In this document: positions 1-64,000 of the stretch, piece by piece | Numbering within the stretch: the first letter of the stretch is position 1 | Layout: every line of letters begins with the position of its first letter | DNA from: Mesorhizobium sp. GbtcB19 | GTDB lineage: Bacteria > Pseudomonadota > Alphaproteobacteria > Rhizobiales > Rhizobiaceae | Assembly: GCF_019091085.1 (NCBI RefSeq) | Contig: NZ_JAGXJY010000007.1 | Location: 124,001 to 188,000, forward strand | DNA: 64,000 bases | Direction: 5' to 3' | Translations under genes and position numbers: made by a program | Notes under the pieces: generated by a model | What the model was told of the DNA's origin: nothing | Database searches by the model: none | The model's input: only the letters and a program-made list of their open reading frames with translations

Positions 1-2988
1 TGGCGAAGCAGGAGCGGCTTGCTGGTCGACGGGGGCGGGTTCCGCCGCCGGCGCTGCGGCCTCGGCTTCGGTCTCGCCACCCTGGTTCGAGCTTGGCGGC
101 GGCGCCGCGTTTTCCGCATTGCCGTTGTCTGGCGCCACGGCTGCTTCCGGGGCGGCGGGCGGCGCTTTGGGCCGGGGCGCGGCGTTGCGCAGAATGTTGC
201 CGATCAGATCCGCCGCTCCCTTGCCGTCGCCATTCGCGCCTGTCTGGCCCGGGATCAGCTTGTCGAGTTTCAGTTTTCCGGTCGGCAGCCCAAGGCGGCT
301 CAACATATCCAGCGCGCCCTGCGGGTCTTTGGCCAACGCGCTCAGGTCCGGATAGGCACGGGGCGCGGACAGCGGACCCTGGACAACGATCGGCACTCCG
401 ATGCCCTTCACGGCGACGTCGCCTCCCTGCCCGTCGAGCGAAGCGACGACGCGCGGGTTGAGATGCATGTCGAGCGTCTGGTCGGCAAGGTCGACCTTGC
501 CCGAGCCGTCCATCCGCAACAGCGGTCCCAACAGGCTGATGTCCGTCGTCTGCGCGACGCCGTTCTCGACCGCGAAAGAGGCGCCGAGTTCTGTGAAATT
601 CGTCTTCTTGGCCTGATCCTGCTTGAAGCCGCCGGCGAGCAGTCCGACCAGGTTGTTGTAGACCTCGGCCATGTCGATGCCGCGGAAGGCGCCGTCGCTG
701 AATTTGGTCGCCGCCTTGCCGGTAAGGGAACGGGCAAGCGATTTCGTGGTCTTTCCCGAGCCTGAAACCGCGACCGTCGCCTCGAGCGTTCCTTCGATGC
801 GGTCAAAATCCGCCGCATCGTGAAGCAAGGGAGCCGCGGCCGCGCCGGCGATTGCGGTGTTGAGGTCCAGGGAAGCGGCATCGCCGGAGCCGTCGGCGGT
901 CATTTCCGTGGCAATCGTGCCGCCGTAGAAGGGGCTTTGCGGCACATTCAGGTGAGCCTTGCCGTCGGCCACCGTCAGGACGGTCGCGACCGGCCCCGCG
1001 AAAACCTTGCCATAGCCGAGCTTGTCCGCGGCGACCTCGATCCTGGCATCGATTCCCCTGAGGAAGGAAAGATCGACCGGAGCGTCGGCTGCCCCGCCCG
1101 GTTTCTGCTTGCCGCCGGCCGCGGCTCCGCCGCCGGCAAGCGCCGCAAAATCGAGTTTCGCGAAATTGAGCGACGTCCGGATGGTAAGAGGCTGCCCCAG
1201 TTTCACCGAGCCCTGCCCTGACGCCTTGACGCCGTTCAATGTGGCGGTGGCCTTCTGGAAGGAGAACTGCTTCGGGCCGGCATCGACATCGCCTTTGAAG
1301 GCAAAGTCCTGCAGGCCGCGGGAAGCGCCTTGTCCCAGCCATTGCATCAGCTTGTCGAGCGAGGGCGATGTGGCCGAGACCTGGCCCTTGAACGTGCCGC
1401 CGCCCCCGGCAACGCCGCTTATGCTGCCTTCGAGGTATTTGGAGGAAACCGAAAGGCTGATCGGCCCGGAAGCGTCGGCAACAGAGGCGTGGCCAAGAAA
1501 GGATGCGGGCGCGATCTGGGATTTGAACGCGACGGCCTGTCCCCGCCAGGCGAGCTTGCCCGTCAAATCGACCGGTTTGCCGATGTCGCGAACCTTCGCG
1601 TCGAGATTGAGCCCGGTGATGTCGTTGGCCGTTCGATCCTGGCCGTTGGCAAGCGCCGCGAGCGGAAGCTTGCCCTCGCGAATCCCGACCGTTCCCTGCA
1701 GGTTGAGGCTGCCGCGGATGCGTTCCGCGGTGAGGCCGCGAAACGCGAACCCCATATCGGCCGTGAGCTTGCCCGACAACGGCACTGATTGTCCGGCCAG
1801 CTTCGCCAATGAGCCGATGTCCAGCCCCGAACTCGCAATATTGCCCCGTATGGTCGGCGGTGTTTCACCGACATTCGTCGAAGCATTCGCGGTGAGGCTT
1901 CCCGCGTCGAGGCCGAAATGCTCCAGCTTTGTCTCGAGATGCCCGTCGCTCAGCGTTACGGCGAGCTGAACGTCGGAAGCCCGTATCTTGCCGCCGATCA
2001 ATTCATCGACTGTCACGCTGATGTCGGCGTCGAAAGCGGCCAGCATGGCAAGGCCGGGCTCTCCGGAACCGGCCGGAGATTTGCCGGCGCCGGAATCGCC
2101 CTGTCCAAGATCGCTCAACGCGTCGATGTCGATGCGCTTGGCCGAAAGGTCGGCGAAGAAGTGTTGCCGCGCGCCAGGCTGAAACAGCGCGTCCATCCGG
2201 AAGCTCTGGTCGCCGATATCGAACTTTCCGCCCTTGATCTGATAACTGCCATTGCCGTTGAGCTGGATCTCGCCGCTCGCATGGAGGGAAGAGAATTTGG
2301 CAACAGGCGCCGGATCGAGCCGCGCCTCGATGGCGAGCTGGGCCGGGAGCTGCCGCAGGATCGGCCGCAGCGCCGAAAGGCTCCCGCTCATTTCAATGCG
2401 GCGGCCGTTGCTGGTGCCGGCCAATGAGAACGAGGCCTCGCGGTCGAGGTCCGGGACCCTGAGATCGGCGTCGATTGCCGTCACCGTGGCGGACTTGCCG
2501 GTCGAAGTGTCCGAGGTAAGGGTACCGTTCGTGATGGTCAGCTGGTTGATCGCCAGCCGCTCGAGCGTATCGACGATCGTCGCGAACGGATCGGACGGAT
2601 CGGCTTGAACATCCTGCGGTGCCGGAGCCGACTCGGCGTTCGCCGAAGCCTTGAGCGCGATTGTCGGCTCCGTCAGCGCGACGGACTGTATCTCGAGCTT
2701 TTTCGACCAGAGCGACGACAGCGTTATCGACGTCGAGAACCGCGGAGCGGATATCGCGATGTCGCCTGTGCCGGTCGAGAGCGAGATATCGTCCGCGACC
2801 ACCGCCAGCCTGGGCAGCAGCGACAGCCTGACTGGTCCGTCGAGCCGAATGGTCATTCCGGTTGCGGATGACAATTGCCGGCTCAATTCGGCGCGAACCC
2901 AGTCGGTCGAAACAAGCGCGGGCAAAAGCAAGAGCAGCCCGACGACAAGAACGACAGTTACGGTGAGTGAAGCGACGATTTTTCTCAC
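1..2988 (-). CDS. AsmA family outer-membrane/lipid-transport protein (3' end outside window)
   Basis: A reading frame runs on the minus strand from a GTG at 2988 to the window edge, at least 995 residues without a stop. It begins MRKIVASLTVTVVLVVG, a short basic N-terminus and one membrane segment typical of AsmA-like inner-membrane-anchored periplasmic proteins. The body is a long beta-rich repeat chain, and a conserved AsmA C-terminal domain follows near 400-800 (LTGKAATKFSDGAFRGIDMA). The visible C-terminus is Pro/Ala/Glu-rich low complexity. AsmA proteins are thought to take part in lipid transport or outer-membrane biogenesis; the exact role here is unknown. GTG was chosen because it immediately precedes the membrane segment. 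Confidence 0.85.
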   Translation of the reverse strand, partial: MRKIVASLTVTVVLVVGLLLLLPALVSTDWVRAELSRQLSSATGMTIRLDGPVRLSLLPRLAVVADDISLSTGTGDIAISAPRFSTSITLSSLWSKKLEIQSVALTEPTIALKASANAESAPAPQDVQADPSDPFATIVDTLERLAINQLTITNGTLTSDTSTGKSATVTAIDADLRVPDLDREASFSLAGTSNGRRIEMSGSLSALRPILRQLPAQLAIEARLDPAPVAKFSSLHASGEIQLNGNGSYQIKGGKFDIGDQSFRMDALFQPGARQHFFADLSAKRIDIDALSDLGQGDSGAGKSPAGSGEPGLAMLAAFDADISVTVDELIGGKIRASDVQLAVTLSDGHLETKLEHFGLDAGSLTANASTNVGETPPTIRGNIASSGLDIGSLAKLAGQSVPLSGKLTADMGFAFRGLTAERIRGSLNLQGTVGIREGKLPLAALANGQDRTANDITGLNLDAKVRDIGKPVDLTGKLAWRGQAVAFKSQIAPASFLGHASVADASGPISLSVSSKYLEGSISGVAGGGGTFKGQVSATSPSLDKLMQWLGQGASRGLQDFAFKGDVDAGPKQFSFQKATATLNGVKASGQGSVKLGQPLTIRTSLNFAKLDFAALAGGGAAAGGKQKPGGAADAPVDLSFLRGIDARIEVAADKLGYGKVFAGPVATVLTVADGKAHLNVPQSPFYGGTIATEMTADGSGDAASLDLNTAIAGAAAAPLLHDAADFDRIEGTLEATVAVSGSGKTTKSLARSLTGKAATKFSDGAFRGIDMAEVYNNLVGLLAGGFKQDQAKKTNFTELGASFAVENGVAQTTDISLLGPLLRMDGSGKVDLADQTLDMHLNPRVVASLDGQGGDVAVKGIGVPIVVQGPLSAPRAYPDLSALAKDPQGALDMLSRLGLPTGKLKLDKLIPGQTGANGDGKGAADLIGNILRNAAPRPKAPPAAPEAAVAPDNGNAENAAPPPSSNQGGETEAEAAAPAAEPAPVDQQAAPASP

Positions 2989-3144
2989 ATCGACCCGCCA
3001 GCATGATCGGAAGAATCAGTATCGTTGAGCATACATGCTTCCGGCGCCCGACTGAATCCTGCGTTCCACCGGCTTCGTGTCGGACGAATTTCCCACTGCT
3101 CCACCGGTTCGCTGACGCTTCGCTGCAAGCCCTCGCGGCCAGGC

Positions 3145-3172
3145 CGTTTCCAAGCGCACGTGTTTGGAAACG
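3145..3172. repeat. 9-bp inverted repeat upstream of small ORF
   Basis: CGTTTCCAA and TTGGAAACG form a perfect 9-bp inverted repeat around a 10-base centre (GCGCACGTGT). It lies about 97 bases before the small gene at 3269 and about 157 bases before the AsmA GTG. It could be an operator or a hairpin. The rest of 2989-3268 shows no gene. Confidence 0.4.
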
Positions 3173-3268
3173 ATCAGCCGTCCTCCGAGCCATTCCCATG
3201 AAACAGACCAGGGGCACTGTCCGGCGCCCGCCGCCGACATATCAGCCAATCCAATGGAGGACGTGCCA

Positions 3269-3442
3269 ATGTCAGTGCTCGGGATCCTGCTTCATTTCAG
3301 CCGCGCGGTTATCCAGGCCCACAACAATGCCAAGGTGAGAAACCTGATGGATGGGCCGCACACGCGGACCGAAGCCGGCAAGGAAAGGCGTGCGACGGAC
3401 GAAGATATCTCCGGCCAGCCGCGCGACAGACGATCGAAGTAA
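3269..3442 (+). CDS. Small hypothetical protein, 57 residues
   Basis: ATG at 3269 is preceded by GGAGGACGTGCCA, a good ribosome binding site at normal spacing, which is the main reason to call it. The product starts MSVLGILLHFSRAVIQAHNN, a short amphipathic or hydrophobic helix, followed by a charged tail rich in Arg, Glu and Asp. No family is recognised. It ends 12 bases before the convergent rtcR stop. An upstream ATG at 3254 is in frame but sits on the Shine-Dalgarno sequence. The function is unknown and the gene is moderately likely to be real. Confidence 0.5.
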   Translation: MSVLGILLHFSRAVIQAHNNAKVRNLMDGPHTRTEAGKERRATDEDISGQPRDRRSK

Positions 3443-3453
3443 CGGCCGGCGCT

Positions 3454-5055
<1,602 letters not shown>

Positions 5056-5117
5056 TCTTATCTCACCGTATAAAGAGCGATATAACTGTATCATGTATTT
5101 GGGAGATCGAAAATAGT

Positions 5118-5171
5118 CGTCGCGACGGGCGCTTGAGTTTGCGAATTTTTTATCTGTTTAAAAACAATCGC
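5118..5171. promoter_or_regulatory. Candidate RtcR upstream activating region (two palindromes)
   Basis: Two dyads lie 45-100 bases upstream of the sigma54 element. A perfect 10-base palindrome CGTCGCGACG is at 5118-5127. An AT-rich imperfect inverted repeat starts GCGAATTTTTT at 5141 and ends AAAACAATCGC at 5171, with 9 of 11 positions complementary. This is where a sigma54 activator would bind. Binding by RtcR is inferred from position only. The rtcR promoter must lie in the same 159-base gap. Confidence 0.4.
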
Positions 5172-5214
5172 TTATTGGAGGCAATCGATGCCTGCGGCGC
5201 CAGCTCGGCGAAAC

Positions 5215-5230
5215 TGGCACGCGGCTTGTA
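5215..5230 (+). promoter_or_regulatory. Sigma54 (RpoN) -24/-12 promoter of rsr-Y RNA-rtcB operon
   Basis: TGGCACGCGGCTTGTA matches the sigma54 consensus TGGCACG-N4-TTGC(A/T) except that the -12 GC is GT. The -24 GG and -12 spacing are exact. It lies 34 bases before the rsr ATG, next to a gene for a sigma54 activator, which fits RtcR control. The transcription start is expected near 5242. Confidence 0.8.
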
Positions 5231-5263
5231 ATGATCCTGGCGTTGACAAGAAGGATCACGACA

Positions 5264-6823
5264 ATGGCAAACAAATCCGTGTTTGCGACGATTGCAGGAA
5301 AGCTGCTCCCGCCGGCTGACGCCAGGAACCATGAGGGCGCCCAGGCTTACCGCCTGTCGCCCGAGCAGGCCCTGGCTCAGCTGGCGGCGACGGGAACGTT
5401 CAACGCCACCTTCTACGCCGAGCCGCGCGAGCAGCTCGACGAGGTGCTGAAGCTTGCCTGGCAGGTCGAGCCGGCCTTTCTGGCCAAGACCGCGGTCCAT
5501 GCTTTCGAGCAGGGCTACATGAAGGACATGCCGGCGCTTTTGCTGGCCGCGCTGTCCCTGATGCAAGGTGACGGGTTCAACCGCGCCTTCGCCCGGATCG
5601 TGCGCAACGGCAAGATGCTGCGCAACTTCGTGCAGGTGATGCGCTCCGGCGCCACCGGGCGCAAGTCGCTGGGCTCGCGGCCGAAGCGTCTCGTCCAGGC
5701 GTGGCTCGAGCATGCGTCGGACTTCGAGATCATGCGCGCCGCGGTCGGCAACGACCCGTCGCTGGCCGATGTCGTGAAGATGGTTCATCCGAAGCCGGCT
5801 TCGGCCTCGCGTGAAGCGCTCTACGGTTACCTCATCGGCAAGCCGCATGATGTCGCCGCGCTGCCGGACGTGGTGAAGGCTTTCGAGGCCTTCAAGCGCG
5901 ATCCGTCGCTGCCGGTGCCGGAAGTGCCGTTCCAGATGCTGACCTCGATGCCGCTGTCGCGCGAGCATTGGGTGCAGATCGCGGAGACGGCCGGCTGGCA
6001 GATGCTGCGGCAGAACCTCAGCAGCTTCGCGCGCAACGGCGTGTTCGAGGTGGAGGGTTTTGCCGAGAAGCTGGCGGCGCGCCTCAGCGATCCGGATGAG
6101 GTCCGGCGCGCCAGGGTGTTCCCGTACCAGCTGATGGTGGCCTTCACCATGGCTGAGGCCGGGGTGCCCGGCGTGGTCAAGGATGCGCTGCAGGACGCGA
6201 TGGAAGTCGCGCTCGGCAACGTGCCGCAGGTCGAAGGCAATGTGGTCGTCTGCCCGGACGTTTCGGGTTCGATGGCCTCGCCGGCGACCGGCTACCGCAA
6301 GGGCGCGACGTCGGCCGTGCGCTGCATCGACGTGGCCGCCCTGGTGGCCGCCGCGCTGCTGCGCCGCAACCCGACGGCGAGGGTGTTGCCGTTCGAGAAC
6401 GATGTGGTGGATATCCACCTCAACGCTCGCGACACGGTGATGACCAACGCGGCGAAGCTCGCGGCCATCGGCGGCGGCGGAACCAACTGCTCGGCGCCGC
6501 TGGCGCGGCTGGTGCGTGAGAAGGCGAAGGTCGACCTGGTGGTGTTCGTTTCGGACAACCAGTCCTGGGTGGATGCGACGCAGCACGCGCATCAGGGCAC
6601 GGCGACGATGCAGGAATGGCAGAAGCTGAAGGTGCATAACCCGAAGGCCAAGCTGGTCTGCATCGACATCCAGCCCTACGCCACGACGCAGGCGAAAGGC
6701 TGCGCCGACATCCTGAATGTCGGCGGCTTCTCCGACCGGGTCTTCGACGTGGTCGGCACGATGCTCGCCTCCGGCAGCGACCCGGACCATTGGGTGCGCA
6801 CGATCGAGGCGGTGGAGCTCTGA
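5264..6823 (+). CDS. rsr: Rsr, bacterial Ro60-type TROVE/vWA RNA-binding protein
   Basis: This 519-residue protein has an N-terminal TROVE HEAT-repeat ring (about 20-320) and a C-terminal von Willebrand A domain with MIDAS motif DVSGSM (332-337). Ro60 orthologues bind misfolded RNAs in the ring and Y RNA on its outer face; in some bacteria they work with exonucleases in RNA maturation and decay. ATG at 5264 was chosen because AAGGAT precedes it at proper spacing and MANKSVFATIAGKLLPP matches the family start; an ATG at 5231 overlaps the promoter. It is first gene of the sigma54 operon and is followed directly by its presumed RNA partners. Confidence 0.96.
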   Translation: MANKSVFATIAGKLLPPADARNHEGAQAYRLSPEQALAQLAATGTFNATFYAEPREQLDEVLKLAWQVEPAFLAKTAVHAFEQGYMKDMPALLLAALSLMQGDGFNRAFARIVRNGKMLRNFVQVMRSGATGRKSLGSRPKRLVQAWLEHASDFEIMRAAVGNDPSLADVVKMVHPKPASASREALYGYLIGKPHDVAALPDVVKAFEAFKRDPSLPVPEVPFQMLTSMPLSREHWVQIAETAGWQMLRQNLSSFARNGVFEVEGFAEKLAARLSDPDEVRRARVFPYQLMVAFTMAEAGVPGVVKDALQDAMEVALGNVPQVEGNVVVCPDVSGSMASPATGYRKGATSAVRCIDVAALVAAALLRRNPTARVLPFENDVVDIHLNARDTVMTNAAKLAAIGGGGTNCSAPLARLVREKAKVDLVVFVSDNQSWVDATQHAHQGTATMQEWQKLKVHNPKAKLVCIDIQPYATTQAKGCADILNVGGFSDRVFDVVGTMLASGSDPDHWVRTIEAVEL

Positions 6824-6828
6824 GATCT

Positions 6829-6855
6829 GGTCCCGGCGGCGCGTCCGCCGGGACC
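6829..6855 (+). other. Strong hairpin just after rsr stop
   Basis: GGTCCCGGCGG and CCGCCGGGACC form a perfect 11-bp stem around CGCGT, six bases after the rsr stop. No T-run follows, so it is not a typical intrinsic terminator. It could protect the rsr mRNA 3' end or act as a partial terminator or processing barrier between rsr and the Y RNA array. Confidence 0.6.
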
Positions 6856-6872
6856 GACAGAACAGAATTCAG

Positions 6873-7026
6873 GGCATGACGAATGCCGATGGAACTACAG
6901 GCTGTTACCCTCCGTGTCGCGGGTTCGAATCCCGTCGGGTCCGCCATTATGGACCCGTAGCTCAGTGGATAGAGCAGGACCCTGCCGCAAGGCAGGGAGA
7001 TGTTTCATCACCCTTGTCGTCATGCC
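6873..7026 (+). ncRNA. Y RNA-like unit 1 (YrlA-type, tRNA-Arg-like body)
   Basis: The ends GGCATGACGA (6873-6882) and TCGTCATGCC (7017-7026) pair perfectly. They hold the bacterial Y RNA motifs GACGAATG and CCTTGTC. The body is a tRNA in permuted order: T-arm 6919-6935 with loop TTCGAAT, acceptor 3' strand CGGGTCC (6936-6942), joining loop GCCATTAT, acceptor 5' strand GGACCCG (6951-6957), then D-arm 6958-6976 with GCTC/GAGC. The joining loop keeps discriminator G plus CCA. Only 3 bp of anticodon stem remain (GGA/TCC). A GCAA-capped 7-bp hairpin is inserted at 6980-6997. It has no anticodon loop, so it is not an ordinary tRNA. Confidence 0.88.
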
Positions 7027-7078
7027 CGACGACTTTTGCGGCCGCAGCCGCTGGCAAACAAGGAGAACAGAAATCGAA

Positions 7079-7214
7079 GGCGTGACGAATGCCTGTGGAA
7101 CTACATCCTAACTTTCAGGTCGCGGGTTCGATTCCCGCCGGAGCTGCCCATAGGTTCCGTAGTTCAGTTGGTAGAACGGAAAGACAGTTTCACGACAGAC
7201 TTGTCGTCACGACC
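7079..7214 (+). ncRNA. Y RNA-like unit 2 (YrlA-type, opened at anticodon loop)
   Basis: The terminal stem is GGCGTGACGA with TCGTCACGACC, with one bulge. Motifs are GACGAATG and ACTTGTC, one base off CNUUGNC. The body has canonical tRNA spacing in permuted order: anticodon 3' strand CTTTC (7112-7116), variable loop AGGTC, T-arm 7122-7138 (loop TTCGATT), acceptor CGGAGCT (7139-7145), loop GCCCATA containing CCA, acceptor GGTTCCG (7153-7159), D-arm GTTC/GAAC, one base, then anticodon 5' strand GAAAG (7179-7183). The anticodon stem is therefore closed by GAAAG/CTTTC and its loop is where the Ro-binding stem is attached, the classic YrlA plan. Confidence 0.88.
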
Positions 7215-7223
7215 TATAAGATT

Positions 7224-7355
7224 GCCGCGGCGAATGCCGGATAGAACTACAGCTTCAAAGAATGGGATGCTCCGTGAGGTTCGACTCCTCACCTTGGCGG
7301 CGCTCTCTGGCACGAGCGGGACTCCCGGTGTTTCATCATCCCTTGTCGCCGTGGC
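7224..7355 (+). ncRNA. Y RNA-like unit 3 (divergent tRNA-like body)
   Basis: GCCGCGGCGA (7224-7233) pairs with TCGCCGTGGC (7346-7355) through 10 bp with one G-U. Motifs GGCGAATG and CCTTGTC are exact. A T-arm is clear (TGAGG, loop TTCGACT, CCTCA at 7275-7291). The next helix is only CGCTC/GAGCG (7301-7318) and is offset from the T-arm. No convincing D-arm is seen. It keeps the GAACTACA element after the 5' motif. It may be a degenerating copy or one with a different fold. Confidence 0.75.
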
Positions 7356-7367
7356 ACGACGAACCAA

Positions 7368-7414
7368 AGCATGATCCCAAAAAGTGGAATCCGGTTTTTG
7401 GAAAAGATCATGCT
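7368..7414. repeat. Palindromic intergenic element between Y units 3 and 4
   Basis: AGCATGATC and GATCATGCT are the ends of an inverted repeat; inside them CCAAAAA pairs with TTTTTGG. It resembles the element at 16168-16218 and lies exactly in the spacer between two Y RNA units, so it probably inserted there without breaking either RNA. If transcribed it forms a long hairpin. Confidence 0.65.
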
Positions 7415-7422
7415 CAAGAGAA

Positions 7423-7550
7423 TGGCGAATGCAGGCAGGACTACAGGTAGCGCGCCCGTCGAAAGACGGGAGGTCGGGTGTTCAAATCACCCCCTCGCTC
7501 CAGGAGCGGGGTGGCGCAGTCAAGCGTCGTCTTGCCGATCCTTGTCGCCA
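7423..7550 (+). ncRNA. Y RNA-like unit 4 (opened at D-loop, keeps anticodon arm, tRNA-Pro-like)
   Basis: TGGCGA pairs with TCGCCA; motifs GGCGAATG and CCTTGTC are exact. Reading on, the body gives GGTA plus D-stem 3' strand GCGC (7450-7453), one base, an anticodon-like arm CCCGTC-GAAA-GACGGG (7455-7470), variable loop AGGTC, T-arm GGGTG-TTCAAAT-CACCC (7476-7492), acceptor CCTCGCT (7493-7499), tip CCAGG, acceptor AGCGGGG (7505-7511), TG and D-stem 5' strand GCGC (7514-7517) plus AGTC. All spacings match a tRNA opened within the D-loop. The anticodon loop is replaced by GAAA, so it cannot decode. D-arm wording resembles tRNA-Pro. Confidence 0.85.
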
Positions 7551-7562
7551 GCCGAAAGAACA

Positions 7563-7658
7563 GGGCGAATGCCTGCGGGAATACATCTGGTAACCAGGTG
7601 GTTCAAATCCACCCATCGGTCCCAGGATCGATCGGTTTCTCGCATCCACTTGTCGCCC
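7563..7658 (+). ncRNA. Y RNA-like unit 5 (short form)
   Basis: At 96 bases this is the shortest unit. GGGCGA pairs with TCGCCC; motifs are GGCGAATG and ACTTGTC. A T-arm (GGTGG, loop TTCAAAT, CCACC at 7597-7613) joins a 7-bp acceptor-like helix ATCGGTC/GATCGAT (7615-7632) with tip CCAG, again containing CCA. D-arm and anticodon arm are absent. It seems to be a minimal mimic of the T-arm/acceptor minihelix. Confidence 0.78.
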
Positions 7659-7692
7659 GCCCATGGAATGCAGTTGAGACTTGAATGACGAA

Positions 7693-7825
7693 TGGCGAAT
7701 GCAGGCAGGACTACCGGGTAGAGCACCCGTGACGGATGTTGCGGGAGGTCGGGTGTTCGATTCATCCCTTCCATCTTTGCGATGGAAAGTAGCTCAGTAA
7801 ATTGTCTTGCCGCCCCTTGTCGCCA
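7693..7825 (+). ncRNA. Y RNA-like unit 6 (opened at D-loop, keeps anticodon arm)
   Basis: TGGCGA pairs with TCGCCA; motifs GGCGAATG and CCTTGTC are exact. The first 24 bases (from 7691) are identical to unit 4 (from 7421). The body reads GGTA plus D-stem GAGC (7721-7724), one base, anticodon stem CCCGT/GCGGG (7726-7745) with a 10-base loop, variable loop AGGTC, T-arm GGGTG-TTCGATT-CATCC, acceptor TTCCATC/GATGGAA with tip TTTGC, then D-stem GCTC (7792-7795). It is thus opened in the D-loop like unit 4 but carries a different tRNA-like body. It ends 32 bases before rtcB. Confidence 0.85.
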
Positions 7826-7857
7826 GACCGCGACATAATCAGTTGAAAGTGAAAGAC

Positions 7858-9267
7858 ATGACCGAGATCGTAAGCGGACAGGATTTGATCGACGCTGGAA
7901 TGCAGCAGGGCAAGTGGTTTGCCCGCGCGCTCGTGGCGGCCAACGACATTTTGGAGAAGGGCGGGTCACATGCGGATGCGATCGAGGCCGCGCGGGCCTT
8001 CGCGCCGCCGCCGGCGATGCCGCTCCACGCGGGCGGCGCGCTGCCGCTGCATCTCAACATCCTGGCCGAAAACCAGCATGAGGCCGCCAATGTCGAGGCG
8101 GTTACGAAGAGCATGACCGAACTGATGCGGACGCCCGTCGTCCGAGCCGGCGCCATCATGCCCGATGCCTGCCCGGCGGGGTCGCCCGGCACCATTCCGG
8201 TCGGCGGCGTGGCCGTGTCCGAGGGCATCCATCCCGGCATGCATTCGGCCGACATCTGCTGCTCGATGGCGATCTCGGTGTTTCCCGGCGTGGCGCCTGC
8301 CGCGCTGCTCGACGCCGTGCACGCCGTGACCCATTTCGGGCCTGGCGGACGCCAGCGCGGCCAGCAGTTCCGGCCCGCGGACGCGCTTTTCCAGCGCTTC
8401 GAGGCGAACGCCTTGCTGCGCGACCTGAAGAGCGCGTCGATCGAGCATTTCGGCACGCAGGGCGACGGCAACCATTTCGCCTATGTCGGCACGTTGAAGT
8501 CGAGCGGCGAGACCGCGCTGGTCACGCATCACGGCTCGCGTTCGCCGGGCGCCCGGCTCTACGCCAAGGGGATGAGGATCGCCGAGGGGTTCCGCAAAAC
8601 CCTGTCGCCGCAGACCTTGCCGCAGAACGCCTGGATCCCGGCCGACACGCGGGAAGGCGATGAGTATTGGGAGGCCCTGCAGGTGATCCGCGAATGGACC
8701 AAGGGTAACCATATGCTCATCCACGATCTGGCGGCCGAAAAGCTGTCGGCGAAGGTCTCGGACCGGTTCTGGAACGAGCACAACTTCGTCTTCCGCCGCT
8801 CGGACGGGCTGTTCTATCACGGCAAGGGCGCCACGCCGGCCTTCGACGACTGGGCCGACGACGCGACCGATCTGACGCTGATCCCGCTCAACATGGCGGA
8901 GCCGGTGCTGATCGTGCGCGGCAAGAATGCCGAAAACGGCCTCGGCTTCTCGCCGCACGGCGCCGGGCGCAATTTCTCGCGCACCCAGCACCGGCGCATG
9001 CAGGCCGGGCGCGGCGATGCCGAGATCTTCGCCGAGGAGACCCGCGGTATCGACGCCCGGTTCTTCAGTGGGGTGACCGACATTTCGGAGCTGCCGAGCG
9101 CCTATAAGAACGCGGCTTCGATGCGCCGCCAGATCGAGCATTTCGGCCTGGCCGAAATCGTCGACGAGGTGCTGCCTTACGGCTGCATCATGGCCGGCGA
9201 CTGGGAAGCCAACGCGCCGTGGCGCAAGAAGAAGGAGCGGCGCGAGGCCGAGGCGCGCCAGCAATAG
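7858..9267 (+). CDS. rtcB: RtcB-family RNA ligase, long form
   Basis: This 469-residue protein belongs to the RtcB family, which joins 2',3'-cyclic phosphate or 3'-phosphate RNA ends to 5'-hydroxyl ends using GTP and manganese. Visible family elements are ADICCSM (131-137, for DIGCGM), GDGNHF (202-207), HHGSR (224-228), EHNF (307-310) and PHGAGR with the presumed guanylylated His at 367. An extra helical N-terminus of about 90 residues precedes MPD (101-103), so it is longer than the roughly 400-residue enterobacterial form. ATG 7858 follows GTGAAAG; the upstream frame runs through Y unit 6. No rtcA follows. It is last gene of the sigma54 operon. Confidence 0.93.
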   Translation: MTEIVSGQDLIDAGMQQGKWFARALVAANDILEKGGSHADAIEAARAFAPPPAMPLHAGGALPLHLNILAENQHEAANVEAVTKSMTELMRTPVVRAGAIMPDACPAGSPGTIPVGGVAVSEGIHPGMHSADICCSMAISVFPGVAPAALLDAVHAVTHFGPGGRQRGQQFRPADALFQRFEANALLRDLKSASIEHFGTQGDGNHFAYVGTLKSSGETALVTHHGSRSPGARLYAKGMRIAEGFRKTLSPQTLPQNAWIPADTREGDEYWEALQVIREWTKGNHMLIHDLAAEKLSAKVSDRFWNEHNFVFRRSDGLFYHGKGATPAFDDWADDATDLTLIPLNMAEPVLIVRGKNAENGLGFSPHGAGRNFSRTQHRRMQAGRGDAEIFAEETRGIDARFFSGVTDISELPSAYKNAASMRRQIEHFGLAEIVDEVLPYGCIMAGDWEANAPWRKKKERREAEARQQ

Positions 9268-9280
9268 TCGCCATCAGCAA

Positions 9281-9306
9281 GGGCGCGGGCAGAGATGTCC
9301 GCGCCC
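9281..9306. terminator. Bidirectional terminator between rtcB and multicopper oxidase
   Basis: GGGCGCGG and CCGCGCCC form an 8-bp stem around a 10-base loop, followed by AAACTTTG. It sits midway between two convergent genes and can serve both, though its T-run is short. Confidence 0.65.
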
Positions 9307-9315
9307 AAACTTTGT

Positions 9316-10710
9316 TCAAGTCACCCGAAGATAGCTCGTCATGCCGGTCTTCTGGTGCTCGATGATATGGCAGTGCAGCAGCCAGTCGCCGGGATTGTCG
9401 GCGACGAAGCCGAGCTGCACCTTTTCGTCGGGCTGGATGAGATAGGTGTCGGAGACGAGCGGCTGGACGGCCCGCGTCGAAGACGACAGCACCTTGAAGC
9501 TCATGCCGTGCAGGTGGATCGGGTGCGTGTGCGGGGTCAGGTTTTCCATGTCGATGATGTAGCTCTGGCCGAGCTTCAACTCCGCCAGCGGCGCGGTCGG
9601 GTCCGGCGTGTCGCCTGGCCACGGCACCTTGTTGATCGCCCAGAAACTGTAGCCGAGCGAGCCGCAAATGCCGTCGCCCGGTACGTTTTCGGCGGTGGCG
9701 CTCAGCGCCAGCGGAATGCGCTTGGCGGCGACGACGTCCACCTCAGCAACCGGGTTGGCGTCGAGCGGACCGAGATCGCGAAGATCGCGCTTGAGCGATT
9801 TGCCGACCGAACGCAGCGTCGCCAGGATTTTCGGCTTGGTGCCGCGCACGTCGCGCAGGCTGACGGCCGCGCCCTCCTCGTCCGGCATGCGGATGGCAAG
9901 CTCGAGCCGCTGTCCAGGCCCGAGCTGCAGGGCATCCGGCACAAAGCGTTGCGGCACCGGATTGCCGTCGAGCGCGATGACGGTCGCTTCGGCGCCGTCG
10001 ACGCGGAAGGCGTAGACGCGGGTGACGTCGGTGATGGCGGCGCGGAACCGCACCAGCCCGCCGGTAGGCGCGTCGAATTGCGGCTGGCTCTGCCAATTGG
10101 CGGTGCGCACCGTGCCGAAGGTGCCGGCTTTGGCCGCGTCGCGCGGCCGAAACGGCTCGATGAACTGGCCGTCGTCGCCGAGCCGCCAGTCGCGCAGGTT
10201 GACGACCATCTCGGCATCGAAGACCGGATCCTTCGGGTTCTCGACCACGATAACGCCGGTCAGCCCGTGGCCCATCTGGACCAGCGTGTTGCAATGCGGG
10301 TGGTACCAGAAGGTGCCGGCATCGGGCGGCGTGAAGGCATAGTCGAAATGGTCGCCCTGATAGACATAGGGCTGCACCAGGAACGGCACGCCGTCCATCT
10401 TGTTGGGAACGCGGATGCCATGCCAGTGGATGGTCGTCGGATCGTCGATGCCGTTGATCAACCGCGCCGCAAACGGCTCACCCTTCCGCATCCTGACGAC
10501 CGGCGGCATGCCGGCTTGGCTGTAGGTCAGGACATTCTTCGTCGGCGCGCCGTCCATCAGCCGCGCCTCGATGCTGGTGGTTTTCAGGATCAGCGGCTGG
10601 GGCGAGGTTGCGGCGAAGCCTTTCAATCTGCCGATGGCTGCGGCGCCGGTTCCGGAGAGCCCGGCGACGGCGGCGGTTTTGAGGAGAGCGCGGCGAGTCA
10701 GCATCGTCAT
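9316..10710 (-). CDS. Multicopper oxidase with Tat signal
   Basis: This 464-residue protein starts with a twin-arginine signal (TRRALLKTAAVAGLSG). All four copper ligand groups are present: HWHG near 94, HPH near 137, HTHPIHLHG near 395 and HCHIIEH near 445. It is therefore a complete periplasmic oxidase of the CueO/laccase type that oxidises substrates such as Cu(I), Fe(II) or phenols with oxygen. It lies 73 bases downstream of tonB in the same direction, so a link to metal handling is possible. The exact substrate cannot be told from sequence. Confidence 0.92.
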   Translation of the reverse strand: MTMLTRRALLKTAAVAGLSGTGAAAIGRLKGFAATSPQPLILKTTSIEARLMDGAPTKNVLTYSQAGMPPVVRMRKGEPFAARLINGIDDPTTIHWHGIRVPNKMDGVPFLVQPYVYQGDHFDYAFTPPDAGTFWYHPHCNTLVQMGHGLTGVIVVENPKDPVFDAEMVVNLRDWRLGDDGQFIEPFRPRDAAKAGTFGTVRTANWQSQPQFDAPTGGLVRFRAAITDVTRVYAFRVDGAEATVIALDGNPVPQRFVPDALQLGPGQRLELAIRMPDEEGAAVSLRDVRGTKPKILATLRSVGKSLKRDLRDLGPLDANPVAEVDVVAAKRIPLALSATAENVPGDGICGSLGYSFWAINKVPWPGDTPDPTAPLAELKLGQSYIIDMENLTPHTHPIHLHGMSFKVLSSSTRAVQPLVSDTYLIQPDEKVQLGFVADNPGDWLLHCHIIEHQKTGMTSYLRVT

Positions 10711-10783
10711 CTTGATTTCGGCGGGCAGGATGCCGCGGCATAGTTGAACAGTTCAGGCGCGTACCACCATCCGCCGCGCCGGC

Positions 10784-11764
10784 CTAGTCCCGCAAGCTGA
10801 ACACGAAGGGCGCGGTGCGCGTGACACGCGCGCCGAGTTCCGCCGGCGGTGCCGGCACCGAGGCGCCCTGCAAGGCGGCGAGGGCCGCGCGGTCGAGATC
10901 GCCGTCGCCCGAGGATCGCGCCAGCCGGGCCGAGACAACCCTGCCTGACGTATCGACCGTAAAGGTGACGTTCGGCGTGCCCTCGGCCCGCCTGGAGCGC
11001 GCTGCGCTGGGATAGCGCGTATGCCGCCTGATCCACGCCGCCAGGCTGGAATTCCAGCGTGACGGGCTGAGGCTCGAACGCGACGCCGCATTCGAGGGTT
11101 GCGGCGCCGCCGCCTTGGCGGCTGCCTTGGCGTCGATGCTGGCGGTGGTCGTCGTCTTGGGCGGCGGTGCCTTTTCCTTCCTCGGCCGCTTTTCGACGAG
11201 TTTCTTCTCGGTCTTCCTTTTGGCTTCGACCGGCTTTTGCGCCTTCACTTCCAATTCCACAGGTTTCGGCTTGGGCAGCGGAATGACGACGTCGGGCGCG
11301 ATCGCCTCGACAGGGTCCGGCACGACCTCCTCCAGCGGCGGCTGATCGCTCAGCGCCGCCATCGTCTGGCCGGCCGGTTCGGCCTCTTCCGCCTTGTCGG
11401 TGTCGGTCGGTTGTTCGGTAACCGGCTCCGTCTGCTCGACCACCGGCTCCGGCGGCGGGTCGGCCACCGGTTTCACCTCGGTCGGCTTTTCCGCCTCCTC
11501 GGCCGCATCGGGCAGCTCCGGGGTCACCGTATCCAACATGGCCGTCTCTTCCGGCACGGCAGGCGCGATCGGCAGCGGCGCCATCTCGACCGCCAGCGCC
11601 GGCGGTGGGCCGCCGTCCGGTATCTCGGCGAAGCTGAGGTTTTGCACAGCGTATGCGACCGCCACATGCCCGGCGAAAATGATCGCGGCCGCACTCGTCC
11701 ACAGGCCGGCTTCACGCACGCCGAAGCGCGGCTGGGGCTTTCCCGGCACGGCGGTGGCCGTCAT
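10784..11764 (-). CDS. tonB: TonB family energy transducer
   Basis: The 326-residue product has an N-terminal membrane segment (about 20-40), a long periplasmic Pro/Glu/Lys-rich spacer (VIPLPKPKPVELEVKAQKP) and a C-terminal TonB domain (about 235-326, with YPSAARSRRAEGTPNVTFTV). It couples the inner-membrane proton gradient to outer-membrane receptors. Its ATG overlaps the exbD stop by four bases, so translation is coupled. Confidence 0.93.
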   Translation of the reverse strand: MTATAVPGKPQPRFGVREAGLWTSAAAIIFAGHVAVAYAVQNLSFAEIPDGGPPPALAVEMAPLPIAPAVPEETAMLDTVTPELPDAAEEAEKPTEVKPVADPPPEPVVEQTEPVTEQPTDTDKAEEAEPAGQTMAALSDQPPLEEVVPDPVEAIAPDVVIPLPKPKPVELEVKAQKPVEAKRKTEKKLVEKRPRKEKAPPPKTTTTASIDAKAAAKAAAPQPSNAASRSSLSPSRWNSSLAAWIRRHTRYPSAARSRRAEGTPNVTFTVDTSGRVVSARLARSSGDGDLDRAALAALQGASVPAPPAELGARVTRTAPFVFSLRD

Positions 11765-12264
11765 TGGCCCTTGCTCCCGGCCGTCGCCGGAGCAACGCCC
11801 GCGCTTGCGGCCGGAGCACCGCCGGCCGGCACGGCAACCGCGCCACCTGTCGTCTCCAGCCCAACCAGCGCGACCTTGAGATAGCCGGCGGCGCGCAGCA
11901 GGTTCATCACCTCCATCAGATCGCCGTAGCCCACGGTCTTGTCGGCGCGCAGGAAGATGCGGGTCTGCCTGTCGCCCATGGTGCGGCTGTCGAGCACGCC
12001 GGCGAAGGCCGGACGCGGCACGCTGTCATTGCCGATCGCCAGCGTGAGATCGCTTTTCAGCGTGAGGAAGAGCGGCGTCTCGGGGCGCGGCGCCGGCGTC
12101 GCCGTCGAACCCGGCAGGTCGACATTGACGTCGACGGTGGCAAGCGGGGCCGCGACCATGAAGATGATCAACAGCACCAGGATGACGTCGATGAATGGCG
12201 TGACGTTGATGTCGTGGCTTTCCTCGAGATCGTCGCCGGAGGTCTCGCGAATCCGCGCCGCCAT
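11761..12264 (-). CDS. exbD: ExbD, TonB-system proton channel subunit
   Basis: This 167-residue protein has the signature HDINVTPFIDVILVLLIIFM, a single membrane helix with the proton-carrying Asp, followed by a periplasmic domain. The C-terminus is an Ala/Gly/Pro tail. It lies five bases downstream of exbB and overlaps tonB by four bases. Confidence 0.95.
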   Translation of the reverse strand: MAARIRETSGDDLEESHDINVTPFIDVILVLLIIFMVAAPLATVDVNVDLPGSTATPAPRPETPLFLTLKSDLTLAIGNDSVPRPAFAGVLDSRTMGDRQTRIFLRADKTVGYGDLMEVMNLLRAAGYLKVALVGLETTGGAVAVPAGGAPAASAGVAPATAGSKGQ

Positions 12265-12269
12265 CGTCG

Positions 12270-13193
12270 CTACTCCGCCGCCATCGCCGCTGCCGGCGGC
12301 ACCGTGCGGAAATCGAGGTCGCGGCTGACCAGGCGTTCGACGCCGGCGGAAGCATCGGCGAGGATCTGTTTATAGCCGGCTATCGAGCGCGCGAAGACGT
12401 TGTAGATGACGACAGCCGGGATGGCCGCAACCAGGCCCATCGCGGTGGCGAGCAGCGCCTCGGCGATGCCTGGTGCCACGACCGCCAGATTGGTGGTCTG
12501 CGCCTGCGAGATGCCGATAAAGGCGTTCATGATGCCCCAGACGGTGCCGAACAGGCCGACGAAAGGCGCCGTCGAGCCGATGGTGGCGAGCAGGCCGGTG
12601 CCGCGCGACATGCGCCGGGACGCCGCCGCCTCGATGCGCGACAGCCTGGAGGCGACGCGCTCCTTCAGGCCGTCGCCCAAGGCATGGTCGAGCGCGCCGG
12701 CCGAAAGCGCGCGTTCTTCCTCGGCTGCGCGGACAAGTTGCGCGCCCGGACCGCCGCTGTGGCCAAGCTCGCGGCCGGCCTGCGTCAGCGTCGCGGCGTT
12801 GCCGATCGCATCGGCGGCGCGCCGGGCCCTGAGCTTGCCGCCCAAGACCTCAAGCGACTTGGCGAGCCAGATCGTCCAGGTAACGAGAGAAGCGAAGGCA
12901 AGCCCCACCATCACCGCCTTCACGACAATGTCGGCATTCATGAACATGCCCCAGGGCGACAGGTCATGCGGCAGCGTCAGCGAGATGGACGGCTCTTCGC
13001 CGACGGTGCCGTTCGAAGCCGGCTGCGCGGGCGCTTGTGTTGCTGGTGTTATCGGAGCTTGTACGGAAGTCGCTGCCGGTTGCTGAGTGGCCGGTTGTTC
13101 CTGCGCTGCGGCAATGCCGGCCGAAAGAATGAGGGATGCGGCCAGTGCCGCGAAAAGACCGTTCCGGGACAAGGCTCGCCCTCGCTTCATCAT
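12270..13193 (-). CDS. exbB: ExbB, TonB-system proton channel subunit
   Basis: The 307-residue product has a cleavable signal ([12 protein letters not shown]), a Gln/Pro/Ala-rich linker and three membrane segments with the MotA/TolQ/ExbB motif [16 protein letters not shown]. The start chosen is the ATGATG at 13193-13188; the first ATG overlaps the stop of the upstream ATPase gene (ATGA). An in-frame extension upstream is out-of-frame ATPase sequence and was discarded. It forms one operon with the FhuC-like ATPase, exbD and tonB. Confidence 0.93.
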
Positions 13194-13978
13194 TGCACGT
13201 AACCGATCGGCTGGCCGCTGACGGGATGCTTGAGCACGCCCATCTCGACGCCGAAAATCTCCTTGAGCACGCCGCCCCGCATGATCTCGTCCGGCGTGCC
13301 GCGTCTGAGCAGCCGGCCGCCCTTGAGCGCGATCAGCTCGTCGCAATAGCGCGCCGCCATGTTGGGATCGTGCAGCACCACGACGACGCATAGGTCGCGC
13401 TTGCGGCTGAGTTCCTTGACGAGGCCGAGAACCTCGACCTGATGGGCGATGTCGAGCGCCGAGATCGGCTCGTCGAGCAGCATGACGCCGGCATTCTGCG
13501 CCACCAGCATGGCGAGCCATGCCCGCTGCCGCTCGCCGCCGGAGAGCTCGTCGACCAGGCGGTCGGCGAATGCGCTCATGTCGGTCAGCGCCAGCGCTTC
13601 CTCGACATGGCTTCTGTCCTGCGCCCCGAAACGGCCGAGCGCGCCATGCCAGGGATAACGCCCCAGCGCCGCGAGTTCGCGCACGGTCAGGCCGGTCGCC
13701 GCGGGCGTGGTCTGCGGCAGATAGGCCAGCGCCCGCGCCAACTCGCGCGCGCCCCAGCCGGCCAGCGGCCGTTCGGCGAAGCGGATGGCGCCCGAGCTTG
13801 CCGGCTGCTGGCGGGCAAGCAGCTTGACCAGCGTCGACTTGCCAGAGCCGTTATGGCCGATAAGCCCGTAGACGCGCGAACGCCGCAGCTCGAGCGAGAC
13901 CGGCCCGAGCAGCGTGCGCTCGCCGATGGCGAAGCGCACGGCGTCGACATGAAAGGCTGTTCCAGCTCCGGCCAACAT
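13190..13978 (-). CDS. FhuC-like iron-siderophore ABC transporter ATPase
   Basis: Counted from the ATG at 13978, this 262-residue ATPase has Walker [10 protein letters not shown], signature [11 protein letters not shown] and Walker [20 protein letters not shown] is a stretch conserved in FhuC, the hydroxamate siderophore ATPase. ATG 13978 gives the usual FhuC length and follows GGAGGCGG; a longer start at 14044 exists. No permease or binding protein gene is adjacent, so it must work with components coded elsewhere. It heads the exbB-exbD-tonB operon. Confidence 0.88.
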
Positions 13979-14063
13979 CCGCCTCCAATGCGGCGGCCGC
14001 CAGCTGCCGGGCGGCCGATGCCGGTTGACTATGAAACATGACATTGCGAGTCAACTATAAAGC

Positions 14064-14078
14064 TGACTACGTTGATCA
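14064..14078. promoter_or_regulatory. Candidate iron-responsive (RirA/IRO-type) box
   Basis: TGACTACGTTGATCA fits TGA-N9-TCA, the IRO-box pattern linked to RirA in rhizobia, in the gap between the iron-uptake operon (minus) and the isochorismatase gene (plus). The short pattern occurs by chance, so the case rests on its position before iron genes. Confidence 0.4.
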
Positions 14079-14170
14079 ACAATTTGCACGGCGCATGGCC
14101 ACGCGGTGAGGTCTGGACGGCAAGCAGGTTGCTGGGCACGATGCGCTCAGCAACCAAGACAGGCTGGCCA

Positions 14171-14842
14171 ATGATCAAGGCGACACCCTTCGACTTCCCC
14201 TATGACGGCAGGCTGGTGCCGCAGCATACGGCGCTGCTTGTCATCGACCTGCAGGACGATTTCCTGTCGCCGACAGGCTACTTCGCCAGGAAAGGCTATG
14301 ATCCGTCGCCGCTGCGAGCCATCCTGCCGGCGGTCAACCGGCTGATCGAGGCCGCTCGCGCCGCCGGCCTGACCATCGTCCACACCAGGCAAGGCTACCG
14401 CGCCGACATGGCCGACATGACGCCCTATGAGAGATGGCGGCGCAAGCGGGCCGGGATCGACGGCACCGATGTGCTGCTGCGCTCCGGCCCGGGCTTCCAG
14501 ATCGTGTCCGATATCGAGGTCGAACCGCAAGACATCGTCATCGACAAGACCTGCAACGGCGCCTTCACCTATACCGATCTGGAGCTGGTGCTGCGTGCAC
14601 GAGGCATCACGCATCTGATGTTCAGCGGATGCACGACGGATGTCTGCGTGCACACCACGCTGCGCGAGGCCTGCGACCGCAATTTTCAGTGCCTGACGAT
14701 CGCGGACGCCTGCGCCAGCGGCGACCGATATGCCCACGAAGCGGCCCTGCATATGGTGACGGTCGAGGACGGCGTTTTCGGCGCGCTGGCGGATTCGGCC
14801 GCCGTTATCGCCGGCCTGTCGCGGCTTGCGAACGCCGGCTGA
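14171..14842 (+). CDS. Isochorismatase-family cysteine hydrolase
   Basis: Counted from ATG 14171 the product is 223 residues, usual for this alpha/beta hydrolase family. The triad is visible: Asp in LLVIDLQDDF, Lys in VIDKTCNGAF and Cys in FSGCTTDVCVHTT. Relatives include biuret and ureidoacrylate (RutB-like) amidohydrolases as well as isochorismatases, and the DKTCNGAF and LREACDRNFQC stretches point to the amidohydrolase side. The longer frame from 14072 lacks homology-like sequence. It may share control with the divergent iron operon, but no siderophore synthesis genes are present. Confidence 0.82.
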   Translation: MIKATPFDFPYDGRLVPQHTALLVIDLQDDFLSPTGYFARKGYDPSPLRAILPAVNRLIEAARAAGLTIVHTRQGYRADMADMTPYERWRRKRAGIDGTDVLLRSGPGFQIVSDIEVEPQDIVIDKTCNGAFTYTDLELVLRARGITHLMFSGCTTDVCVHTTLREACDRNFQCLTIADACASGDRYAHEAALHMVTVEDGVFGALADSAAVIAGLSRLANAG

Positions 14843-14919
14843 AGATTTTTGTCACGCCACCGTTCCGTTTCCGGTTCTGCCTTCGTCTTGAAGGGCGTAA
14901 CCAACCACGGAGCCGAGCC

Positions 14920-15234
14920 ATGTCGACCACAGTGACCTTGATCAATGTCTTCACCGCCAAGCCTGGCAAGCAGCAGGAACTGGCCAATACCCTCGCCGAG
15001 GGCACGCGGAATTTCTTCAGCAAGCAGCCTGGCTCGCTGGCGTCATCCGTGGTCGTCGGCGGCGACGGCAGCAAGGTCGCCAATATTTCGCAATGGCGCT
15101 CGGCCGACGACATCGCGGCCTTCCGCAGCGATCCGCGCTTCGGCGAGTACATGAAGAGCATCGTGGAGCTCGCCGCCGGCGACAGCATGATGGGCCACAC
15201 CACCTATTCCCACACGGGCGGCGTAGAAAACTAG
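14920..15234 (+). CDS. Antibiotic biosynthesis monooxygenase (ABM)-domain protein
   Basis: This 104-residue protein has the ABM dimeric alpha-beta barrel pattern: TVTLINVFTAKPGKQQELAN then a GS-AS-V strand and ISQWRSADDIAAFRSDPRF. The family includes quinol monooxygenases and heme-degrading enzymes that need no cofactor. It is followed eight bases later by an ECF sigma factor gene, so the two probably form one unit. Confidence 0.85.
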   Translation: MSTTVTLINVFTAKPGKQQELANTLAEGTRNFFSKQPGSLASSVVVGGDGSKVANISQWRSADDIAAFRSDPRFGEYMKSIVELAAGDSMMGHTTYSHTGGVEN

Positions 15235-15242
15235 GAGCTTAC

Positions 15243-16157
15243 GTGACCGGTTCGCGGGATCAGTCCGTTGCGGTGATCGAAACCAGGCTTCGCGCCTTCG
15301 AGCGCGACGCCGCTTTGCTGAGAGCCAAGCTGCACCGCTACGCGTCGCGCATGGTCGGATCGGTCATCGATGGCGAAGACATCGTCCAGGAGGCTTTGGC
15401 CAAAGGCTTTGTGGCGATCAGGAATGGCGACATGCCCGACAAGACCGAATCCTGGCTGTTTCGCATCACGCATAACGCGGCGCTCGATTTCCTGCGCAGC
15501 CAAGCCCGTGCGCGCGGGCGCGAAAGCGAGATCGAGCTCGACACGATCGCCGACGAGAATTCGGCGCTGGATGCGCGCATTGCCGCCGAGGCGAGTCTCG
15601 CGGAACTGATGCAGCTGCCGCCGGCGCAACGATGCGCGGTCGTGCTGAAGGACGTGCTCGGACACAGCCTGGAGGAGATCGGCGAAATCCTCGAAACTTC
15701 CGACACAGCGATCAAGGGCGCGCTGCAGCGGGGCCGCGAGGGCCTGCGCAAGCTTGCGGCCGCGCCGCGCACGACGTCGCCTCGCCCGACGCTCAACCGC
15801 GAGGAAATGCGGCGCCTGGGCGACTATGTGGCCGCCTTCAACGCCAGGGACTTCGATGTCTTGCGCGGGCTTCTGGCCGAGGACGTCAAGCTCGAGCTGG
15901 TCAATCGCCTGCGCGCCGACGGCAAGGAATATGTCGGCAATTATTTTGGCCGCTATGCCGACGAAACGCATTGGCATTTCACGACGGGCCTCGTCGAAGG
16001 CCGGCCCGCCATCCTGGTCACCAGTCCGGACCGCCCGGACGGGCCGCCGCGCTACTTCATCCTCATCCACTGGGAGAACGGCCGGATCGCCGGCATCCGC
16101 GACTTCCTGTTCGCGGATTATGTGATGGACGGCCTGAACTACTCCGACGCGAGGTGA
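15243..16157 (+). CDS. ECF sigma factor with C-terminal SnoaL-like domain
   Basis: GTG at 15243 follows AGGAGCTTAC. The 304-residue product has sigma region 2 (GEDIVQEALAKGFVAI, WLFRITHNAALDFLR), region 4 (LPPAQRCAVVLKDVLGHSLEEIGEILE) and, from about 190, an NTF2/SnoaL-like fold (YVAAFNARDFDVLRGLLAEDV). This layout resembles the ECF41-type families, where the extension regulates the sigma and no anti-sigma is needed. The usual DGGG motif is not seen. Its target may be the ABM gene just upstream. Confidence 0.9.
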   Translation: MTGSRDQSVAVIETRLRAFERDAALLRAKLHRYASRMVGSVIDGEDIVQEALAKGFVAIRNGDMPDKTESWLFRITHNAALDFLRSQARARGRESEIELDTIADENSALDARIAAEASLAELMQLPPAQRCAVVLKDVLGHSLEEIGEILETSDTAIKGALQRGREGLRKLAAAPRTTSPRPTLNREEMRRLGDYVAAFNARDFDVLRGLLAEDVKLELVNRLRADGKEYVGNYFGRYADETHWHFTTGLVEGRPAILVTSPDRPDGPPRYFILIHWENGRIAGIRDFLFADYVMDGLNYSDAR

Positions 16158-16167
16158 CTCTAGCGAT

Positions 16168-16218
16168 AGAGCATGATGTCGCCCGAAAACCGTTTCACAC
16201 TTTTCGGCATCATGCTCT
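16168..16218. repeat. Palindromic intergenic repeat
   Basis: AGAGCATGATG and CATCATGCTCT are 11-bp ends of an inverted repeat with inner CCGAAAA/TTTTCGG. It separates the ECF sigma gene from the convergent LLM gene and overlaps the last two bases of the latter. It could act as a terminator for both. It belongs to the same class as 7368-7414. Confidence 0.7.
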
Positions 16219-17155
16219 AGCCCGCGCGGTGCTCCGCAAAGGGGGCCGCGGCGAACGCACCGGGCTGCGGGATCTCCGGCTCGCGCCGCGCCAGCGAATT
16301 GGCGACCAGCGTGATCGTCTCGCGCCCGATGCGGGCGATCTCGCCCGGACGGTCGATGCCGCTGATCATGAACTCCTCGATGCCGAGCGCGGCATAGGGC
16401 AAGAGCGCCAGAGCAAGCCGCGCCGGCGGCCCGGCGATCTCGACCGCCCGGTGATCCGGGGTGCCGCTCCAGCCGTCCGCATGGATGCGGACCGGAAGCG
16501 CGAAGCGCAGCTTGCCGGCGCGGCCGTGCTCGGCGGCGGCACCGCGCGCGCGTTCGATCAACTGCCGCACCTCGTCGGGTGAGCCGGCGGCAAGCTCGAA
16601 GATATCGGCATGCTTGCCGGCGACTTTCAGCGCCGTGCCGGACTGGCCGCCGAGGCGGATGACAAGGTCGGCGCCATGCGGCCCCTTGCGCGGCACGAAG
16701 CCGCCCCGGACGCTGTAGAAGGCGCCTTCATGGTCGAAGGGCCTGTCGTTCGACCACAACCGCTTCAGCAGCACCAGATATTCGTCGATGCGCTGCCAGA
16801 CTACGCTGTGGCCGATCGGCCGCGCCTCGGCATCGCTGTCTTCCAGCGGCTCGCTCAGCATGCGCAGCGACAGACGGCCGCCACCCCGGCGATCGAGCGC
16901 CGCGAGCTGCCTTGCCGCCACCGTCGGCTCGATCACGCCGGCCCAATGCGTCAGCACGATTTGGAGCGAGCCGGTGCGGTCGAGCGTCTGGGCGGCGATG
17001 TCCATGTTGGTGAGCAGGCCGGCCGCATCGTCGATCACCAGCTTGCGGAAGCCGGCATCCTCGATCAGCGACAATTTGGTCGCCGTCTCGGCGAAATCGT
17101 AGAAGAAGCTGCCATTGGCAGCCTTACCGGGAACATGCGTGAACTCGATCGGCAT
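16217..17155 (-). CDS. LLM-class flavin-dependent oxidoreductase
   Basis: The 312-residue product has the luciferase-like monooxygenase pattern: LIEDAGFRKLVIDDAAGLLTNMDIAAQ, THWAGVIEPTVAARQLAALD, and GG-GRLSLRML, with the conserved SVVWQRIDEYLVLLKRLWSNDRP insertion. Such enzymes use reduced flavin to oxidise sulfonates, alkanes or other compounds. ATG 17155 was chosen because GGAGGAG lies eight bases upstream. A 58-residue membrane protein gene precedes it by 155 bases. Confidence 0.88.
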   Translation of the reverse strand: MPIEFTHVPGKAANGSFFYDFAETATKLSLIEDAGFRKLVIDDAAGLLTNMDIAAQTLDRTGSLQIVLTHWAGVIEPTVAARQLAALDRRGGGRLSLRMLSEPLEDSDAEARPIGHSVVWQRIDEYLVLLKRLWSNDRPFDHEGAFYSVRGGFVPRKGPHGADLVIRLGGQSGTALKVAGKHADIFELAAGSPDEVRQLIERARGAAAEHGRAGKLRFALPVRIHADGWSGTPDHRAVEIAGPPARLALALLPYAALGIEEFMISGIDRPGEIARIGRETITLVANSLARREPEIPQPGAFAAAPFAEHRAG

Positions 17156-17310
17156 TGCCATCTCCTCCATCACGTTGGCTTGCCCCGCTCCAAAGCCTTC
17201 GAACCAAATCCGAGACGCAGGCGCACGACGGCACCCTGGCGCCTGGCCAGTTTTCAACTCCGACTACTCGACTCAGATTGTTTGACGGCGGGTCTCGGCC
17301 CGCCTTGAAA

Positions 17311-17487
17311 TCAGGGGATCAGCCCCAGCACCACCGCGCCGGTGAATACGAACGCGAGCGCGAAGACGAGATAGGCGAAGGTGCCGCCATAGGCGGGCCT
17401 CCAGCTCTGGTCGGCGGTCAGCCTCTGTCCCTTGCGGGCGGTCTGGGCGTTCTGGATATAGGACATATCGGCCTCCGTCTCGGCCAT
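17311..17487 (-). CDS. Small membrane protein, 58 residues
   Basis: The product begins MAETEADMSYIQNAQTARKG and has one hydrophobic segment near residues 35-56 (TFAYLVFALAFVFTGAVVLG). No family is recognised. The frame is intact and the helix clear. The upstream sequence CTATAAAG-TTAGTAG resembles CTATAAAGCTGACTA near the iron operon (14055-14070), which hints at shared control. The next gene in this direction is the LLM oxidoreductase. The 259 bases upstream to the SDR gene show no other gene. Confidence 0.65.
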   Translation of the reverse strand: MAETEADMSYIQNAQTARKGQRLTADQSWRPAYGGTFAYLVFALAFVFTGAVVLGLIP

Positions 17488-17746
17488 TAATCTATAAAGT
17501 TAGTAGACTTTGTCGATTGCTATTTTTCGAGGATTTTTGGGAAAACGTTCTCGGGATAGGGCGCGAACTGGGTAATTATTGCTCCCTCGAGAAAGAATAT
17601 CCGGGTGGCAACCGATGCGAGCAGGCCCGGCAAATGCCTGGAACCATAGACTTTTCAGCGGCGGACGGCCTCGTTCAAGCGCTTGGCTATTCCCCGCCCG
17701 ACGCGATAGCATCGAAAAACACCTCACGGGATCCAGGGAGACGAAA

Positions 17747-18514
17747 ATGGGTGGAAGACTGGCGGGCAAGGTCGCCATCATCTCGGGCGGCGCAACAGGC
17801 ATGGGCGGGGCGGCTTCCGAGCTGTTCGCCGCCGAAGGCGCAAAAGTTGCGATCATCGACCGCAATGGCGAGGCCGCCGGCAAGACGGCCGCGGCGATCA
17901 GGGCGCGGGGCCATGTCGCGGAGCATTTCGTCGCCGACGTTTCGGACGAGCCGCAGGTCGAAGCGGCGGTGAAGGCGGCCGCCGAAAAGCTCGGACCGGT
18001 CACCGTGCTGTTCAACCATGCCGGCACGATCGTCATCAAACCGTTTCTGGAAACGAGCCTGCAGGAATGGGACTGGCTGCATGCCGTCAATGTCCGCTCG
18101 ATGTTTTTGATGACGCGCGCGGTGCTGCCCGGCATGATCGCCGCCGGCGGCGGCTCGATCGTCTGCACCTCGTCGATCTCGGCGGTGGCGGCGACGCCGA
18201 ACGAAGTGCTCTACGATACCACCAAGGGCGCCTGCCACATGTTCGCGCGCGCCATCGCGGTCGAATTCCGCGACCGCAACATCCGCTGCAACGCCGTCTG
18301 CCCCGGCTTCATCCGCACGCCGCACGGCCTGCGCGAGGTGGCCGATCTCGGCAAGCTTGGCGTCGATGTCTCGGATGCGGCACTCGCCGCGCAGCAGGGC
18401 CGCATCGGCGAGCCGGAGGAAGTTGCGAAGGCGGCACTGTTCCTGGCCAGCGACGAATCGAGCTTCGTCAACGGCGCGCATCTGTTCGTGGATAATGCTT
18501 TCACGGCGATCTGA
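17747..18514 (+). CDS. SDR-family NAD(P)-dependent oxidoreductase
   Basis: This 255-residue classical short-chain dehydrogenase has the cofactor motif GGATGMGG (14-21), NHAG (90-93), and catalytic Ser 143, Tyr 156 and Lys 160 (YDTTK). ATG 17747 follows AGGGAG and matches the family start. The acidic residue after strand 2 (IIDRN) suggests NAD preference. The substrate is unknown. Confidence 0.92.
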   Translation: MGGRLAGKVAIISGGATGMGGAASELFAAEGAKVAIIDRNGEAAGKTAAAIRARGHVAEHFVADVSDEPQVEAAVKAAAEKLGPVTVLFNHAGTIVIKPFLETSLQEWDWLHAVNVRSMFLMTRAVLPGMIAAGGGSIVCTSSISAVAATPNEVLYDTTKGACHMFARAIAVEFRDRNIRCNAVCPGFIRTPHGLREVADLGKLGVDVSDAALAAQQGRIGEPEEVAKAALFLASDESSFVNGAHLFVDNAFTAI

Positions 18515-18522
18515 GTTCTTTT

Positions 18523-18680
18523 CCTCGCCCCACGAAAGTGGGGAGAGGTGGCTCGGCGAAGCCGAGACGGAGAGGGGAAGGCTCGGCTTTCGCGAAGGTT
18601 CAGCGAAACTCGCCACCGTTGCAGGCCCCCTCTCCGGCCGCCTCGCGGCCACCTCTCCCCCGCCGTTGGCGGGGGCGAGG
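18523..18680. repeat. Long GC-rich intergenic repeat
   Basis: This stretch of about 158 bases begins CCTCGCCCCACGAAAGTGGGG and ends GCCGTTGGCGGGGGCGAGG, with nested palindromes and the words GGAGAGG and CCACCTCTCC. It resembles the elements at 22238, 23593 and 29830 in having C-runs, GGCC and CTCTCC. It fills the gap between convergent SDR and permease genes. Confidence 0.6.
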
Positions 18681-18689
18681 AACTCTGGA

Positions 18690-19634
18690 CTACCGCTCTT
18701 CCCTCCGGAACGGCTTCAGCAGCGCCGAAGGCGCCACCGCGTTGCGCGACATGAAGGCCATTGCGACGATGGTGAAGATGAAGGGCAGCATCAGGAACGC
18801 TTCGTAGGGAATGTGGCCGAGGCCGCTGGCCTGCATGCGCAATTGCAGCGCATCGACGAAGGCGAAGAGCAGAGCTGCCCCGGCCGAGCGCCATGGATCC
18901 CAGCGGCCGAACACGACCAGCGCGATCGCCACCCAGCCGCGGCCCGAGACCACGCCGAAGGTGAAGGCGTTGAACTGCGCCATGGTGAGGAAGGCGCCGG
19001 CGAGCCCCATCAGCGCGCCGCCGAGGATGACCGCCTGGAAGCGCGTGGCCATCACGCTGACGCCGGCCGAGTCCGCCGCGCGCGGGTTCTCGCCGACCAT
19101 GCGCACCGACAGCCCCCATGGCGTTCGGTAGAGCACGAAGGCGGCGAGCGGGACGGCGACGATGGCGAGATAGACCAGTGTGAACTGGTTGAACACGGCC
19201 GGGCCGAACACCGGTATGTCCGACAGCAGCGGGATCGGCACGGGCTTGAAACCGTCGATGCTGGGCGGCACCGATTGCTGGCCGAAGATCAGCCGGTAGA
19301 GGAAATAGGCAAGGCCGGATGAGAATAAGGTCACGCCGATGCCGCAGACATGCTGGCTGAGGCCCAGCGCCACCGTGAACAACGCATGCAGCGCGCCCAT
19401 CAGCGCGCCGACGAGCATGGCCACCAGCACGCCCAGCCACAGGCTGCCGCTGAGACTCGCGGCGGTGAAGCCCGCCATGGCGCAGAGCAGCATGATGCCT
19501 TCGATGCCGAGATTGAGGACGCCGGCGCGCTCGGAAAACATTTCGCCGAGCGTGGCGAAGGCCAGCGGCGTGGCGATGCGGATGATGGCGGCGAGGAAGC
19601 CGACCTGGAAAATCTGCTCGAACACCGCGCTCAT
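18690..19634 (-). CDS. BMP-type ABC transporter permease 2
   Basis: This 314-residue multi-spanning permease carries the family's GEMFSERAGVLNLGIEGIML motif near its N-terminus and the GENPRAADSAGVSV loop. It is the shorter permease of transporters for nucleosides or related compounds. Its ATG overlaps the stop of permease 1 (ATGA). A longer reading frame upstream is permease 1 read in another frame. Confidence 0.93.
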   Translation of the reverse strand: MSAVFEQIFQVGFLAAIIRIATPLAFATLGEMFSERAGVLNLGIEGIMLLCAMAGFTAASLSGSLWLGVLVAMLVGALMGALHALFTVALGLSQHVCGIGVTLFSSGLAYFLYRLIFGQQSVPPSIDGFKPVPIPLLSDIPVFGPAVFNQFTLVYLAIVAVPLAAFVLYRTPWGLSVRMVGENPRAADSAGVSVMATRFQAVILGGALMGLAGAFLTMAQFNAFTFGVVSGRGWVAIALVVFGRWDPWRSAGAALLFAFVDALQLRMQASGLGHIPYEAFLMLPFIFTIVAMAFMSRNAVAPSALLKPFRREER

Positions 19635-20686
19635 GTTTGCGCTCCCACGCGGCGGATGCGGTAGGCGGTGAAGAGCAGCGCCACCAGCATGGCAAGCAGC
19701 GCGGTTCCCTGGATGACGTCGCTCAAGAAGGCCGGCACGCCGGTCGCCCGCGACATCGCCTCGGCGCCGGTCATGACCGCGGCCAGGAAGATCGCCGCCG
19801 GCACCACGCCGAGCGGATTGAGCCTCGCCAGCATGGCAACGACAATGCCGGAATAGCCATAGCCCGGCGAGATGTCGCTCATCACCTGGAAGTGCACGCC
19901 GCCGACCTCGCCGACGCCAGCGAGCCCGGCCAGGGCGCCGGAGAGCAACGCGGTGGAGGTGAGCACACGCTGCACATTGATGCCGCCATAGCGCGCGGCT
20001 TCCGGATTCTCGCCGGTGACACGGATGCGGAAGCCGAGCGTGGTGCGCGCGATCAGGAACCAGACCAAGGGTGCCGCGATCAGCGCCACGACGACGCCGA
20101 GATGGAGGCGGGTGCCTTCGATCAGCACCGGGAAATTGGCCGAATCCTCGATCGGCGGCGAGATCGGATAGCCGCTGAACGTATCCTTCCACGGCCCTTC
20201 GATCAGCGCCATCAGCGCGTAATAGATGACCGAGTTGAGGAGCAGCGAGCTCACCACGTCGTCGACCTTGAATTTGATGCGCAATGTCGCGGGCACCAGC
20301 GCGACCACGGCGCCAGCGGCTGCGCCTGCAATCGCCATCAACAGCATGGCGAGGGTGCCTGGCATCGGAATGGCGCCGACGAAGCAGCTTGCCACCGCGC
20401 CGGCCAACAGCTGGCCCTCGGCGCCGATGTTCCAGAATTTGGCGCGGAAGGCGATCGCCACGGCAAGGCCAGTGAAGATCATCGGCGCCGCGCGCACCAG
20501 CGTCTCGGTGATGGCGTAGCTGTCGCCGAGCGAGGCCGACAGCATCACGCCATAGGCGTCGACGACGCCGGCGCCGGCGATCGCGATCAGCCCGCTGCAC
20601 AGGATGAGCGTCGCGGCGATGGCGATGAGCGGCAGGGCGAGATTGAACCAGGCCGGGGTCGACGCGCGGGCTTCGAGGCGAAACAT
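19631..20686 (-). CDS. BMP-type ABC transporter permease 1
   Basis: This 351-residue permease has the conserved AFRAKFWNIGAEGQLLAGA motif and the GENPEAARYGGINV loop that contacts the ATPase. It starts at the TGATG junction with the ATPase gene and overlaps permease 2 by four bases, so the four transporter genes are one operon. Confidence 0.94.
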   Translation of the reverse strand: MFRLEARASTPAWFNLALPLIAIAATLILCSGLIAIAGAGVVDAYGVMLSASLGDSYAITETLVRAAPMIFTGLAVAIAFRAKFWNIGAEGQLLAGAVASCFVGAIPMPGTLAMLLMAIAGAAAGAVVALVPATLRIKFKVDDVVSSLLLNSVIYYALMALIEGPWKDTFSGYPISPPIEDSANFPVLIEGTRLHLGVVVALIAAPLVWFLIARTTLGFRIRVTGENPEAARYGGINVQRVLTSTALLSGALAGLAGVGEVGGVHFQVMSDISPGYGYSGIVVAMLARLNPLGVVPAAIFLAAVMTGAEAMSRATGVPAFLSDVIQGTALLAMLVALLFTAYRIRRVGAQT

Positions 20687-22224
20687 CAGGCGTGGCCCTC
20701 CGCGCCGGTCATCATCAGGCCGAGTCTTGCGACGGTAGCCTCCGCGCCCGAAAGCGTGCCGGCGAGGCGGCCTTCATACATCACCGCGATACGGTCCGAG
20801 AGCATCAGCAATTCCTCGAGGTCCTCGCCGATGACGATGATGCCGCAACCCCTGGCGCGCATCGCCAGGAATTTTTCGTGGATGAAGCGGGCCGCACCAA
20901 TGTCGAGCCCACGCGTCGGCTGCGAGACGATCAGCACTTTCGGATCGAAAGCGAGCTCACGCGCCAGAAGCGCCTTCTGCAGATTGCCGCCGGACAGCGC
21001 GCCGGCGCGCACCATCGGCCCGGGGCAGCGTATGTCATAGGCCTTGATCTGCGCCTCGGCGAAGGCGCGGATCGCCGCGGGATTGAGCAGGCCCTTGCGG
21101 CTGAAGGCCTCGGTGCCGATGCGCGGCAGCACCATGGAATCGGCCAAAGGCAGGTTGGTGACCAGGCCGGTCGTCATCCGGTCCTCCGGAATGCGGCCGA
21201 GGCCAAGCGCCTGCAGCTCGCGTGGCGAGAATTGCGCGACCGTTTTGCCGGCTATCGTCATGGCGCCGGTCTTGGGCGGCAGCATGCCGGAGATGACGTC
21301 GGCCAGCGCCCGCTGGCCGTTGCCGGAAACGCCGGCAATGCCGAGGATTTCGCCCGCGCGGACGAACAGCGAGACGTCGCGCAACGGCGTGCCGGCGTGG
21401 CCGGCGGTGGAAATGCCGTCGAGCGTCAGCACCGAAGCGCCGGGCGTCGAAGCCTCCTTGACCGGCGGCACGATTTCGTGGCCGCACATCAGTTCCGCCA
21501 TTGCGGCCGATGTCGTGTTGGCTGGGTCGTCCACGCGGCCCGCGACCTTGCCATGGCGCAGCACGACGCAGCGATGGGTGAGCGCCCGGACCTCGTTGAG
21601 TTTGTGCGAAATGAAGATGATGCCAAGCCCTTGGGCAGCCATCGAGCGCAAAGCGGCGAACAGGCCGTCGACCTCGCTCGGCGCCAGCACCGCGGTCGGC
21701 TCGTCGAGGATCAAGAGCCTGGCGCCGCGAAACAGCGCCTTGATGATTTCCAGCCGCTGCTGCTCGCCGACGGACAGCGCCGAGACCGGCAGGTTCGGAT
21801 CGAGGCTCAAACCGTACTGGCGGCCGATCTCCTTGAGCCGCGAAAGCCCGCCGGCGCGGTCGATGCGGCCGGATTTGCCGGGAATGCCGATCAGAAGGTT
21901 TTCCAGCACCGTCAGGCGCGGCGCCAGGTGAAAATGCTGGTGCACCATGCCGATGCCGGCGGCCAGAGCGTCGGCCGAGTTATGGATGGCGACAGGCTTG
22001 CCCTCGACCAGGATATCGCCGGCATCTGGCGCATAGGCGCCGAACAGCACGTTCATCAGCGTCGTCTTGCCGGCGCCATTCTCGCCCAAAAGGCCGAGAA
22101 TCTCGCCGGGCGCGACGCTGAGATCGACAGCCTCGTTCGCCTTGACCGCGCCGAAGCTCTTGGTGATGCCGCGCATTTCGATGAGTGGGGCGGACAAGGG
22201 GGCTCCTGACTTACGATCCGGCAT
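20686..22224 (-). CDS. BMP-type ABC transporter ATPase, two ATPase domains
   Basis: The product is about 512 residues with two ABC domains. The first has Walker A GENGAGKTT, Q-loop HQHFHLAPRLTV and signature LSVGEQQRLEI. The second has the degenerate Walker A GVSGNGQRA and signature LSGGNLQKALLARE, as in the sugar/nucleoside import class. ATG 22224 (MPDRKSGAPL) was used; the frame before it runs into the intergenic repeat. It supplies the ATPase for both permeases below. Confidence 0.92.
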   Translation of the reverse strand: MPDRKSGAPLSAPLIEMRGITKSFGAVKANEAVDLSVAPGEILGLLGENGAGKTTLMNVLFGAYAPDAGDILVEGKPVAIHNSADALAAGIGMVHQHFHLAPRLTVLENLLIGIPGKSGRIDRAGGLSRLKEIGRQYGLSLDPNLPVSALSVGEQQRLEIIKALFRGARLLILDEPTAVLAPSEVDGLFAALRSMAAQGLGIIFISHKLNEVRALTHRCVVLRHGKVAGRVDDPANTTSAAMAELMCGHEIVPPVKEASTPGASVLTLDGISTAGHAGTPLRDVSLFVRAGEILGIAGVSGNGQRALADVISGMLPPKTGAMTIAGKTVAQFSPRELQALGLGRIPEDRMTTGLVTNLPLADSMVLPRIGTEAFSRKGLLNPAAIRAFAEAQIKAYDIRCPGPMVRAGALSGGNLQKALLARELAFDPKVLIVSQPTRGLDIGAARFIHEKFLAMRARGCGIIVIGEDLEELLMLSDRIAVMYEGRLAGTLSGAEATVARLGLMMTGAEGHA

Positions 22225-22237
22225 ACCGCGGAGGGCA

Positions 22238-22412
22238 GCGCGAGGCCCCCTCTCTGGCCTGCCGGCCATCTCCCCCCAAGGGGGGGAGATCAGATGTCAC
22301 GCGGGCCTTCGCCAACTTTCGACGTTGAAAAGATCAAGCGCCGTCGACGGAACTGCCAATCTCCCCCCTTGAGGGGGAGATGTCCGGCAGGACAGAGAGG
22401 GGGGCCTCGCGC
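22238..22412. repeat. Long GC-rich inverted intergenic repeat
   Basis: The ends GCGCGAGGCCCCCTCTCTG and CAGAGAGGGGGGCCTCGCGC are inverted copies with one extra base. Inside lie CATCTCCCCCC-AAGGGGGGAGAT and CTCCCCCCTTGAGGGGGAG hairpins. It is very similar to 29830-29984. It sits within the transporter operon between the binding-protein gene and the ATPase gene, where strong hairpins may lower downstream expression or protect the first message. Confidence 0.75.
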
Positions 22413-22430
22413 CGACCCCTCAAAAAAACT

Positions 22431-23456
22431 TCAATCCGAAACCGGCGTGTTCTCGTCGACGTCGACGCGGAAATTGCCTTCGAGGATCTCGGCCTTCTTC
22501 TTCTCGACCAGGTCCTTCACCTCCGCCGGCAGCGTCTTGTCGAACTTGTGGTAGGGCGCGAGATACGAACCGCCCTTGGCCATGCGCGAGAAGTCGCCAT
22601 AGTCCTGCGCGGTGAAGACGCCGGCCTTGACCAGTTTGATCGCCTGCTCGACCGTCGGATACATGTCCCACACCGGGCCGGTGATGACCGTATCCGGGCC
22701 GAGGCTCGACTGGTCGGACATGTTGGAGATGGCAAGGATCTTCTTCTCCACCGCCGCCTCGATGACGCCGAAGCGCTCGGCATAGATGACGTCGACACCG
22801 GCATCGATCTGCGCCACCGCCGCTTCCTTGGCCTTGGGCGGATCGAAGAAGGAGCCGATGAAGGCGACCTTCTTCTTGATGTTCGGATTGACCTCCTTGG
22901 CGCCGGCGAAGAAGGCGTTGACCAGCCGGTTCACTTCCGGAATGCCCATCGCCGCGACAGCACCGACCGTGCCCGACTTCGACATCTTTCCCGCGATCAT
23001 GCCGGACAGATAGGCGGGTTCATGGATCCAGTTGTCGAAGACGCCGAAATTGGGTTCGGCCGGGCCGGCGCCGGAGCCGAACAGCCAGGCGGTCTTCGGG
23101 AATTGCTTGGCGGTCTTTCGCGATTCGCGCTCGGCGGCGAAGGCGTCGCCCAGCACCAGCTGGTAGCCGCCCTGCGCATATTCGCGCATCACGCGGCTGA
23201 AGTCGGCGGTCTGCACCTTCTCCGACCATTTGTATTCGATGCCCAGTTCCTTCTCGGCCTTCTGCAGGGCGACGTGGATCTGGTTGTCCCACGGCTCCTC
23301 GATCGGCGTGGCGAAGATCGCCGCCACCTTCAGCTTCTTGTCCTTGGCGAAGGCCGCGCCGGGCAACACGGTGGCCGCGAGGCCGAGCGCGCCGAGTTCC
23401 AGCACGTTGCGCCGCGACAGGCCGGCGCGTTGCATTTTGCTACGTTCGTTTTCCAT
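22431..23456 (-). CDS. BMP family ABC substrate-binding protein with Tat-like signal
   Basis: This 341-residue periplasmic protein has the BMP/PnrA-like pattern (KLKVAAIFATPIEEPWDNQ, REYAQGGYQLVLGDAF, VGAVAAMGIPEVNRLVNAF). Relatives bind purine nucleosides or similar compounds. The signal LSRRNVLELGALGLAATVLPG contains twin arginines, suggesting folded export by Tat; no lipobox is seen. ATG 23456 is preceded by GAGGGGAAC. It is the first gene of the transporter operon. Confidence 0.92.
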   Translation of the reverse strand: MENERSKMQRAGLSRRNVLELGALGLAATVLPGAAFAKDKKLKVAAIFATPIEEPWDNQIHVALQKAEKELGIEYKWSEKVQTADFSRVMREYAQGGYQLVLGDAFAAERESRKTAKQFPKTAWLFGSGAGPAEPNFGVFDNWIHEPAYLSGMIAGKMSKSGTVGAVAAMGIPEVNRLVNAFFAGAKEVNPNIKKKVAFIGSFFDPPKAKEAAVAQIDAGVDVIYAERFGVIEAAVEKKILAISNMSDQSSLGPDTVITGPVWDMYPTVEQAIKLVKAGVFTAQDYGDFSRMAKGGSYLAPYHKFDKTLPAEVKDLVEKKKAEILEGNFRVDVDENTPVSD

Positions 23457-23592
23457 TGAAGTTCCCCTCTGATTGACAGCCGTGTCGAGCCGGCCGTTCA
23501 AAAAATGTCAGACGAGGGACTATGGAACGGCGCCCGAGTTTTGTCCACATGGTCAAATTTGGTGGCGATGCTTGCGGTGTGGACAGGGGAGA

Positions 23593-23650
23593 TGTCGGCG
23601 CGGGACAGCGCCGCCTCGGTCCTGCCGGCCACCTCCCCACGAGGGGGGAT
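23593..23650. repeat. Partial copy of the long GC-rich repeat
   Basis: The stretch with GCGCCGCCTCGGTCCTGCCGG followed by CCACCTCCCCACGAGGGGGGA resembles half of the repeat at 22238-22412. It lies beside the stop of the M3 peptidase gene and may help end its transcript. Confidence 0.45.
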
Positions 23651-23657
23651 TAGCCAA

Positions 23658-25706
23658 TCACACCAGCCCGCGCTTCACCATCATCGCGTCCGGCGACGGC
23701 ATCTTGCCGCGGAACGCCGTATAGAGCTCTTCCGGATCCTTCGACCCGCCCGCGGCGTAGATGTTCTTGCGCAGCCGCTCGGCCAGTTCCGGATTGAAGG
23801 CATCGCCCGTTTCCTCGAAAGCCGAGAAGGCGTCGGCGTCGAGTACTTCCGACCACATGTAGGAATAGTAGCCAGCTGAATAACCGTCGCCGGCAAAGAC
23901 ATGGCCGAAATGCGGGGTGCGGTGGCGCATCGCGATCGTGTCCGGCATATGCAGCTTTTCCAGTGTTTCGGCCTCATACCGAAGCGGCTCGGCCGGCGCA
24001 TCCGCCTTTGCATGGTACGCCATGTCGATCAGCGCCGAGGCGGTGAACTCGACGGTGGCGAAGCCGGCGCCGAAGGTGCGGGCGGCGAGCATCTTGTCGA
24101 GCAGCGCCTTCGGCATCGGCTTGCCGGTCTTCACATGCAGCGCGTGCTTTTCCAGCACCGCCGGAACCGTCAGCCAATGCTCGTAGAGCTGCGAGGGCAG
24201 TTCGACGAAATCGCGGCTGACAGAGGTGCCCGAAACCGAAGGCCAGGTGACGTCGGTCAGCATGCCGTGCAGCGCGTGACCGAATTCGTGGAACAAGGTC
24301 TTGGCCTCGTCGACCGACAGAAGCGCCGCCTCGCCGGCCGGCGGCTTGGCAAAATTCATGATGTTGTAGATCATCGGCTTGGCACCGTCGCCAAGCTTGT
24401 AGCCGGACCGCAGCGCACTCATCCAGGCGCCGGAGCGTTTTGATGGCCGCGCGAAATAGTCGGCCAGGAACAGGCCGCGCTCGCTGCCGTCCGGATTCTT
24501 GACCACGAAGACGCGCGCGTCCGGATGCCAGGCGGCGATGCCCTTCCTCTCCTCGAAGGTGATGCCGAACAAGCGCGTCGCCACATCGAAGCAAGCCTCG
24601 ATGACGCGTTCGAGCTGCAAATATGGCTTCAGTTCCGCCTCGTCGAAGGCGAATTTCTCGGCGCGCAGCTTCTCCTGGTAGAAGCGCCAGTCCCAGGCGG
24701 CGAATTTCTCATTGCTGCCGGCCTCCGCGGCCAGCCGCTCCAGCTCCTTCTGGTCGGCGGCGGCTTTCTCCAATGCCTTTTCCCAGACCGGATCGAGCAG
24801 CTCATGCACCGCCTTCGGCGTCTTCGCCATCGTGTCGTCGAGCTTCAGCGCCGCGAAGGAGCCGTAGCCGAGCAGCTTTGCTTTCTCGGCGCGCAGCTTC
24901 AGCATGTCACGCACCACGCCGGTATTGTCGGTGGCCCCGCCATTCTGGCCGCGCATGATGAAAGCGCGGAAAGCGGTCTCGCGCAGGTCGCGCCGCTCCG
25001 AAAACGTCGAGAACGGCTCGTAGATCGAACGCGACAGCGTCACCGCATAGCGGCCCTTCTGGCCGCGCATCTCGGCCGCTTCCGCCATGGCGCTCTTCAG
25101 GAAATCCGGCAGGCCGGCAAGGTCGGCCTCGTCGAGGAACAGTGCCCAGTCACGCTCGTCGGCGAGCACGTTCTGGCCGAAATTGGTGCCGAGCGAGGAG
25201 AGTTCCTCGTTGATCGCGGCAAGCCGCTTCTTGCCGTCGGCATCGAGCTTGGCGCCTGACCTGACAAAACCCTTCCAGGTCTTTTCCAGGACGCGCAGCG
25301 TCTCGGCATCGAGCTTCAGGCTGTCGCGCCGCTGGTAAAGATCGTCGATGCGGGCAAACAGCTTCTCATTCATCGAGATCGCCGAGAAATGCCGCGACAT
25401 CTTTGGCGAAACCTCGCGCTCCATCGCCTGGATCGTGTCGTTGGTGTGAGCGCCGGCCCGGCACCAGAAGATCGACGAGACATGGTCGAGCGCATCGCCG
25501 GCAAGCTCGAGCGCGGCAAGCGTGTTGTGAACCGTCGGCGCCTCGCTGTTGCCGGCGATCGCATCGATCTCGGCCTGGTGCGCCGCAAGCGCTGCGTCGA
25601 AGACCGGCCCGAAATCATTGTCGCCGATGCGCGAGAAATCCGGCAGGCCGAGCGGCCCTTGCCAGACGGTCAGCGGATGGGCGGCGAGGTCGGCGGTTTT
25701 TGACAT
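23658..25706 (-). CDS. M3 family oligopeptidase (Dcp/oligopeptidase A type)
   Basis: The 682-residue product has the zinc site HEFGH inside TLFHEFGHALHGML and the downstream Glu region FVELPSQLYEHWL, the marks of M3 thimet-like peptidases. It has no signal peptide, so it acts in the cytoplasm on short peptides. ATG 25706 (MSKTADLAAHPLTVW) is the family-like start. It appears to be transcribed alone. Confidence 0.94.
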   Translation of the reverse strand: MSKTADLAAHPLTVWQGPLGLPDFSRIGDNDFGPVFDAALAAHQAEIDAIAGNSEAPTVHNTLAALELAGDALDHVSSIFWCRAGAHTNDTIQAMEREVSPKMSRHFSAISMNEKLFARIDDLYQRRDSLKLDAETLRVLEKTWKGFVRSGAKLDADGKKRLAAINEELSSLGTNFGQNVLADERDWALFLDEADLAGLPDFLKSAMAEAAEMRGQKGRYAVTLSRSIYEPFSTFSERRDLRETAFRAFIMRGQNGGATDNTGVVRDMLKLRAEKAKLLGYGSFAALKLDDTMAKTPKAVHELLDPVWEKALEKAAADQKELERLAAEAGSNEKFAAWDWRFYQEKLRAEKFAFDEAELKPYLQLERVIEACFDVATRLFGITFEERKGIAAWHPDARVFVVKNPDGSERGLFLADYFARPSKRSGAWMSALRSGYKLGDGAKPMIYNIMNFAKPPAGEAALLSVDEAKTLFHEFGHALHGMLTDVTWPSVSGTSVSRDFVELPSQLYEHWLTVPAVLEKHALHVKTGKPMPKALLDKMLAARTFGAGFATVEFTASALIDMAYHAKADAPAEPLRYEAETLEKLHMPDTIAMRHRTPHFGHVFAGDGYSAGYYSYMWSEVLDADAFSAFEETGDAFNPELAERLRKNIYAAGGSKDPEELYTAFRGKMPSPDAMMVKRGLV

Positions 25707-25793
25707 GGGCAAATCCGATTGGGAGTTTCGACAGGCGGCGGGCAGTCCCGGATGTAGGGCGATGCCGTGCATCGCGCAACTCCGGGCTTCGCC

Positions 25794-26213
25794 TCAGTAG
25801 CCGCTGCAATCCTGCGCGACCGCCTTCTGGGTGCTGGCGGTGATGCGGCCGCCGGCGACGGTGAAGGTCTCGCGCATCAGCGTGTCGTTGTTGGGGAAAT
25901 CGTAGCAGGCGAGCACCGTGGTCTCGCCCTTCTCGCTCTTTTCGATGCGATGGCGGATCGCCGCGCCCGCAACCGCGCCCTGCCACTCGTCGATCGAGGC
26001 GATGAAATCCTCCTTGGACTGAACGACGCCGATATCGTCGAGCTTCATGCGCACGTCGTCGGAAAGCAGGTCGGACAGTTCGGTGCGGTCGGCCACCAGC
26101 AGCGCCGAAAACCAGCGCTCGATGACGGCGCCGTCATCGGCGCCGGCGCGGACGATCGAGGTCACCAGCAGCGCCGCCGCGAGAAAGACCCTCCACCAGC
26201 TCCGCTGCATCAT
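25794..26213 (-). CDS. Secreted NTF2/SnoaL-like hypothetical protein
   Basis: This 139-residue protein has a signal peptide (VFLAAALLVTSIVRAGA) and a small fold starting VIERWFSALLVADRTELSDLLSDDV, typical of NTF2-like proteins. A conserved Cys pair (CYDF and DCSGY) may form a disulfide in the periplasm. It lies just after carbonic anhydrase with a seven-base gap and could be cotranscribed. The function is unknown. Confidence 0.72.
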   Translation of the reverse strand: MMQRSWWRVFLAAALLVTSIVRAGADDGAVIERWFSALLVADRTELSDLLSDDVRMKLDDIGVVQSKEDFIASIDEWQGAVAGAAIRHRIEKSEKGETTVLACYDFPNNDTLMRETFTVAGGRITASTQKAVAQDCSGY

Positions 26214-26220
26214 CCCTCCG

Positions 26221-26862
26221 CTACAGCTCAGGCCGCTCGAAATCGCCGGTTTCCTTGTTCATCACCCAAAGCTCGCCGGTCGAAATGTCGAACCAGGCGC
26301 CGTGCAGCGAGAGCCTGCCCTTGCCTTCGAGGATCGAGACGCAAGGGAAAGTCCTCAGATTGGCGATCGAATAGCGGATCGAGATGCGCTCCAGCGCGGT
26401 CTGGCGCTCCGTGGCCGTCATCATAGTGCTTGCCGCCACGGTCTCGGCGGCCGGCGCGATCAGGCTCATCCATTTGCCGATGAAGTCGCCGGGCGACAAT
26501 GGCGCAGCATTGGTGTCGAGCGCGGCGCGAATGCCGCCGCAGCGGCCGTGGCCCATCACCACGATGTTTTTCACCTTCAGGCTCTGCACGGCGAATTCGA
26601 GCGCCGCCGAGGTCGAGTGGAATTCGCCGTCCGGCTCATAGGGCGGCACCAGATTGCCGACATTGCGCAGCACGAAGAGCTCGCCCGGTCCGGCATCGAA
26701 GATCGCCTCCGGCGCGGAACGCGAATCGCAGCAGGCGACGATCATCGTTTCCGGCGCTTGGCCCTCTCGCGCCAACGACCGGTAGCGGCCGCTTTCGGCA
26801 AGATAGCGGCCATTCATGAAGTTGCGATAGCCGGCGAGGAGGTGTTCGGGGAGGTGAGGCAT
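26221..26862 (-). CDS. Beta-class carbonic anhydrase
   Basis: This 213-residue enzyme has the zinc ligands Cys (IVACCDSRSAPE), His and Cys (VMGHGRCGGIRAA) and the catalytic Asp-Arg pair of CDSR. It converts CO2 and bicarbonate in the cytoplasm. ATG 26862 (MPHLPEHLLAGYRNF) was chosen by family alignment over a longer frame. Confidence 0.95.
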   Translation of the reverse strand: MPHLPEHLLAGYRNFMNGRYLAESGRYRSLAREGQAPETMIVACCDSRSAPEAIFDAGPGELFVLRNVGNLVPPYEPDGEFHSTSAALEFAVQSLKVKNIVVMGHGRCGGIRAALDTNAAPLSPGDFIGKWMSLIAPAAETVAASTMMTATERQTALERISIRYSIANLRTFPCVSILEGKGRLSLHGAWFDISTGELWVMNKETGDFERPEL

Positions 26863-27003
26863 GGGCGGCGTCTTGACCCTTTCCGGGTTGGAGGCAGCTG
26901 TGCAATTCAATCTGGAAAGCCCTCTAACGGCAAAATCCGGTCGCGGGCAATGCCGAATTGCGGATGGCTTCGTCGCATTCGCGATGCGAGAGGCATGATC
27001 CGG

Positions 27004-27771
27004 TCACGCCCAGATGGCGACTGGGATGCCGAAACGGTCGGTCAATGGCGGGTCGGGCGAAGGCCGTGCATCGCAGCTGGCAATGCGTCCGGCAATCAGC
27101 ATCATCGCCGCGGCGTCGAGAAAATCGTCGCTCGCCGCGCCTCGTGGCGGTACCTGGTCAAGGAAAGTCCGCTCGTAGCCATGCCGGCAAAGCAGCGCCT
27201 TGCGCTCGTCCATGCCGGCCGGATTGACCGCGCCTTTGATCTTCTTCGGCAGCGCCATCGCCTTGCCGCCGTTCAAGCGACAGAACGCCACTTCCGGATG
27301 GGATTCGAAGACACGGCCGCGCAGGTCGGGCCGAGCGATCAGCAGGGCGTCGATTTCCCGGATCTTCGAAAAAATCCCGAAGGCCTGGATGGAAACACCG
27401 CGTGGCGGGTCGGACGTGGTCATCGCCACTTCGCTGGCGCGCCGGTGCGCCGCGTACCACGCCTCGATCGTGGTGAAGTCGCTGGTGTCGGCGTAGAGCG
27501 CGGCGCGCGAGGGGATGGCGAAGACGCTCGATTGCCGCGCCCCGAGCAAAGGCCGCACCAGCGCTTCCGGTCCGCGTCCGCCCTTGCTGGAAAAATCCGG
27601 CAGGCCGATCGGCATGTCGACGGCAATGGTGGCCTCAGGCAAGGCGTCGAGGAGCGCCTGGAAGCTCGGAAAGACTGAGACTGAAGGCATGGCGCCAGCC
27701 TCGCGATGGACGGCGATCCAGCCGGCCTTGCAGCCGTCGACGCCGGCCAGCGCGCGGCCGGTCGCTTTCAC
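27004..27771 (-). CDS. DUF429 protein (predicted RNase H-like fold)
   Basis: The 255-residue product carries the DUF429 marks: LAGVDGCKAGWIAV at the start, TIAVDMPIGLPD near 48-60, HPEVAFCRLNGG and DDFLDAAAMML. The family is predicted to have an RNase H-like fold with acidic residues, but its activity is not established. It overlaps pdxY by four bases (ATGA), so the two are translationally coupled. Confidence 0.88.
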   Translation of the reverse strand: MKATGRALAGVDGCKAGWIAVHREAGAMPSVSVFPSFQALLDALPEATIAVDMPIGLPDFSSKGGRGPEALVRPLLGARQSSVFAIPSRAALYADTSDFTTIEAWYAAHRRASEVAMTTSDPPRGVSIQAFGIFSKIREIDALLIARPDLRGRVFESHPEVAFCRLNGGKAMALPKKIKGAVNPAGMDERKALLCRHGYERTFLDQVPPRGAASDDFLDAAAMMLIAGRIASCDARPSPDPPLTDRFGIPVAIWA

Positions 27772-28652
27772 GCCCGCTTGTCCCGCCCGGGGTGCAAAAG
27801 ATGACGCAGCTGCACCATGGCCATCGGATGCGACAGGCTCTGCGCGTCGGTTTCGAGCTGCAGCTCGTCGCCGCCGCGCTTCGCGGTGCGGGCAAGGATT
27901 TCATAGACGGCCGCCGTGGTCGATTGCAGCGCCTTGACCGGCGGCTGGCCGGAAAGCACGCGCGCCAGATAGACGGCGGCCGTCAGGTCGCCCAGCCCGT
28001 TCGGCGGCTTCTCGATCACGCGGTGCTCGGCGAGCAGCGCCTGGCTGCCGTCGAGCAAGAAATTGCCGGTGCCGCCCGTCATCATCGCCGGCGCCGAAGT
28101 CACCAGCATGGTGGACGGGCCGGCGTGAAGGGCCGCCGCCGTCACCGCCTTGATGTCCGGCAGCGGCGCGCCCGCCATCCATTCCAGCTCATAGCGATTC
28201 GGCGTCGCGATATCCGCGATCGGCATCAGTTTGTCGCGCATCGCGGCGGCCGTCGGCTCCGGCACATAAAGCCCGCCGGAATCGCCCATCACCGGGTCGC
28301 AGACGTAAAGCGCGTTCGGCGTCTTTTCCTTGACGGCCGCAACCAGCGAGGCGACGGCTTCCGCCTGGCCCGCCTCGCCGAGATAGCCCGAAAGCACGGC
28401 CCGAACCTCGCCCAGCCAGGGCGCGCGTTCGAGATCGGCCATCAGCGCCTTGAACTGATCGAGCGGCGGCACGATGCGCGTGGCGCGGCTGTGGCCAGGA
28501 TGCCAAGGCAGGATGACGGTGGGCACCGCCCAGACCGGGAAGCCCAGCGTCTCCAGCGCGAAGACGGCGGCGCGGTTGCCGACCGAGCCGCGAGCGACAT
28601 GGCTGGAGATGACGATGACCGCGCGCGGCGCGTCGGTTTTTTCTGCATTCAT
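27768..28652 (-). CDS. pdxY: Pyridoxal kinase PdxY
   Basis: This 294-residue ribokinase-fold enzyme phosphorylates pyridoxal in vitamin B6 salvage. Visible features are the N-terminal SSHVARGSVGNRAAVFALETLG, VCDPVMGDSGGLYV and the catalytic region PPNGLGDLTAAVYLARVLSG, where the usual GTGD is GLGD with the catalytic Asp kept. It is followed by the overlapping DUF429 gene. Confidence 0.92.
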   Translation of the reverse strand: MNAEKTDAPRAVIVISSHVARGSVGNRAAVFALETLGFPVWAVPTVILPWHPGHSRATRIVPPLDQFKALMADLERAPWLGEVRAVLSGYLGEAGQAEAVASLVAAVKEKTPNALYVCDPVMGDSGGLYVPEPTAAAMRDKLMPIADIATPNRYELEWMAGAPLPDIKAVTAAALHAGPSTMLVTSAPAMMTGGTGNFLLDGSQALLAEHRVIEKPPNGLGDLTAAVYLARVLSGQPPVKALQSTTAAVYEILARTAKRGGDELQLETDAQSLSHPMAMVQLRHLLHPGRDKRA

Positions 28653-28664
28653 GGAATCTGAATC

Positions 28665-28916
28665 CTAGCCGCCACGCGTTGCGGCATACACCAACCAGGC
28701 CAGCAGCCCAATGGCGATGATGAAGCCAAGCGTTCGGCCAATGCGGGTTCCCCAATATTCGATCGGATCGGCACGGTCGGCATCGGCGGCGGTCACGCGG
28801 TCGCGCGCTTCCTTCGCCGCGCGGACAATGAACGATGCGTCGCCTGGGGACGTCTCCTGTTGCACGCGTTCGAGGATGCGGCGCGATTCGGCCTCGTCGT
28901 CCCGGCGCTCAGCCAT
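28665..28916 (-). CDS. Small C-terminally membrane-anchored protein
   Basis: This 83-residue protein starts MAERRDDEAESRRILERVQQ, has a charged helical N-terminus and ends with one membrane helix (TLGFIIAIGLLAWLVYAATRGG). It is 12 bases upstream of pdxY in the same direction, so it is likely the first gene of that operon. No named family is recognised. ATG 28916 was chosen since the longer frame runs through the palindromic repeat. Confidence 0.75.
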   Translation of the reverse strand: MAERRDDEAESRRILERVQQETSPGDASFIVRAAKEARDRVTAADADRADPIEYWGTRIGRTLGFIIAIGLLAWLVYAATRGG

Positions 28917-28944
28917 GGCAATTGCCCTTTCCTGTCCGCAGCTT

Positions 28945-28994
28945 AGAGCAATTCCAGGAAAAGTGCGAAGCGGTTTTCCGACCGGAATTGCGTC
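28945..28994. repeat. RIME-like palindromic intergenic repeat, copy 1
   Basis: AGAGCAATTCCAGGAAAAGTG is followed after a few bases by CGGTTTTCC and CGGAATTGCG. GCAATTCC/GGAATTGC and GGAAAA/TTTTCC pair. The same core recurs at 32044, 38566, 47225 and 62758. It lies between divergent genes. Confidence 0.8.
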
Positions 28995-29135
28995 GACAAA
29001 AAAAGATGAAATCCTGTTCGCGCAGGTATTCACAGTGGCTCGCGCCCGAGCTGGAATCGGCGTCATGAGCCGGACATTTTCTTACGCGTGGATTGTGGTA
29101 ATGCTTCGCATGCAACTTCTGTCGAGGGACCAATC

Positions 29136-29780
29136 ATGATTACCGAGCGCCTCTCACGATCCACCCCCTTCCGCGCCCTGCCCGCCTTCCTGATGATGGC
29201 TTTCGTGCTGCCGCTGCTTGCCGGCTGCGGCTACAACACCATTCCGACGGCGGAGGAGAATGCCAAGGCGGCCTGGAGTGAGGTGCTCAACCAGTATCAG
29301 CGCCGTTCCGACCTGATCCCGAACCTGGTCGAGACGGTGAAGGGCTATGCCTCGCATGAAAAGGACACGCTCGACGCGGTCGTCCAGGCGCGCGCCAAGG
29401 CAACGCAGATCACGGTGACGCCCGAGACGCTGAAGGATCCCGATGCGCTGAAGAAGTTCCAGGACGCCCAGGCCGGGCTGACCAGCGCGCTGTCGCGGTT
29501 GATCGCGGTGTCGGAAGCCTATCCCGACCTCAAGGCCAACCAGAACTTCCTGGCGCTGCAGGCGCAGCTCGAAGGCACCGAGAACCGCATCGCCGTCGCG
29601 CGCCGCGACTACATCCAGGCGGTCAGGGACTACAATCTGACGCTGAAGACCTTCCCGTCCGTGATCTGGGCGACCTTGTGGTTCCGCGGCAATGAGCCGT
29701 TCGCGAACTTCACCGTCGACGAGGACAAGATGCAGGTGCCGAAGGTCGATTTCGGCACGAGCACCAAGCAGGGCGGTTGA
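29136..29780 (+). CDS. LemA family lipoprotein
   Basis: The 214-residue product has a lipobox (VLPLLAGCGYNT) after a signal peptide and the LemA pattern NAKAAWSEVLNQYQRRSDLIPN-L and AVRDYN. LemA proteins are coiled, membrane-anchored and often coded beside TPM-domain proteins, as here with two following genes. The exact function is unknown. ATG 29136 gives a proper signal peptide. Confidence 0.93.
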   Translation: MITERLSRSTPFRALPAFLMMAFVLPLLAGCGYNTIPTAEENAKAAWSEVLNQYQRRSDLIPNLVETVKGYASHEKDTLDAVVQARAKATQITVTPETLKDPDALKKFQDAQAGLTSALSRLIAVSEAYPDLKANQNFLALQAQLEGTENRIAVARRDYIQAVRDYNLTLKTFPSVIWATLWFRGNEPFANFTVDEDKMQVPKVDFGTSTKQGG

Positions 29781-29829
29781 GCGCTTAGACTGAACTTAAT
29801 CGAGCTTGCAGGCCTTGAGTTCCTTCACA

Positions 29830-29984
29830 CCCCCCTCTGTCCTGCCGGACATCTCCCCCGCAAGGGGGGAGATCAGCCGTCATCCGCGATTTCGCCAATT
29901 TTCGGCGTTTGAAAGAGATGTCCGGCAACGAAGCTGCCAATCTCCCCCCTTGCGGGGGAGATGTCCGGCAGGACAGAGGGGGGT
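29830..29984. repeat. Long GC-rich inverted intergenic repeat abutting a start codon
   Basis: The outer 44 bases at each end are inverted copies: ACCCCCCTCTGTCCTGCCGG on the left and CCGGCAGGACAGAGGGGGGT on the right, each with an inner CTCCCCC hairpin. It is a close relative of 22238-22412. Its right end overlaps the GTG of the next gene, so the repeat supplies that gene's ribosome-binding region. Confidence 0.82.
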
Positions 29985-30786
29985 GCCTCGCGCCTACCTC
30001 GCCTTTCTTGGCCTTCTTGCCGCCCTCCTCCTCCCCCTCGCCGCCCTCGCCGCCGACCTCCCTGCGCTCACCGGCCGCGTCGTCGACAATGCCGGCATCA
30101 TCGATGCCGGCACACGCGCGGCGCTGACGCAGAAGCTCGCCGATTTCGAGCAGAAAGGCTCCGACCAGATCGTCGTCGCCACCATTCCCAGCCTCGGCGG
30201 CGAGGAGATCGAACCTTACGCCAACCGGCTGTTCCGCTTCTGGAAGCTCGGCCAGGCCAAGGAAAACAACGGCGTGCTGCTTTTGGTCGCGCCCAACGAC
30301 CGCAAGATGCGCATCGAGGTCGGCTATGGGCTGGAAGGCACGCTGACCGACCTGCACACCAAGCTGATCATCGAGAACGACATGGTGCCGGCCTTCCGCG
30401 CCGGCGATTTTTCCGGCGGCATCACCAAGGCCGTCGACGACATGATCATGGTGCTGGAGGGCAATCCGGAAGAGCTGGAGGCGCGCGGCAAGCGCAACGA
30501 ACAGGCGCCATTCAACTCCGATGATCTGTTCTTCGCCATCTTCATCACCATCTGGGCGCTGATCTTCTTCGGCGGCATCGCAATGACGGTGCTGCCGCCG
30601 ATCTTCGGCCAGAAGATCGGACCCGGCCGTTACCGCTGGCTCGGCATGACCTTCGATCAGAACCGGCGCTCTTCCTCGGGTGGCTGGTCGTCGGGCGGCG
30701 GTGGGTGGTCCTCCGGAGGCGGCGGTGGCGGGTTTTCCGGCGGCGGCGGTTCGTCGGGCGGCGGCGGCTCCTCGGGAAGCTGGTGA
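29983..30786 (+). CDS. TPM-domain protein with Gly/Ser-rich tail (YgcG-like)
   Basis: From GTG 29983 the product is 267 residues: a signal peptide (LAFLGLLAALLLPLAALAA), a TPM domain (LTGRVVDNAGIIDAGTRAAL to GYGLEGTLTD), a membrane helix near 190 and a C-terminal tail of Gly/Ser/Trp repeats. The start is GTG because the frame upstream lies wholly in the repeat; AGAGGGG just upstream, within the repeat, may serve as ribosome binding site. It probably works with LemA in the envelope. Confidence 0.88.
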   Translation: MPRAYLAFLGLLAALLLPLAALAADLPALTGRVVDNAGIIDAGTRAALTQKLADFEQKGSDQIVVATIPSLGGEEIEPYANRLFRFWKLGQAKENNGVLLLVAPNDRKMRIEVGYGLEGTLTDLHTKLIIENDMVPAFRAGDFSGGITKAVDDMIMVLEGNPEELEARGKRNEQAPFNSDDLFFAIFITIWALIFFGGIAMTVLPPIFGQKIGPGRYRWLGMTFDQNRRSSSGGWSSGGGGWSSGGGGGGFSGGGGSSGGGGSSGSW

Positions 30787-30791
30787 GAAAA

Positions 30792-31430
30792 ATGGCAACG
30801 CGACCGATCAGCACCGAGGATCATGATCGCATCGCCGAGGCGATCCGCACCGCCGAATTGAAGACCGATGGCGAGATCTACTGCGTCGTCGCCCATGCCA
30901 GCGAAGGCTACTTCTTTCCGGCCGCCTTCACGGCGACGATCGGCCTGTTCATCGCCAGCCTCGCCGTCGCCTACGGGCTTGAGGGCTTGTGGCTTACCAT
31001 CCGACTCCCGCATTTCGTGCTGGCGCAGTTGCTGGCACTGGCCTCGGTGTTCGCCCTGCTCTGGTTCCTGCCCGCCTTGCGCATTCATTTCGTGCCGCGA
31101 AGGTTGCGCTATAAGGCCGCTCACGCCAATGCGATGAAGCAGTTCCTGGCGCGCAACGTCCATCGCACGAGCGCACGGACCGGCGTGCTCGTCTTCGTCT
31201 CCATCGCCGAGCGCTATGCCGAGGTCGTCGCCGACTCCGGCATCAACGCCAAGGTCGACCAGCATGTCTGGGACGGCGTGGTGCGCGAGCTGACGAAACA
31301 TGCCGGCGACGACCGGCTGGCCCACGGCTTCGTCAAGGCCGTCGAATCGGTAGGCGCGGTGCTCGCCGAGCATTTCCCGGTCACGGAAGGCGACACCAAC
31401 GAGCTCGACGACCACCTCGTCGAAATCTGA
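30792..31430 (+). CDS. Second TPM-domain membrane protein
   Basis: The 212-residue product has two membrane segments (about 38-65 and 73-93) and a TPM-like domain split around them (DHDRIAEAIRTAELKTDGEIYCVV, then TGVLVFVSIAERYAEVVAD). It starts five bases after the previous stop and completes a LemA-TPM-TPM operon. Confidence 0.87.
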   Translation: MATRPISTEDHDRIAEAIRTAELKTDGEIYCVVAHASEGYFFPAAFTATIGLFIASLAVAYGLEGLWLTIRLPHFVLAQLLALASVFALLWFLPALRIHFVPRRLRYKAAHANAMKQFLARNVHRTSARTGVLVFVSIAERYAEVVADSGINAKVDQHVWDGVVRELTKHAGDDRLAHGFVKAVESVGAVLAEHFPVTEGDTNELDDHLVEI

Positions 31431-31533
31431 AACCTTCTCTCCTGCTCACGACTTTTTTCGCCTGTGCGAAATCGCCAGCCTGGCATGCCGGACTCTTTGC
31501 AATCGGGCAATGCGGGTCTATGGTTAACCAATC

Positions 31534-32043
31534 ATGAACACGCTGACCATCGACATCCGGAAGGCAGAGCCTCGCGACGCGAGCGCCATCGCCGAGGTGC
31601 ACCAGCAGGCCTGGCGCGGCGCCTATTCGGGCATCATTCCGCACCGCACGCTGACCTCGATGATCAACCGTCGCGGCGTCGACTGGTGGGCCAACGCGAT
31701 TCGCAAGGCGGCAACCGTGCTGGTGGTCGAGATCGGCGGAACGGTCGCCGGCTATGCTACGATCGGCAAGAACCGTGCCCGCGAGCTCCGGCAGCAGGGC
31801 GAGATCTACGAGCTTTACCTCCGCCCGGAATATCAGGGCATCGGGCTCGGCAGCCGCCTGTTCAAGGCGGCGAAGGCGCGGCTCGCCGACCACGGCCTGC
31901 GGGGCCTGGTGGTATGGGCGCTGGAAGACAACCACAACGCCCTGGCCTTCTATGCCGGCAATGGCGGCCGCGATATCGCCGAAGGCGTCGAAGTGTTCGA
32001 GCAGAAGGCGCTGAAGAAGGTGGCTTTCGTCTGGAATGACTGA
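31534..32043 (+). CDS. GNAT-family N-acetyltransferase
   Basis: This 169-residue protein has the GNAT core: IRKAEPRDASAIAEVHQQAW at the N-terminus, IYELYLRPEYQGIGLGSRLF with the acetyl-CoA loop (QGIGLG) and ALEDNHNALAFYAGNGG. The substrate cannot be assigned. Its stop touches the following RIME-like repeat, which may end the transcript. Confidence 0.9.
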   Translation: MNTLTIDIRKAEPRDASAIAEVHQQAWRGAYSGIIPHRTLTSMINRRGVDWWANAIRKAATVLVVEIGGTVAGYATIGKNRARELRQQGEIYELYLRPEYQGIGLGSRLFKAAKARLADHGLRGLVVWALEDNHNALAFYAGNGGRDIAEGVEVFEQKALKKVAFVWND

Positions 32044-32141
32044 AGCAATTCCAGGAAAAGTGTGAGCGGTTTTCCGCCCGGAATTGCGTGAAACAAAGAG
32101 ATAGAGCAGTTCGCCGTTTCCATGAAACGGTGAACTGCTCT
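32044..32141. repeat. RIME-like palindromic repeat, copy 2 (two hairpins)
   Basis: The core GCAATTCCAGGAAAAGTG to CGGAATTGCG is followed by ACAAAGAGAT and a second hairpin AGAGCAGTTC/GAACTGCTCT at 32103-32141 with inner CCGTTTC/GAAACGG. The two-part form recurs at 38566 and 47225. Confidence 0.82.
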
Positions 32142-32268
32142 GGCGCCGCATAGGTTACAGGCGATCACAAACTGTGTGCGGTTCCATTAGCGTCCCGCAC
32201 TATTCGACGCATTGCACCATGACGCGTCCCCCGCTATCGGTCTTTTCAATCGAGAGAGGGATTTAGCC

Positions 32269-32805
32269 ATGCGTATCGAAGCCGTGCCAATCGGGAAGAA
32301 CCCGCCTGACGACATCAACGTCATCATCGAGGTGCCGATCGGCGGCGAGCCGATCAAGTACGAGATGGACAAGGAGGCCGGCACTTTGTTCGTCGACCGC
32401 TTCCTGCACACCTCCATGCGCTATCCCGGCAATTACGGCTTCGTGCCGCACACGCTGTCGGGCGACGGCGACCCGATCGACGTTCTGGTCTGCAACACGC
32501 GCGCGCTGGTGCCGGGCTGCGTCATCAATGTGCGGCCGATCGGCGTGCTGATCATGGAAGACAATGCCGGCCAGGACGAGAAGGTGATCGCGGTTCCCTC
32601 GCCGAAGCTGACGCTGCGCTACGAGAACGTCACCGAATACACCCACCTGCCGGAGATCACCCGCCAGCAGGTGCAGCACTTCTTCGAGCACTACAAGGAT
32701 CTCGAGCCCGGCAAATGGGTCAAGATCGAGGGCTGGCATGATTCCAAATATGCCAAGAAGATGATCGTCGACGCGATCGCGCGGGCAAAGGCGGCCAAGG
32801 CCTAA
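32269..32805 (+). CDS. ppa: Inorganic pyrophosphatase
   Basis: This 178-residue class I enzyme hydrolyses pyrophosphate to drive biosynthesis. It has the signature DGDPIDVLV with the metal-binding Asp residues, [17 protein letters not shown] and [12 protein letters not shown]. The length is typical. ATG 32269 follows GAGAGAGGG. It stops one base before the end of the convergent permease gene. Confidence 0.97.
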
Positions 32806-32806
32806 A

Positions 32807-33754
32807 TTAACGCACCGCCTTCTCGCCGCCGGCCGCGGTGATCACCCCGACGATGATCAGCCCGGTCAGCACCAGCCGCACGCCGGCGCTGACGCCGAAG
32901 GTGTTGAGCATGGTGAGCAAAAGCACCAGGAACAGTCCGGCGCCCCAGACGCCGGGCACGTTGGCCTTGCCGCCGGCGACCGAGGTGCCGCCGATGACCA
33001 CGACCGCGATCGAGGCGAGCAGATATTCGTTGCCGATATCGACATTGGCGCCGCGGAAATAGCCGGCCAGCAGCGCCCCGTCGATGCCGCCCAGCGCGCC
33101 GCACAGCGTGTAGGTGAGGAAACGGATGCGGCCGACATGGACGCCGGCCAGCCAGGCGGCGCGGATGTTCTGACCGATCGCCAGCACCGAGCGGCCATAG
33201 ATCATCCGCTGCAGCGCCAGCGCCGCGCCGACGGTGAAGACCACCGTCAGCATCGCCAGCACCGGGATGCCCAGAACCTGCCAGTTGGTGAAGTCGGCGA
33301 AGCCCGGCGGCGGCTTGATCTGCAGGCCGCGGCCATAGCTGATGTCGACCGACTGGATGATGAAGCTCGCCGACAGCGTCGCGATGATCGGCGGGATGCG
33401 CAGCGCCCAGATCAGCAGATAGTTGATCGCGCCGATCGCCGCCCCGCAGGCGAGTGCCGCCAACAGACCGACGACGATCATCGAATCGCTGCCGCCCATC
33501 ACCTTCATGGCGACAGCGCTCGCCAGCCCGATATTGGCCGGCAGCGACAAATCGACATTGCCGGGCCCGAGCGTGATGACGAACATCTGGCCGACGCCGA
33601 CGATGACGGTGAAGACGGCCAGCGACAGCGCAGCGGTCACCATGCCGCCGGCGCCGTAGCCGCCGGTGAAGGCAATTGTCGCCAGCCAGACGACGAGCGC
33701 GCCGACGAAGGACCAGATCCAGGGCTTTTCAAGCAGCGTGCGTACCGAGGTCAT
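32807..33754 (-). CDS. Sugar-type ABC transporter permease B (RbsC family)
   Basis: This 315-residue permease of the BPD_transp_2/RbsC family has the pattern GPGNVDLSLPANIGLASAVA, GRSVLAIGQNIRAAWLAGVHV and AVVVIGGTSVAGGKANVPG. It starts three bases after the stop of permease A and pairs with it to form the channel. Confidence 0.93.
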   Translation of the reverse strand: MTSVRTLLEKPWIWSFVGALVVWLATIAFTGGYGAGGMVTAALSLAVFTVIVGVGQMFVITLGPGNVDLSLPANIGLASAVAMKVMGGSDSMIVVGLLAALACGAAIGAINYLLIWALRIPPIIATLSASFIIQSVDISYGRGLQIKPPPGFADFTNWQVLGIPVLAMLTVVFTVGAALALQRMIYGRSVLAIGQNIRAAWLAGVHVGRIRFLTYTLCGALGGIDGALLAGYFRGANVDIGNEYLLASIAVVVIGGTSVAGGKANVPGVWGAGLFLVLLLTMLNTFGVSAGVRLVLTGLIIVGVITAAGGEKAVR

Positions 33755-33757
33755 CGC

Positions 33758-34735
33758 TTACCGCTCCCTGCGGCTGATCAGCACGCGCGCCGCCAGCACG
33801 ATGATCAGGATCGCGCCATTGGCGGCCACCTGCCAGTCGGGCGGGATGTGCATGAAAGTGAGCAGCGGTGACGCCGCGAGCGCCAGCGTCAATGCGCCGA
33901 GCACCGCGCCGATCGGCGACACGCGGCCGCCGACGAACTCGCCGCCGCCGAGGATGACGCCGGCGATCGATAAGAGCGTGTAGCCGTTGCCGATATTGGC
34001 GTCGGCCGAGGTGGTGATGCCGATCAGCGCCATGCCGGAGAGCACGCCGAACAGGCCGGTCAGCGCAAAGAGCACGATCTTGGTCCTGAGCAGCGACCAG
34101 CCGGCGCGCCTGAGCGCCGCCGCGTTGCCGCCGGAACCGCGCAGGATCACGCCATAGGAGGTCCGCATCAGGCCGAAATGCACGATCGCCGCGATGATGA
34201 GCGCGGCAAGGATCGGGAACGGAATGTAAGGCGGCTTGAAGGACATGATCGACAGCAGCCAGTCCGGCGCCTTGCCGCCGGGCTTGGGCAGGACCAGGAT
34301 GGCAAGCCCCTGCCATACGAAGCTCATGCCGAGCGTCACCACGATCGACGGCAGGTTGCGCAGATGGATCAGCGCGCCGAGCAATGCGTAGACACCAATC
34401 GAGCCAAGCAGCACCAGAACGCCGATGAGCGGCGCGTCCCTCAGCCATGTCGCGGTGACGCAGCCGACGAAGCCGACGAACGTGCCGATCGACAGATCGA
34501 GCTCGTTGCCGGCGATCACGAACATCTGCGCGATCGTCGCCAGCGCGATCGGGATCGCCAGGTTCAGCATCAGGTTGAAGCCGAAATAGCTGATGGCGCG
34601 CGGGTTGAGCCAGGCAATCGCAATCAGCACCAGCGCCAGCGACAAAGCCGGTAAAAGGCCGCGCAGCAAACGAGCTCTGGCCGCGCCACCGCGTGGCGAG
34701 GATCGTGGGGTTGTACCGGGAGCGATCGCCGTCAT
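33758..34735 (-). CDS. Sugar-type ABC transporter permease A (RbsC family)
   Basis: This 325-residue permease has the motif AGNELDLSIGTFVGFVGCV and SIAGVILGGGEFVGGRVSPIG. ATG 34735 is separated from the ATPase stop by one base (TGA-C-ATG); an alternative ATG at 34747 overlaps the ATPase end. It forms a heterodimeric channel with permease B. Confidence 0.92.
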   Translation of the reverse strand: MTAIAPGTTPRSSPRGGAARARLLRGLLPALSLALVLIAIAWLNPRAISYFGFNLMLNLAIPIALATIAQMFVIAGNELDLSIGTFVGFVGCVTATWLRDAPLIGVLVLLGSIGVYALLGALIHLRNLPSIVVTLGMSFVWQGLAILVLPKPGGKAPDWLLSIMSFKPPYIPFPILAALIIAAIVHFGLMRTSYGVILRGSGGNAAALRRAGWSLLRTKIVLFALTGLFGVLSGMALIGITTSADANIGNGYTLLSIAGVILGGGEFVGGRVSPIGAVLGALTLALAASPLLTFMHIPPDWQVAANGAILIIVLAARVLISRRER

Positions 34736-34736
34736 G

Positions 34737-36200
34737 TCAGGCCGCATCGCCGAACGAGGACTGGATGATCTTTTCCTCCGTCAGCTCGTCGCGCTTGAGA
34801 TTGGCGACGATGCGGCCGTTCTTGAAGACATAGACATGGTCGCAATTGTCGAGCTCTTCGGTTTCGGTGGTGTACCAGAGGAAGGTGCGGCCCTTGGCGG
34901 CTTCTTCGCGCACGAGGTCGTAGACTTCCAGCTTGGTGCCGATGTCGACGCCGCGCATCGGGTCGTCCATCAGCACGATCCCGGCGTCCGAGCCGAGCGC
35001 GCGGGCAAACAGCGCCTTCTGCTGGTTGCCGCCCGACAGCGAGAAGATGTTGTTGTTCATGTCCGGCGTGCGGATGCCGATCTTCTGCTTCCAGAGTTCG
35101 GCCAGCTCCGCTTCGCGCTGCGGCGAGATCAGCAGCCCGTTGCGCAGCCGGGCCAGCGAGCGGATGCCGATATTCTGCGCTATCGACCATTGCGCGAAAA
35201 TACCGTCGGACTGACGGTCGCCGGCGACCAGCGCCACGGGCGCGGTGACCTCGATGCCGGCCTTGGCACGGGCGGCCGCCGAAAAGATCGCCAGCAGCAG
35301 ATCCGTCTGGCCATGGCCGGCAAGTCCGGCGAGGCCGATGATCTCGCCCGCGCGGGCAACGAGCTCAGTGCCGTCCTGCTGCCTGGCCGGGCGTGCCCGC
35401 ACCTTCAGCGCGCCGGGCTCGATCTTGCGGGCCTCGGCGGCGGCCTTGTGATGCCCTTCGGCGCCGCCCATGGCGGCGACCAGCCTGTCGCGGTCGAAGG
35501 CGCTTGCGGCATCGGCCGCGACCACCTTGCCGTCGCGCATCACCACGATGCGGTCGGCATTCTGCAGCACTTCGCCCAGAACATGCGAGATCAGGATGCA
35601 GCTGCCGCCCGCGGCTACGAAGCGGCGGACGAATGAAAGCAGCTGCCCCGCGGTATGCGCGTCGAGCGACGACGTCGGCTCGTCGAGGATGACCAGATGC
35701 AATGGCTCGCTGGTCAGCGTAAAGGCGCGCGCCACTTCGACCATCTGCCGTCTTCCGATCGACAGGTCGCCGGCAACATCGTCCGCCGAAATGCCGTGAT
35801 CCGGAAAGATCTCGTCGAGCTTGGCGCGGATGAGATCGGCGGCCTTGCGCCGCCAGCCGAAGCCCTTGAGTGCGGGATGGTTGATGCGCGTGTTCTCGGC
35901 AATGCTGAGATTGGGGCAGAGCGACAATTCCTGGAACACGCAGCGTATGCCGAGCTCCAGCGCGCGCGCCACGGAATAGCTGACCTCCGCATTGCCGCGC
36001 ACCGCGATCTGTCCGCCATCCGGCCGCAGCGTGCCGGCCACCATATGCATGAGCGTCGACTTGCCGGCGCCATTATGCCCGACCAGTCCGACGCATTCGC
36101 CGGCGCCGACATGGAAGTCGACGCCGTTAAGCGCCCGAACGGCGCCGAAATGCTTTTCGGCGCCGTCCAGCCTGACGATATCTGCAATAGCCTGGAGCAT
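34737..36200 (-). CDS. Sugar-type ABC transporter ATPase, two domains
   Basis: The product is about 487 residues. Domain 1 has Walker [10 protein letters not shown], a Q-loop [15 protein letters not shown], signature [15 protein letters not shown] and Walker B VILDEP. Domain 2 has GLAGHGQTD and [18 protein letters not shown]. This is the RbsA/XylG type. ATG 36200 was used; a TTG at 36206 is also possible. It is 47 bases downstream of the binding-protein gene. Confidence 0.92.
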
Positions 36201-36247
36201 CCTCAACTTTTATCCGGTTGGCGATGCGGCTGGCAAATTTTGCGCCG

Positions 36248-37264
36248 CTATTGCTTGATGTTGGCCTTGATCGCCGCGATGGCGTCTTCCTGCGTGTATT
36301 CGTGGGTGGCGACGCCGCCTTCCTTGATCTTCGGCAGCGCGGCCTCGAAATCATCCTGGGTGAAGGCAAGATACGGCACCAGCAGGTCGTGCGGGATGTC
36401 CTTGCGGCCGTCGAGCACCTGCTGCGCCACCCAGAAGGCCAGCGTCGACACACCGGGCGCGATCGAGGCCGACCACGTCTTGTAACCGTCCTTCTCCTTC
36501 TGCTCCTTCCACCACTTCAACTCGTCCTGGCGGTTGCCCATGATGATGGTCGGGCGCGGCTTGCCGGCGGCGGCGAAGGCCTGGGCGGCGCCATAACCGT
36601 CACCGCCCTGGTCGACGATGCCGACGACATCCGGCAGCGACGGCAGGATGGTCGCCACCGCCTTCTGCGCCGTCGTCTGGTCCCAGTCGCCGGTCACCGA
36701 GCCGACGATCTTGAACTCGGGATGCGCGGCGACACCTTCGAGGATGCCCGCATGGATGGCATCGTCGATCGAGGTGCCGGCAAGGCCGCGGATTTCCAGT
36801 AGATTGCCGCCCTTGGGCTGGAACTTCGCCATCTGCTCGACTTCCTGCTTGCCCATGTCCTTGAAGTCGACGACGACGCGGTAGGCGCAGGGCTCGGTGA
36901 CGGTACCGTCGAAGGAGACGACGGTGATGCCGGCATCGCAAGCCTGCTTGATGGCGCCGTTCAGCGCATCGGGCGAGGCGGCGTTGATGACGATGGCGTC
37001 ATAGCCCTGCAGGATCAGGTTCTGCACCTGGGCGGCCTGGGTCGGCACTTCCTTGTCTGCGGTGGTGAAAACGTCGGCCGCGCCGACCACCTTGTCGTCG
37101 ACCGCCTTCTTGGTGACGATGCCGTAGCTGTCGAGCATCGCCTGGCGCCAGGAATTGCCGGCATAATTGTTGGAAAAGGCGATCTTCTTGCCGCTGGTGT
37201 CGGCAAGCGCGGTGCCCGAGGCGAGCATGGCTGCAAAGGCGCTCAAGACCAGTAGTTTCTTCAT
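36248..37264 (-). CDS. Sugar-type ABC substrate-binding protein
   Basis: This 338-residue periplasmic protein has a signal peptide (KKLLVLSAFAAMLASGTALA) and the Peripla_BP_4 fold (IAFSNNYAGNSWRQAMLDSY, VQNLILQGYDAIVINAASPD, SFDGTVTEPCAYRVVVDF). It follows GGGAGGATATGAC. It is the first gene of the transporter operon. The ligand is probably a sugar or related compound; the adjacent SMP-30 and tautomerase genes suggest a sugar acid or lactone pathway. Confidence 0.92.
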   Translation of the reverse strand: MKKLLVLSAFAAMLASGTALADTSGKKIAFSNNYAGNSWRQAMLDSYGIVTKKAVDDKVVGAADVFTTADKEVPTQAAQVQNLILQGYDAIVINAASPDALNGAIKQACDAGITVVSFDGTVTEPCAYRVVVDFKDMGKQEVEQMAKFQPKGGNLLEIRGLAGTSIDDAIHAGILEGVAAHPEFKIVGSVTGDWDQTTAQKAVATILPSLPDVVGIVDQGGDGYGAAQAFAAAGKPRPTIIMGNRQDELKWWKEQKEKDGYKTWSASIAPGVSTLAFWVAQQVLDGRKDIPHDLLVPYLAFTQDDFEAALPKIKEGGVATHEYTQEDAIAAIKANIKQ

Positions 37265-37356
37265 GTCATATCCTCCCAGATGTGTTGACTGCTGCACTTC
37301 CGTCGGCCCGGCGGGCCGGCTTCACTTCCATCCGATCTGAGCGTGAACGATCCCGC

Positions 37357-38241
37357 TCAAAACAGCCTCAATCCCGGCACCCGTACCCTCAGCCGGTAGA
37401 GCGAGGTCGAGGCGGCGACGTAGAGGCTTCTGAGATCATCGTCGCCGAAGGTGAAATTGGCACAATCTTCCGGCGTCGCGATGACGCCGAGCAGGTCGCC
37501 CGAGGCATCGAACACATGGATGCCGCCTGGCCCGGTGCAATAGAGGTTTCCCCGGCTGTCGATCTTCATGCCGTCGGGCGCCCCAGGCCCGTCGCCTTCC
37601 GTCACCGCCCACACAGCGCCGCCATTGAGGTCGCCGTTCGCTTCGACGCCGAACACCCTGATATGGCCGCGCGCGGTGTCGTTGACGAAAAGCCTCGATT
37701 CATCGAGCGAGAAGCAGAGCCCATTGGGCTGCACGAAATCGTCAGCAAGCAGCGTCAGCCGCGTGCCGTCGATCCGGTAGACGCCCTGGAATGCCAGCTC
37801 CTGCGGCCTCGGCACGCCGTAGTACTCCATCCGACCGTAAGTCGGATCGGTGAAATAGACCGAGCCTCCGGTGGCGACGACGATGTCGTTCGGACTGTTG
37901 AGCTGCTTGTCCCGGTAGTGGGTGGCCAGAACCGTCGTCGTGCCGTTCGGCTCGGCGCGCGTGACACGGCTGGTCGCGTGCTCGCAGGTCACCAGCCGCC
38001 CCTGCCGGTCGAGCGTGTTGCCGTTGGCCATCTGGCTGGGATTGCGAAACAGCTCGATCTCGCCCGAAGCGCCGCGCCGATACATGCGGCCTTGCGGAAT
38101 GTCGGAAAAGATCAGCCATTTCTCGTAAGGATGCCACACCGGTCCCTCGATGAAGCCGTAGCCGGTGGCGAGCCGTTCCATCGCCGCACTGCCGACAACG
38201 TCGTCAAAGCCGGAATGGCGGGCGCGCGCCTGGATCGACAT
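37357..38241 (-). CDS. SMP-30/gluconolactonase family protein
   Basis: The 294-residue beta-propeller has the family pattern EGPVWHPYEKWLIFSDIPQGRM with the metal-binding Glu, NSPNDIVVATGGSVYFTDPTYG with the Asn, and GAPDGMKIDSRGNLYCTG with the Asp. Such enzymes hydrolyse sugar lactones. Its ATG overlaps the tautomerase stop (TGATG). It lies 92 bases upstream of the ABC binding-protein gene in the same direction, so a common operon is plausible. Confidence 0.92.
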   Translation of the reverse strand: MSIQARARHSGFDDVVGSAAMERLATGYGFIEGPVWHPYEKWLIFSDIPQGRMYRRGASGEIELFRNPSQMANGNTLDRQGRLVTCEHATSRVTRAEPNGTTTVLATHYRDKQLNSPNDIVVATGGSVYFTDPTYGRMEYYGVPRPQELAFQGVYRIDGTRLTLLADDFVQPNGLCFSLDESRLFVNDTARGHIRVFGVEANGDLNGGAVWAVTEGDGPGAPDGMKIDSRGNLYCTGPGGIHVFDASGDLLGVIATPEDCANFTFGDDDLRSLYVAASTSLYRLRVRVPGLRLF

Positions 38242-38435
38242 CACAGGCGCTTCGGTTCTCGCGTCGGCTCACCGCCGACGAACCAGTCGCTGCCCGGCAC
38301 ATCCTCGATCACGACCCAGATCTTGTCCATGGGCAGTTCGGCGACCTCGCTGATCGCCTCGGTGACGCGGCGCGAAATCTCGTTCTTGCGCTTTTGCGTA
38401 TGGCCCTCGAGTATCCTTATGCTGACGAACGGCAT
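38241..38435 (-). CDS. 4-oxalocrotonate tautomerase family protein
   Basis: This 64-residue protein begins MPFVSIRILEGHTQKRKNEI; Met removal exposes the catalytic Pro1 of the tautomerase family. The C-terminal half MDKIWVVIEDVPGSDWFVGG is also typical. It is cotranscribed with the SMP-30 gene. Its substrate may be a keto-enol intermediate of the same pathway. Confidence 0.9.
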   Translation of the reverse strand: MPFVSIRILEGHTQKRKNEISRRVTEAISEVAELPMDKIWVVIEDVPGSDWFVGGEPTREPKRL

Positions 38436-38519
38436 GGCGCTTCCCCGGTATTCTTGTTCTTGTCGGACAAAAGCGTATTCAGGATGCGGGCCGGGCGATA
38501 CGGGTCTAAGCGCAGCACC

Positions 38520-38539
38520 GACTGTGCTTTTGCACAGTC
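38520..38539. repeat. Perfect 8-bp hairpin upstream of the tautomerase gene
   Basis: GACTGTGC-TTTT-GCACAGTC is a perfect stem-loop about 85 bases upstream of the tautomerase start. It may be an operator for a dimeric regulator or a leader hairpin of the tautomerase/SMP-30/ABC unit. Confidence 0.5.
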
Positions 38540-38565
38540 GCGGCAATTGTCTCCCGCGCCGAGCT

Positions 38566-38663
38566 AGAGCAATTCCAGGAAAAGTGTGAGCGGTTTTCCG
38601 TCCGGAATTGCGTAAAAACAAGGAGATAGGGCGTTTCGCCGGTTCCGTGAAACGGTGAAACGC
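38566..38663. repeat. RIME-like palindromic repeat, copy 3 (two hairpins)
   Basis: The core AGAGCAATTCCAGGAAAAGTG with CGGAATTGCG is followed by ACAAGGAGAT and a second hairpin GCGTTTCGCCG/CGGTGAAACGC. It directly follows the response regulator gene stop, where it may end transcription. Confidence 0.82.
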
Positions 38664-38664
38664 A

Positions 38665-39399
38665 CTAGTCGTGCGGCGGCGCCTGCGCCAGCCACGCATC
38701 GAGCTGTTCCTGCTCGCGGCGCAGGGCGTCGATGTTGATCAGTCCGCGCGCCATGGCGAGATAGATGGCGCGGGTGCGCGAATTGAAGATCGACGCTTCG
38801 CCAGCGCCCTCTTCCGGCGGCACGATGCCCAGTTTGTCGTAGACATGTTTGATGCGGCTCTGCGCGCCACGGATCGACAGGCCGCGTCGGGCCGCGATCG
38901 CCCGGTCGGTCAGGCCGAGCGCGATATCGATCAGGCTTTCATACTCGCCGTCGGTGATGCCCTCGAACCGGTCCTGGACGCGGTGCTGGATGCCGCGGAT
39001 CTCGCGGTCGATGATGCAGTGCCCTTCGCGAAAGACGCCGCGCAGCGCCGAGCGCATGCCTTCCTCGGTCGCCGACTTCAGCACATAGCCGTAGACCGAT
39101 CCCGGCGGCACGATGCGCGCCACGCCTCGCACGTAGGCCTCGTCGGCGAAGTTCGACCAGAACAGGATATGCGTGCCGGCGCGGCGGCTCCAGATGGCGC
39201 GCGCCACCTCGATGCCCGTGGCCTTAGGCAGTTGCAGGTCGAGCACGACATGCGGCGGCTCGTGCGCGGCGGCGAGGTTGATGGCGTCCTCGCCGTCGCC
39301 GGCTTCGAGCACCTCGACATCGCCGGGCCACAATTGCTCCACCGTGCGCCGCGCGAAGCTGCGGTGCAGGCCGTCATTCTCGGCGATCATCACCAGCAT
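38665..39399 (-). CDS. Response regulator, NarL/LuxR-like
   Basis: This 244-residue protein has an N-terminal receiver (LVMIAEND acidic pocket, phospho-acceptor Asp in HVVLDLQLPKATG, Lys in YVLKSA) and a C-terminal helix-turn-helix region (TDGEYESLIDIALGLTDRAIAARRGLSIRGAQSRIKHVYDKLGI, given here only by its span 150-195). The start overlaps the kinase stop (TGATG), so it pairs with that kinase. Targets are unknown. Confidence 0.9.
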   Translation of the reverse strand: MLVMIAENDGLHRSFARRTVEQLWPGDVEVLEAGDGEDAINLAAAHEPPHVVLDLQLPKATGIEVARAIWSRRAGTHILFWSNFADEAYVRGVARIVPPGSVYGYVLKSATEEGMRSALRGVFREGHCIIDREIRGIQHRVQDRFEGITDGEYESLIDIALGLTDRAIAARRGLSIRGAQSRIKHVYDKLGIVPPEEGAGEASIFNSRTRAIYLAMARGLINIDALRREQEQLDAWLAQAPPHD

Positions 39400-40658
39400 C
39401 ACATCGCCTCCGCCGCCATCCGTTCAGCCGCCACCGCCTCACCCTTCGGCGCCTCACGGTCGATCTCGATCACGACGCGGGTGCCGCCCTTGCGGCTGGC
39501 CGGCTCGAAGCGCAGCCGCGCTCCGACCAGGGCCGCCCGCGTGTGCATGTGGCCGATGCCGCCCTGACCGCCGGGATCGATCACGCCGCAGCCATGCCCA
39601 TCATCGGTCACGCTCACGCTGAACGCGCTTGCGGTCGACGACAGCTGGACATCGATACGGCTCGGCCCCGCATGGCGCACGGCGTTGTTGATCGCTTCCT
39701 GCACGATCCGGTAGAGCGCCGTGCGCAGCGTTTCCGGCATGTTATCGGCGCCGCCGTCGCTGGTGTCGGCGATGCGCACCGCGATCGGCGGCTTGGCCCT
39801 GGCGACGCTGCGGTTGAGATGCGCCTCGACGGCGTCACGCAGGCCGAAAAGCTCGAGCACGCTCGGCCGCATGTCGTCGACGATATGGCGCAGCTCCGCC
39901 AGGCAGCCCGCGACCTCCTGCTCGAGATCGGCAAGCTGCGCCGCCCGCGCCATACCCCGGCTACGGAACGCAGAAACCTGGCGCGCGATGCGGGCGAGAT
40001 CGCCAAGCGTCTGGTCGTGCAGATCCATGGCCATGCGCCGGCGCTCGCGCTCCATGCCCTCGGTCAGTTGCGAGGCCCCGACCCTCAGCAATTCGGCGCG
40101 GTTGCGTGCTTCGCTCTCGGCGAGCATGGCGCGGCGCGCCTCCTCGGTCTGGATCAGCGCGAAAATATAGGGCGCGATGAGATCGGCGCATTGCTGGGCG
40201 ACCTCAACGTCTTCCTGTGTATAGCAGCCGGCCTCGTGCCGGCTGATGTTGAGCGCGCCTATGACGCTGCCGCGCGCCCTGAGCGGCACGATGATGCGGC
40301 TGCGCAGCTTGGCGACGAAGATCGGCTCGTCGAAGGCGCCCTCGAAGTGGAAGCGATCGTCGACCAGCGCATTGTCGGTCAAAAGATAGGGAGTCTGGCC
40401 CCACAGCACGCGCCGGATCGGGCTGCCCTCCACCGGATGTTGCGCGAGATCGCTCCAGCTGGTGTGGAAGCCGGCTTCATAGCAGGCATGCATGCGCCCA
40501 TCGAACGACAGCACCGCAAGATCGATATGGTCGTGGGGGATGAGCGTGCCGATCTCGATCGCGGTCGCGCGGAACGCCGAGCCCGGATCGATATGGCCAG
40601 CCAGCGCCCGCGAGATCGCCAGCAGCCGGTCGATCAGCTGGGGAGATACCTCCGACAT
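39399..40658 (-). CDS. GAF-domain histidine kinase (HisKA_3 type)
   Basis: This 419-residue cytoplasmic kinase has a GAF sensor domain (about 25-170), then a NarX/DesK-type dimerisation domain with phospho-acceptor His 214 (RRRMAMDLHDQTLGDLAR) and a HATPase domain (IVQEAINNAVRHAGPS, DDGHGCG, GIGHMHTRAALVGA). ATG 40658 follows GGAGGAGAA. It lacks membrane segments, so it senses an internal or diffusible signal through the GAF domain. Confidence 0.92.
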   Translation of the reverse strand: MSEVSPQLIDRLLAISRALAGHIDPGSAFRATAIEIGTLIPHDHIDLAVLSFDGRMHACYEAGFHTSWSDLAQHPVEGSPIRRVLWGQTPYLLTDNALVDDRFHFEGAFDEPIFVAKLRSRIIVPLRARGSVIGALNISRHEAGCYTQEDVEVAQQCADLIAPYIFALIQTEEARRAMLAESEARNRAELLRVGASQLTEGMERERRRMAMDLHDQTLGDLARIARQVSAFRSRGMARAAQLADLEQEVAGCLAELRHIVDDMRPSVLELFGLRDAVEAHLNRSVARAKPPIAVRIADTSDGGADNMPETLRTALYRIVQEAINNAVRHAGPSRIDVQLSSTASAFSVSVTDDGHGCGVIDPGGQGGIGHMHTRAALVGARLRFEPASRKGGTRVVIEIDREAPKGEAVAAERMAAEAM

Positions 40659-40881
40659 TTCTCCTCCCTTGCCGCGCAGACGAAATTGCAAGGACTGCCG
40701 CCCGCTTTCGCGGCGCGTGGCATCTTCCCGGATTTCCTCGCAGCCCTCCCTGCCGGCGAAATAGTGGACGCTTGCCGGCGCGGCTGTCAACGACAGCACC
40801 TTGGACGACGATCAACTTGCGGTGCGACGATTGAAAAGCCTGCGGCTCCTGGTTTAGGGATGGCCGAGGAGATCGCATTGC

Positions 40882-43290
40882 ATGGCAGTGACGCCGAGTG
40901 TTGCAAAGGGCGCGCCCGGGATTCCCGCGCGCTGGACGTCAAGCGCCAAGAGCGGCGTCGGCACCGCGCTTTCGGCAAAAAGCCGGCTCTGGTTCACCGT
41001 CAGCCACGGCATTTTGAACGAGCTCTATTATCCGCGCCTCGACAGCGCCTGCACGCGCGACCTGGGGCTGATCGTCACCGGCCCCGGCAACTATTTTTCC
41101 GAGGAGAAGCGCGATGCGGCCCACACCGTCGAGCAATTCGAGGACGGGGTACCCGGCTACAGGCTGACCAACACAGCGTCCGACGGCGCTTACCGGATTG
41201 AAAAGCGCATCGTTACGGATCCGAAACGCCCTGTCCTGCTGCAGGAAACCAGTTTCACCGCGCTCAAGGGAGCGGCCACCGATTACCGTGTCTACGCGCT
41301 GCTCGCGCCGCATCTCGTCAATGCCGGCATGGGCAACACCGCCTGGGTTGGCGAGCACAAGGGGCAGCGCATGCTCTTCGCCAGCGGACGCGGCGTCTCG
41401 CTGGCGCTCGCCTCCTCTTTGCCCTGGGGCGACTGTTCGGCCGGCTATGTCGGCTTTTCCGATGGCTGGCAGCAACTGCACGACAACGGCGCGCTCGACC
41501 CTTCCTGCCAGGCAGCCGAAAACGGCAACGTCGCGCTGGCCGGCGAGATCGGCTTTTCGGTCGGCAAGACCACCGCCCTGCTGGCGCTCGGCTTCGGCGC
41601 TTCGCCGGAGGAAGCCGCCGACCTTGCCCTCGCCAGCCTGAAACAGGGTTTCGAGCCGGCCGCGCAAACCTATGTCGAAAACTGGCGGAAATTCCAGGCG
41701 GGGCTCGAAAAACTCGATCGCCGCGCCGCCTCCGGGCTGAACACCTACCGCGTCAGCAGCGTGGTGCTGGCGACGCATCTGTCGATCGCCAGGCCCGGTG
41801 CCGCGGTCGCCAGCCTGTCGATCCCCTGGGGCTTCAACAAGGGCGACGACGATCTCGGCGGCTATCATCTCGTCTGGCCGCGTGACCTGGTGGAGACGGC
41901 GGGCGGTTTCCTGGCCGCCGGCGACGCCAGGCAGGCGCTGCAGATCCTCACCTATCTGCGCTCGATCCAGCAACCCGACGGCCACTGGCCGCAAAATGTC
42001 TGGTCCGACGGCACCGCCTATTGGCCGGGCATCCAGATGGACGAATGCGCCTTTCCGCTGCTGCTTGCCGATTCCTTGCGCCGCGCCGGCCATCTGCCGA
42101 AGTCCAAGCTTGTCGACTTCCTGGCCATGATCGAGAGCGCGGCCTCCTATATCGTGCGCAACGGCCCGGTTACCGGCGAGGATCGCTGGGAGGAGGACGC
42201 CGGCTACAGCCCGTTCACGCTGGCCGTGGAAATAGCGGCATTGCTTGCCGCCGCCGACATGCTCGATGTTTTGGGAAAAAATGAGCCGGCAAACTATTTG
42301 CGCGAGACCGCCGACTGCTGGAACGACCAGATCGAGCGCTGGACTTATGTGACGGGTACCGAGCTTTGCGCGAGCGAAGCCATCGCTGGCTATTATGTCC
42401 GCATCGCGCCGCCCGACGATGCGGGAGTTGCCTCGCCCAAGGACGGCTTCGTGCCGATCAAGAACCGGCCGCCGGCCGACACCGACAGGCCGGCCGAGGC
42501 GATCATCAGCCCTGACGCGCTGGCGCTGGTCCGTTTCGGCCTGAGAGCCGCGGACGATCCGCGCGTCGTCGACACCGTCAAGGCCATCGACGCGCTGTTG
42601 CGCTGCGACCTGCCGCAAGGGCCGCTCTGGTACCGCTACAGCGGCGACGGCTATGGCGAGCACGAGGACGGCGCGCCTTTCGACGGCACCGGCCAAGGCC
42701 GGCCGTGGCCGCTGCTTGCCGGCGAGCGCGCCCATTACGAGCTGGCCGCCGGCCGAAAGGACAAGGCGGCGCAACTGCTGGAAACCTTGGAGCGTTCGGC
42801 CGGCGTCGGCGGCCTGCTGCCGGAACAGGTCTGGGATCGCCCCGACATTCCGGACCGCGAATTGCGTCTGGGGGCGCCTTCCGGCAGCGCCATGCCGTTG
42901 GTCTGGGCGCATGCCGAACACATCAAGCTGCTGCGCTCGCTGCGCGACGGCGCTGTCTTCGACATGCCACCGCAAGGCGTCGAGCGCTACATCAAGGGCA
43001 AGACCGTTGCGCCGTTCAGGACGTGGCGATTCAACGACAAGATCCGCTCCATCTCCGCCGGCAAGGCGCTGCGCGTCGAACTGTCGGCGCCCGGCGTCGT
43101 TCATTGGAGCAGCGACAAATGGCTGACCGTGCATGACGACCACACCGCCGAGAACGCTTTCGGCGTGCATCTGGTCGATTTGCCGGTGTCCGGCCTGAAG
43201 CCTGGAACGACGATCGTCTTCACTTTTTTCTGGCCCGGAGCGATGCGTTGGGAGAATGTCGACTTCAGCGTCGGCATCGACGCGTCATGA
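40882..43290 (+). CDS. GH15 glucoamylase / glucan 1,4-alpha-glucosidase
   Basis: This 802-residue enzyme has an N-terminal glucodextranase-like beta domain (about 10-290) with VSHGILNELYYPRLDSACTR, and a (alpha/alpha)6 GH15 barrel with GGYHLVWPRDLVETAGGFLA and QPDGHWPQNVWSDGTAYW. The C-terminal region is a further beta domain. No signal peptide is seen, so it may act in the cytoplasm on glycogen-like or imported glucans, releasing glucose. The following pentose phosphate genes and a glucokinase would use that glucose. Confidence 0.92.
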   Translation: MAVTPSVAKGAPGIPARWTSSAKSGVGTALSAKSRLWFTVSHGILNELYYPRLDSACTRDLGLIVTGPGNYFSEEKRDAAHTVEQFEDGVPGYRLTNTASDGAYRIEKRIVTDPKRPVLLQETSFTALKGAATDYRVYALLAPHLVNAGMGNTAWVGEHKGQRMLFASGRGVSLALASSLPWGDCSAGYVGFSDGWQQLHDNGALDPSCQAAENGNVALAGEIGFSVGKTTALLALGFGASPEEAADLALASLKQGFEPAAQTYVENWRKFQAGLEKLDRRAASGLNTYRVSSVVLATHLSIARPGAAVASLSIPWGFNKGDDDLGGYHLVWPRDLVETAGGFLAAGDARQALQILTYLRSIQQPDGHWPQNVWSDGTAYWPGIQMDECAFPLLLADSLRRAGHLPKSKLVDFLAMIESAASYIVRNGPVTGEDRWEEDAGYSPFTLAVEIAALLAAADMLDVLGKNEPANYLRETADCWNDQIERWTYVTGTELCASEAIAGYYVRIAPPDDAGVASPKDGFVPIKNRPPADTDRPAEAIISPDALALVRFGLRAADDPRVVDTVKAIDALLRCDLPQGPLWYRYSGDGYGEHEDGAPFDGTGQGRPWPLLAGERAHYELAAGRKDKAAQLLETLERSAGVGGLLPEQVWDRPDIPDRELRLGAPSGSAMPLVWAHAEHIKLLRSLRDGAVFDMPPQGVERYIKGKTVAPFRTWRFNDKIRSISAGKALRVELSAPGVVHWSSDKWLTVHDDHTAENAFGVHLVDLPVSGLKPGTTIVFTFFWPGAMRWENVDFSVGIDAS

Positions 43291-43343
43291 TCGTGAAACA
43301 CGGCCGATAGATTTCTTCTTCCTCAAGCAATCGGGATGAAACC

Positions 43344-44354
43344 ATGCAGATCGGAATGATGGGATTGGGCAGGATGGGCGCCAACATGGTGCGGCGCCTG
43401 ATGCGCGACGGCCATGAATGCGTCGTCTACGACATCAATTCGGCGAGCGTCGCCGGCATGGTCAAGGACGGCGCCGTCGGCGCCGCCTCGCTGGAGGAAT
43501 TCGTCGGCAAGCTCGCCAAGCCGCGCTGCGCCTGGCTGATGCTGCCGGCGGCGATCACCGGCAAGATCGTCGACCAGGTCGCGGCATTGATGGAGCCGGG
43601 CGACATCATCATCGACGGCGGCAATTCCTATTATCACGACGCCGTCGACCAGGCGGCCAAGCTGGCGGTGAAAGGCATCAACTTCGTTGATGTCGGCACC
43701 AGCGGCGGCGTCTGGGGCCTGGAGCGCGGCTACTGCCTGATGATCGGCGGCCCCGACGAGGCGGTTAAGCATCTGGATTCGGTCTTCGCCACCCTGGCGC
43801 CGGGCGCCGATGCCGGCGCCAATCCGTCGAAGGACGACGGAACCGCGGCATTCGGCTATCTGCATTGCGGCCCGAGCGGCGCGGGGCACTTCGTCAAGAT
43901 GGTGCACAACGGCATCGAATATGGCGTCATGGCCGCCTATGCCGAGGGCATGAACATCCTGAAGTCGGCCAATGCCGGCAAAAGGCAGCGCACCGCCGAT
44001 GCCGAAACCAGCCCGCTCGAAAGCCCGAAATACTACCAGTTCGACGTCGATCTGCCCGCGGTCGCCGAGGTCTGGCGGCATGGCAGCGTCATCGGCTCCT
44101 GGCTGCTCGATCTCACCGCCGGCGCGCTGAAGAGCGATCCGGCGCTCGCCCAGTTCGGCGGCCGCGTCTCCGATTCCGGCGAAGGCCGCTGGACGCTGAA
44201 GGCCGCGATCGACACCGGCGTTCCGGCGCCGGTGCTGTCTTCGGCGCTGTTCGACCGCTTCTCCTCGCAGGGCGAATCGCAATTCGCCGACAAGCTTCTG
44301 TCCGCCATGCGCTATGCCTTCGGCGGCCATCTCGAAAAGAAGCCCGGCGCGTGA
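43344..44354 (+). CDS. gnd: 6-phosphogluconate dehydrogenase, short form
   Basis: This 336-residue enzyme has the NAD(P) motif [16 protein letters not shown], the substrate motif [14 protein letters not shown] and [21 protein letters not shown] with the catalytic Lys. It is the short decarboxylating form (GndA/YqeC-like) rather than the 470-residue one. It converts 6-phosphogluconate to ribulose 5-phosphate. It is 13 bases before zwf, in reverse of pathway order. Confidence 0.95.
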
Positions 44355-44367
44355 GGGGAGACAAGGC

Positions 44368-45744
44368 ATGAGCCAGGAGAGATCCGACACGCTGGTGCTT
44401 TTCGGAGCGACCGGCGACCTAGCGCATAAGAAGATTTTCCCGGCGCTCTATCAGATGGTCGCCAAGGGGACGCTGACCGAGCCGGTGATCGGCGTCGCCT
44501 TCGACCCCTGGGAGCTCCCCAAGCTGGTGGACCGCGCCCGCGACGGCATCGTCACCGCGCTGGGTTCCGTCGACGACAAGGCCTTTTCCAAGCTCGCCTC
44601 GCTGCTGCGCTATGTCAGCGGCGACTACAGGGATAGTGCGACCTTCGAGAAGCTGAAGACGGCGCTGGGTTCGGCGCAACGGCCGCTGCACTATATGGCC
44701 GTCCCCCCGACCATGTTCGAGACCGTCGTGCAAGGGTTGGAGCAGTCCGGTACCGCGCGCGGCGCGCGGCTGATGGTGGAAAAGCCTTTCGGCCACGACC
44801 TGCAGTCGGCGCGCTGGCTGAACCGAGTGCTGCATCTGGTGTTCAACGAACAGTCGATATTCCGCATCGACCACTATCTCGGCAAGGAAGCGATCCAGAA
44901 CCTGCTCTATTTCCGCTTCGCCAATTCCTTCCTCGAGCCGATCTGGAACCGCAACTTCGTCGAGAGCGTGCAGATCACCATGGCCGAGGATTTCGGCGTC
45001 GAGGGCCGCGGCAAATTCTATGACGATGTCGGCTGCATCCGCGACGTGATCGAGAACCACCTGCTTAACATCCTTCTGCTGTTGGCCATGGAGCCGCCGG
45101 TCGGCCGCTCAGCCGACGACCTGATCGACGAGAAGGTGCAGGTGCTGCGCGCCATCCGCACGCTGACCAGGGACGATGTCGTGCGCGGCCAGTTCGACGG
45201 CTATCTCGCCGAACCGGGGGTGCGGCCGAACTCGCCGGTCGAAACCTTCGCCGCGGTGCGCTTCTTCGTCGATACCTGGCGCTGGCGGGATGTGCCTTTC
45301 TTCATCCGCGCCGGCAAGAACATGCCGGTGCACGCCACCGAGGTGATCGTACGGCTGAAGCGGCCGCCGCTCGACGTCTTCGATCCGATCAAGCCAAGCG
45401 ACGCCAATTATGTGCGCTTCCGCATCGACCCGCAGGTGGCGATCTCGATCGGCGCGCAGCGCAAGATCGCCGGCGACGACATGCTCGGCGAGCAGGTGGA
45501 ACTGACCGCGCTGGACGACACCAAGGGCGACATGCCGCCCTACGAACGGCTGATCGGCGACGCCATGAACGGCAACGGCCAGCTGTTCACGCGCCAGGAC
45601 GCCGCCGAGCTTGCCTGGCGCATCGTCGGGCCGGTACTCGGCGACACCACGGCGCCGGCAACCTATGCGCCCAAGACCTGGGGACCGGCCGATGCCATGA
45701 ACGGCTTCGGCCCGCCCGACGGCTGGATCAATCCGATGAAGTAA
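44368..45744 (+). CDS. zwf: Glucose-6-phosphate 1-dehydrogenase
   Basis: The 458-residue product has [20 protein letters not shown], the active-site motif [16 protein letters not shown] and [10 protein letters not shown]. It oxidises glucose 6-phosphate to 6-phosphogluconolactone, producing NADPH. It is somewhat shorter than typical 490-residue forms. ATG 44368 follows AGGGGAGACAAGGC. A lactonase gene (pgl) is not adjacent. Confidence 0.96.
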
Positions 45745-45763
45745 TTTTCGGGGGGAGGACGAA

Positions 45764-46468
45764 ATGGCGAAGGCAGCAAAGAAAGCCGAGGCGAGCGGCG
45801 ATCCGATCGTGCTCACCATCGATGTCGGCGGCTCGCATGTGAAGATCCTGACCAGCGCCGGCGGCGAGATGCGCCGCGTCGCGTCCGGCCCGAGCCTGAC
45901 GCCCGACCAGGTCGTCGCTTCGGTCAAGAAGCTGGCCGAGGGCCTGGATTACGACGTCATCTCGATGGGCTATCCCGGCCCGGTGCGCGACAACAAGCCT
46001 TCGCTCGATCCCTTCAATCTCGGCAAGGGCTGGAACGGCTATGATTTCACCGCCGCCTTTGGCAAGCCGGTAAAGCTGGTCAACGACGCGCTGATGCAGG
46101 CGATCGGCAGCTATGACGGCGGCCGCATGCTGTTCCTCGGTCTCGGCACGGGGCTGGGCGCCGCCATGATCATCAAGAATGTCGGCCAGCCCATGGAACT
46201 TGCCCACCTGCCTTACAAAAAAGGCGCGAGCTTCGAGGATTATGTCGGCGAGCGCGGCCTGGAAAAGCGCGGCAAGAGGAAGTGGCGCAAATACGTTTTC
46301 GACGTCGTCGACAGGCTTCGTGCCGCGTTGCAGCCGGACTACATCGTGATCGGCGGCGGCAATGTCGACAAGCTCGATGAATTGCCTGAAAAATCCCGGC
46401 GCGGCGACAACACTCGCGCCTTCGAGGGTGGTTTTCGTCTATGGCGCGACAAGGCGCTGATCGTCTGA
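45764..46468 (+). CDS. ROK-family glucokinase (polyphosphate glucokinase-like)
   Basis: This 234-residue protein has the ATPase-core motif LTIDVGGSHVKILTSAG, VSMGYPGPV-like MGYPGPVRDNKP, catalytic Asp in KLVNDALMQAIG and LGLGTGLGAAMI. Its length and lack of the CxCGxxGC zinc motif resemble polyphosphate/ATP glucokinases. It lies 19 bases after zwf behind GGGGGAGGACG, and would feed glucose freed by the glucoamylase into the pathway. Confidence 0.9.
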   Translation: MAKAAKKAEASGDPIVLTIDVGGSHVKILTSAGGEMRRVASGPSLTPDQVVASVKKLAEGLDYDVISMGYPGPVRDNKPSLDPFNLGKGWNGYDFTAAFGKPVKLVNDALMQAIGSYDGGRMLFLGLGTGLGAAMIIKNVGQPMELAHLPYKKGASFEDYVGERGLEKRGKRKWRKYVFDVVDRLRAALQPDYIVIGGGNVDKLDELPEKSRRGDNTRAFEGGFRLWRDKALIV

Positions 46469-46626
46469 TATTGTTACATTTCAGTATTATTGTTCAAAAT
46501 AGCGTGTAACTGCGCAACAGATCATTGCGCCGCGCAGATTTGCCGACTAGGAATTCGCCGGCCTGCGGCACCAAGCACCTTTTCGGATACGCAAAATAAC
46601 GTCCGCAGCGCTTTGACATTACAGAT

Positions 46627-46650
46627 CGCGAAAAGCGAATCGCTTTCGCG
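46627..46650. promoter_or_regulatory. Inverted repeat in mucR leader
   Basis: CGCGAAAAGCG and CGCTTTCGCG form a 10-bp inverted repeat with one bulge, centred about 40 bases before the mucR GTG. The upstream 46469-46560 is AT-rich, as expected for a MucR-bound region. Autoregulation by MucR is an inference. Confidence 0.4.
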
Positions 46651-46678
46651 GCATTGCGGCACAAAATGGAGGAACTAC

Positions 46679-47134
46679 GTGGACGAGGACACCAGTAAGG
46701 AAGTCGACCTGCTCGAGCTTACCGCGCACATCGTATCGGCCTATGTCGCGAAGAACCGCCTGCCCGCTTCGGGCCTGGGCGAGTTGATCGCCAGCGTCGC
46801 CTCGTCGATCGGCGGTATCAGCCAGCCGGCGGAACCAGCGGCGCCGCCGCCGGTCCCGGCCGTCAATCCCAAGCGTTCCGTGACGCCGGACTACATCATC
46901 TGCCTCGAGGACGGGAAGAAGTTCAAATCGCTGAAGCGCCATATCGGCGTGCATTTCGGCCTGACGCCGGAGGCTTACCGGACCAAATGGGGCTTGCCCG
47001 CCGACTATCCGATGGTTGCTCCCAATTATGCTGCCTCGCGCTCGCAGCTGGCCAAATCGATCGGCCTTGGCCGCAAGGCGGAGCCGGAACCGGTGAAGCC
47101 CGCCAAGGGCAGGAAGGCCAAGGCGACCGCCTGA
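46679..47134 (+). CDS. MucR/Ros-family zinc-finger regulator
   Basis: GTG 46679 follows GGAGGAACTAC. The 151-residue product has an N-terminal oligomerisation region (LLELTAHIVSAYVAKNRL), a Pro/Ala linker and the Ros/MucR finger: YIICLEDGKKFKSLKRHIGV, then HFGLTPEAYRTKWGLPADYP and ASRSQLAKSIGLGRK. The second zinc-binding Cys of classical Ros is Asp here (CLED), as in several rhizobial MucR proteins. Such proteins bind AT-rich DNA and control exopolysaccharide and many other genes. Confidence 0.93.
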   Translation: MDEDTSKEVDLLELTAHIVSAYVAKNRLPASGLGELIASVASSIGGISQPAEPAAPPPVPAVNPKRSVTPDYIICLEDGKKFKSLKRHIGVHFGLTPEAYRTKWGLPADYPMVAPNYAASRSQLAKSIGLGRKAEPEPVKPAKGRKAKATA

Positions 47135-47162
47135 AATAGCGCGCCTGCACCAATGGTTTAAG

Positions 47163-47204
47163 GAAGCCTGCCGAGGAATCGACCTTGGCAGGCTTCGTGC
47201 TTTT
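47163..47204 (+). terminator. Intrinsic terminator of mucR
   Basis: GAAGCCTGCC and GGCAGGCTTC form a perfect 10-bp stem (47163-47196), followed by GTGCTTTTAT. It lies 28 bases after the mucR stop. Confidence 0.8.
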
Positions 47205-47224
47205 ATGGCTTGGATACCACCGCC

Positions 47225-47326
47225 AGAGCAATTCCAGGAAAAGTGTATAGCGGTTTTCCGTCCGGAATTGCGTAAAAACAAAGAGATGGAGCGTCTCACC
47301 GTTTCGCGGAAACGGTGAGACGCTCC
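47225..47326. repeat. RIME-like palindromic repeat, copy 4 (two hairpins)
   Basis: The core AGAGCAATTCCAGGAAAAGTG to CGGAATTGCG is followed by ACAAAGAGAT and a perfect 18-bp hairpin at 47288-47326 (GGAGCGTCTCACCGTTTC with its complement around GCG). It ends 16 bases before the aminotransferase ATG and so lies in that gene's leader. Confidence 0.85.
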
Positions 47327-47342
47327 ATTGGGGGGACAGGCC

Positions 47343-48443
47343 ATGAACTACGCCAGGATGCTGATCGAGAAGGAAGCGCCGGAGGAATACGGCTACGACC
47401 GCATCCGCTACAACCTCTCCGAAAGCTCCATCGCCGACCAGAAGCTCTCCGACATCGGTCTGACGCTGCCCGATCTGACGCTGTTCTATGGCGAGCATCG
47501 CGGCGACAAGCAATTGCGCGCGCTGATCGCCGGGCAGGACAAGGGCATTTCTCCCGACGACGTTCTGGTGACCGCGGGCGCGGCCGGCGCGCTGTTCATC
47601 ATCGCCACCTCGCTGCTGTCGGCCAGCGACCATCTCGTGGTCGTGCGGCCGAACTACGCCACCAACATCGAGACGCCGAAGGCGATCGGCTGCGCCGTCT
47701 CCTACATCGATCTCGATTTCGACCAGGGCTTTGCCGTCGACATCGATCGCCTCACGGCGGAGTTGCGGCCGAACACGAAACTGATCAGCGTCACCTGCCC
47801 GCACAACCCGACCGGCACGATGATGACTCGCGCCGAACTCGACACGCTGGTCGCGCTTGCCGAAAGCCGCAACTGTCGCCTGCTGGTCGACGAGACCTAT
47901 CGCGACCTCTCCTTTGGCGAGCGCTTGCCCACAGCGGCCTCGCTCAGTCCCAGCGCCATCAGCGTCTGCTCGCTGTCCAAGGCCTTCGGTATTCCGGGCA
48001 TCCGCATCGGCTGGCTGATAACCCGGGATCCGCAGCTGCAGGAAACCTTCCTCGCCGCCAAGGAGCAGATCGGCATTTGCGGCAGCGTCATCGACGAGGC
48101 GATCGCCCGCACGGTGCTCGAACGCCGCGACCCGTTCCTGGCGACGCTGCTGCCGGACATGGCCAGGCGCCGCGACATCGTCCAGGCCTGGATCGACGGC
48201 GAGCCGCTGGTCGACTGGGTGCGGCCGCAGGGTGGCGTCGTCGGCTTCCCACGCCTTAACGTCGATGCCGGCTTCGACCTCGATCGCTTCTACACAAGGC
48301 TGCTGGAGCAGCACGGCACCTATGTCGGTCCCGGCCACTGGTTCGAGATGCCGAAGCGCTTTTTCCGCCTCGGTTTCGGCTGGCCGACGGAAGCGGAATT
48401 GCGCGGTGGGCTGGCCGCCGTCTCGGCCGCGTTGAGGGGCTGA
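47343..48443 (+). CDS. PLP-dependent class I/II aminotransferase
   Basis: This 366-residue fold-type I enzyme has CPHNPTGTMM, LLVDETYRDL and the PLP Lys in VCSLSKAFGIPGIRIGW. The donor and acceptor are not evident. ATG 47343 follows a G-rich stretch (GGGGGGACAGG) right after the RIME-like repeat. Confidence 0.92.
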   Translation: MNYARMLIEKEAPEEYGYDRIRYNLSESSIADQKLSDIGLTLPDLTLFYGEHRGDKQLRALIAGQDKGISPDDVLVTAGAAGALFIIATSLLSASDHLVVVRPNYATNIETPKAIGCAVSYIDLDFDQGFAVDIDRLTAELRPNTKLISVTCPHNPTGTMMTRAELDTLVALAESRNCRLLVDETYRDLSFGERLPTAASLSPSAISVCSLSKAFGIPGIRIGWLITRDPQLQETFLAAKEQIGICGSVIDEAIARTVLERRDPFLATLLPDMARRRDIVQAWIDGEPLVDWVRPQGGVVGFPRLNVDAGFDLDRFYTRLLEQHGTYVGPGHWFEMPKRFFRLGFGWPTEAELRGGLAAVSAALRG

Positions 48444-48594
48444 GCCGCCATCCGAGAGAAAATTTCGATTTTCTTTGATCCAGCGCGGATTTTTGCGCGC
48501 ATGGCAAAACGAACTGGGCTAAAGGGTTGCGGCCGGACCAGCGCCCACCGTGGAAGTGCCCCGCCGGCAGTCGTCACAACGGGGCCCTCGAACC

Positions 48595-49833
48595 ATGACA
48601 GCCGAAGCAACTTCACCTGAACAGCGATACGCCGCTTTCCGGCACCGCCCCTTCCTCAGCTACTGGACGGCGCGCTTCCTCACCACCTTCGCCACCATGA
48701 TCGTGTCGGTCGCCGTCGGCTGGCAGGTCTATGACCTGACACGCGATCCGTTCGATCTCGGCATCGTCGGCATTGTCCAGTTCCTGCCTTCGCTCCTCCT
48801 TGTGCTGGTCACCGGCGTCGTCGCCGACCGCTTCGGCCGCCGGCTGATCATGACCTTGTCGACGGTGATCGAGGCCGCCTGCGCGCTGGTTCTCCTCATT
48901 TTGACCTTGCGCGGCCTGACCAGCCCGTTGCCGATCTTCGCCGTGCTGGTCATGTTCGGCATTGCGCGCGCCTTCTACGGGCCGGCTTCCTCCTCGCTGT
49001 TCGCCAATCTGGTGCCGCAGGAGGATTTTGCCAACGCCATTGCCTGGAATTCGTCGGCCTGGCAGACGGCGACGATCGTCGGCCCGGTCGCCGGCGGCCT
49101 GCTCTATGGCGTGTCGGCCGAAGTGGCCTATGCCACCGCCGCCGTGCTGATGCTTGCCGCCGCCGTGCTCATTTTCACCATTCCGAAGCCGGCGCAGCAG
49201 ACGGCCACCGACAAGCCGACGATGCAGACGCTGTTTGCCGGCTTCGGCTATATCTGGGGCGAGAAGATCGTGCTCGGCGCGATCTCGCTCGACCTGTTCG
49301 CCGTGCTTCTGTCCGGCGCCTCGGCGCTGCTGCCGGTCTATGCGCGCGACATCCTCGAGCTTGGCCCCTGGGGACTCGGCCTGCTGCGCTCGGCGCCTGG
49401 CATCGGCGCCATCTGCGTCGCCGTCTGGCTCGCCGGCCACCCGATCCGCGACCATGCCGGCAAGGTCATGCTGGGCTTCGTCGCGCTGTTCGGCGCCTTC
49501 ACCGTGCTGTTCGGCGTCTCGACCATCACCTGGCTGTCGATCGCAGCACTCGCCTTGCTCGGCGCCACCGACATGTTCAGCGTCTATATCCGCGAGACGC
49601 TGATCCAGCTTTGGACGCCCGACGAGGTGCGCGGCCGCGTCAACGCCGTCAACCAGGTCTTCGTCGGCGCCTCGAACGAAGTCGGCGAATTCCGCGCCGG
49701 CACCATGGCGGCGCTGATCGGCACGGTCCCCGCCGTGGTGATCGGCGGCATCGGCGCCATCGCCGTCGCGGGATTATGGGCCTGGCTGTTCCCCGCGTTG
49801 CGGCAGGTACGGCATCTCAACAGCCGGAATTGA
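48595..49833 (+). CDS. MFS exporter (EntS-like family)
   Basis: The 412-residue product has about 10-12 membrane segments and the MFS_3 pattern RPFLSYWTARFLTTFATMIV, TRDPFDLGIVGIVQFLP and VADRFGRRLIM between helices 2 and 3. The family includes the enterobactin exporter EntS and drug exporters. The substrate is unknown. ATG 48595 was chosen by alignment to family N-termini. Confidence 0.9.
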   Translation: MTAEATSPEQRYAAFRHRPFLSYWTARFLTTFATMIVSVAVGWQVYDLTRDPFDLGIVGIVQFLPSLLLVLVTGVVADRFGRRLIMTLSTVIEAACALVLLILTLRGLTSPLPIFAVLVMFGIARAFYGPASSSLFANLVPQEDFANAIAWNSSAWQTATIVGPVAGGLLYGVSAEVAYATAAVLMLAAAVLIFTIPKPAQQTATDKPTMQTLFAGFGYIWGEKIVLGAISLDLFAVLLSGASALLPVYARDILELGPWGLGLLRSAPGIGAICVAVWLAGHPIRDHAGKVMLGFVALFGAFTVLFGVSTITWLSIAALALLGATDMFSVYIRETLIQLWTPDEVRGRVNAVNQVFVGASNEVGEFRAGTMAALIGTVPAVVIGGIGAIAVAGLWAWLFPALRQVRHLNSRN

Positions 49834-50031
49834 TTGAGTCTTTATCCAAGCCGCCGGACCCGACACTCGGGCCGGGCAGCTTGCGCCGACATCCGCAATT
49901 GCCTTCATCGGTTGACCGATCGCCGCACGCGCCAAAGCTTCGCCCCTGGGCAACGTGAATGGCTTCACGGTTCGAGCGCTCCCGTTTGTTACTATTCGCC
50001 AGCCGAGCGACGAGGCAACGGGGGCAAGCCC

Positions 50032-52377
50032 ATGTTTCATTCCAGGCACCTGTTCTGGTCAGATCAGCTCTTGGCCAGATTGACTGTCCTGCTTGTCACC
50101 CTGATTGCCTGGCCGATCAGCGGCGCCAAGGCGCAGGAAGTGGAGACGGTTCGAGTCGCAACTTTCAATGCCTATCTGCTTTCGCCGATCTTCAAATGCG
50201 CCAATCCGAACTTCGCCGACTGCCTCGTGCAGATTCAGGGCCAGACCGAAAAACAGGCCGAGCATCTGGCCAACACTATCCTCAAGGACACTGACCGCTT
50301 CGATATAATCGCCATCAACGAGGCATGGGATGAGGACGCCAAGCAGATCCTCATCGACAAGCTCAAGCCCGTCTATCCGAATTATGTCGGCAAAATCGAC
50401 GCTGCGCTGCTGAAGGTTCGACCGCAGGCTATCGCCGACGCCATCACCAGTCTCGATCCTGCGGCTGCCGTGGCTATCTATGGCGAGCCGGTCGAGAAGA
50501 TCGACGGCGAGGATAGCGGCCTGATGTTGTTTGCCAAGAAGGACTTCAAGTTCCTGCCGCTGCCCGACGACAGCTTCAAATGGGGCAAGAACGACGGCGA
50601 GACGCTGGACGCAGTCACTGACGAGGTCGGCTTCACCCTCTACGACCATTGCGGCGGTGTCGACTGCCTGTCGGGCAAGGGCGCGGCGATCGTGCGGCTG
50701 CTGCATTTGCCTTCACAAAGCAACTACACGGTCGTTTTCACCCACTTGCAGGCCGACTATTTCGACAAGAGTCCGCCCGAGCTGCACGCCGACGCGCGCG
50801 ATGCGCAGTTCGACCAGATCGAGAAGCTGATCGAGACAACGCTGTCGCCGCTGACGCCGGCGCAGCGCAAGCGCGAGCGCGTCCTGGTGATGGGCGATAT
50901 GAACGTGCCGCTGTTCCACCCGCCGACGGGCGAATGGGCGCGCCGCTTCGCCACCCCCGGCAAGTATTGGACGTCCCAGCACTACGACAGCTGGGCGGCG
51001 ACCAACCGCGCCGATCCCGGCATTTCCAACTATGTCGACGGCGAGCGCTACGATTACATCCTTGCCGCGCCGAAGCCTTATCTGAGCGGCGGCATCGAAG
51101 GACCGATCTGCGTTCAGCACGTGACCATCCCGGTCGATTTTGTCGACCTCGAAAGTGACCACAATCTGCTGACCGCCGACCTCAACCTCGGCAACAATTT
51201 TTGCAGCCCGTCCATCGCCTATCCGGTCAATCTGACGGCGAAGAAGGGCCCGGACGGCAAACCGCAGGCCGAAGAGCTGATCGACTTCAGGAACGGCCAG
51301 GACGTCACGCAGATCCGCTATCCGGGGTCCATGCAATGGTTCCATGTCGTGCGCCAGGACGCCGGCAGCTATTCGATCGGACCCGACAGTCCGGACGTCA
51401 ACATCGACATCTTTCAGCCGTCCAACATGACGACGCCGATCTCCAGCTACTATGGCGACACAAGGACCGTGCATGACGGCGAACACATTTTCACCGTCCA
51501 CACTTATGCGCTGCCGAAGGAGTTCTTTATCCGCGTCACCGGCAAGGACCGCAAGTGGCAGGGCAACTATGCGCTTCTGGTTCGCCGCCACACTTGTGCG
51601 ACGAAGGAAGAGGCCTGCCCGCTGCAGCCAGGCGAGCCGCCGCAGTTTGCCGCGTTCACCGAAGCCGGCAGCCTGCTTGGCAGCCAGAATGAGGCATGGT
51701 TCCGTTTCGACGTGGTCGGGCAGGCCGACAGCGGCGCCGACCAGACCGTCACGCTGACGGCAGATGGTCTGCCCGATCCTGCGAGCTACAAGGCGACGCT
51801 GGAGGAGTTCGACAACCCCCACGGCAGCGAGCCGCCGATTGCGGTCTCCGGCACCAGCCGCATCATCAGCGGCGCCATGGGCGACCGCACACGTGGCTAT
51901 CTCGTCATCCATCAGGCGGCGGCCGGAAGCCAGCCCGTGCGGGTGAGCGCCTCCATGCAGACCACGGTGCGAAATCTGGAGCTTAAGGCACTGATCTGCG
52001 AGGATGAAACCAATCCTGAATTCGGCTCCGACGACATCTTCACCCAGCTGTCGCTTGACAGCCGCACCATCCGCTTCCCAGCCTCGGGCGAGGTCGAATT
52101 CGACTGCGATGACTCCGCCGATCAGAAGGACTGGGCGACGAAGTTTGGCAGCTCTGAGCTCACATTCGTCGATCATGCCGGACTGAAGGTCTTTGAGCAG
52201 GACGACACCAGCCCGGACGATCCCAGCCACGTCGGAGAGTTTCCGGACCTGCCGCCCGGTGCAAGCTCGATCGACGGCGTGCGCGACCCCCTGATCTGGA
52301 ATTTCGAGGGCGGCCGCTACCGGCTCAATTACGAGCTGAGGATGAGAAAGAACGAACCAGTGGCCGCAGCGCCGTGA
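50032..52377 (+). CDS. Large secreted endonuclease/exonuclease/phosphatase-fold protein
   Basis: This 781-residue product has a signal peptide (LTVLLVTLIAWPISGAKAQ) and an EEP domain (about 35-385) with all main motifs: VRVATFNAYLLS, INEAWD with the metal Glu, VMGDMNVP, RYDYILAAP and LESDHNLLTADL. The fold covers sphingomyelinases, DNases and inositol phosphatases. The remaining 400 residues form two or three beta-rich domains without a recognised family, perhaps for substrate or surface binding. Five or more Cys residues fit an extracellular location. Confidence 0.85.
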   Translation: MFHSRHLFWSDQLLARLTVLLVTLIAWPISGAKAQEVETVRVATFNAYLLSPIFKCANPNFADCLVQIQGQTEKQAEHLANTILKDTDRFDIIAINEAWDEDAKQILIDKLKPVYPNYVGKIDAALLKVRPQAIADAITSLDPAAAVAIYGEPVEKIDGEDSGLMLFAKKDFKFLPLPDDSFKWGKNDGETLDAVTDEVGFTLYDHCGGVDCLSGKGAAIVRLLHLPSQSNYTVVFTHLQADYFDKSPPELHADARDAQFDQIEKLIETTLSPLTPAQRKRERVLVMGDMNVPLFHPPTGEWARRFATPGKYWTSQHYDSWAATNRADPGISNYVDGERYDYILAAPKPYLSGGIEGPICVQHVTIPVDFVDLESDHNLLTADLNLGNNFCSPSIAYPVNLTAKKGPDGKPQAEELIDFRNGQDVTQIRYPGSMQWFHVVRQDAGSYSIGPDSPDVNIDIFQPSNMTTPISSYYGDTRTVHDGEHIFTVHTYALPKEFFIRVTGKDRKWQGNYALLVRRHTCATKEEACPLQPGEPPQFAAFTEAGSLLGSQNEAWFRFDVVGQADSGADQTVTLTADGLPDPASYKATLEEFDNPHGSEPPIAVSGTSRIISGAMGDRTRGYLVIHQAAAGSQPVRVSASMQTTVRNLELKALICEDETNPEFGSDDIFTQLSLDSRTIRFPASGEVEFDCDDSADQKDWATKFGSSELTFVDHAGLKVFEQDDTSPDDPSHVGEFPDLPPGASSIDGVRDPLIWNFEGGRYRLNYELRMRKNEPVAAAP

Positions 52378-52398
52378 CCCATCCTTGCCTCGGTTCCA

Positions 52399-52629
52399 CT
52401 ACTCCGAAAAGCTCACGCTGACGCCGCGCTGCCGAAAATAGGCCTGCATCAACTTGCGGCCGGCGCGGTTGTTCTGCACCAGCTTGGCCGGATCGAACAC
52501 CGCCTGTTTCTTCCCCTCGCGTGCCAGCGCCGCCTTGAGTGCCGCGATATGCGCATCGAGGTCGGCATTGTCGGCTCGGAGTGAGGCATAGATATTTTCG
52601 GTCGCCTCGGCCAGGGTCAGTTCGCTCAC
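52399..52629 (-). CDS. Small hypothetical protein, 76 residues
   Basis: GTG 52629 follows AAGGACGACACT. The product starts with VSELTLAEATENIYASLRA, contains a predicted helical N-terminus (ADLDAHIAALKAALAREGK) and ends with a basic segment (NNRAGRKLMQAYFRQRG). No family is recognised. It is convergent with the EEP gene, 21 bases apart. The 286 bases upstream hold no other gene that I can support. Confidence 0.68.
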   Translation of the reverse strand: MSELTLAEATENIYASLRADNADLDAHIAALKAALAREGKKQAVFDPAKLVQNNRAGRKLMQAYFRQRGVSVSFSE

Positions 52630-52915
52630 AGTGTCGTCCTTTTGATTGATCGGGCGGCGCCTTAGCACAGATTCGCCGCTCGTCGATACCGGAGAGATTG
52701 TCAGTGCAAGGGCTCGCTGGTTGGTGCCATGCTGGGCGGCGATCGGTGGCATCCTCCCTGGCGCAACGCCAGGTCCGGCATCCGGACGGCCGCAACCTGA
52801 TCGAGCCGGCCACCAGATCGACATTTGGCGCTGTCGGCATTCGACGGCAACGAACGACATGGGCCGTGAGCGGACTGGCTATAGAGGCTCTTCCAAAAAG
52901 GAGACGCCTTTTTTG

Positions 52916-54004
52916 CTAATCCGGGAGCCGTACTTCGCATTGTCGCATAAGCCAGGGATCACCATGGGCCATGAGCTTTCCCTGATCGACAAGGGCCACG
53001 ATACGGGTCAGCAGCATCAGGTCGCCGACCTGGATATACGGCTCCATATTGTGTCCCATGGTCTCCGCGATGACCCGTGCAACCTTGCGCCAATCCTTGC
53101 TGGCCCGCTCGAGAAGGAGCTCATCGAAGACATCGACAGGCGCCGAGACGAGCCCGGAATCGGCGACGATGCGGAACGGTGCGTTTTCGGATTTCAAACT
53201 CAGCCAGCGTCGCGCGGCCACCTCTCGTTCCTGGCTCGTCATCGCGCGTTCCGTGCCGAACAACAAGGCGAGCTCCGTTTCGCTCATGAGCGAGACGGCC
53301 TGTACGGGGGTCGACAGTCGCGGCTTGCCGTCGGGCCGCGTCAACGGCATTTGCAACCCGGTGACGTCGATGATGTCGTAGGGGCGGTCGCCGAGGCGAT
53401 CCACCAAGGCCAGGAAGAAAGCATGCTCCCGGGCACTATGGCGTCCGACCCAGACGACGAGGCGGTCCGAGGTCGACATGATTTGCTTCCAGAAACCGTC
53501 GAAATCGACGTCATACTCGTCGTACATCGACGCCCACCAGCGCGCTCGTGCCGAGGACTCCTGGGAATCGATTGGGCCGCAGCTGAGATCGTCCCGAAAA
53601 CTGATAACATCGTCGGTACGCCCGCTCGAGCGGATCGCCCGGCGAAGCGAACCACCCGCCGAACTGCCGGGCGCGATGTGCAGTATGCCGCTGCGCCACC
53701 TCTGCGTTCCGTCGGCGTTCAGATCCCTTTTGAAATAGTCGGTGCGGGAAAGGGTGACATGGACGACCAACCGTCCATCCGACAGCAGCAGCCGGTATGT
53801 GGAAGTTTGGCCGGACGACCATTGGGCGGCGAAGCGGACTTCTTCATTCCCGTAGGTCAAGCCTTGGATCTCGGCTAGTTCACCACTGGAACCATCGATG
53901 GCGCACACGACGAGGTGATCATCGACAATCTTGATCTCGATCGTCGTGGTCGTGTGCCGGTCGTTCCCGGCAATCCAGCGACCAGCAAAATCCTCCATCG
54001 GCAC
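52916..54004 (-). CDS. DUF1835/DUF3658 protein with extra N-terminal domain
   Basis: The 362-residue product has a DUF1835 domain from about residue 105 (LHIAPGSSAGGSLRRAIR, FRDDLSCGPID) and a C-terminal DUF3658-like part (about 220-355, ending with DLMLLTRIVALVDQGKL and EVRLP). The first 95 residues are beta-rich (MPMEDFAGRWIAGNDRHTTT, RLLLSDGRLVVHVTLSRTD) and look like a small barrel not usual in this family. The biochemical role of the family is not established. It stands alone with gaps at both sides. Confidence 0.8.
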   Translation of the reverse strand: MPMEDFAGRWIAGNDRHTTTTIEIKIVDDHLVVCAIDGSSGELAEIQGLTYGNEEVRFAAQWSSGQTSTYRLLLSDGRLVVHVTLSRTDYFKRDLNADGTQRWRSGILHIAPGSSAGGSLRRAIRSSGRTDDVISFRDDLSCGPIDSQESSARARWWASMYDEYDVDFDGFWKQIMSTSDRLVVWVGRHSAREHAFFLALVDRLGDRPYDIIDVTGLQMPLTRPDGKPRLSTPVQAVSLMSETELALLFGTERAMTSQEREVAARRWLSLKSENAPFRIVADSGLVSAPVDVFDELLLERASKDWRKVARVIAETMGHNMEPYIQVGDLMLLTRIVALVDQGKLMAHGDPWLMRQCEVRLPD

Positions 54005-54199
54005 GACCTTGACCCTCGCTATTGCTCATACACAGATTAGCTCAGCCGTCTCGCCGATGCACTTGGCGTGTCCGTTGTCGATCGAGCGACGCAACGCGTG
54101 CAATGACCGGAATGCAGGAGCAGAGCGGTCGTTAACGCATTGCCATGCATTAGTTGTCTTCGGGTCAAAGCCGGCCGTTGATGGTCAGAGGCCTTCGCC

Positions 54200-54916
54200 C
54201 TACCCCACCGCCGGCCTGCCAAAAATCATCGCCAAAAACTCGGCCAGCCAGCGCTTGAGGTGCATGTCCCAGATCAGCCTGCCGCCGAGATGGTCGCGGC
54301 CGGGCTGGGCGCCGGGGAGCTCGAAGCGATGCGCGCCGCGTACCACCCAGCGCTGCATCATCGCGCGGGTCAGCTCGCCATGGAACTGGATGCCCCAGGC
54401 ATTGTCGCCATAACGGAACGCCTGGTTGGGGTAGGTTTCCGCGGTCGCCAGCAGCGTCGCTTCCTTCGGCAGAGAAAAGCCCTCGCGGTGGAACTGGTAG
54501 ACCATCTCCGGCCAGTGCAGCAGCTTCTTGCCGGCGTCGGTCGCCTTCAGCGGGTACCAGCCGATCTCGACCAGGCCTTCACCATGGCCCTCGACCTTGC
54601 CGCCGAGATGGTTGGCAAGCATCTGCGCGCCGAGGCAGATGCCAAGGAAGGGGCGGTTTTCCTTCAGCGGGATTTCCAGCCAGTCGGTCTCGCGGCGGAC
54701 GAATTCGTCCGAATCATTGGCGCTCATCGGCCCGCCGAACACCACCGCGCCCGCATGATCGTCCAGCGTGCAGGGCAGCGCATCGCCAAGCGGCGGCCGG
54801 CGGATATCGAGATCGAAGCCTTCTTCCAGCAGCATATGGCCGACGCGGCCGGGGCTCGAAGTCTCCTGATGCAGCACGATCAGGATTTTGGGTCTCGGCC
54901 TCGGTCTGGGTGGCAT
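54200..54916 (-). CDS. Class I glutamine amidotransferase (GMP synthase-like)
   Basis: This 238-residue domain has the nucleophile in FLGICLGAQMLANHLGGKV, the catalytic His in WGIQFHGELT, and AVVFGGPMSAND near the oxyanion strand. It is a free-standing amidotransferase of the GuaA-like class whose acceptor is unknown. The TerB-like gene lies 18 bases upstream in the same direction. Confidence 0.9.
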   Translation of the reverse strand: MPPRPRPRPKILIVLHQETSSPGRVGHMLLEEGFDLDIRRPPLGDALPCTLDDHAGAVVFGGPMSANDSDEFVRRETDWLEIPLKENRPFLGICLGAQMLANHLGGKVEGHGEGLVEIGWYPLKATDAGKKLLHWPEMVYQFHREGFSLPKEATLLATAETYPNQAFRYGDNAWGIQFHGELTRAMMQRWVVRGAHRFELPGAQPGRDHLGGRLIWDMHLKRWLAEFLAMIFGRPAVG

Positions 54917-54934
54917 GGAAGGCGATGGGTCCCG

Positions 54935-55414
54935 TTATTCGTCGCTCGAATTGCCCCGCGCGCCGGGCGCCTCTGCCGCCGCCTTGCGGCGCGCCTCGAT
55001 GCGGTCATGACGCTCGACGCCGATCAGTTCGGCGACCCGCCAGACCGTGTTGTCCTCTAGCTCGTGCAGCTCGCCGTCGGCATAGACGATTTCCCACATC
55101 AGGCCGATGAAGGCCTTGCGCGCCTCGGCGTCGAGGTCGCGCTTCAAGACGCTGGTGAAGGCGTAGAGGTCGATCGCCTCATTGTCGGCGCGCTCGCCGG
55201 CCGCGGCCAGCGCATCGAGCTCCTCGCCGCTCACCGAATAGGTCTCGGCCAGGATCTGCTTGAACCGCTCCCATTCGACGTCCTGCCGCACCCCGTCGGC
55301 GTTCATCACATGGTAGAGCAGCGCGGAGGCCGCGACGCGCGGATCGTCAGCGCTCGGCCTGGTCTCGCCGGCAGCCGGCAGATCCCTCAGGAAGGACAAT
55401 ACGCGTTCGAACAT
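54935..55414 (-). CDS. TerB-like (tellurite resistance-type) protein
   Basis: This 159-residue helical protein has the TerB fold pattern: ALLYHVMNADGVRQDVEWERF and GLMWEIVYADGELHELEDNTVWRVAELIGV, two acidic metal-binding-like repeats. Its role is unknown; the domain is common in alphaproteobacteria without linked tellurite genes. It lies 33 bases downstream of hemY in the same direction. Confidence 0.9.
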   Translation of the reverse strand: MFERVLSFLRDLPAAGETRPSADDPRVAASALLYHVMNADGVRQDVEWERFKQILAETYSVSGEELDALAAAGERADNEAIDLYAFTSVLKRDLDAEARKAFIGLMWEIVYADGELHELEDNTVWRVAELIGVERHDRIEARRKAAAEAPGARGNSSDE

Positions 55415-55447
55415 CGATATCTTTTCCCTGCCCGCCAAAACCCTGCC

Positions 55448-57007
55448 TCAGAACAAACGAAACCGGCGCGGCGTTTTTTCCGCAGCCTCTTCCGGCGCGA
55501 CGCCCGGATCGTCCGGGAGATGCGGCAACTCCGTACCCCGCGCGATGGTTTCCGCCTCACCAACGGTTTCGGCCACCGCTCTATCCTTCTCGCCACCATT
55601 AGGCTTCTCGACCGGCGCATCGGCAACGATGTCGATCGCCTTTTCAGCTGCTGCGGCCGGCGGCGCAGCAGTGATCGCCGGCACCGCGACATCGGCGTCG
55701 CTTTCGATCAGATGGCCAAGCCGTTCCATCGGCGCGCGCCAGGTGAAGGCATCGAGCTTGCCGGTGACCGGCGACACCGGCGCCCAGCGCTCGGAGATGA
55801 CGCCGTCCGCCACCCAGGCCGGATCGCGCGGCGCGCGCACCGCCTTGGCCAGCAATTGCCGCACCTTGCCCTGGTCGCCGGTGTCGGCTTCCTCGATATC
55901 GGCGAGCAGCAGGTAGGCGCCCTCGCGGCGATCCATGCGGATCGCGGACTCTGCCTCGCGCCGGGCGGTGGCGAAATCCTGCGCGTCGAGCGCTGCACGC
56001 GCCACGGCCATCGCCGACTCGGCGTGGTTCTTCTTCAGTTCCTGCAGCTTCTTCGCCCGGTTGAGGCGGTCGAGCACCGCGTCGCCCGGCCTGGCATGCG
56101 TGTAGAGCACGGCAATGTCGGGGTGCGGCTCGGCCTTCCACGCGGCCTCCAGGATCTTGGAACCCTTGCGCACGTCGCTTTGCCGGATAACCAGATCGGC
56201 GGCGATGACCGCCGCCGGCGCAAAATCGGGCGCGAGCTTGTTGGCTTCCAGCGCGGCGGTGCGGGCCGCGTTCGGGTCGCTGTCGACCAGCGCCTGCGCC
56301 TTGGCCGTCAGCAGCACAGCGCGGCGGCGGTTGGCCGCATCGCGCTCGATCTGCCGGGTCGATTTCTGCGCCTCGACCAGCTTCAGCGCGCCGTCCCAGT
56401 CGCCGCGCTCGGTCAGCTCCTCGAGCGTCGATTCCGCTGCCCAGGCGAGCTGCGGCGCCACCGCTGCGGCGCGGCCGGCATAATGGCGCGCAGCGTTGCG
56501 GTCGCCGAGCCGCTCGGCCTCCAGATAGAGGCCGCGCAGGCCGAGCAGCCGCATCTCGGGGTCGTCGAGCATGCGCTCGAACTTCTCGCGCGCGCCCTCA
56601 TGGTCGCCTTCGAGCAGCGAGGCCTGCGCGTCGAGCAGGTTGATCAGCGGCTCCTGGTCGGAGCTGATCAGCTTGGCCGCTTCCTTGGTTTTCTTACGCG
56701 CCAGCGCGCCATCGCCAGCGCCGGCCGCGATCATGCCCGTCGACAGCGCCTGGTAGCCGCGATCGCGGCGGCGCACCCTGAAATAGCGCGAGATCGTGTA
56801 GGGGCTGTTCCATAGTGACTTGATCAGCCACCAGACGATCATCACCGCGGCGACCACGGCGACGATCGCCACCGCCGCCACCATCAGCGTGACCTGATAC
56901 TGGTAGCCGTTGAAGGTGACGAGCATCTCGCCCGGACGGTCGGCCAGCCAGGCAAAGCCGAGTCCCAGCGCGAAGACGACGGCGAGGAAGGCGAGGAGGC
57001 GGATCAT
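55448..57007 (-). CDS. HemY-like heme biosynthesis-associated membrane protein
   Basis: The 519-residue product has two N-terminal membrane helices (LLAFLAVVFALGLGFAWLA and VTLMVAAVAIVAVVAAVMIV), a HemY_N pattern (FRVRRRDRGYQALSTGMIAAGAGD) and TPR-like helices to about 400. The C-terminus is acidic and disordered. HemY-N proteins sit next to hemC/hemD in many proteobacteria; the molecular role is not clear. It follows the mitofilin-like gene by 10 bases. Confidence 0.92.
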   Translation of the reverse strand: MIRLLAFLAVVFALGLGFAWLADRPGEMLVTFNGYQYQVTLMVAAVAIVAVVAAVMIVWWLIKSLWNSPYTISRYFRVRRRDRGYQALSTGMIAAGAGDGALARKKTKEAAKLISSDQEPLINLLDAQASLLEGDHEGAREKFERMLDDPEMRLLGLRGLYLEAERLGDRNAARHYAGRAAAVAPQLAWAAESTLEELTERGDWDGALKLVEAQKSTRQIERDAANRRRAVLLTAKAQALVDSDPNAARTAALEANKLAPDFAPAAVIAADLVIRQSDVRKGSKILEAAWKAEPHPDIAVLYTHARPGDAVLDRLNRAKKLQELKKNHAESAMAVARAALDAQDFATARREAESAIRMDRREGAYLLLADIEEADTGDQGKVRQLLAKAVRAPRDPAWVADGVISERWAPVSPVTGKLDAFTWRAPMERLGHLIESDADVAVPAITAAPPAAAAEKAIDIVADAPVEKPNGGEKDRAVAETVGEAETIARGTELPHLPDDPGVAPEEAAEKTPRRFRLF

Positions 57008-57017
57008 CTTTTCGTCC

Positions 57018-58475
57018 TCACGCCTTCGTCGCGCCGGCGATCAGCGCTTCGAGCTGCTTTTCGACCTCCAGCCGTGCCTTCAGTTTGCCGGCAAAATCGG
57101 CGCCGGCCGCCTTCGAGGCGTCGGGCAGCGTGTCATATTCGCCGAGCGCCTTGGCGTAGTCGCCCTGGTTGACCGCCACTTCGATACGCGCAATGGTTTC
57201 GGGCGCCCCTTTGCCTTCGACGGCGCCGACCGGCCGCACCTTGACCAGCGATTCCGCGCTCGACACCAAGCTCTGGAAGAAACCGGCATTCTGGTCGACC
57301 GGCGTCGCCGCCTCGACCATGGCACTGGCGGCGGCGTCGACCTCCGAAGCAATCGTGGCGCGGGTCGGCACGCCCTTCTCGGCATAGGACCGCAGCGCCG
57401 CGAGCTCGGGCGCATCCGGCGCGATGGCGGCGAAGGTGTCGAGCTCGGTCGCGAACGGCGCGCCGCGATCGAGCGCGGACTTCAGCGCTGCAGCCGCAAT
57501 CGCCAGCGCGATCTTGGGCTGCGAAGCCTGCGCCTCGACCTTGCCGGAGAGTTGCGACACGGATTGCTCAAGTGCTGCAACCCGGCCGTCTTCGGCCTTG
57601 GCCGCGTCGCCGGTCGACTTCACCTGAGCGTCGAGCCCGGCGATCTTCTCGTTGAGCGGCCCGAGATCGACGGGCGCCGCGCTGCCATTCTTCTGCAGAT
57701 CGGCGATCGTCGTCTCGATCTGGCCGACCTTGTCGGTCAGCGCCTTGAGCGCGCTGCCGTCGCCGCTCTGTCCGGCTGAGGATTTCAGCGCCGCGACATC
57801 GGTCTTGACCTGTTCGATTGCCGAAGACAGACCATCGACCTTGGCTGAGGCGCCGGTGCCGCCACTTTCCTTCAGCGCCGCGATCTCGCTCTTCAGCGAA
57901 GCGATCTCGCCATTCACTCCGTCGAGCGATCCGCCATTCGATCCCGGCGCGCCAATCAGCCCGACCGCTTGCAGCAGGCCGGCGCCGGCAAGCGCGATCA
58001 CGCCGCCGATGACGCCGGCGGCAATGGCGTTGACGCCGGTTTTGCGCGATGGCTGCGGCGCGCGATCCTCGTCCCGTGTCTCGCTGGGCTTCGCTGTCGA
58101 GGCGCCGGCGCTGGCCGCGGATGCGTCCTCGAAATTGTACTCGAAGCCCTTGGGCTCACTCTTTGGCGCATCGGAGGCGCCGGGATACGGCGCTTCCGGC
58201 TCGGCCTTGCCGGCCTCGGGCTTGTCGGCCGCTGCCTGCGCGGCGTCGCTGTGCTCCCACGGCTCGATATCGGCCTGCTCGGCATGGATCGGCTCTTCCG
58301 GAGCCTCCGGCTGCGAAGCGGCGGCCGCCTCGTCCGCCTTCGCCTCGTCGGTCTGCGCGGCCTCGGCCTTGGCGGCATCCTCGTCGGTGATTCGCGAGAC
58401 GGCGCCGGGCTCGAGTTCGATCGTCACCGGCTCGCGCCGGGTCTTCGAATGTCGCATCTTCGGCGTCTTGACCAT
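57018..58475 (-). CDS. Mitofilin-like (COG4223) inner-membrane protein
   Basis: The 485-residue product has an Ala/Glu/Asp/Lys-rich disordered cytoplasmic part (about 1-140), one membrane helix (AIAAGVIGGVIALAGAGLLQ), a long coiled coil (about 180-310) and a C-terminal mitofilin-like domain (SLVKVRPVGAVEGKG, GDYAKALGEYDTLP). Alphaproteobacterial members are related to mitochondrial Mic60 and typically lie between hemD and hemY, as here. ATG 58475 was chosen over an upstream one. Confidence 0.9.
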   Translation of the reverse strand: MVKTPKMRHSKTRREPVTIELEPGAVSRITDEDAAKAEAAQTDEAKADEAAAASQPEAPEEPIHAEQADIEPWEHSDAAQAAADKPEAGKAEPEAPYPGASDAPKSEPKGFEYNFEDASAASAGASTAKPSETRDEDRAPQPSRKTGVNAIAAGVIGGVIALAGAGLLQAVGLIGAPGSNGGSLDGVNGEIASLKSEIAALKESGGTGASAKVDGLSSAIEQVKTDVAALKSSAGQSGDGSALKALTDKVGQIETTIADLQKNGSAAPVDLGPLNEKIAGLDAQVKSTGDAAKAEDGRVAALEQSVSQLSGKVEAQASQPKIALAIAAAALKSALDRGAPFATELDTFAAIAPDAPELAALRSYAEKGVPTRATIASEVDAAASAMVEAATPVDQNAGFFQSLVSSAESLVKVRPVGAVEGKGAPETIARIEVAVNQGDYAKALGEYDTLPDASKAAGADFAGKLKARLEVEKQLEALIAGATKA

Positions 58476-58580
58476 GCTTGGGCTCCGCGAACTGGCTTGG
58501 GGATGGTTCAAAGGGTCTCGAGCGTCAGGATGCTCTAGCACATCACCAAGCGGTGAAAAGGGGCGGTGTGATGACGCGGC

Positions 58581-59294
58581 CTAGCGCGGTTGCGACAAAA
58601 GCTCGATAAGCGCGTCTTCTTCAGGCTGGGATGCAATGCTGATCCTTTGACCGGCAATCCCACCCAGCGGTCCGGCGACACGCGCAGAGAGCGTCAAAAA
58701 TTCCGTTTTTTCAAAAAGCTGCCGCAAGGCAGGCCGCGCAATTAGCTTGATCAGCGCCGCGCTGGCCTTGCCTGAGTAAAGCAGCGCGGCCTCGACCGGC
58801 TGGCCCGACAGACGGGCCAGCACATCGGCATCGCCATAGTCGATGCCGGTTGTGTCGTAAGTTTCGATCGGCTGGACATGCACGCCAGCCGCCGACAGCC
58901 GCTCCTCGAACGCCTGGAAGCGGACGCGGCCGCACAGATAGACGATTGTCTTGCCGGCAAGGCCGCCGACGATGGCGTCGGCCAGCGCCTCGGCATCGCC
59001 CGGACCTTCCGTGACGGCGAGCAATCCCGCCGCGCGGCAGGCTTCCGCCGTCCGTTTGCCAACCGCGTGGCATGGCAGGCCCGCGAGCGCCGCAACCAGC
59101 GCCTTGGGCGCATGACGCACCGCATTGGCGCTGGTAACAGTGACCGCGACGGTATCGGCACCGATGGTCGCCTCGACCGGCAAGGCGCGCGTTTCCGTCA
59201 GCGGAAGCAGGATCGGCTGAAATCCGCCGGCTTCGAGGCGTCGTGCCGTGCGCGACGCGCCAGGCTCCGGCCTCGTCACCAGGACGCGGACCAT
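58581..59294 (-). CDS. hemD: Uroporphyrinogen-III synthase
   Basis: This 237-residue HemD has the weakly conserved two-domain pattern: VLVTRPEPGASRTARRLEAG, VTSANAVRHAPKAL, AVGKRTAEACRAAG and ALLYSGKASAALIKL. It closes hydroxymethylbilane to uroporphyrinogen III. ATG 59294 follows the hemC stop by one base (TGA-C-ATG). Confidence 0.93.
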   Translation of the reverse strand: MVRVLVTRPEPGASRTARRLEAGGFQPILLPLTETRALPVEATIGADTVAVTVTSANAVRHAPKALVAALAGLPCHAVGKRTAEACRAAGLLAVTEGPGDAEALADAIVGGLAGKTIVYLCGRVRFQAFEERLSAAGVHVQPIETYDTTGIDYGDADVLARLSGQPVEAALLYSGKASAALIKLIARPALRQLFEKTEFLTLSARVAGPLGGIAGQRISIASQPEEDALIELLSQPR

Positions 59295-59295
59295 G

Positions 59296-60219
59296 TCAGG
59301 CCCAGCCGTCGAAGAATTTTGCGCCGGCCCGGGCACGCACCGTCCGCGCGGCGTCGATGCCGATTTCCGCCGCGTCCGCGGCCTCGCCGTCCAGCCGCAC
59401 CTCATGCGATTCCGTGCCGTCGGGCGAAATGATCAGCCCGGCAAAGGAGAGTTTCTCGCCCGCCACCGTCGCATGGCCGGCGATCGGCGTGCGGCACGAG
59501 CCGTCGAGCGCGGCGAGGAAAGCGCGCTCGCAGGCCAAGGCCTGGCCGGTCGGCACGTGATGGATCGCCGCCAGCATGTTTTCGACGGCGCGGTCTCCGA
59601 TGCGCGTCTCGATGCCGATCGCCCCTTGCCCCGGCGCCGGCGGGAAATCCTCCAGCGGCATCAGGTCGGTGACGACATGTTCGAGGCCTAGCCGTTTCAG
59701 CCCGGCATAAGCGAGGATGGTGCCTTCGGCGACGCCCTCGTCCAGCTTGCGCAGCCTGGTCTGCACATTGCCGCGAAAGATCACCACGTCGAGGTCCGGC
59801 CGCATCCGGCGGATCAGCGCCTGACGACGCAGCGACGACGATCCGACAGTGGCGCCATGCGGCAGGTCGGCGATCCGTTTCGCTGTCTTGCCGATGAAAG
59901 CGTCGCGCGCATCCTCGCGCGGCAGGAAGGTGCAAAGCTCCAGCCCGTCGGGCAGCACCGTCGGCATGTCCTTCGACGAATGCACCGCGATGTCGATGCG
60001 GCCATCGAGCAGCGCCTCCTCGATTTCCTTGGTGAACAGGCCCTTGCCGCCGGCCTCCGACAGCGGCCGGTCCTGGATGCGGTCGCCGCTGGTCGAGATC
60101 GGCATCACTTCGAATGCCTGCTCGGGCAGGCCATGCGCTTGCATCAGCCGCGCCCGCGTCTCATGCGCCTGAGCCAGGGCCAGCGGGCTTCCGCGTGTTC
60201 CGATTTTCAAAGTTTGCAT
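59296..60219 (-). CDS. hemC: Hydroxymethylbilane synthase (porphobilinogen deaminase)
   Basis: This 307-residue enzyme has [19 protein letters not shown], the Asp in [26 protein letters not shown] and the cofactor-binding Cys in [13 protein letters not shown]. It joins four porphobilinogen units. It heads the hemC-hemD-mitofilin-hemY set and is divergent from tsaD with a 64-base gap. Confidence 0.97.
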
Positions 60220-60283
60220 GGCGCGCGGTCCGTGATAACCCCCGAGGCAGCTTGAGGTCTGCCGGGCCTTTTCCTAATTGGGA

Positions 60284-61408
60284 ATGGCCGGTGACACAAT
60301 CTTTGAGGCCAGCGACCAATTGATCCGCGTTCTGGGCATTGAGACGAGCTGCGACGAGACGGCGGCCAGCGTCGTGGCGCTGGAGGGCGGAGCCGCGCCC
60401 GAAATCCTGTCCAACGTGGTGCTGAGCCAGATCGAGGAGCACGCGGCCTTCGGCGGCGTCGTGCCCGAGATTGCCGCGCGTGCCCATGTCGAGGCGCTGG
60501 ACGGCATCGTCGAGGCGGCACTTGCCGACTCGTCCGTATCGCTGGATGAGGTCGACGCGATCGCCGCGACGGCCGGCCCCGGCCTGGTCGGCGGCCTGAT
60601 CGTCGGCCTGATGACGGCCAAGGCGATCGCCGCCGCCGCCAACAAGCCGTTGATCGCCATCAACCATCTCGAAGGCCACGCGCTGACGGCGCGGCTGACC
60701 GACGGTCTCGATTTCCCCTATCTGCTGCTGCTCGTCTCCGGCGGCCACACCCAGATCGTCGCGGTGCGCGGCGTCGGCGATTACCAGCGCTGGGCGACCA
60801 CCATCGACGACGCGCTCGGCGAAGCCTTCGACAAAACGGCCAAGATGCTCGGCCTGCCCTATCCCGGCGGCCCGAATGTCGAGAAGGCGGCGGCCAATGG
60901 CGATGCCAGCCGCTTTGCCTTCCCGCGCCCGATGAAGGGCTCGGCGCAGCCGGACTTTTCCTTCTCCGGCCTGAAGACGGCGGTGCGCCAGGCGGCAACC
61001 GCGATTGCGCCGCTGAGCGACAAGGATGTCGCCGACATCTGCGCCTCCTTCCAGGCGGCGGTGGCCGACGCGCTGGGCGACCGCGTGGCGCGCGCGCTTG
61101 CCCGCTTCCGCCAGGAATTCCCCGATCAGGCAAGGCCGGCGCTGGTCGTTGCCGGCGGCGTTGCCGCCAACCGCACGATCAAGGCGACGCTTGAAGCGCT
61201 TTGTTCGCAAGCCGGCTTCGCCTTCGTCGCGCCGCCGCAAAAGCTCTGCACCGACAACGCCGCGATGATCGCCTGGGCCGGCATCGAGCGGCTGCGCGCC
61301 GGCATCGCCGACGAAAACACCGCCGACTTCGTGCCGCGTTCACGCTGGCCGCTCGACAGTGTCTCGACACCCTTGGTTGGCTCCGGCCGGCGCGGTGCCA
61401 AGGCATGA
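60284..61408 (+). CDS. tsaD: TsaD, tRNA t6A synthesis threonylcarbamoyl transferase
   Basis: The 374-residue product has [16 protein letters not shown], the metal site in [13 protein letters not shown] (HxxxH), VSGGHTQIV, and [13 protein letters not shown]. It transfers threonylcarbamoyl to A37 of tRNAs reading ANN codons. ATG 60284 was chosen over a TTG two codons upstream. Its stop overlaps the gpsA start (ATGA). Confidence 0.97.
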
Positions 61409-62424
61409 GCGCGAAGGCAACGAGCGACACGAAATCGGGAAGCGGCTGGCGCGTTGCGGTGCTCGGCGGCGGCGCCTGGGGCACGGCCCTGGCGCTCGCC
61501 ATGCTGCGCGCTGGTCATGATGTCCGGCTTTATGCCCGCGACGCCGAAACCGTCGCTGCCGTCGCCCGCGGCGAGAACCCGCGCTACCTGCCCGGCATCA
61601 GCATCGCGCCCGGCATCGCGGCCACCAGCGATATGGCTGCGGCGCTCGCCGGCGCCGATTGCGTGCTGGCAGTGACGCCGGCGCAGTCGCTGCGCGCGGT
61701 CCTGGCCGCTGCGCGCAACCATGTGCCTCGGGGAGCGCCGCTGGTGCTCTGCGCCAAGGGCATCGAGCGCGACACCGGCGCGCTGCTCTCGGCGATCGTC
61801 GCGGAGACCTTGCCCAACAATCCCGTGGCCGCATTGTCCGGTCCGAGCTTCGCCAGCGATGTCGCGCGCGGCCTGCCGACGGCGGTTGTCGTGGCCGCGA
61901 GCGACGGTGAACTGGCGGCCGAGCTTGCCGCCCGCTTCTCGGCCGAAAACCTGCGCTGCTATTCCAGCGACGACCTGATCGGCGTCGAGATCGGCGGCGC
62001 GCTGAAGAACGTCTTTGCCATCGCCGCCGGCGCGGTCACCGGCGCCGGGCTCGGGGCCAGCGCCCAGGCCGCCATGGTGACGCGCGGCTTCGTCGAATTG
62101 CGCCGCATCGGCGCCGCCTTCGGCGCGAAACCGGAGACTCTGATGGGGCTTTCCGGCCTCGGCGACCTGTTGCTGACCTGTTCCTCGGCGCAGTCGCGCA
62201 ATTTCGCCTACGGCCTGGCGCTCGGCCAGGGCAAGCCGCTTGCCGGCCTGCCGCTCGCCGAAGGCGTGGCGACGGCGGGCATTGCCGCGCGCATCGCCGC
62301 CGAGCGCGGCATCGAGGCGCCGATCATTTCCGCCGTCGCCGCCATCCTCGACGGCAAGGTAACCATCGGCCAGGCGGTGACCGCGCTGATGACGCGGCCG
62401 CTCAAAACCGAAACCGACATCTGA
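61405..62424 (+). CDS. gpsA: Glycerol-3-phosphate dehydrogenase (NAD(P)+)
   Basis: This 339-residue enzyme has [47 protein letters not shown] and the catalytic Lys in [17 protein letters not shown]. It makes sn-glycerol 3-phosphate for phospholipids. It overlaps tsaD by four bases. Confidence 0.97.
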
Positions 62425-62442
62425 ACCATCGGAGTTTGAAAG

Positions 62443-62739
62443 ATGCTGTTTGCGTTGATTTGCAAGGACAAGCCCGGCAGCCTGCAGGTTCGCCTCGACA
62501 CGCGGCCCACGCATGTCGCCTTCCTGGAAGGCCTGAACGCCGAAGGCAAGCTCGCCTTCGCCGGCCCGTTTCTCAATGCCGAGGGCAAGCCGGACGGCAG
62601 CCTCGTCGTGGTCGAGGCGCCGGACCTGGCAACCGCGCAGGCGCTGTCGGCAGCCGACCCCTACGCCAAGGCTGGCCTGTTCGAGAGCGTCGAAATCCGC
62701 CAGTGGAACTGGACCTTCAACAAGCCGGCGGCTAGTTAA
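62443..62739 (+). CDS. YciI-family protein
   Basis: This 98-residue protein has the YciI ferredoxin-like fold pattern: LFALICKDKPGSLQVRLDTR, FLEGLNAEGKLAFAGPFL and DPYAKAGLFESVEIRQWNW, including the conserved His and Asp (HVAF and ADPY). Its function in this setting is unknown. It lies 18 bases after gpsA and may be in the same operon. Confidence 0.92.
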   Translation: MLFALICKDKPGSLQVRLDTRPTHVAFLEGLNAEGKLAFAGPFLNAEGKPDGSLVVVEAPDLATAQALSAADPYAKAGLFESVEIRQWNWTFNKPAAS

Positions 62740-62757
62740 TTCGCAGTAGAAGCGCCT

Positions 62758-62807
62758 GACGCAATTCCAGGAAAAGTGTCGCACGGTTTTCCGTCCGGAA
62801 TTGCGTC
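62758..62807. repeat. RIME-like palindromic repeat, copy 5
   Basis: GACGCAATTCC and GGAATTGCGTC are perfect 11-bp ends, with inner GGAAAA/TTTTCC. Only the first hairpin of the two-part form is present. It separates YciI from the EVE gene and is followed by CAAACAAAAGATTGAGG. Confidence 0.82.
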
Positions 62808-62831
62808 AAACAAAAGATTGAGGACCAAAAG

Positions 62832-63257
62832 ATGAACTACTGGCTGTTCAAGTCCGAACCCTCGGTCTTTTCCTTCGAGGCGCTGAAGGCCAAGGGCAAG
62901 GCCGGCACGCAGTGGGACGGCGTGCGCAACTACGCCGCCCGCAACAACATGAAGGCCATGCAGATCGGCGATCTCGGCTTCTTCTACCATTCCAACCAGG
63001 GGCTCGACATCGTCGGCATCGCCGAGGTCTGCGCGCTGGCGCACCCCGACAGCACGACCGACGATCCGCGCTGGGAATGCGTCGACATCCGCGCCTTCAA
63101 GGACGTGCCGAAGCCGGTGACGCTGGAACAGGTCAAAGCCAATCCCAAGCTCGCCGAGATGGCGCTGGTCCGGCTCGGCCGGCTTTCCGTGCAGCCGGTG
63201 ACGCCGGCCGAATGGAAAGAGGTCTGCCGCATGGCCGAGCTTAACCCGGCGCCGTGA
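62832..63257 (+). CDS. EVE-domain protein
   Basis: This 141-residue PUA-like EVE domain has YWLFKSEPSVFSFEALKAKG, WDGVRNYAARNNMKAMQIGD and GLDIVGIAEVC. EVE domains bind modified bases in nucleic acids in some systems. Here it sits with a methyltransferase whose start overlaps its stop (GTGA). Confidence 0.94.
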   Translation: MNYWLFKSEPSVFSFEALKAKGKAGTQWDGVRNYAARNNMKAMQIGDLGFFYHSNQGLDIVGIAEVCALAHPDSTTDDPRWECVDIRAFKDVPKPVTLEQVKANPKLAEMALVRLGRLSVQPVTPAEWKEVCRMAELNPAP

Positions 63258-63910
63258 CGAAGCTTTCGCCGAAGAGCGCCAAGAAATTCGTCCTCGACAA
63301 CACGGCGCTGATGGCGCCGCCGCACGTGCCGGAAGTGCTTTTGCACCTCGCCGACGAGGCGCATGACCTTTGGCTGCGCACCGAGGAGGAGCTGGCCGAG
63401 ATCGGCCTGCCGCCGCCCTTCTGGGCCTTTGCCTGGGCCGGCGGCCAGGGCCTCGCCCGCTATGTGCTCGACCATCCAACAATAGTGCGCGGCAGGCGCG
63501 TGCTCGACTTCGCCACCGGCTCGGGCCTCGTCGCGATCGCGGCGATCAAGGCAGGCGCCGCGGAAGTCATCGCCGCCGACATCGACCCGTTTTGCGAGAC
63601 GGCCATCGCGCTCAACCTCGAAGCCAACGCCGTCGAGGCGCAATTCCTCGGCGTGGATTGCGTCGACTCGGACGATGGCTGGGACGTCGTGCTTGCCGGC
63701 GATGTCTTCTACGACAAGGCCTTCGCCGACAGGCTGCTGCCCTGGTTCGCGGGGTTGCGGGCGCGCGGCACCGACATCCTCGTCGGCGATCCCGGTCGCG
63801 CCTATCTGCCGAAGACCGGGCTGCAATCGCTCGCTGTCTATGAGGTACCGGTGACGCGGGTGCTGGAAGATGCCGAGGTCAAGCGCACGACCATCTGGCG
63901 CCTTGCTTGA
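63254..63910 (+). CDS. Protein/small-molecule methyltransferase (Nnt1/ETF-beta lysine methylase-like)
   Basis: The 218-residue product has the SAM motif VLDFATGSGLVAIAAIKAGA and PPPFWAFAWAGGQGLARYVLD upstream, as in METTL20/ETFB lysine methyltransferases and nicotinamide N-methylase-like proteins, and DVVLAGDVFYDKAFA in motif IV. It starts with GTG overlapping the EVE stop. ETF-beta is a likely substrate class by similarity only. Confidence 0.88.
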   Translation: MTKLSPKSAKKFVLDNTALMAPPHVPEVLLHLADEAHDLWLRTEEELAEIGLPPPFWAFAWAGGQGLARYVLDHPTIVRGRRVLDFATGSGLVAIAAIKAGAAEVIAADIDPFCETAIALNLEANAVEAQFLGVDCVDSDDGWDVVLAGDVFYDKAFADRLLPWFAGLRARGTDILVGDPGRAYLPKTGLQSLAVYEVPVTRVLEDAEVKRTTIWRLA

Positions 63911-63960
63911 CGCGACGGGCGAACAAGCGTTCCATCGCATTTCGATTTGGAGGGGAAAGC

Positions 63961-64000
63961 ATGGATTTTTCGGTCGTGAACTGGCTGGCGGTGATCGTCG
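63961..64000 (+). CDS. DUF1761-like membrane protein (5' end only)
   Basis: ATG 63961 follows GGAGGGGAAAGC. The 13 visible residues, MDFSVVNWLAVIV, match the usual start of DUF1761 membrane proteins. The rest lies beyond the window. Confidence 0.55.
   Translation, partial: MDFSVVNWLAVIV

What the first reader, a model, noticed from the sequence alone, without database searches (positions are those of the whole stretch)
6873..7825. Six tandem, non-identical Y RNA-like genes between rsr and rtcB
The protein-free 1 kb holds six units. Each begins with GNCGAANG and ends with CNUUGNC or a one-base variant, the two halves of the bacterial Ro-binding stem, and each pair is extended by complementary flanks (up to 10 perfect bp in units 1 and 3). 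Known rsr loci usually show one or a few YrlA RNAs. Six diverse ones in a single RtcR-controlled operon would be an unusually rich set. Seen: motifs, pairing, order. Inferred: all are expressed and bind Rsr.
Basis: partly seen in the sequence, partly recalled or inferred. Interest (0 to 1): 0.92.

Follow-up and report, generated by a model that had tools for sequence, protein, structure and literature searches.

The report
Six Y RNAs wearing tRNA disguises
Between two RNA-repair genes of a Mesorhizobium-like bacterium lie six small RNA genes that look like partners of the Ro protein, each carrying rearranged parts of a transfer RNA, and two of them use a rearrangement with a capped-off anticodon arm that the public RNA model does not show.

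Summary
Window 6872-7827 contains six bacterial Y RNA-like units between rsr and rtcB, divergent from rtcR. A covariance model (R1) built here matches all six; Rfam's YrlA model passes only unit 2 at its cut-off. Six is not unusual: the window and 20 related loci have 5-7 R1 matches each.

The new point is the effector domain. The units carry tRNA parts, permuted in two ways. Units 1 and 2 have the known YrlA order (T-arm, acceptor, D-arm; the Y stem enters at the variable loop). Units 4 and 6 are opened inside the D-loop: the D-stem pairs across the Y-stem junction and encloses a cloverleaf whose anticodon loop is replaced by a short cap. D-stem halves pair fully in 47 of 48 parsed D-open units; the structure is 95.1% paired with strong covariation. 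In 32 of 39 parsed loops the cap is 4 nt. Relatives add a D-open, mostly tRNA-Leu-like unit with a long variable arm. Unit 1 most resembles tRNA-Arg.

Best reading: an RtcR-controlled set of Rsr-bound, non-decoding tRNA mimics, probably tethers to PNPase; decoys against tRNA-cutting nucleases are an open rival. Expression and binding are untested, and the key Y RNA papers were not readable, so novelty in print is unverified.

The parts
3454..5094 (-). rtcR, sigma-54 activator of the RNA-repair operon
   Evidence: Pfam RtcR E 5.6e-81; NCBIfam NF038308 816.7 bits vs cut-off 650
5215..5230 (+). sigma-54-like promoter TGGCACGCGGCTTGTA upstream of rsr
   Evidence: read by eye against a consensus recalled from memory; no statistic
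5264..6823 (+). rsr (Ro60 ortholog); ATG at 5264 more likely than the mechanical TTG at 5231
   Evidence: Ro60 vWA and TROVE domains; PDB 2nvo Rsr E 5e-23; 14 of 21 matches in the genus to the 530-aa frame contain a stop (open frames 523-530 aa; their places are not printed), consistent with a later start; 5231 lies next to the promoter-like site
6872..7027 (+). Y RNA unit 1, V-open, tRNA-Arg-like; T-arm 6919-6935, acceptor 3' strand 6936-6942, NCCA 6943-6946, acceptor 5' strand 6951-6957, D-arm 6958-6975, GCAA-capped hairpin 6980-6997
7081..7211 (+). Y RNA unit 2, V-open YrlA type; T-arm 7122-7138, acceptor strands 7139-7145 and 7153-7159, D-arm 7160-7177
   Evidence: Rfam YrlA 70.1 bits, over cut-off
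7223..7356 (+). Y RNA unit 3: T-arm followed by a D-arm-like hairpin, no acceptor stem seen
   Evidence: R1 24.3 bits; consensus fold of 24 relatives; not found by Rfam
7421..7552 (+). Y RNA unit 4, D-open; D 3' half 7446-7453, capped anticodon-like stem (GAAA loop) 7455-7470, variable loop 7471-7475, T-arm 7476-7492, closed acceptor hairpin 7493-7511, D 5' half 7512-7521
7563..7658 (+). Y RNA unit 5, short form: GG-containing strand, T-arm, acceptor-like hairpin (the MFE fold of the window copy does not form the T-arm)
7691..7827 (+). Y RNA unit 6, D-open; D 3' half 7716-7724, capped anticodon-like stem (GGAT loop) 7726-7745, variable loop 7746-7750, T-arm 7751-7767, acceptor hairpin 7768-7789, D 5' half 7790-7799
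7858..9267 (+). rtcB-family RNA ligase gene
   Evidence: Pfam RtcB E 7.6e-32; below the NCBIfam cut-offs

Best explanation
The interval encodes six bacterial Y RNAs, probably made from the RtcR-controlled rsr-Y-rtcB transcript. Each has the Ro-binding type of basal stem and an effector domain built from tRNA parts. Two designs exist: V-open (units 1 and 2; unit 3 resembles it without an acceptor), where the Y stem joins the tRNA at the variable loop, and D-open (units 4 and 6), where it joins inside the D-loop and the anticodon loop is replaced by a short cap. Unit 5 is a reduced form. Shown: anatomy, conservation, covariation. Inferred: the RNAs are released from the operon transcript, bind Rsr through the basal stem, and use the tRNA-shaped end to recruit tRNA- or structured-RNA-handling enzymes, most likely PNPase as described for YrlA, during the tRNA-damage response. 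Lacking an anticodon loop, they should not decode. The stated confidence is for the Y RNA identity and the two-design anatomy together with Rsr binding; for the PNPase step alone I would give about 0.45.
For: All six units match R1. On A1 95.1% of 1114 cells are paired and 20 of 35 pairs have changes on both sides, against 39-62% paired when partners are slid and 0 of 500 shuffles as high. D-stem halves pair fully across the Y junction in 47 of 48 parsed D-open units, against a shuffled mean of 24 and maximum of 35 (the parser fixed the outer G and C of each half, so only the two middle pairs are tested). Capped anticodon arm: of 39 loops parsed from 49 distinct units, 32 are 4 nt (18 GNRA, 3 UUCG among them), 3 are 5 nt, 2 are 3 nt, one 7 nt, one 8 nt. 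The array lies beside rsr in the window and L001-L020; RtcR is upstream in 20 of these 20 relatives, RtcB downstream in 18 of 20. That RtcR responds to cleaved tRNAs, and that YrlA links Rsr to PNPase, comes from passages of PMC7790460 and PMC8394870.
Against: No expression, end-mapping or binding data. The PNPase step is borrowed from other species. Unit 3's own fold is weak (z -1.3), and units 3 and 5 lack a full tRNA set. A1 holds close relatives, so shuffles overstate independence; its acceptor helix is only 79.8% paired. RtcA, reported as important for induction in Salmonella, was not found in this genome. Rsr and RtcB score well below NCBIfam equivalog cut-offs.
Confidence: 0.72

Rival explanations
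1. Decoy panel: the Rsr-held tRNA mimics, lacking a cleavable anticodon loop, occupy tRNA-cutting nucleases or other tRNA-binding toxins and spare real tRNAs while RtcB repairs the damage. It shares the anatomy of the best explanation and differs in the last step.
For: Anticodon loop replaced by short caps; operon under RtcR, which senses cleaved tRNAs (passages of PMC7790460, which also raise YrlA as a competitive inhibitor and state that it is not a substrate of the anticodon nuclease); several mimics in one array, unit 1 closest to tRNA-Arg and unit 7 of relatives closest to tRNA-Leu.
Against: Many anticodon nucleases need the loop they cut (recalled); no binding data; isotype likeness is partial (Arg best in 14 of 21 chosen unit-1 relatives, Leu best in 14 of 18 chosen unit-7 relatives); units 4 and 6 resemble no single isotype clearly.
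Confidence: 0.2
2. Redundant paralogs: tandem duplication made several copies of one tether, and the differences are mostly drift.
For: R1 matches vary 5-7 between relatives; units 4 and 6 share near-identical 5' ends (96% over 28 nt); one unit of L009 has no anticodon arm.
Against: Similar unit types recur in the same order in different species (by eye), unit 3 keeps an unusual form in 24 sequences, and stems covary.
Confidence: 0.2
3. Decayed tRNA genes or tRNA-fragment repeats, not functional RNAs.
For: Clear tRNA parts; ARAGORN finds no tRNA in the window.
Against: Compensatory changes, conserved Y motifs, and position beside rsr.
Confidence: 0.02

Closest known systems
YrlA / bacterial Y RNA (Rfam RF02553)
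   Same: Basal Ro-type stem, position next to rsr, T-arm/acceptor/D-arm in units 1 and 2
   Different: Only unit 2 reaches the cut-off; units 4 and 6 have another permutation with a capped anticodon arm and variable loop; no acceptor stem seen in unit 3
rsr-yrlBA-rtcBA operon of Salmonella (PMC7790460, passages read)
   Same: Divergent rtcR, rsr, Y RNAs, rtcB
   Different: Six Y RNAs rather than two (yrlB, yrlA); no rtcA found in the genome
Circularly permuted tRNA genes (PMC3978253, seen only in a search listing)
   Same: 3' part of the tRNA precedes the 5' part
   Different: Here no anticodon loop, and a Y stem is attached; nothing indicates that a working tRNA is made

Membership tests
   six of six units, with a one-base variant at the 3' side of units 2 and 5
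Bacterial Y RNA | Encoded next to a Ro60 ortholog | tested here: met
   rsr 5264-6823
Bacterial Y RNA | Expressed and bound by Rsr | not testable with these tools
   no transcript or binding data
Rfam RF02553 YrlA | Score at or above 69 bits | tested here: not met
   met by unit 2 only; units 1, 4, 5, 6 below, unit 3 not listed
Rfam RF02553 YrlA | tRNA-like domain in the order T-arm, acceptor, D-arm | tested here: inconclusive
   met in units 1 and 2; partial in 3 and 5; not met in 4 and 6, which are opened in the D-loop
rtc RNA-repair operon | RtcR divergent, sigma-54-like promoter, RtcB | tested here: met
   promoter by eye only
rtc RNA-repair operon | RtcA cyclase (present in the Salmonella operon) | tested here: not met
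   no PF01137 match in the genome, listed as 99.98% complete
tRNA gene | Standard cloverleaf with 7-nt anticodon loop | tested here: not met
   ARAGORN 0 genes in the window

The most novel reading that the evidence does not exclude
A bacterium keeps a panel of Ro-bound tRNA mimics of different isotypes, in two circular permutations, with anticodon loops removed, as uncleavable baits or sensors in tRNA-damage defence; the CCA kept inside the acceptor loop of V-open units would let enzymes that read tRNA ends engage after processing.
Probability: 0.2. Interest if true: 0.85.

Novelty: new variant of a known kind. Interest (0 to 1): 0.62.

Why it matters
Y RNAs that use a second way of joining a tRNA to the Ro stem, nearly always without a 7-nt anticodon loop, would show that tRNA mimicry in Ro RNPs was built more than once or re-permuted, and would tie the unclear role of bacterial Ro to tRNA damage. 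It also shows that the public model at its cut-off misses most such RNAs: 8 matches in L001-L012, all V-open, where R1 at E<=0.01 gives 75 (21 of these are units used to build R1, and the two thresholds differ in stringency). The single-unit designs give direct tests of what each domain binds.

Tried and rejected
The first V/D parser labelled some D-open units as V (for example window unit 4), so I quote the stricter one (19 of 25 V-open units have NCCA right after the acceptor strand); the loose figures were 38 of 75 'V' and 0 of 27 'D?'. Ten of 49 distinct D-open units were not parsed for loop size; folds of these ten show, by eye, loops of 4-8 nt in eight, no arm in the MFE fold of L087, and none in L009 7353-7456.

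Considered and rejected: decayed tRNA genes (covariation, motifs); six as an exceptional number (relatives have 5-7); exact isotype mimicry as a firm claim (one search is mixed).

Full report
What is there. rtcR (3454-5094, minus) is divergent from rsr (5264-6823, plus); a sigma-54-like TGGCAC-N5-TTGTA sits at 5215-5230 (by eye). After rsr come six hairpin units at 6872-7827, then an rtcB-family gene. Rsr matches the solved Rsr 2nvo (Deinococcus, recalled) at E 5e-23 but scores far below the NCBIfam Rsr cut-off (85.5 vs 900 bits), so this is a divergent branch.

The six units. Each has the 5' motif GNCGAATGC and CTTGTCG at the 3' side, joined by a basal stem and a second stem. Rfam's YrlA model reaches its cut-off for unit 2 only and does not list unit 3 at E<=10. 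Model R1, built from 32 D-open units of the window and 19 related loci (A1), finds all six. Controls: the far TROVE relatives L022 and L023 gave no R1 match, nor did L116-L120; L102 gave one partial match, and L020 one on the opposite strand.

Is six many? No. R1 matches at E<=0.01 next to rsr number 6 in the window and, for L001 to L020: 5, 7, 6, 6, 7, 7, 5, 7, 7, 6, 6, 6, 7, 5, 7, 5, 6, 5, 5, 5 (recounted; the opposite-strand hit of L020 left out). First units with insertions in L001, L003 and L007 are not matched there but are seen by motif, so these counts are if anything low. L021, a distant relative, has three beside rsr and two further away.

tRNA parts, first design. In units 1 and 2 the order is T-arm, acceptor 3' strand, short linker, acceptor 5' strand, D-arm: the arrangement of the Rfam consensus shown. 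Against the 44 distinct tRNAs of the genome, unit 1's four best matches are its four tRNA-Arg, and unit 2's best is tRNA-Arg too. This holds less well in relatives: over 21 chosen unit-1 relatives Arg is best in 14, Thr in 5, Met in 2; over 10 unit-2 relatives Thr in 6 and Arg in 4. Unit 1 and some relatives carry a further hairpin after the D-arm; in 13 aligned sequences it has changes on both sides at five of its seven pairs, with up to four sequences broken at a pair, and 12 of 13 caps are GNRA by eye. V-open units often keep an NCCA after the acceptor strand although it lies in a loop: 19 of 25 strictly parsed.

tRNA parts, second design. In units 4 and 6 the chain enters inside the D-loop: the D 3' half, an anticodon-like stem, a variable loop (AGGTC), the T-arm, a closed acceptor hairpin, then the D 5' half. 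The D-stem therefore pairs across the junction with the Y stem. Halves are GAGC/GCTC (27), GCGC/GCGC (16) or GAAC/GTTC (3) in 46 of 48 parsed units, with one more paired through a G-U; the exception is an Inquilinus unit, and one unit of 49 was not parsed (the parser required outer G and C). On A1 95.1% of cells are paired and 20 of 35 pairs have double changes; of the four D-stem pairs one varies, A-U 16 to C-G 15 with one unpaired. The acceptor helix is the weakest at 79.8%, partly from misaligned rows. The anticodon loop is shortened: 32 of 39 parsed loops are 4 nt. Units 4 and 6 match no single isotype clearly (Met, Pro, Gly, Ala near the top). A long-variable-arm D-open form, absent from the window, is seen by eye in 13 of L001-L020 and in L111 and L112 of the phylum sample; over 18 chosen copies Leu is best in 14 and Ser in 4, two of these tied with Leu.

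Other units. Unit 3 keeps a T-arm and a conserved GCTC-TCTGGCAC-GAGC hairpin but no acceptor stem that I can see; 24 sequences give a consensus fold in which 12 of 31 pairs have double changes, mostly in the basal, second and T stems, with only two sequences doubly changed in the D-like hairpin. Unit 5 is a short form with a GG strand, T-arm and acceptor-like hairpin; the MFE fold of the window copy does not form its T-arm.

Insertions tell what is free to vary. In L001, L002, L003 and L007 extra sequence sits between the acceptor strands of unit 1, and in L010 an extra palindromic stretch sits in the anticodon-side loop of unit 7. The tips where amino acid and codon would be read thus tolerate change.

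Mechanism. Passages of PMC8394870 say the YrlA basal stem holds Rsr and its tRNA-like domain binds PNPase; [quoted passage not shown] The likeliest function is therefore a set of Rsr-bound tethers made under tRNA damage; the decoy reading is second. Neither was tested. No RtcA was found in the genome, so induction may differ from Salmonella.

Novelty. Searches for Y RNA with 'tRNA-like domain' and 'permuted', and Ro60 with Mesorhizobium, returned no paper. Listings for YrlA, Rsr and bacterial Y RNA terms showed no title on D-open forms; I read passages only, of PMC7790460, PMC8394870, PMC4726728 and PMC9569102. The central papers are not held, so I cannot say that this is unpublished. I recall that Chen et al. 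2014 reported Y RNAs in more than 250 species, at least one tRNA-like in each; that is memory, not a call.

Noticed in passing
window 7358-7420: Palindromic element between units 3 and 4, matching Brucella sRNA models BASRCI27/BASRCI408 below cut-off; possibly a dispersed repeat. What looks like a similar element sits inside a unit of L010 (7492-7683), by eye.
   Followed up: partly
window 6829-6855: Strong 11-bp GC hairpin right after the rsr stop (by eye; the nrdJ model matches there at 25.8 bits, below cut-off); it may protect the rsr mRNA end if Y RNAs are cut out.
   Followed up: no
window genome G000: No RtcA cyclase match (PF01137) although RtcR and RtcB are present.
   Followed up: partly
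L018: Record titled Mycobacterium sp. KBS0706 carries an rsr locus resembling that of Inquilinus (L017) in unit order and sequence, suggesting a mislabelled genome.
   Followed up: no
   Followed up: no
window 5150-6790 (-): A 546-aa open frame runs antisense to rsr; probably a by-product of high GC, not searched.
   Followed up: no
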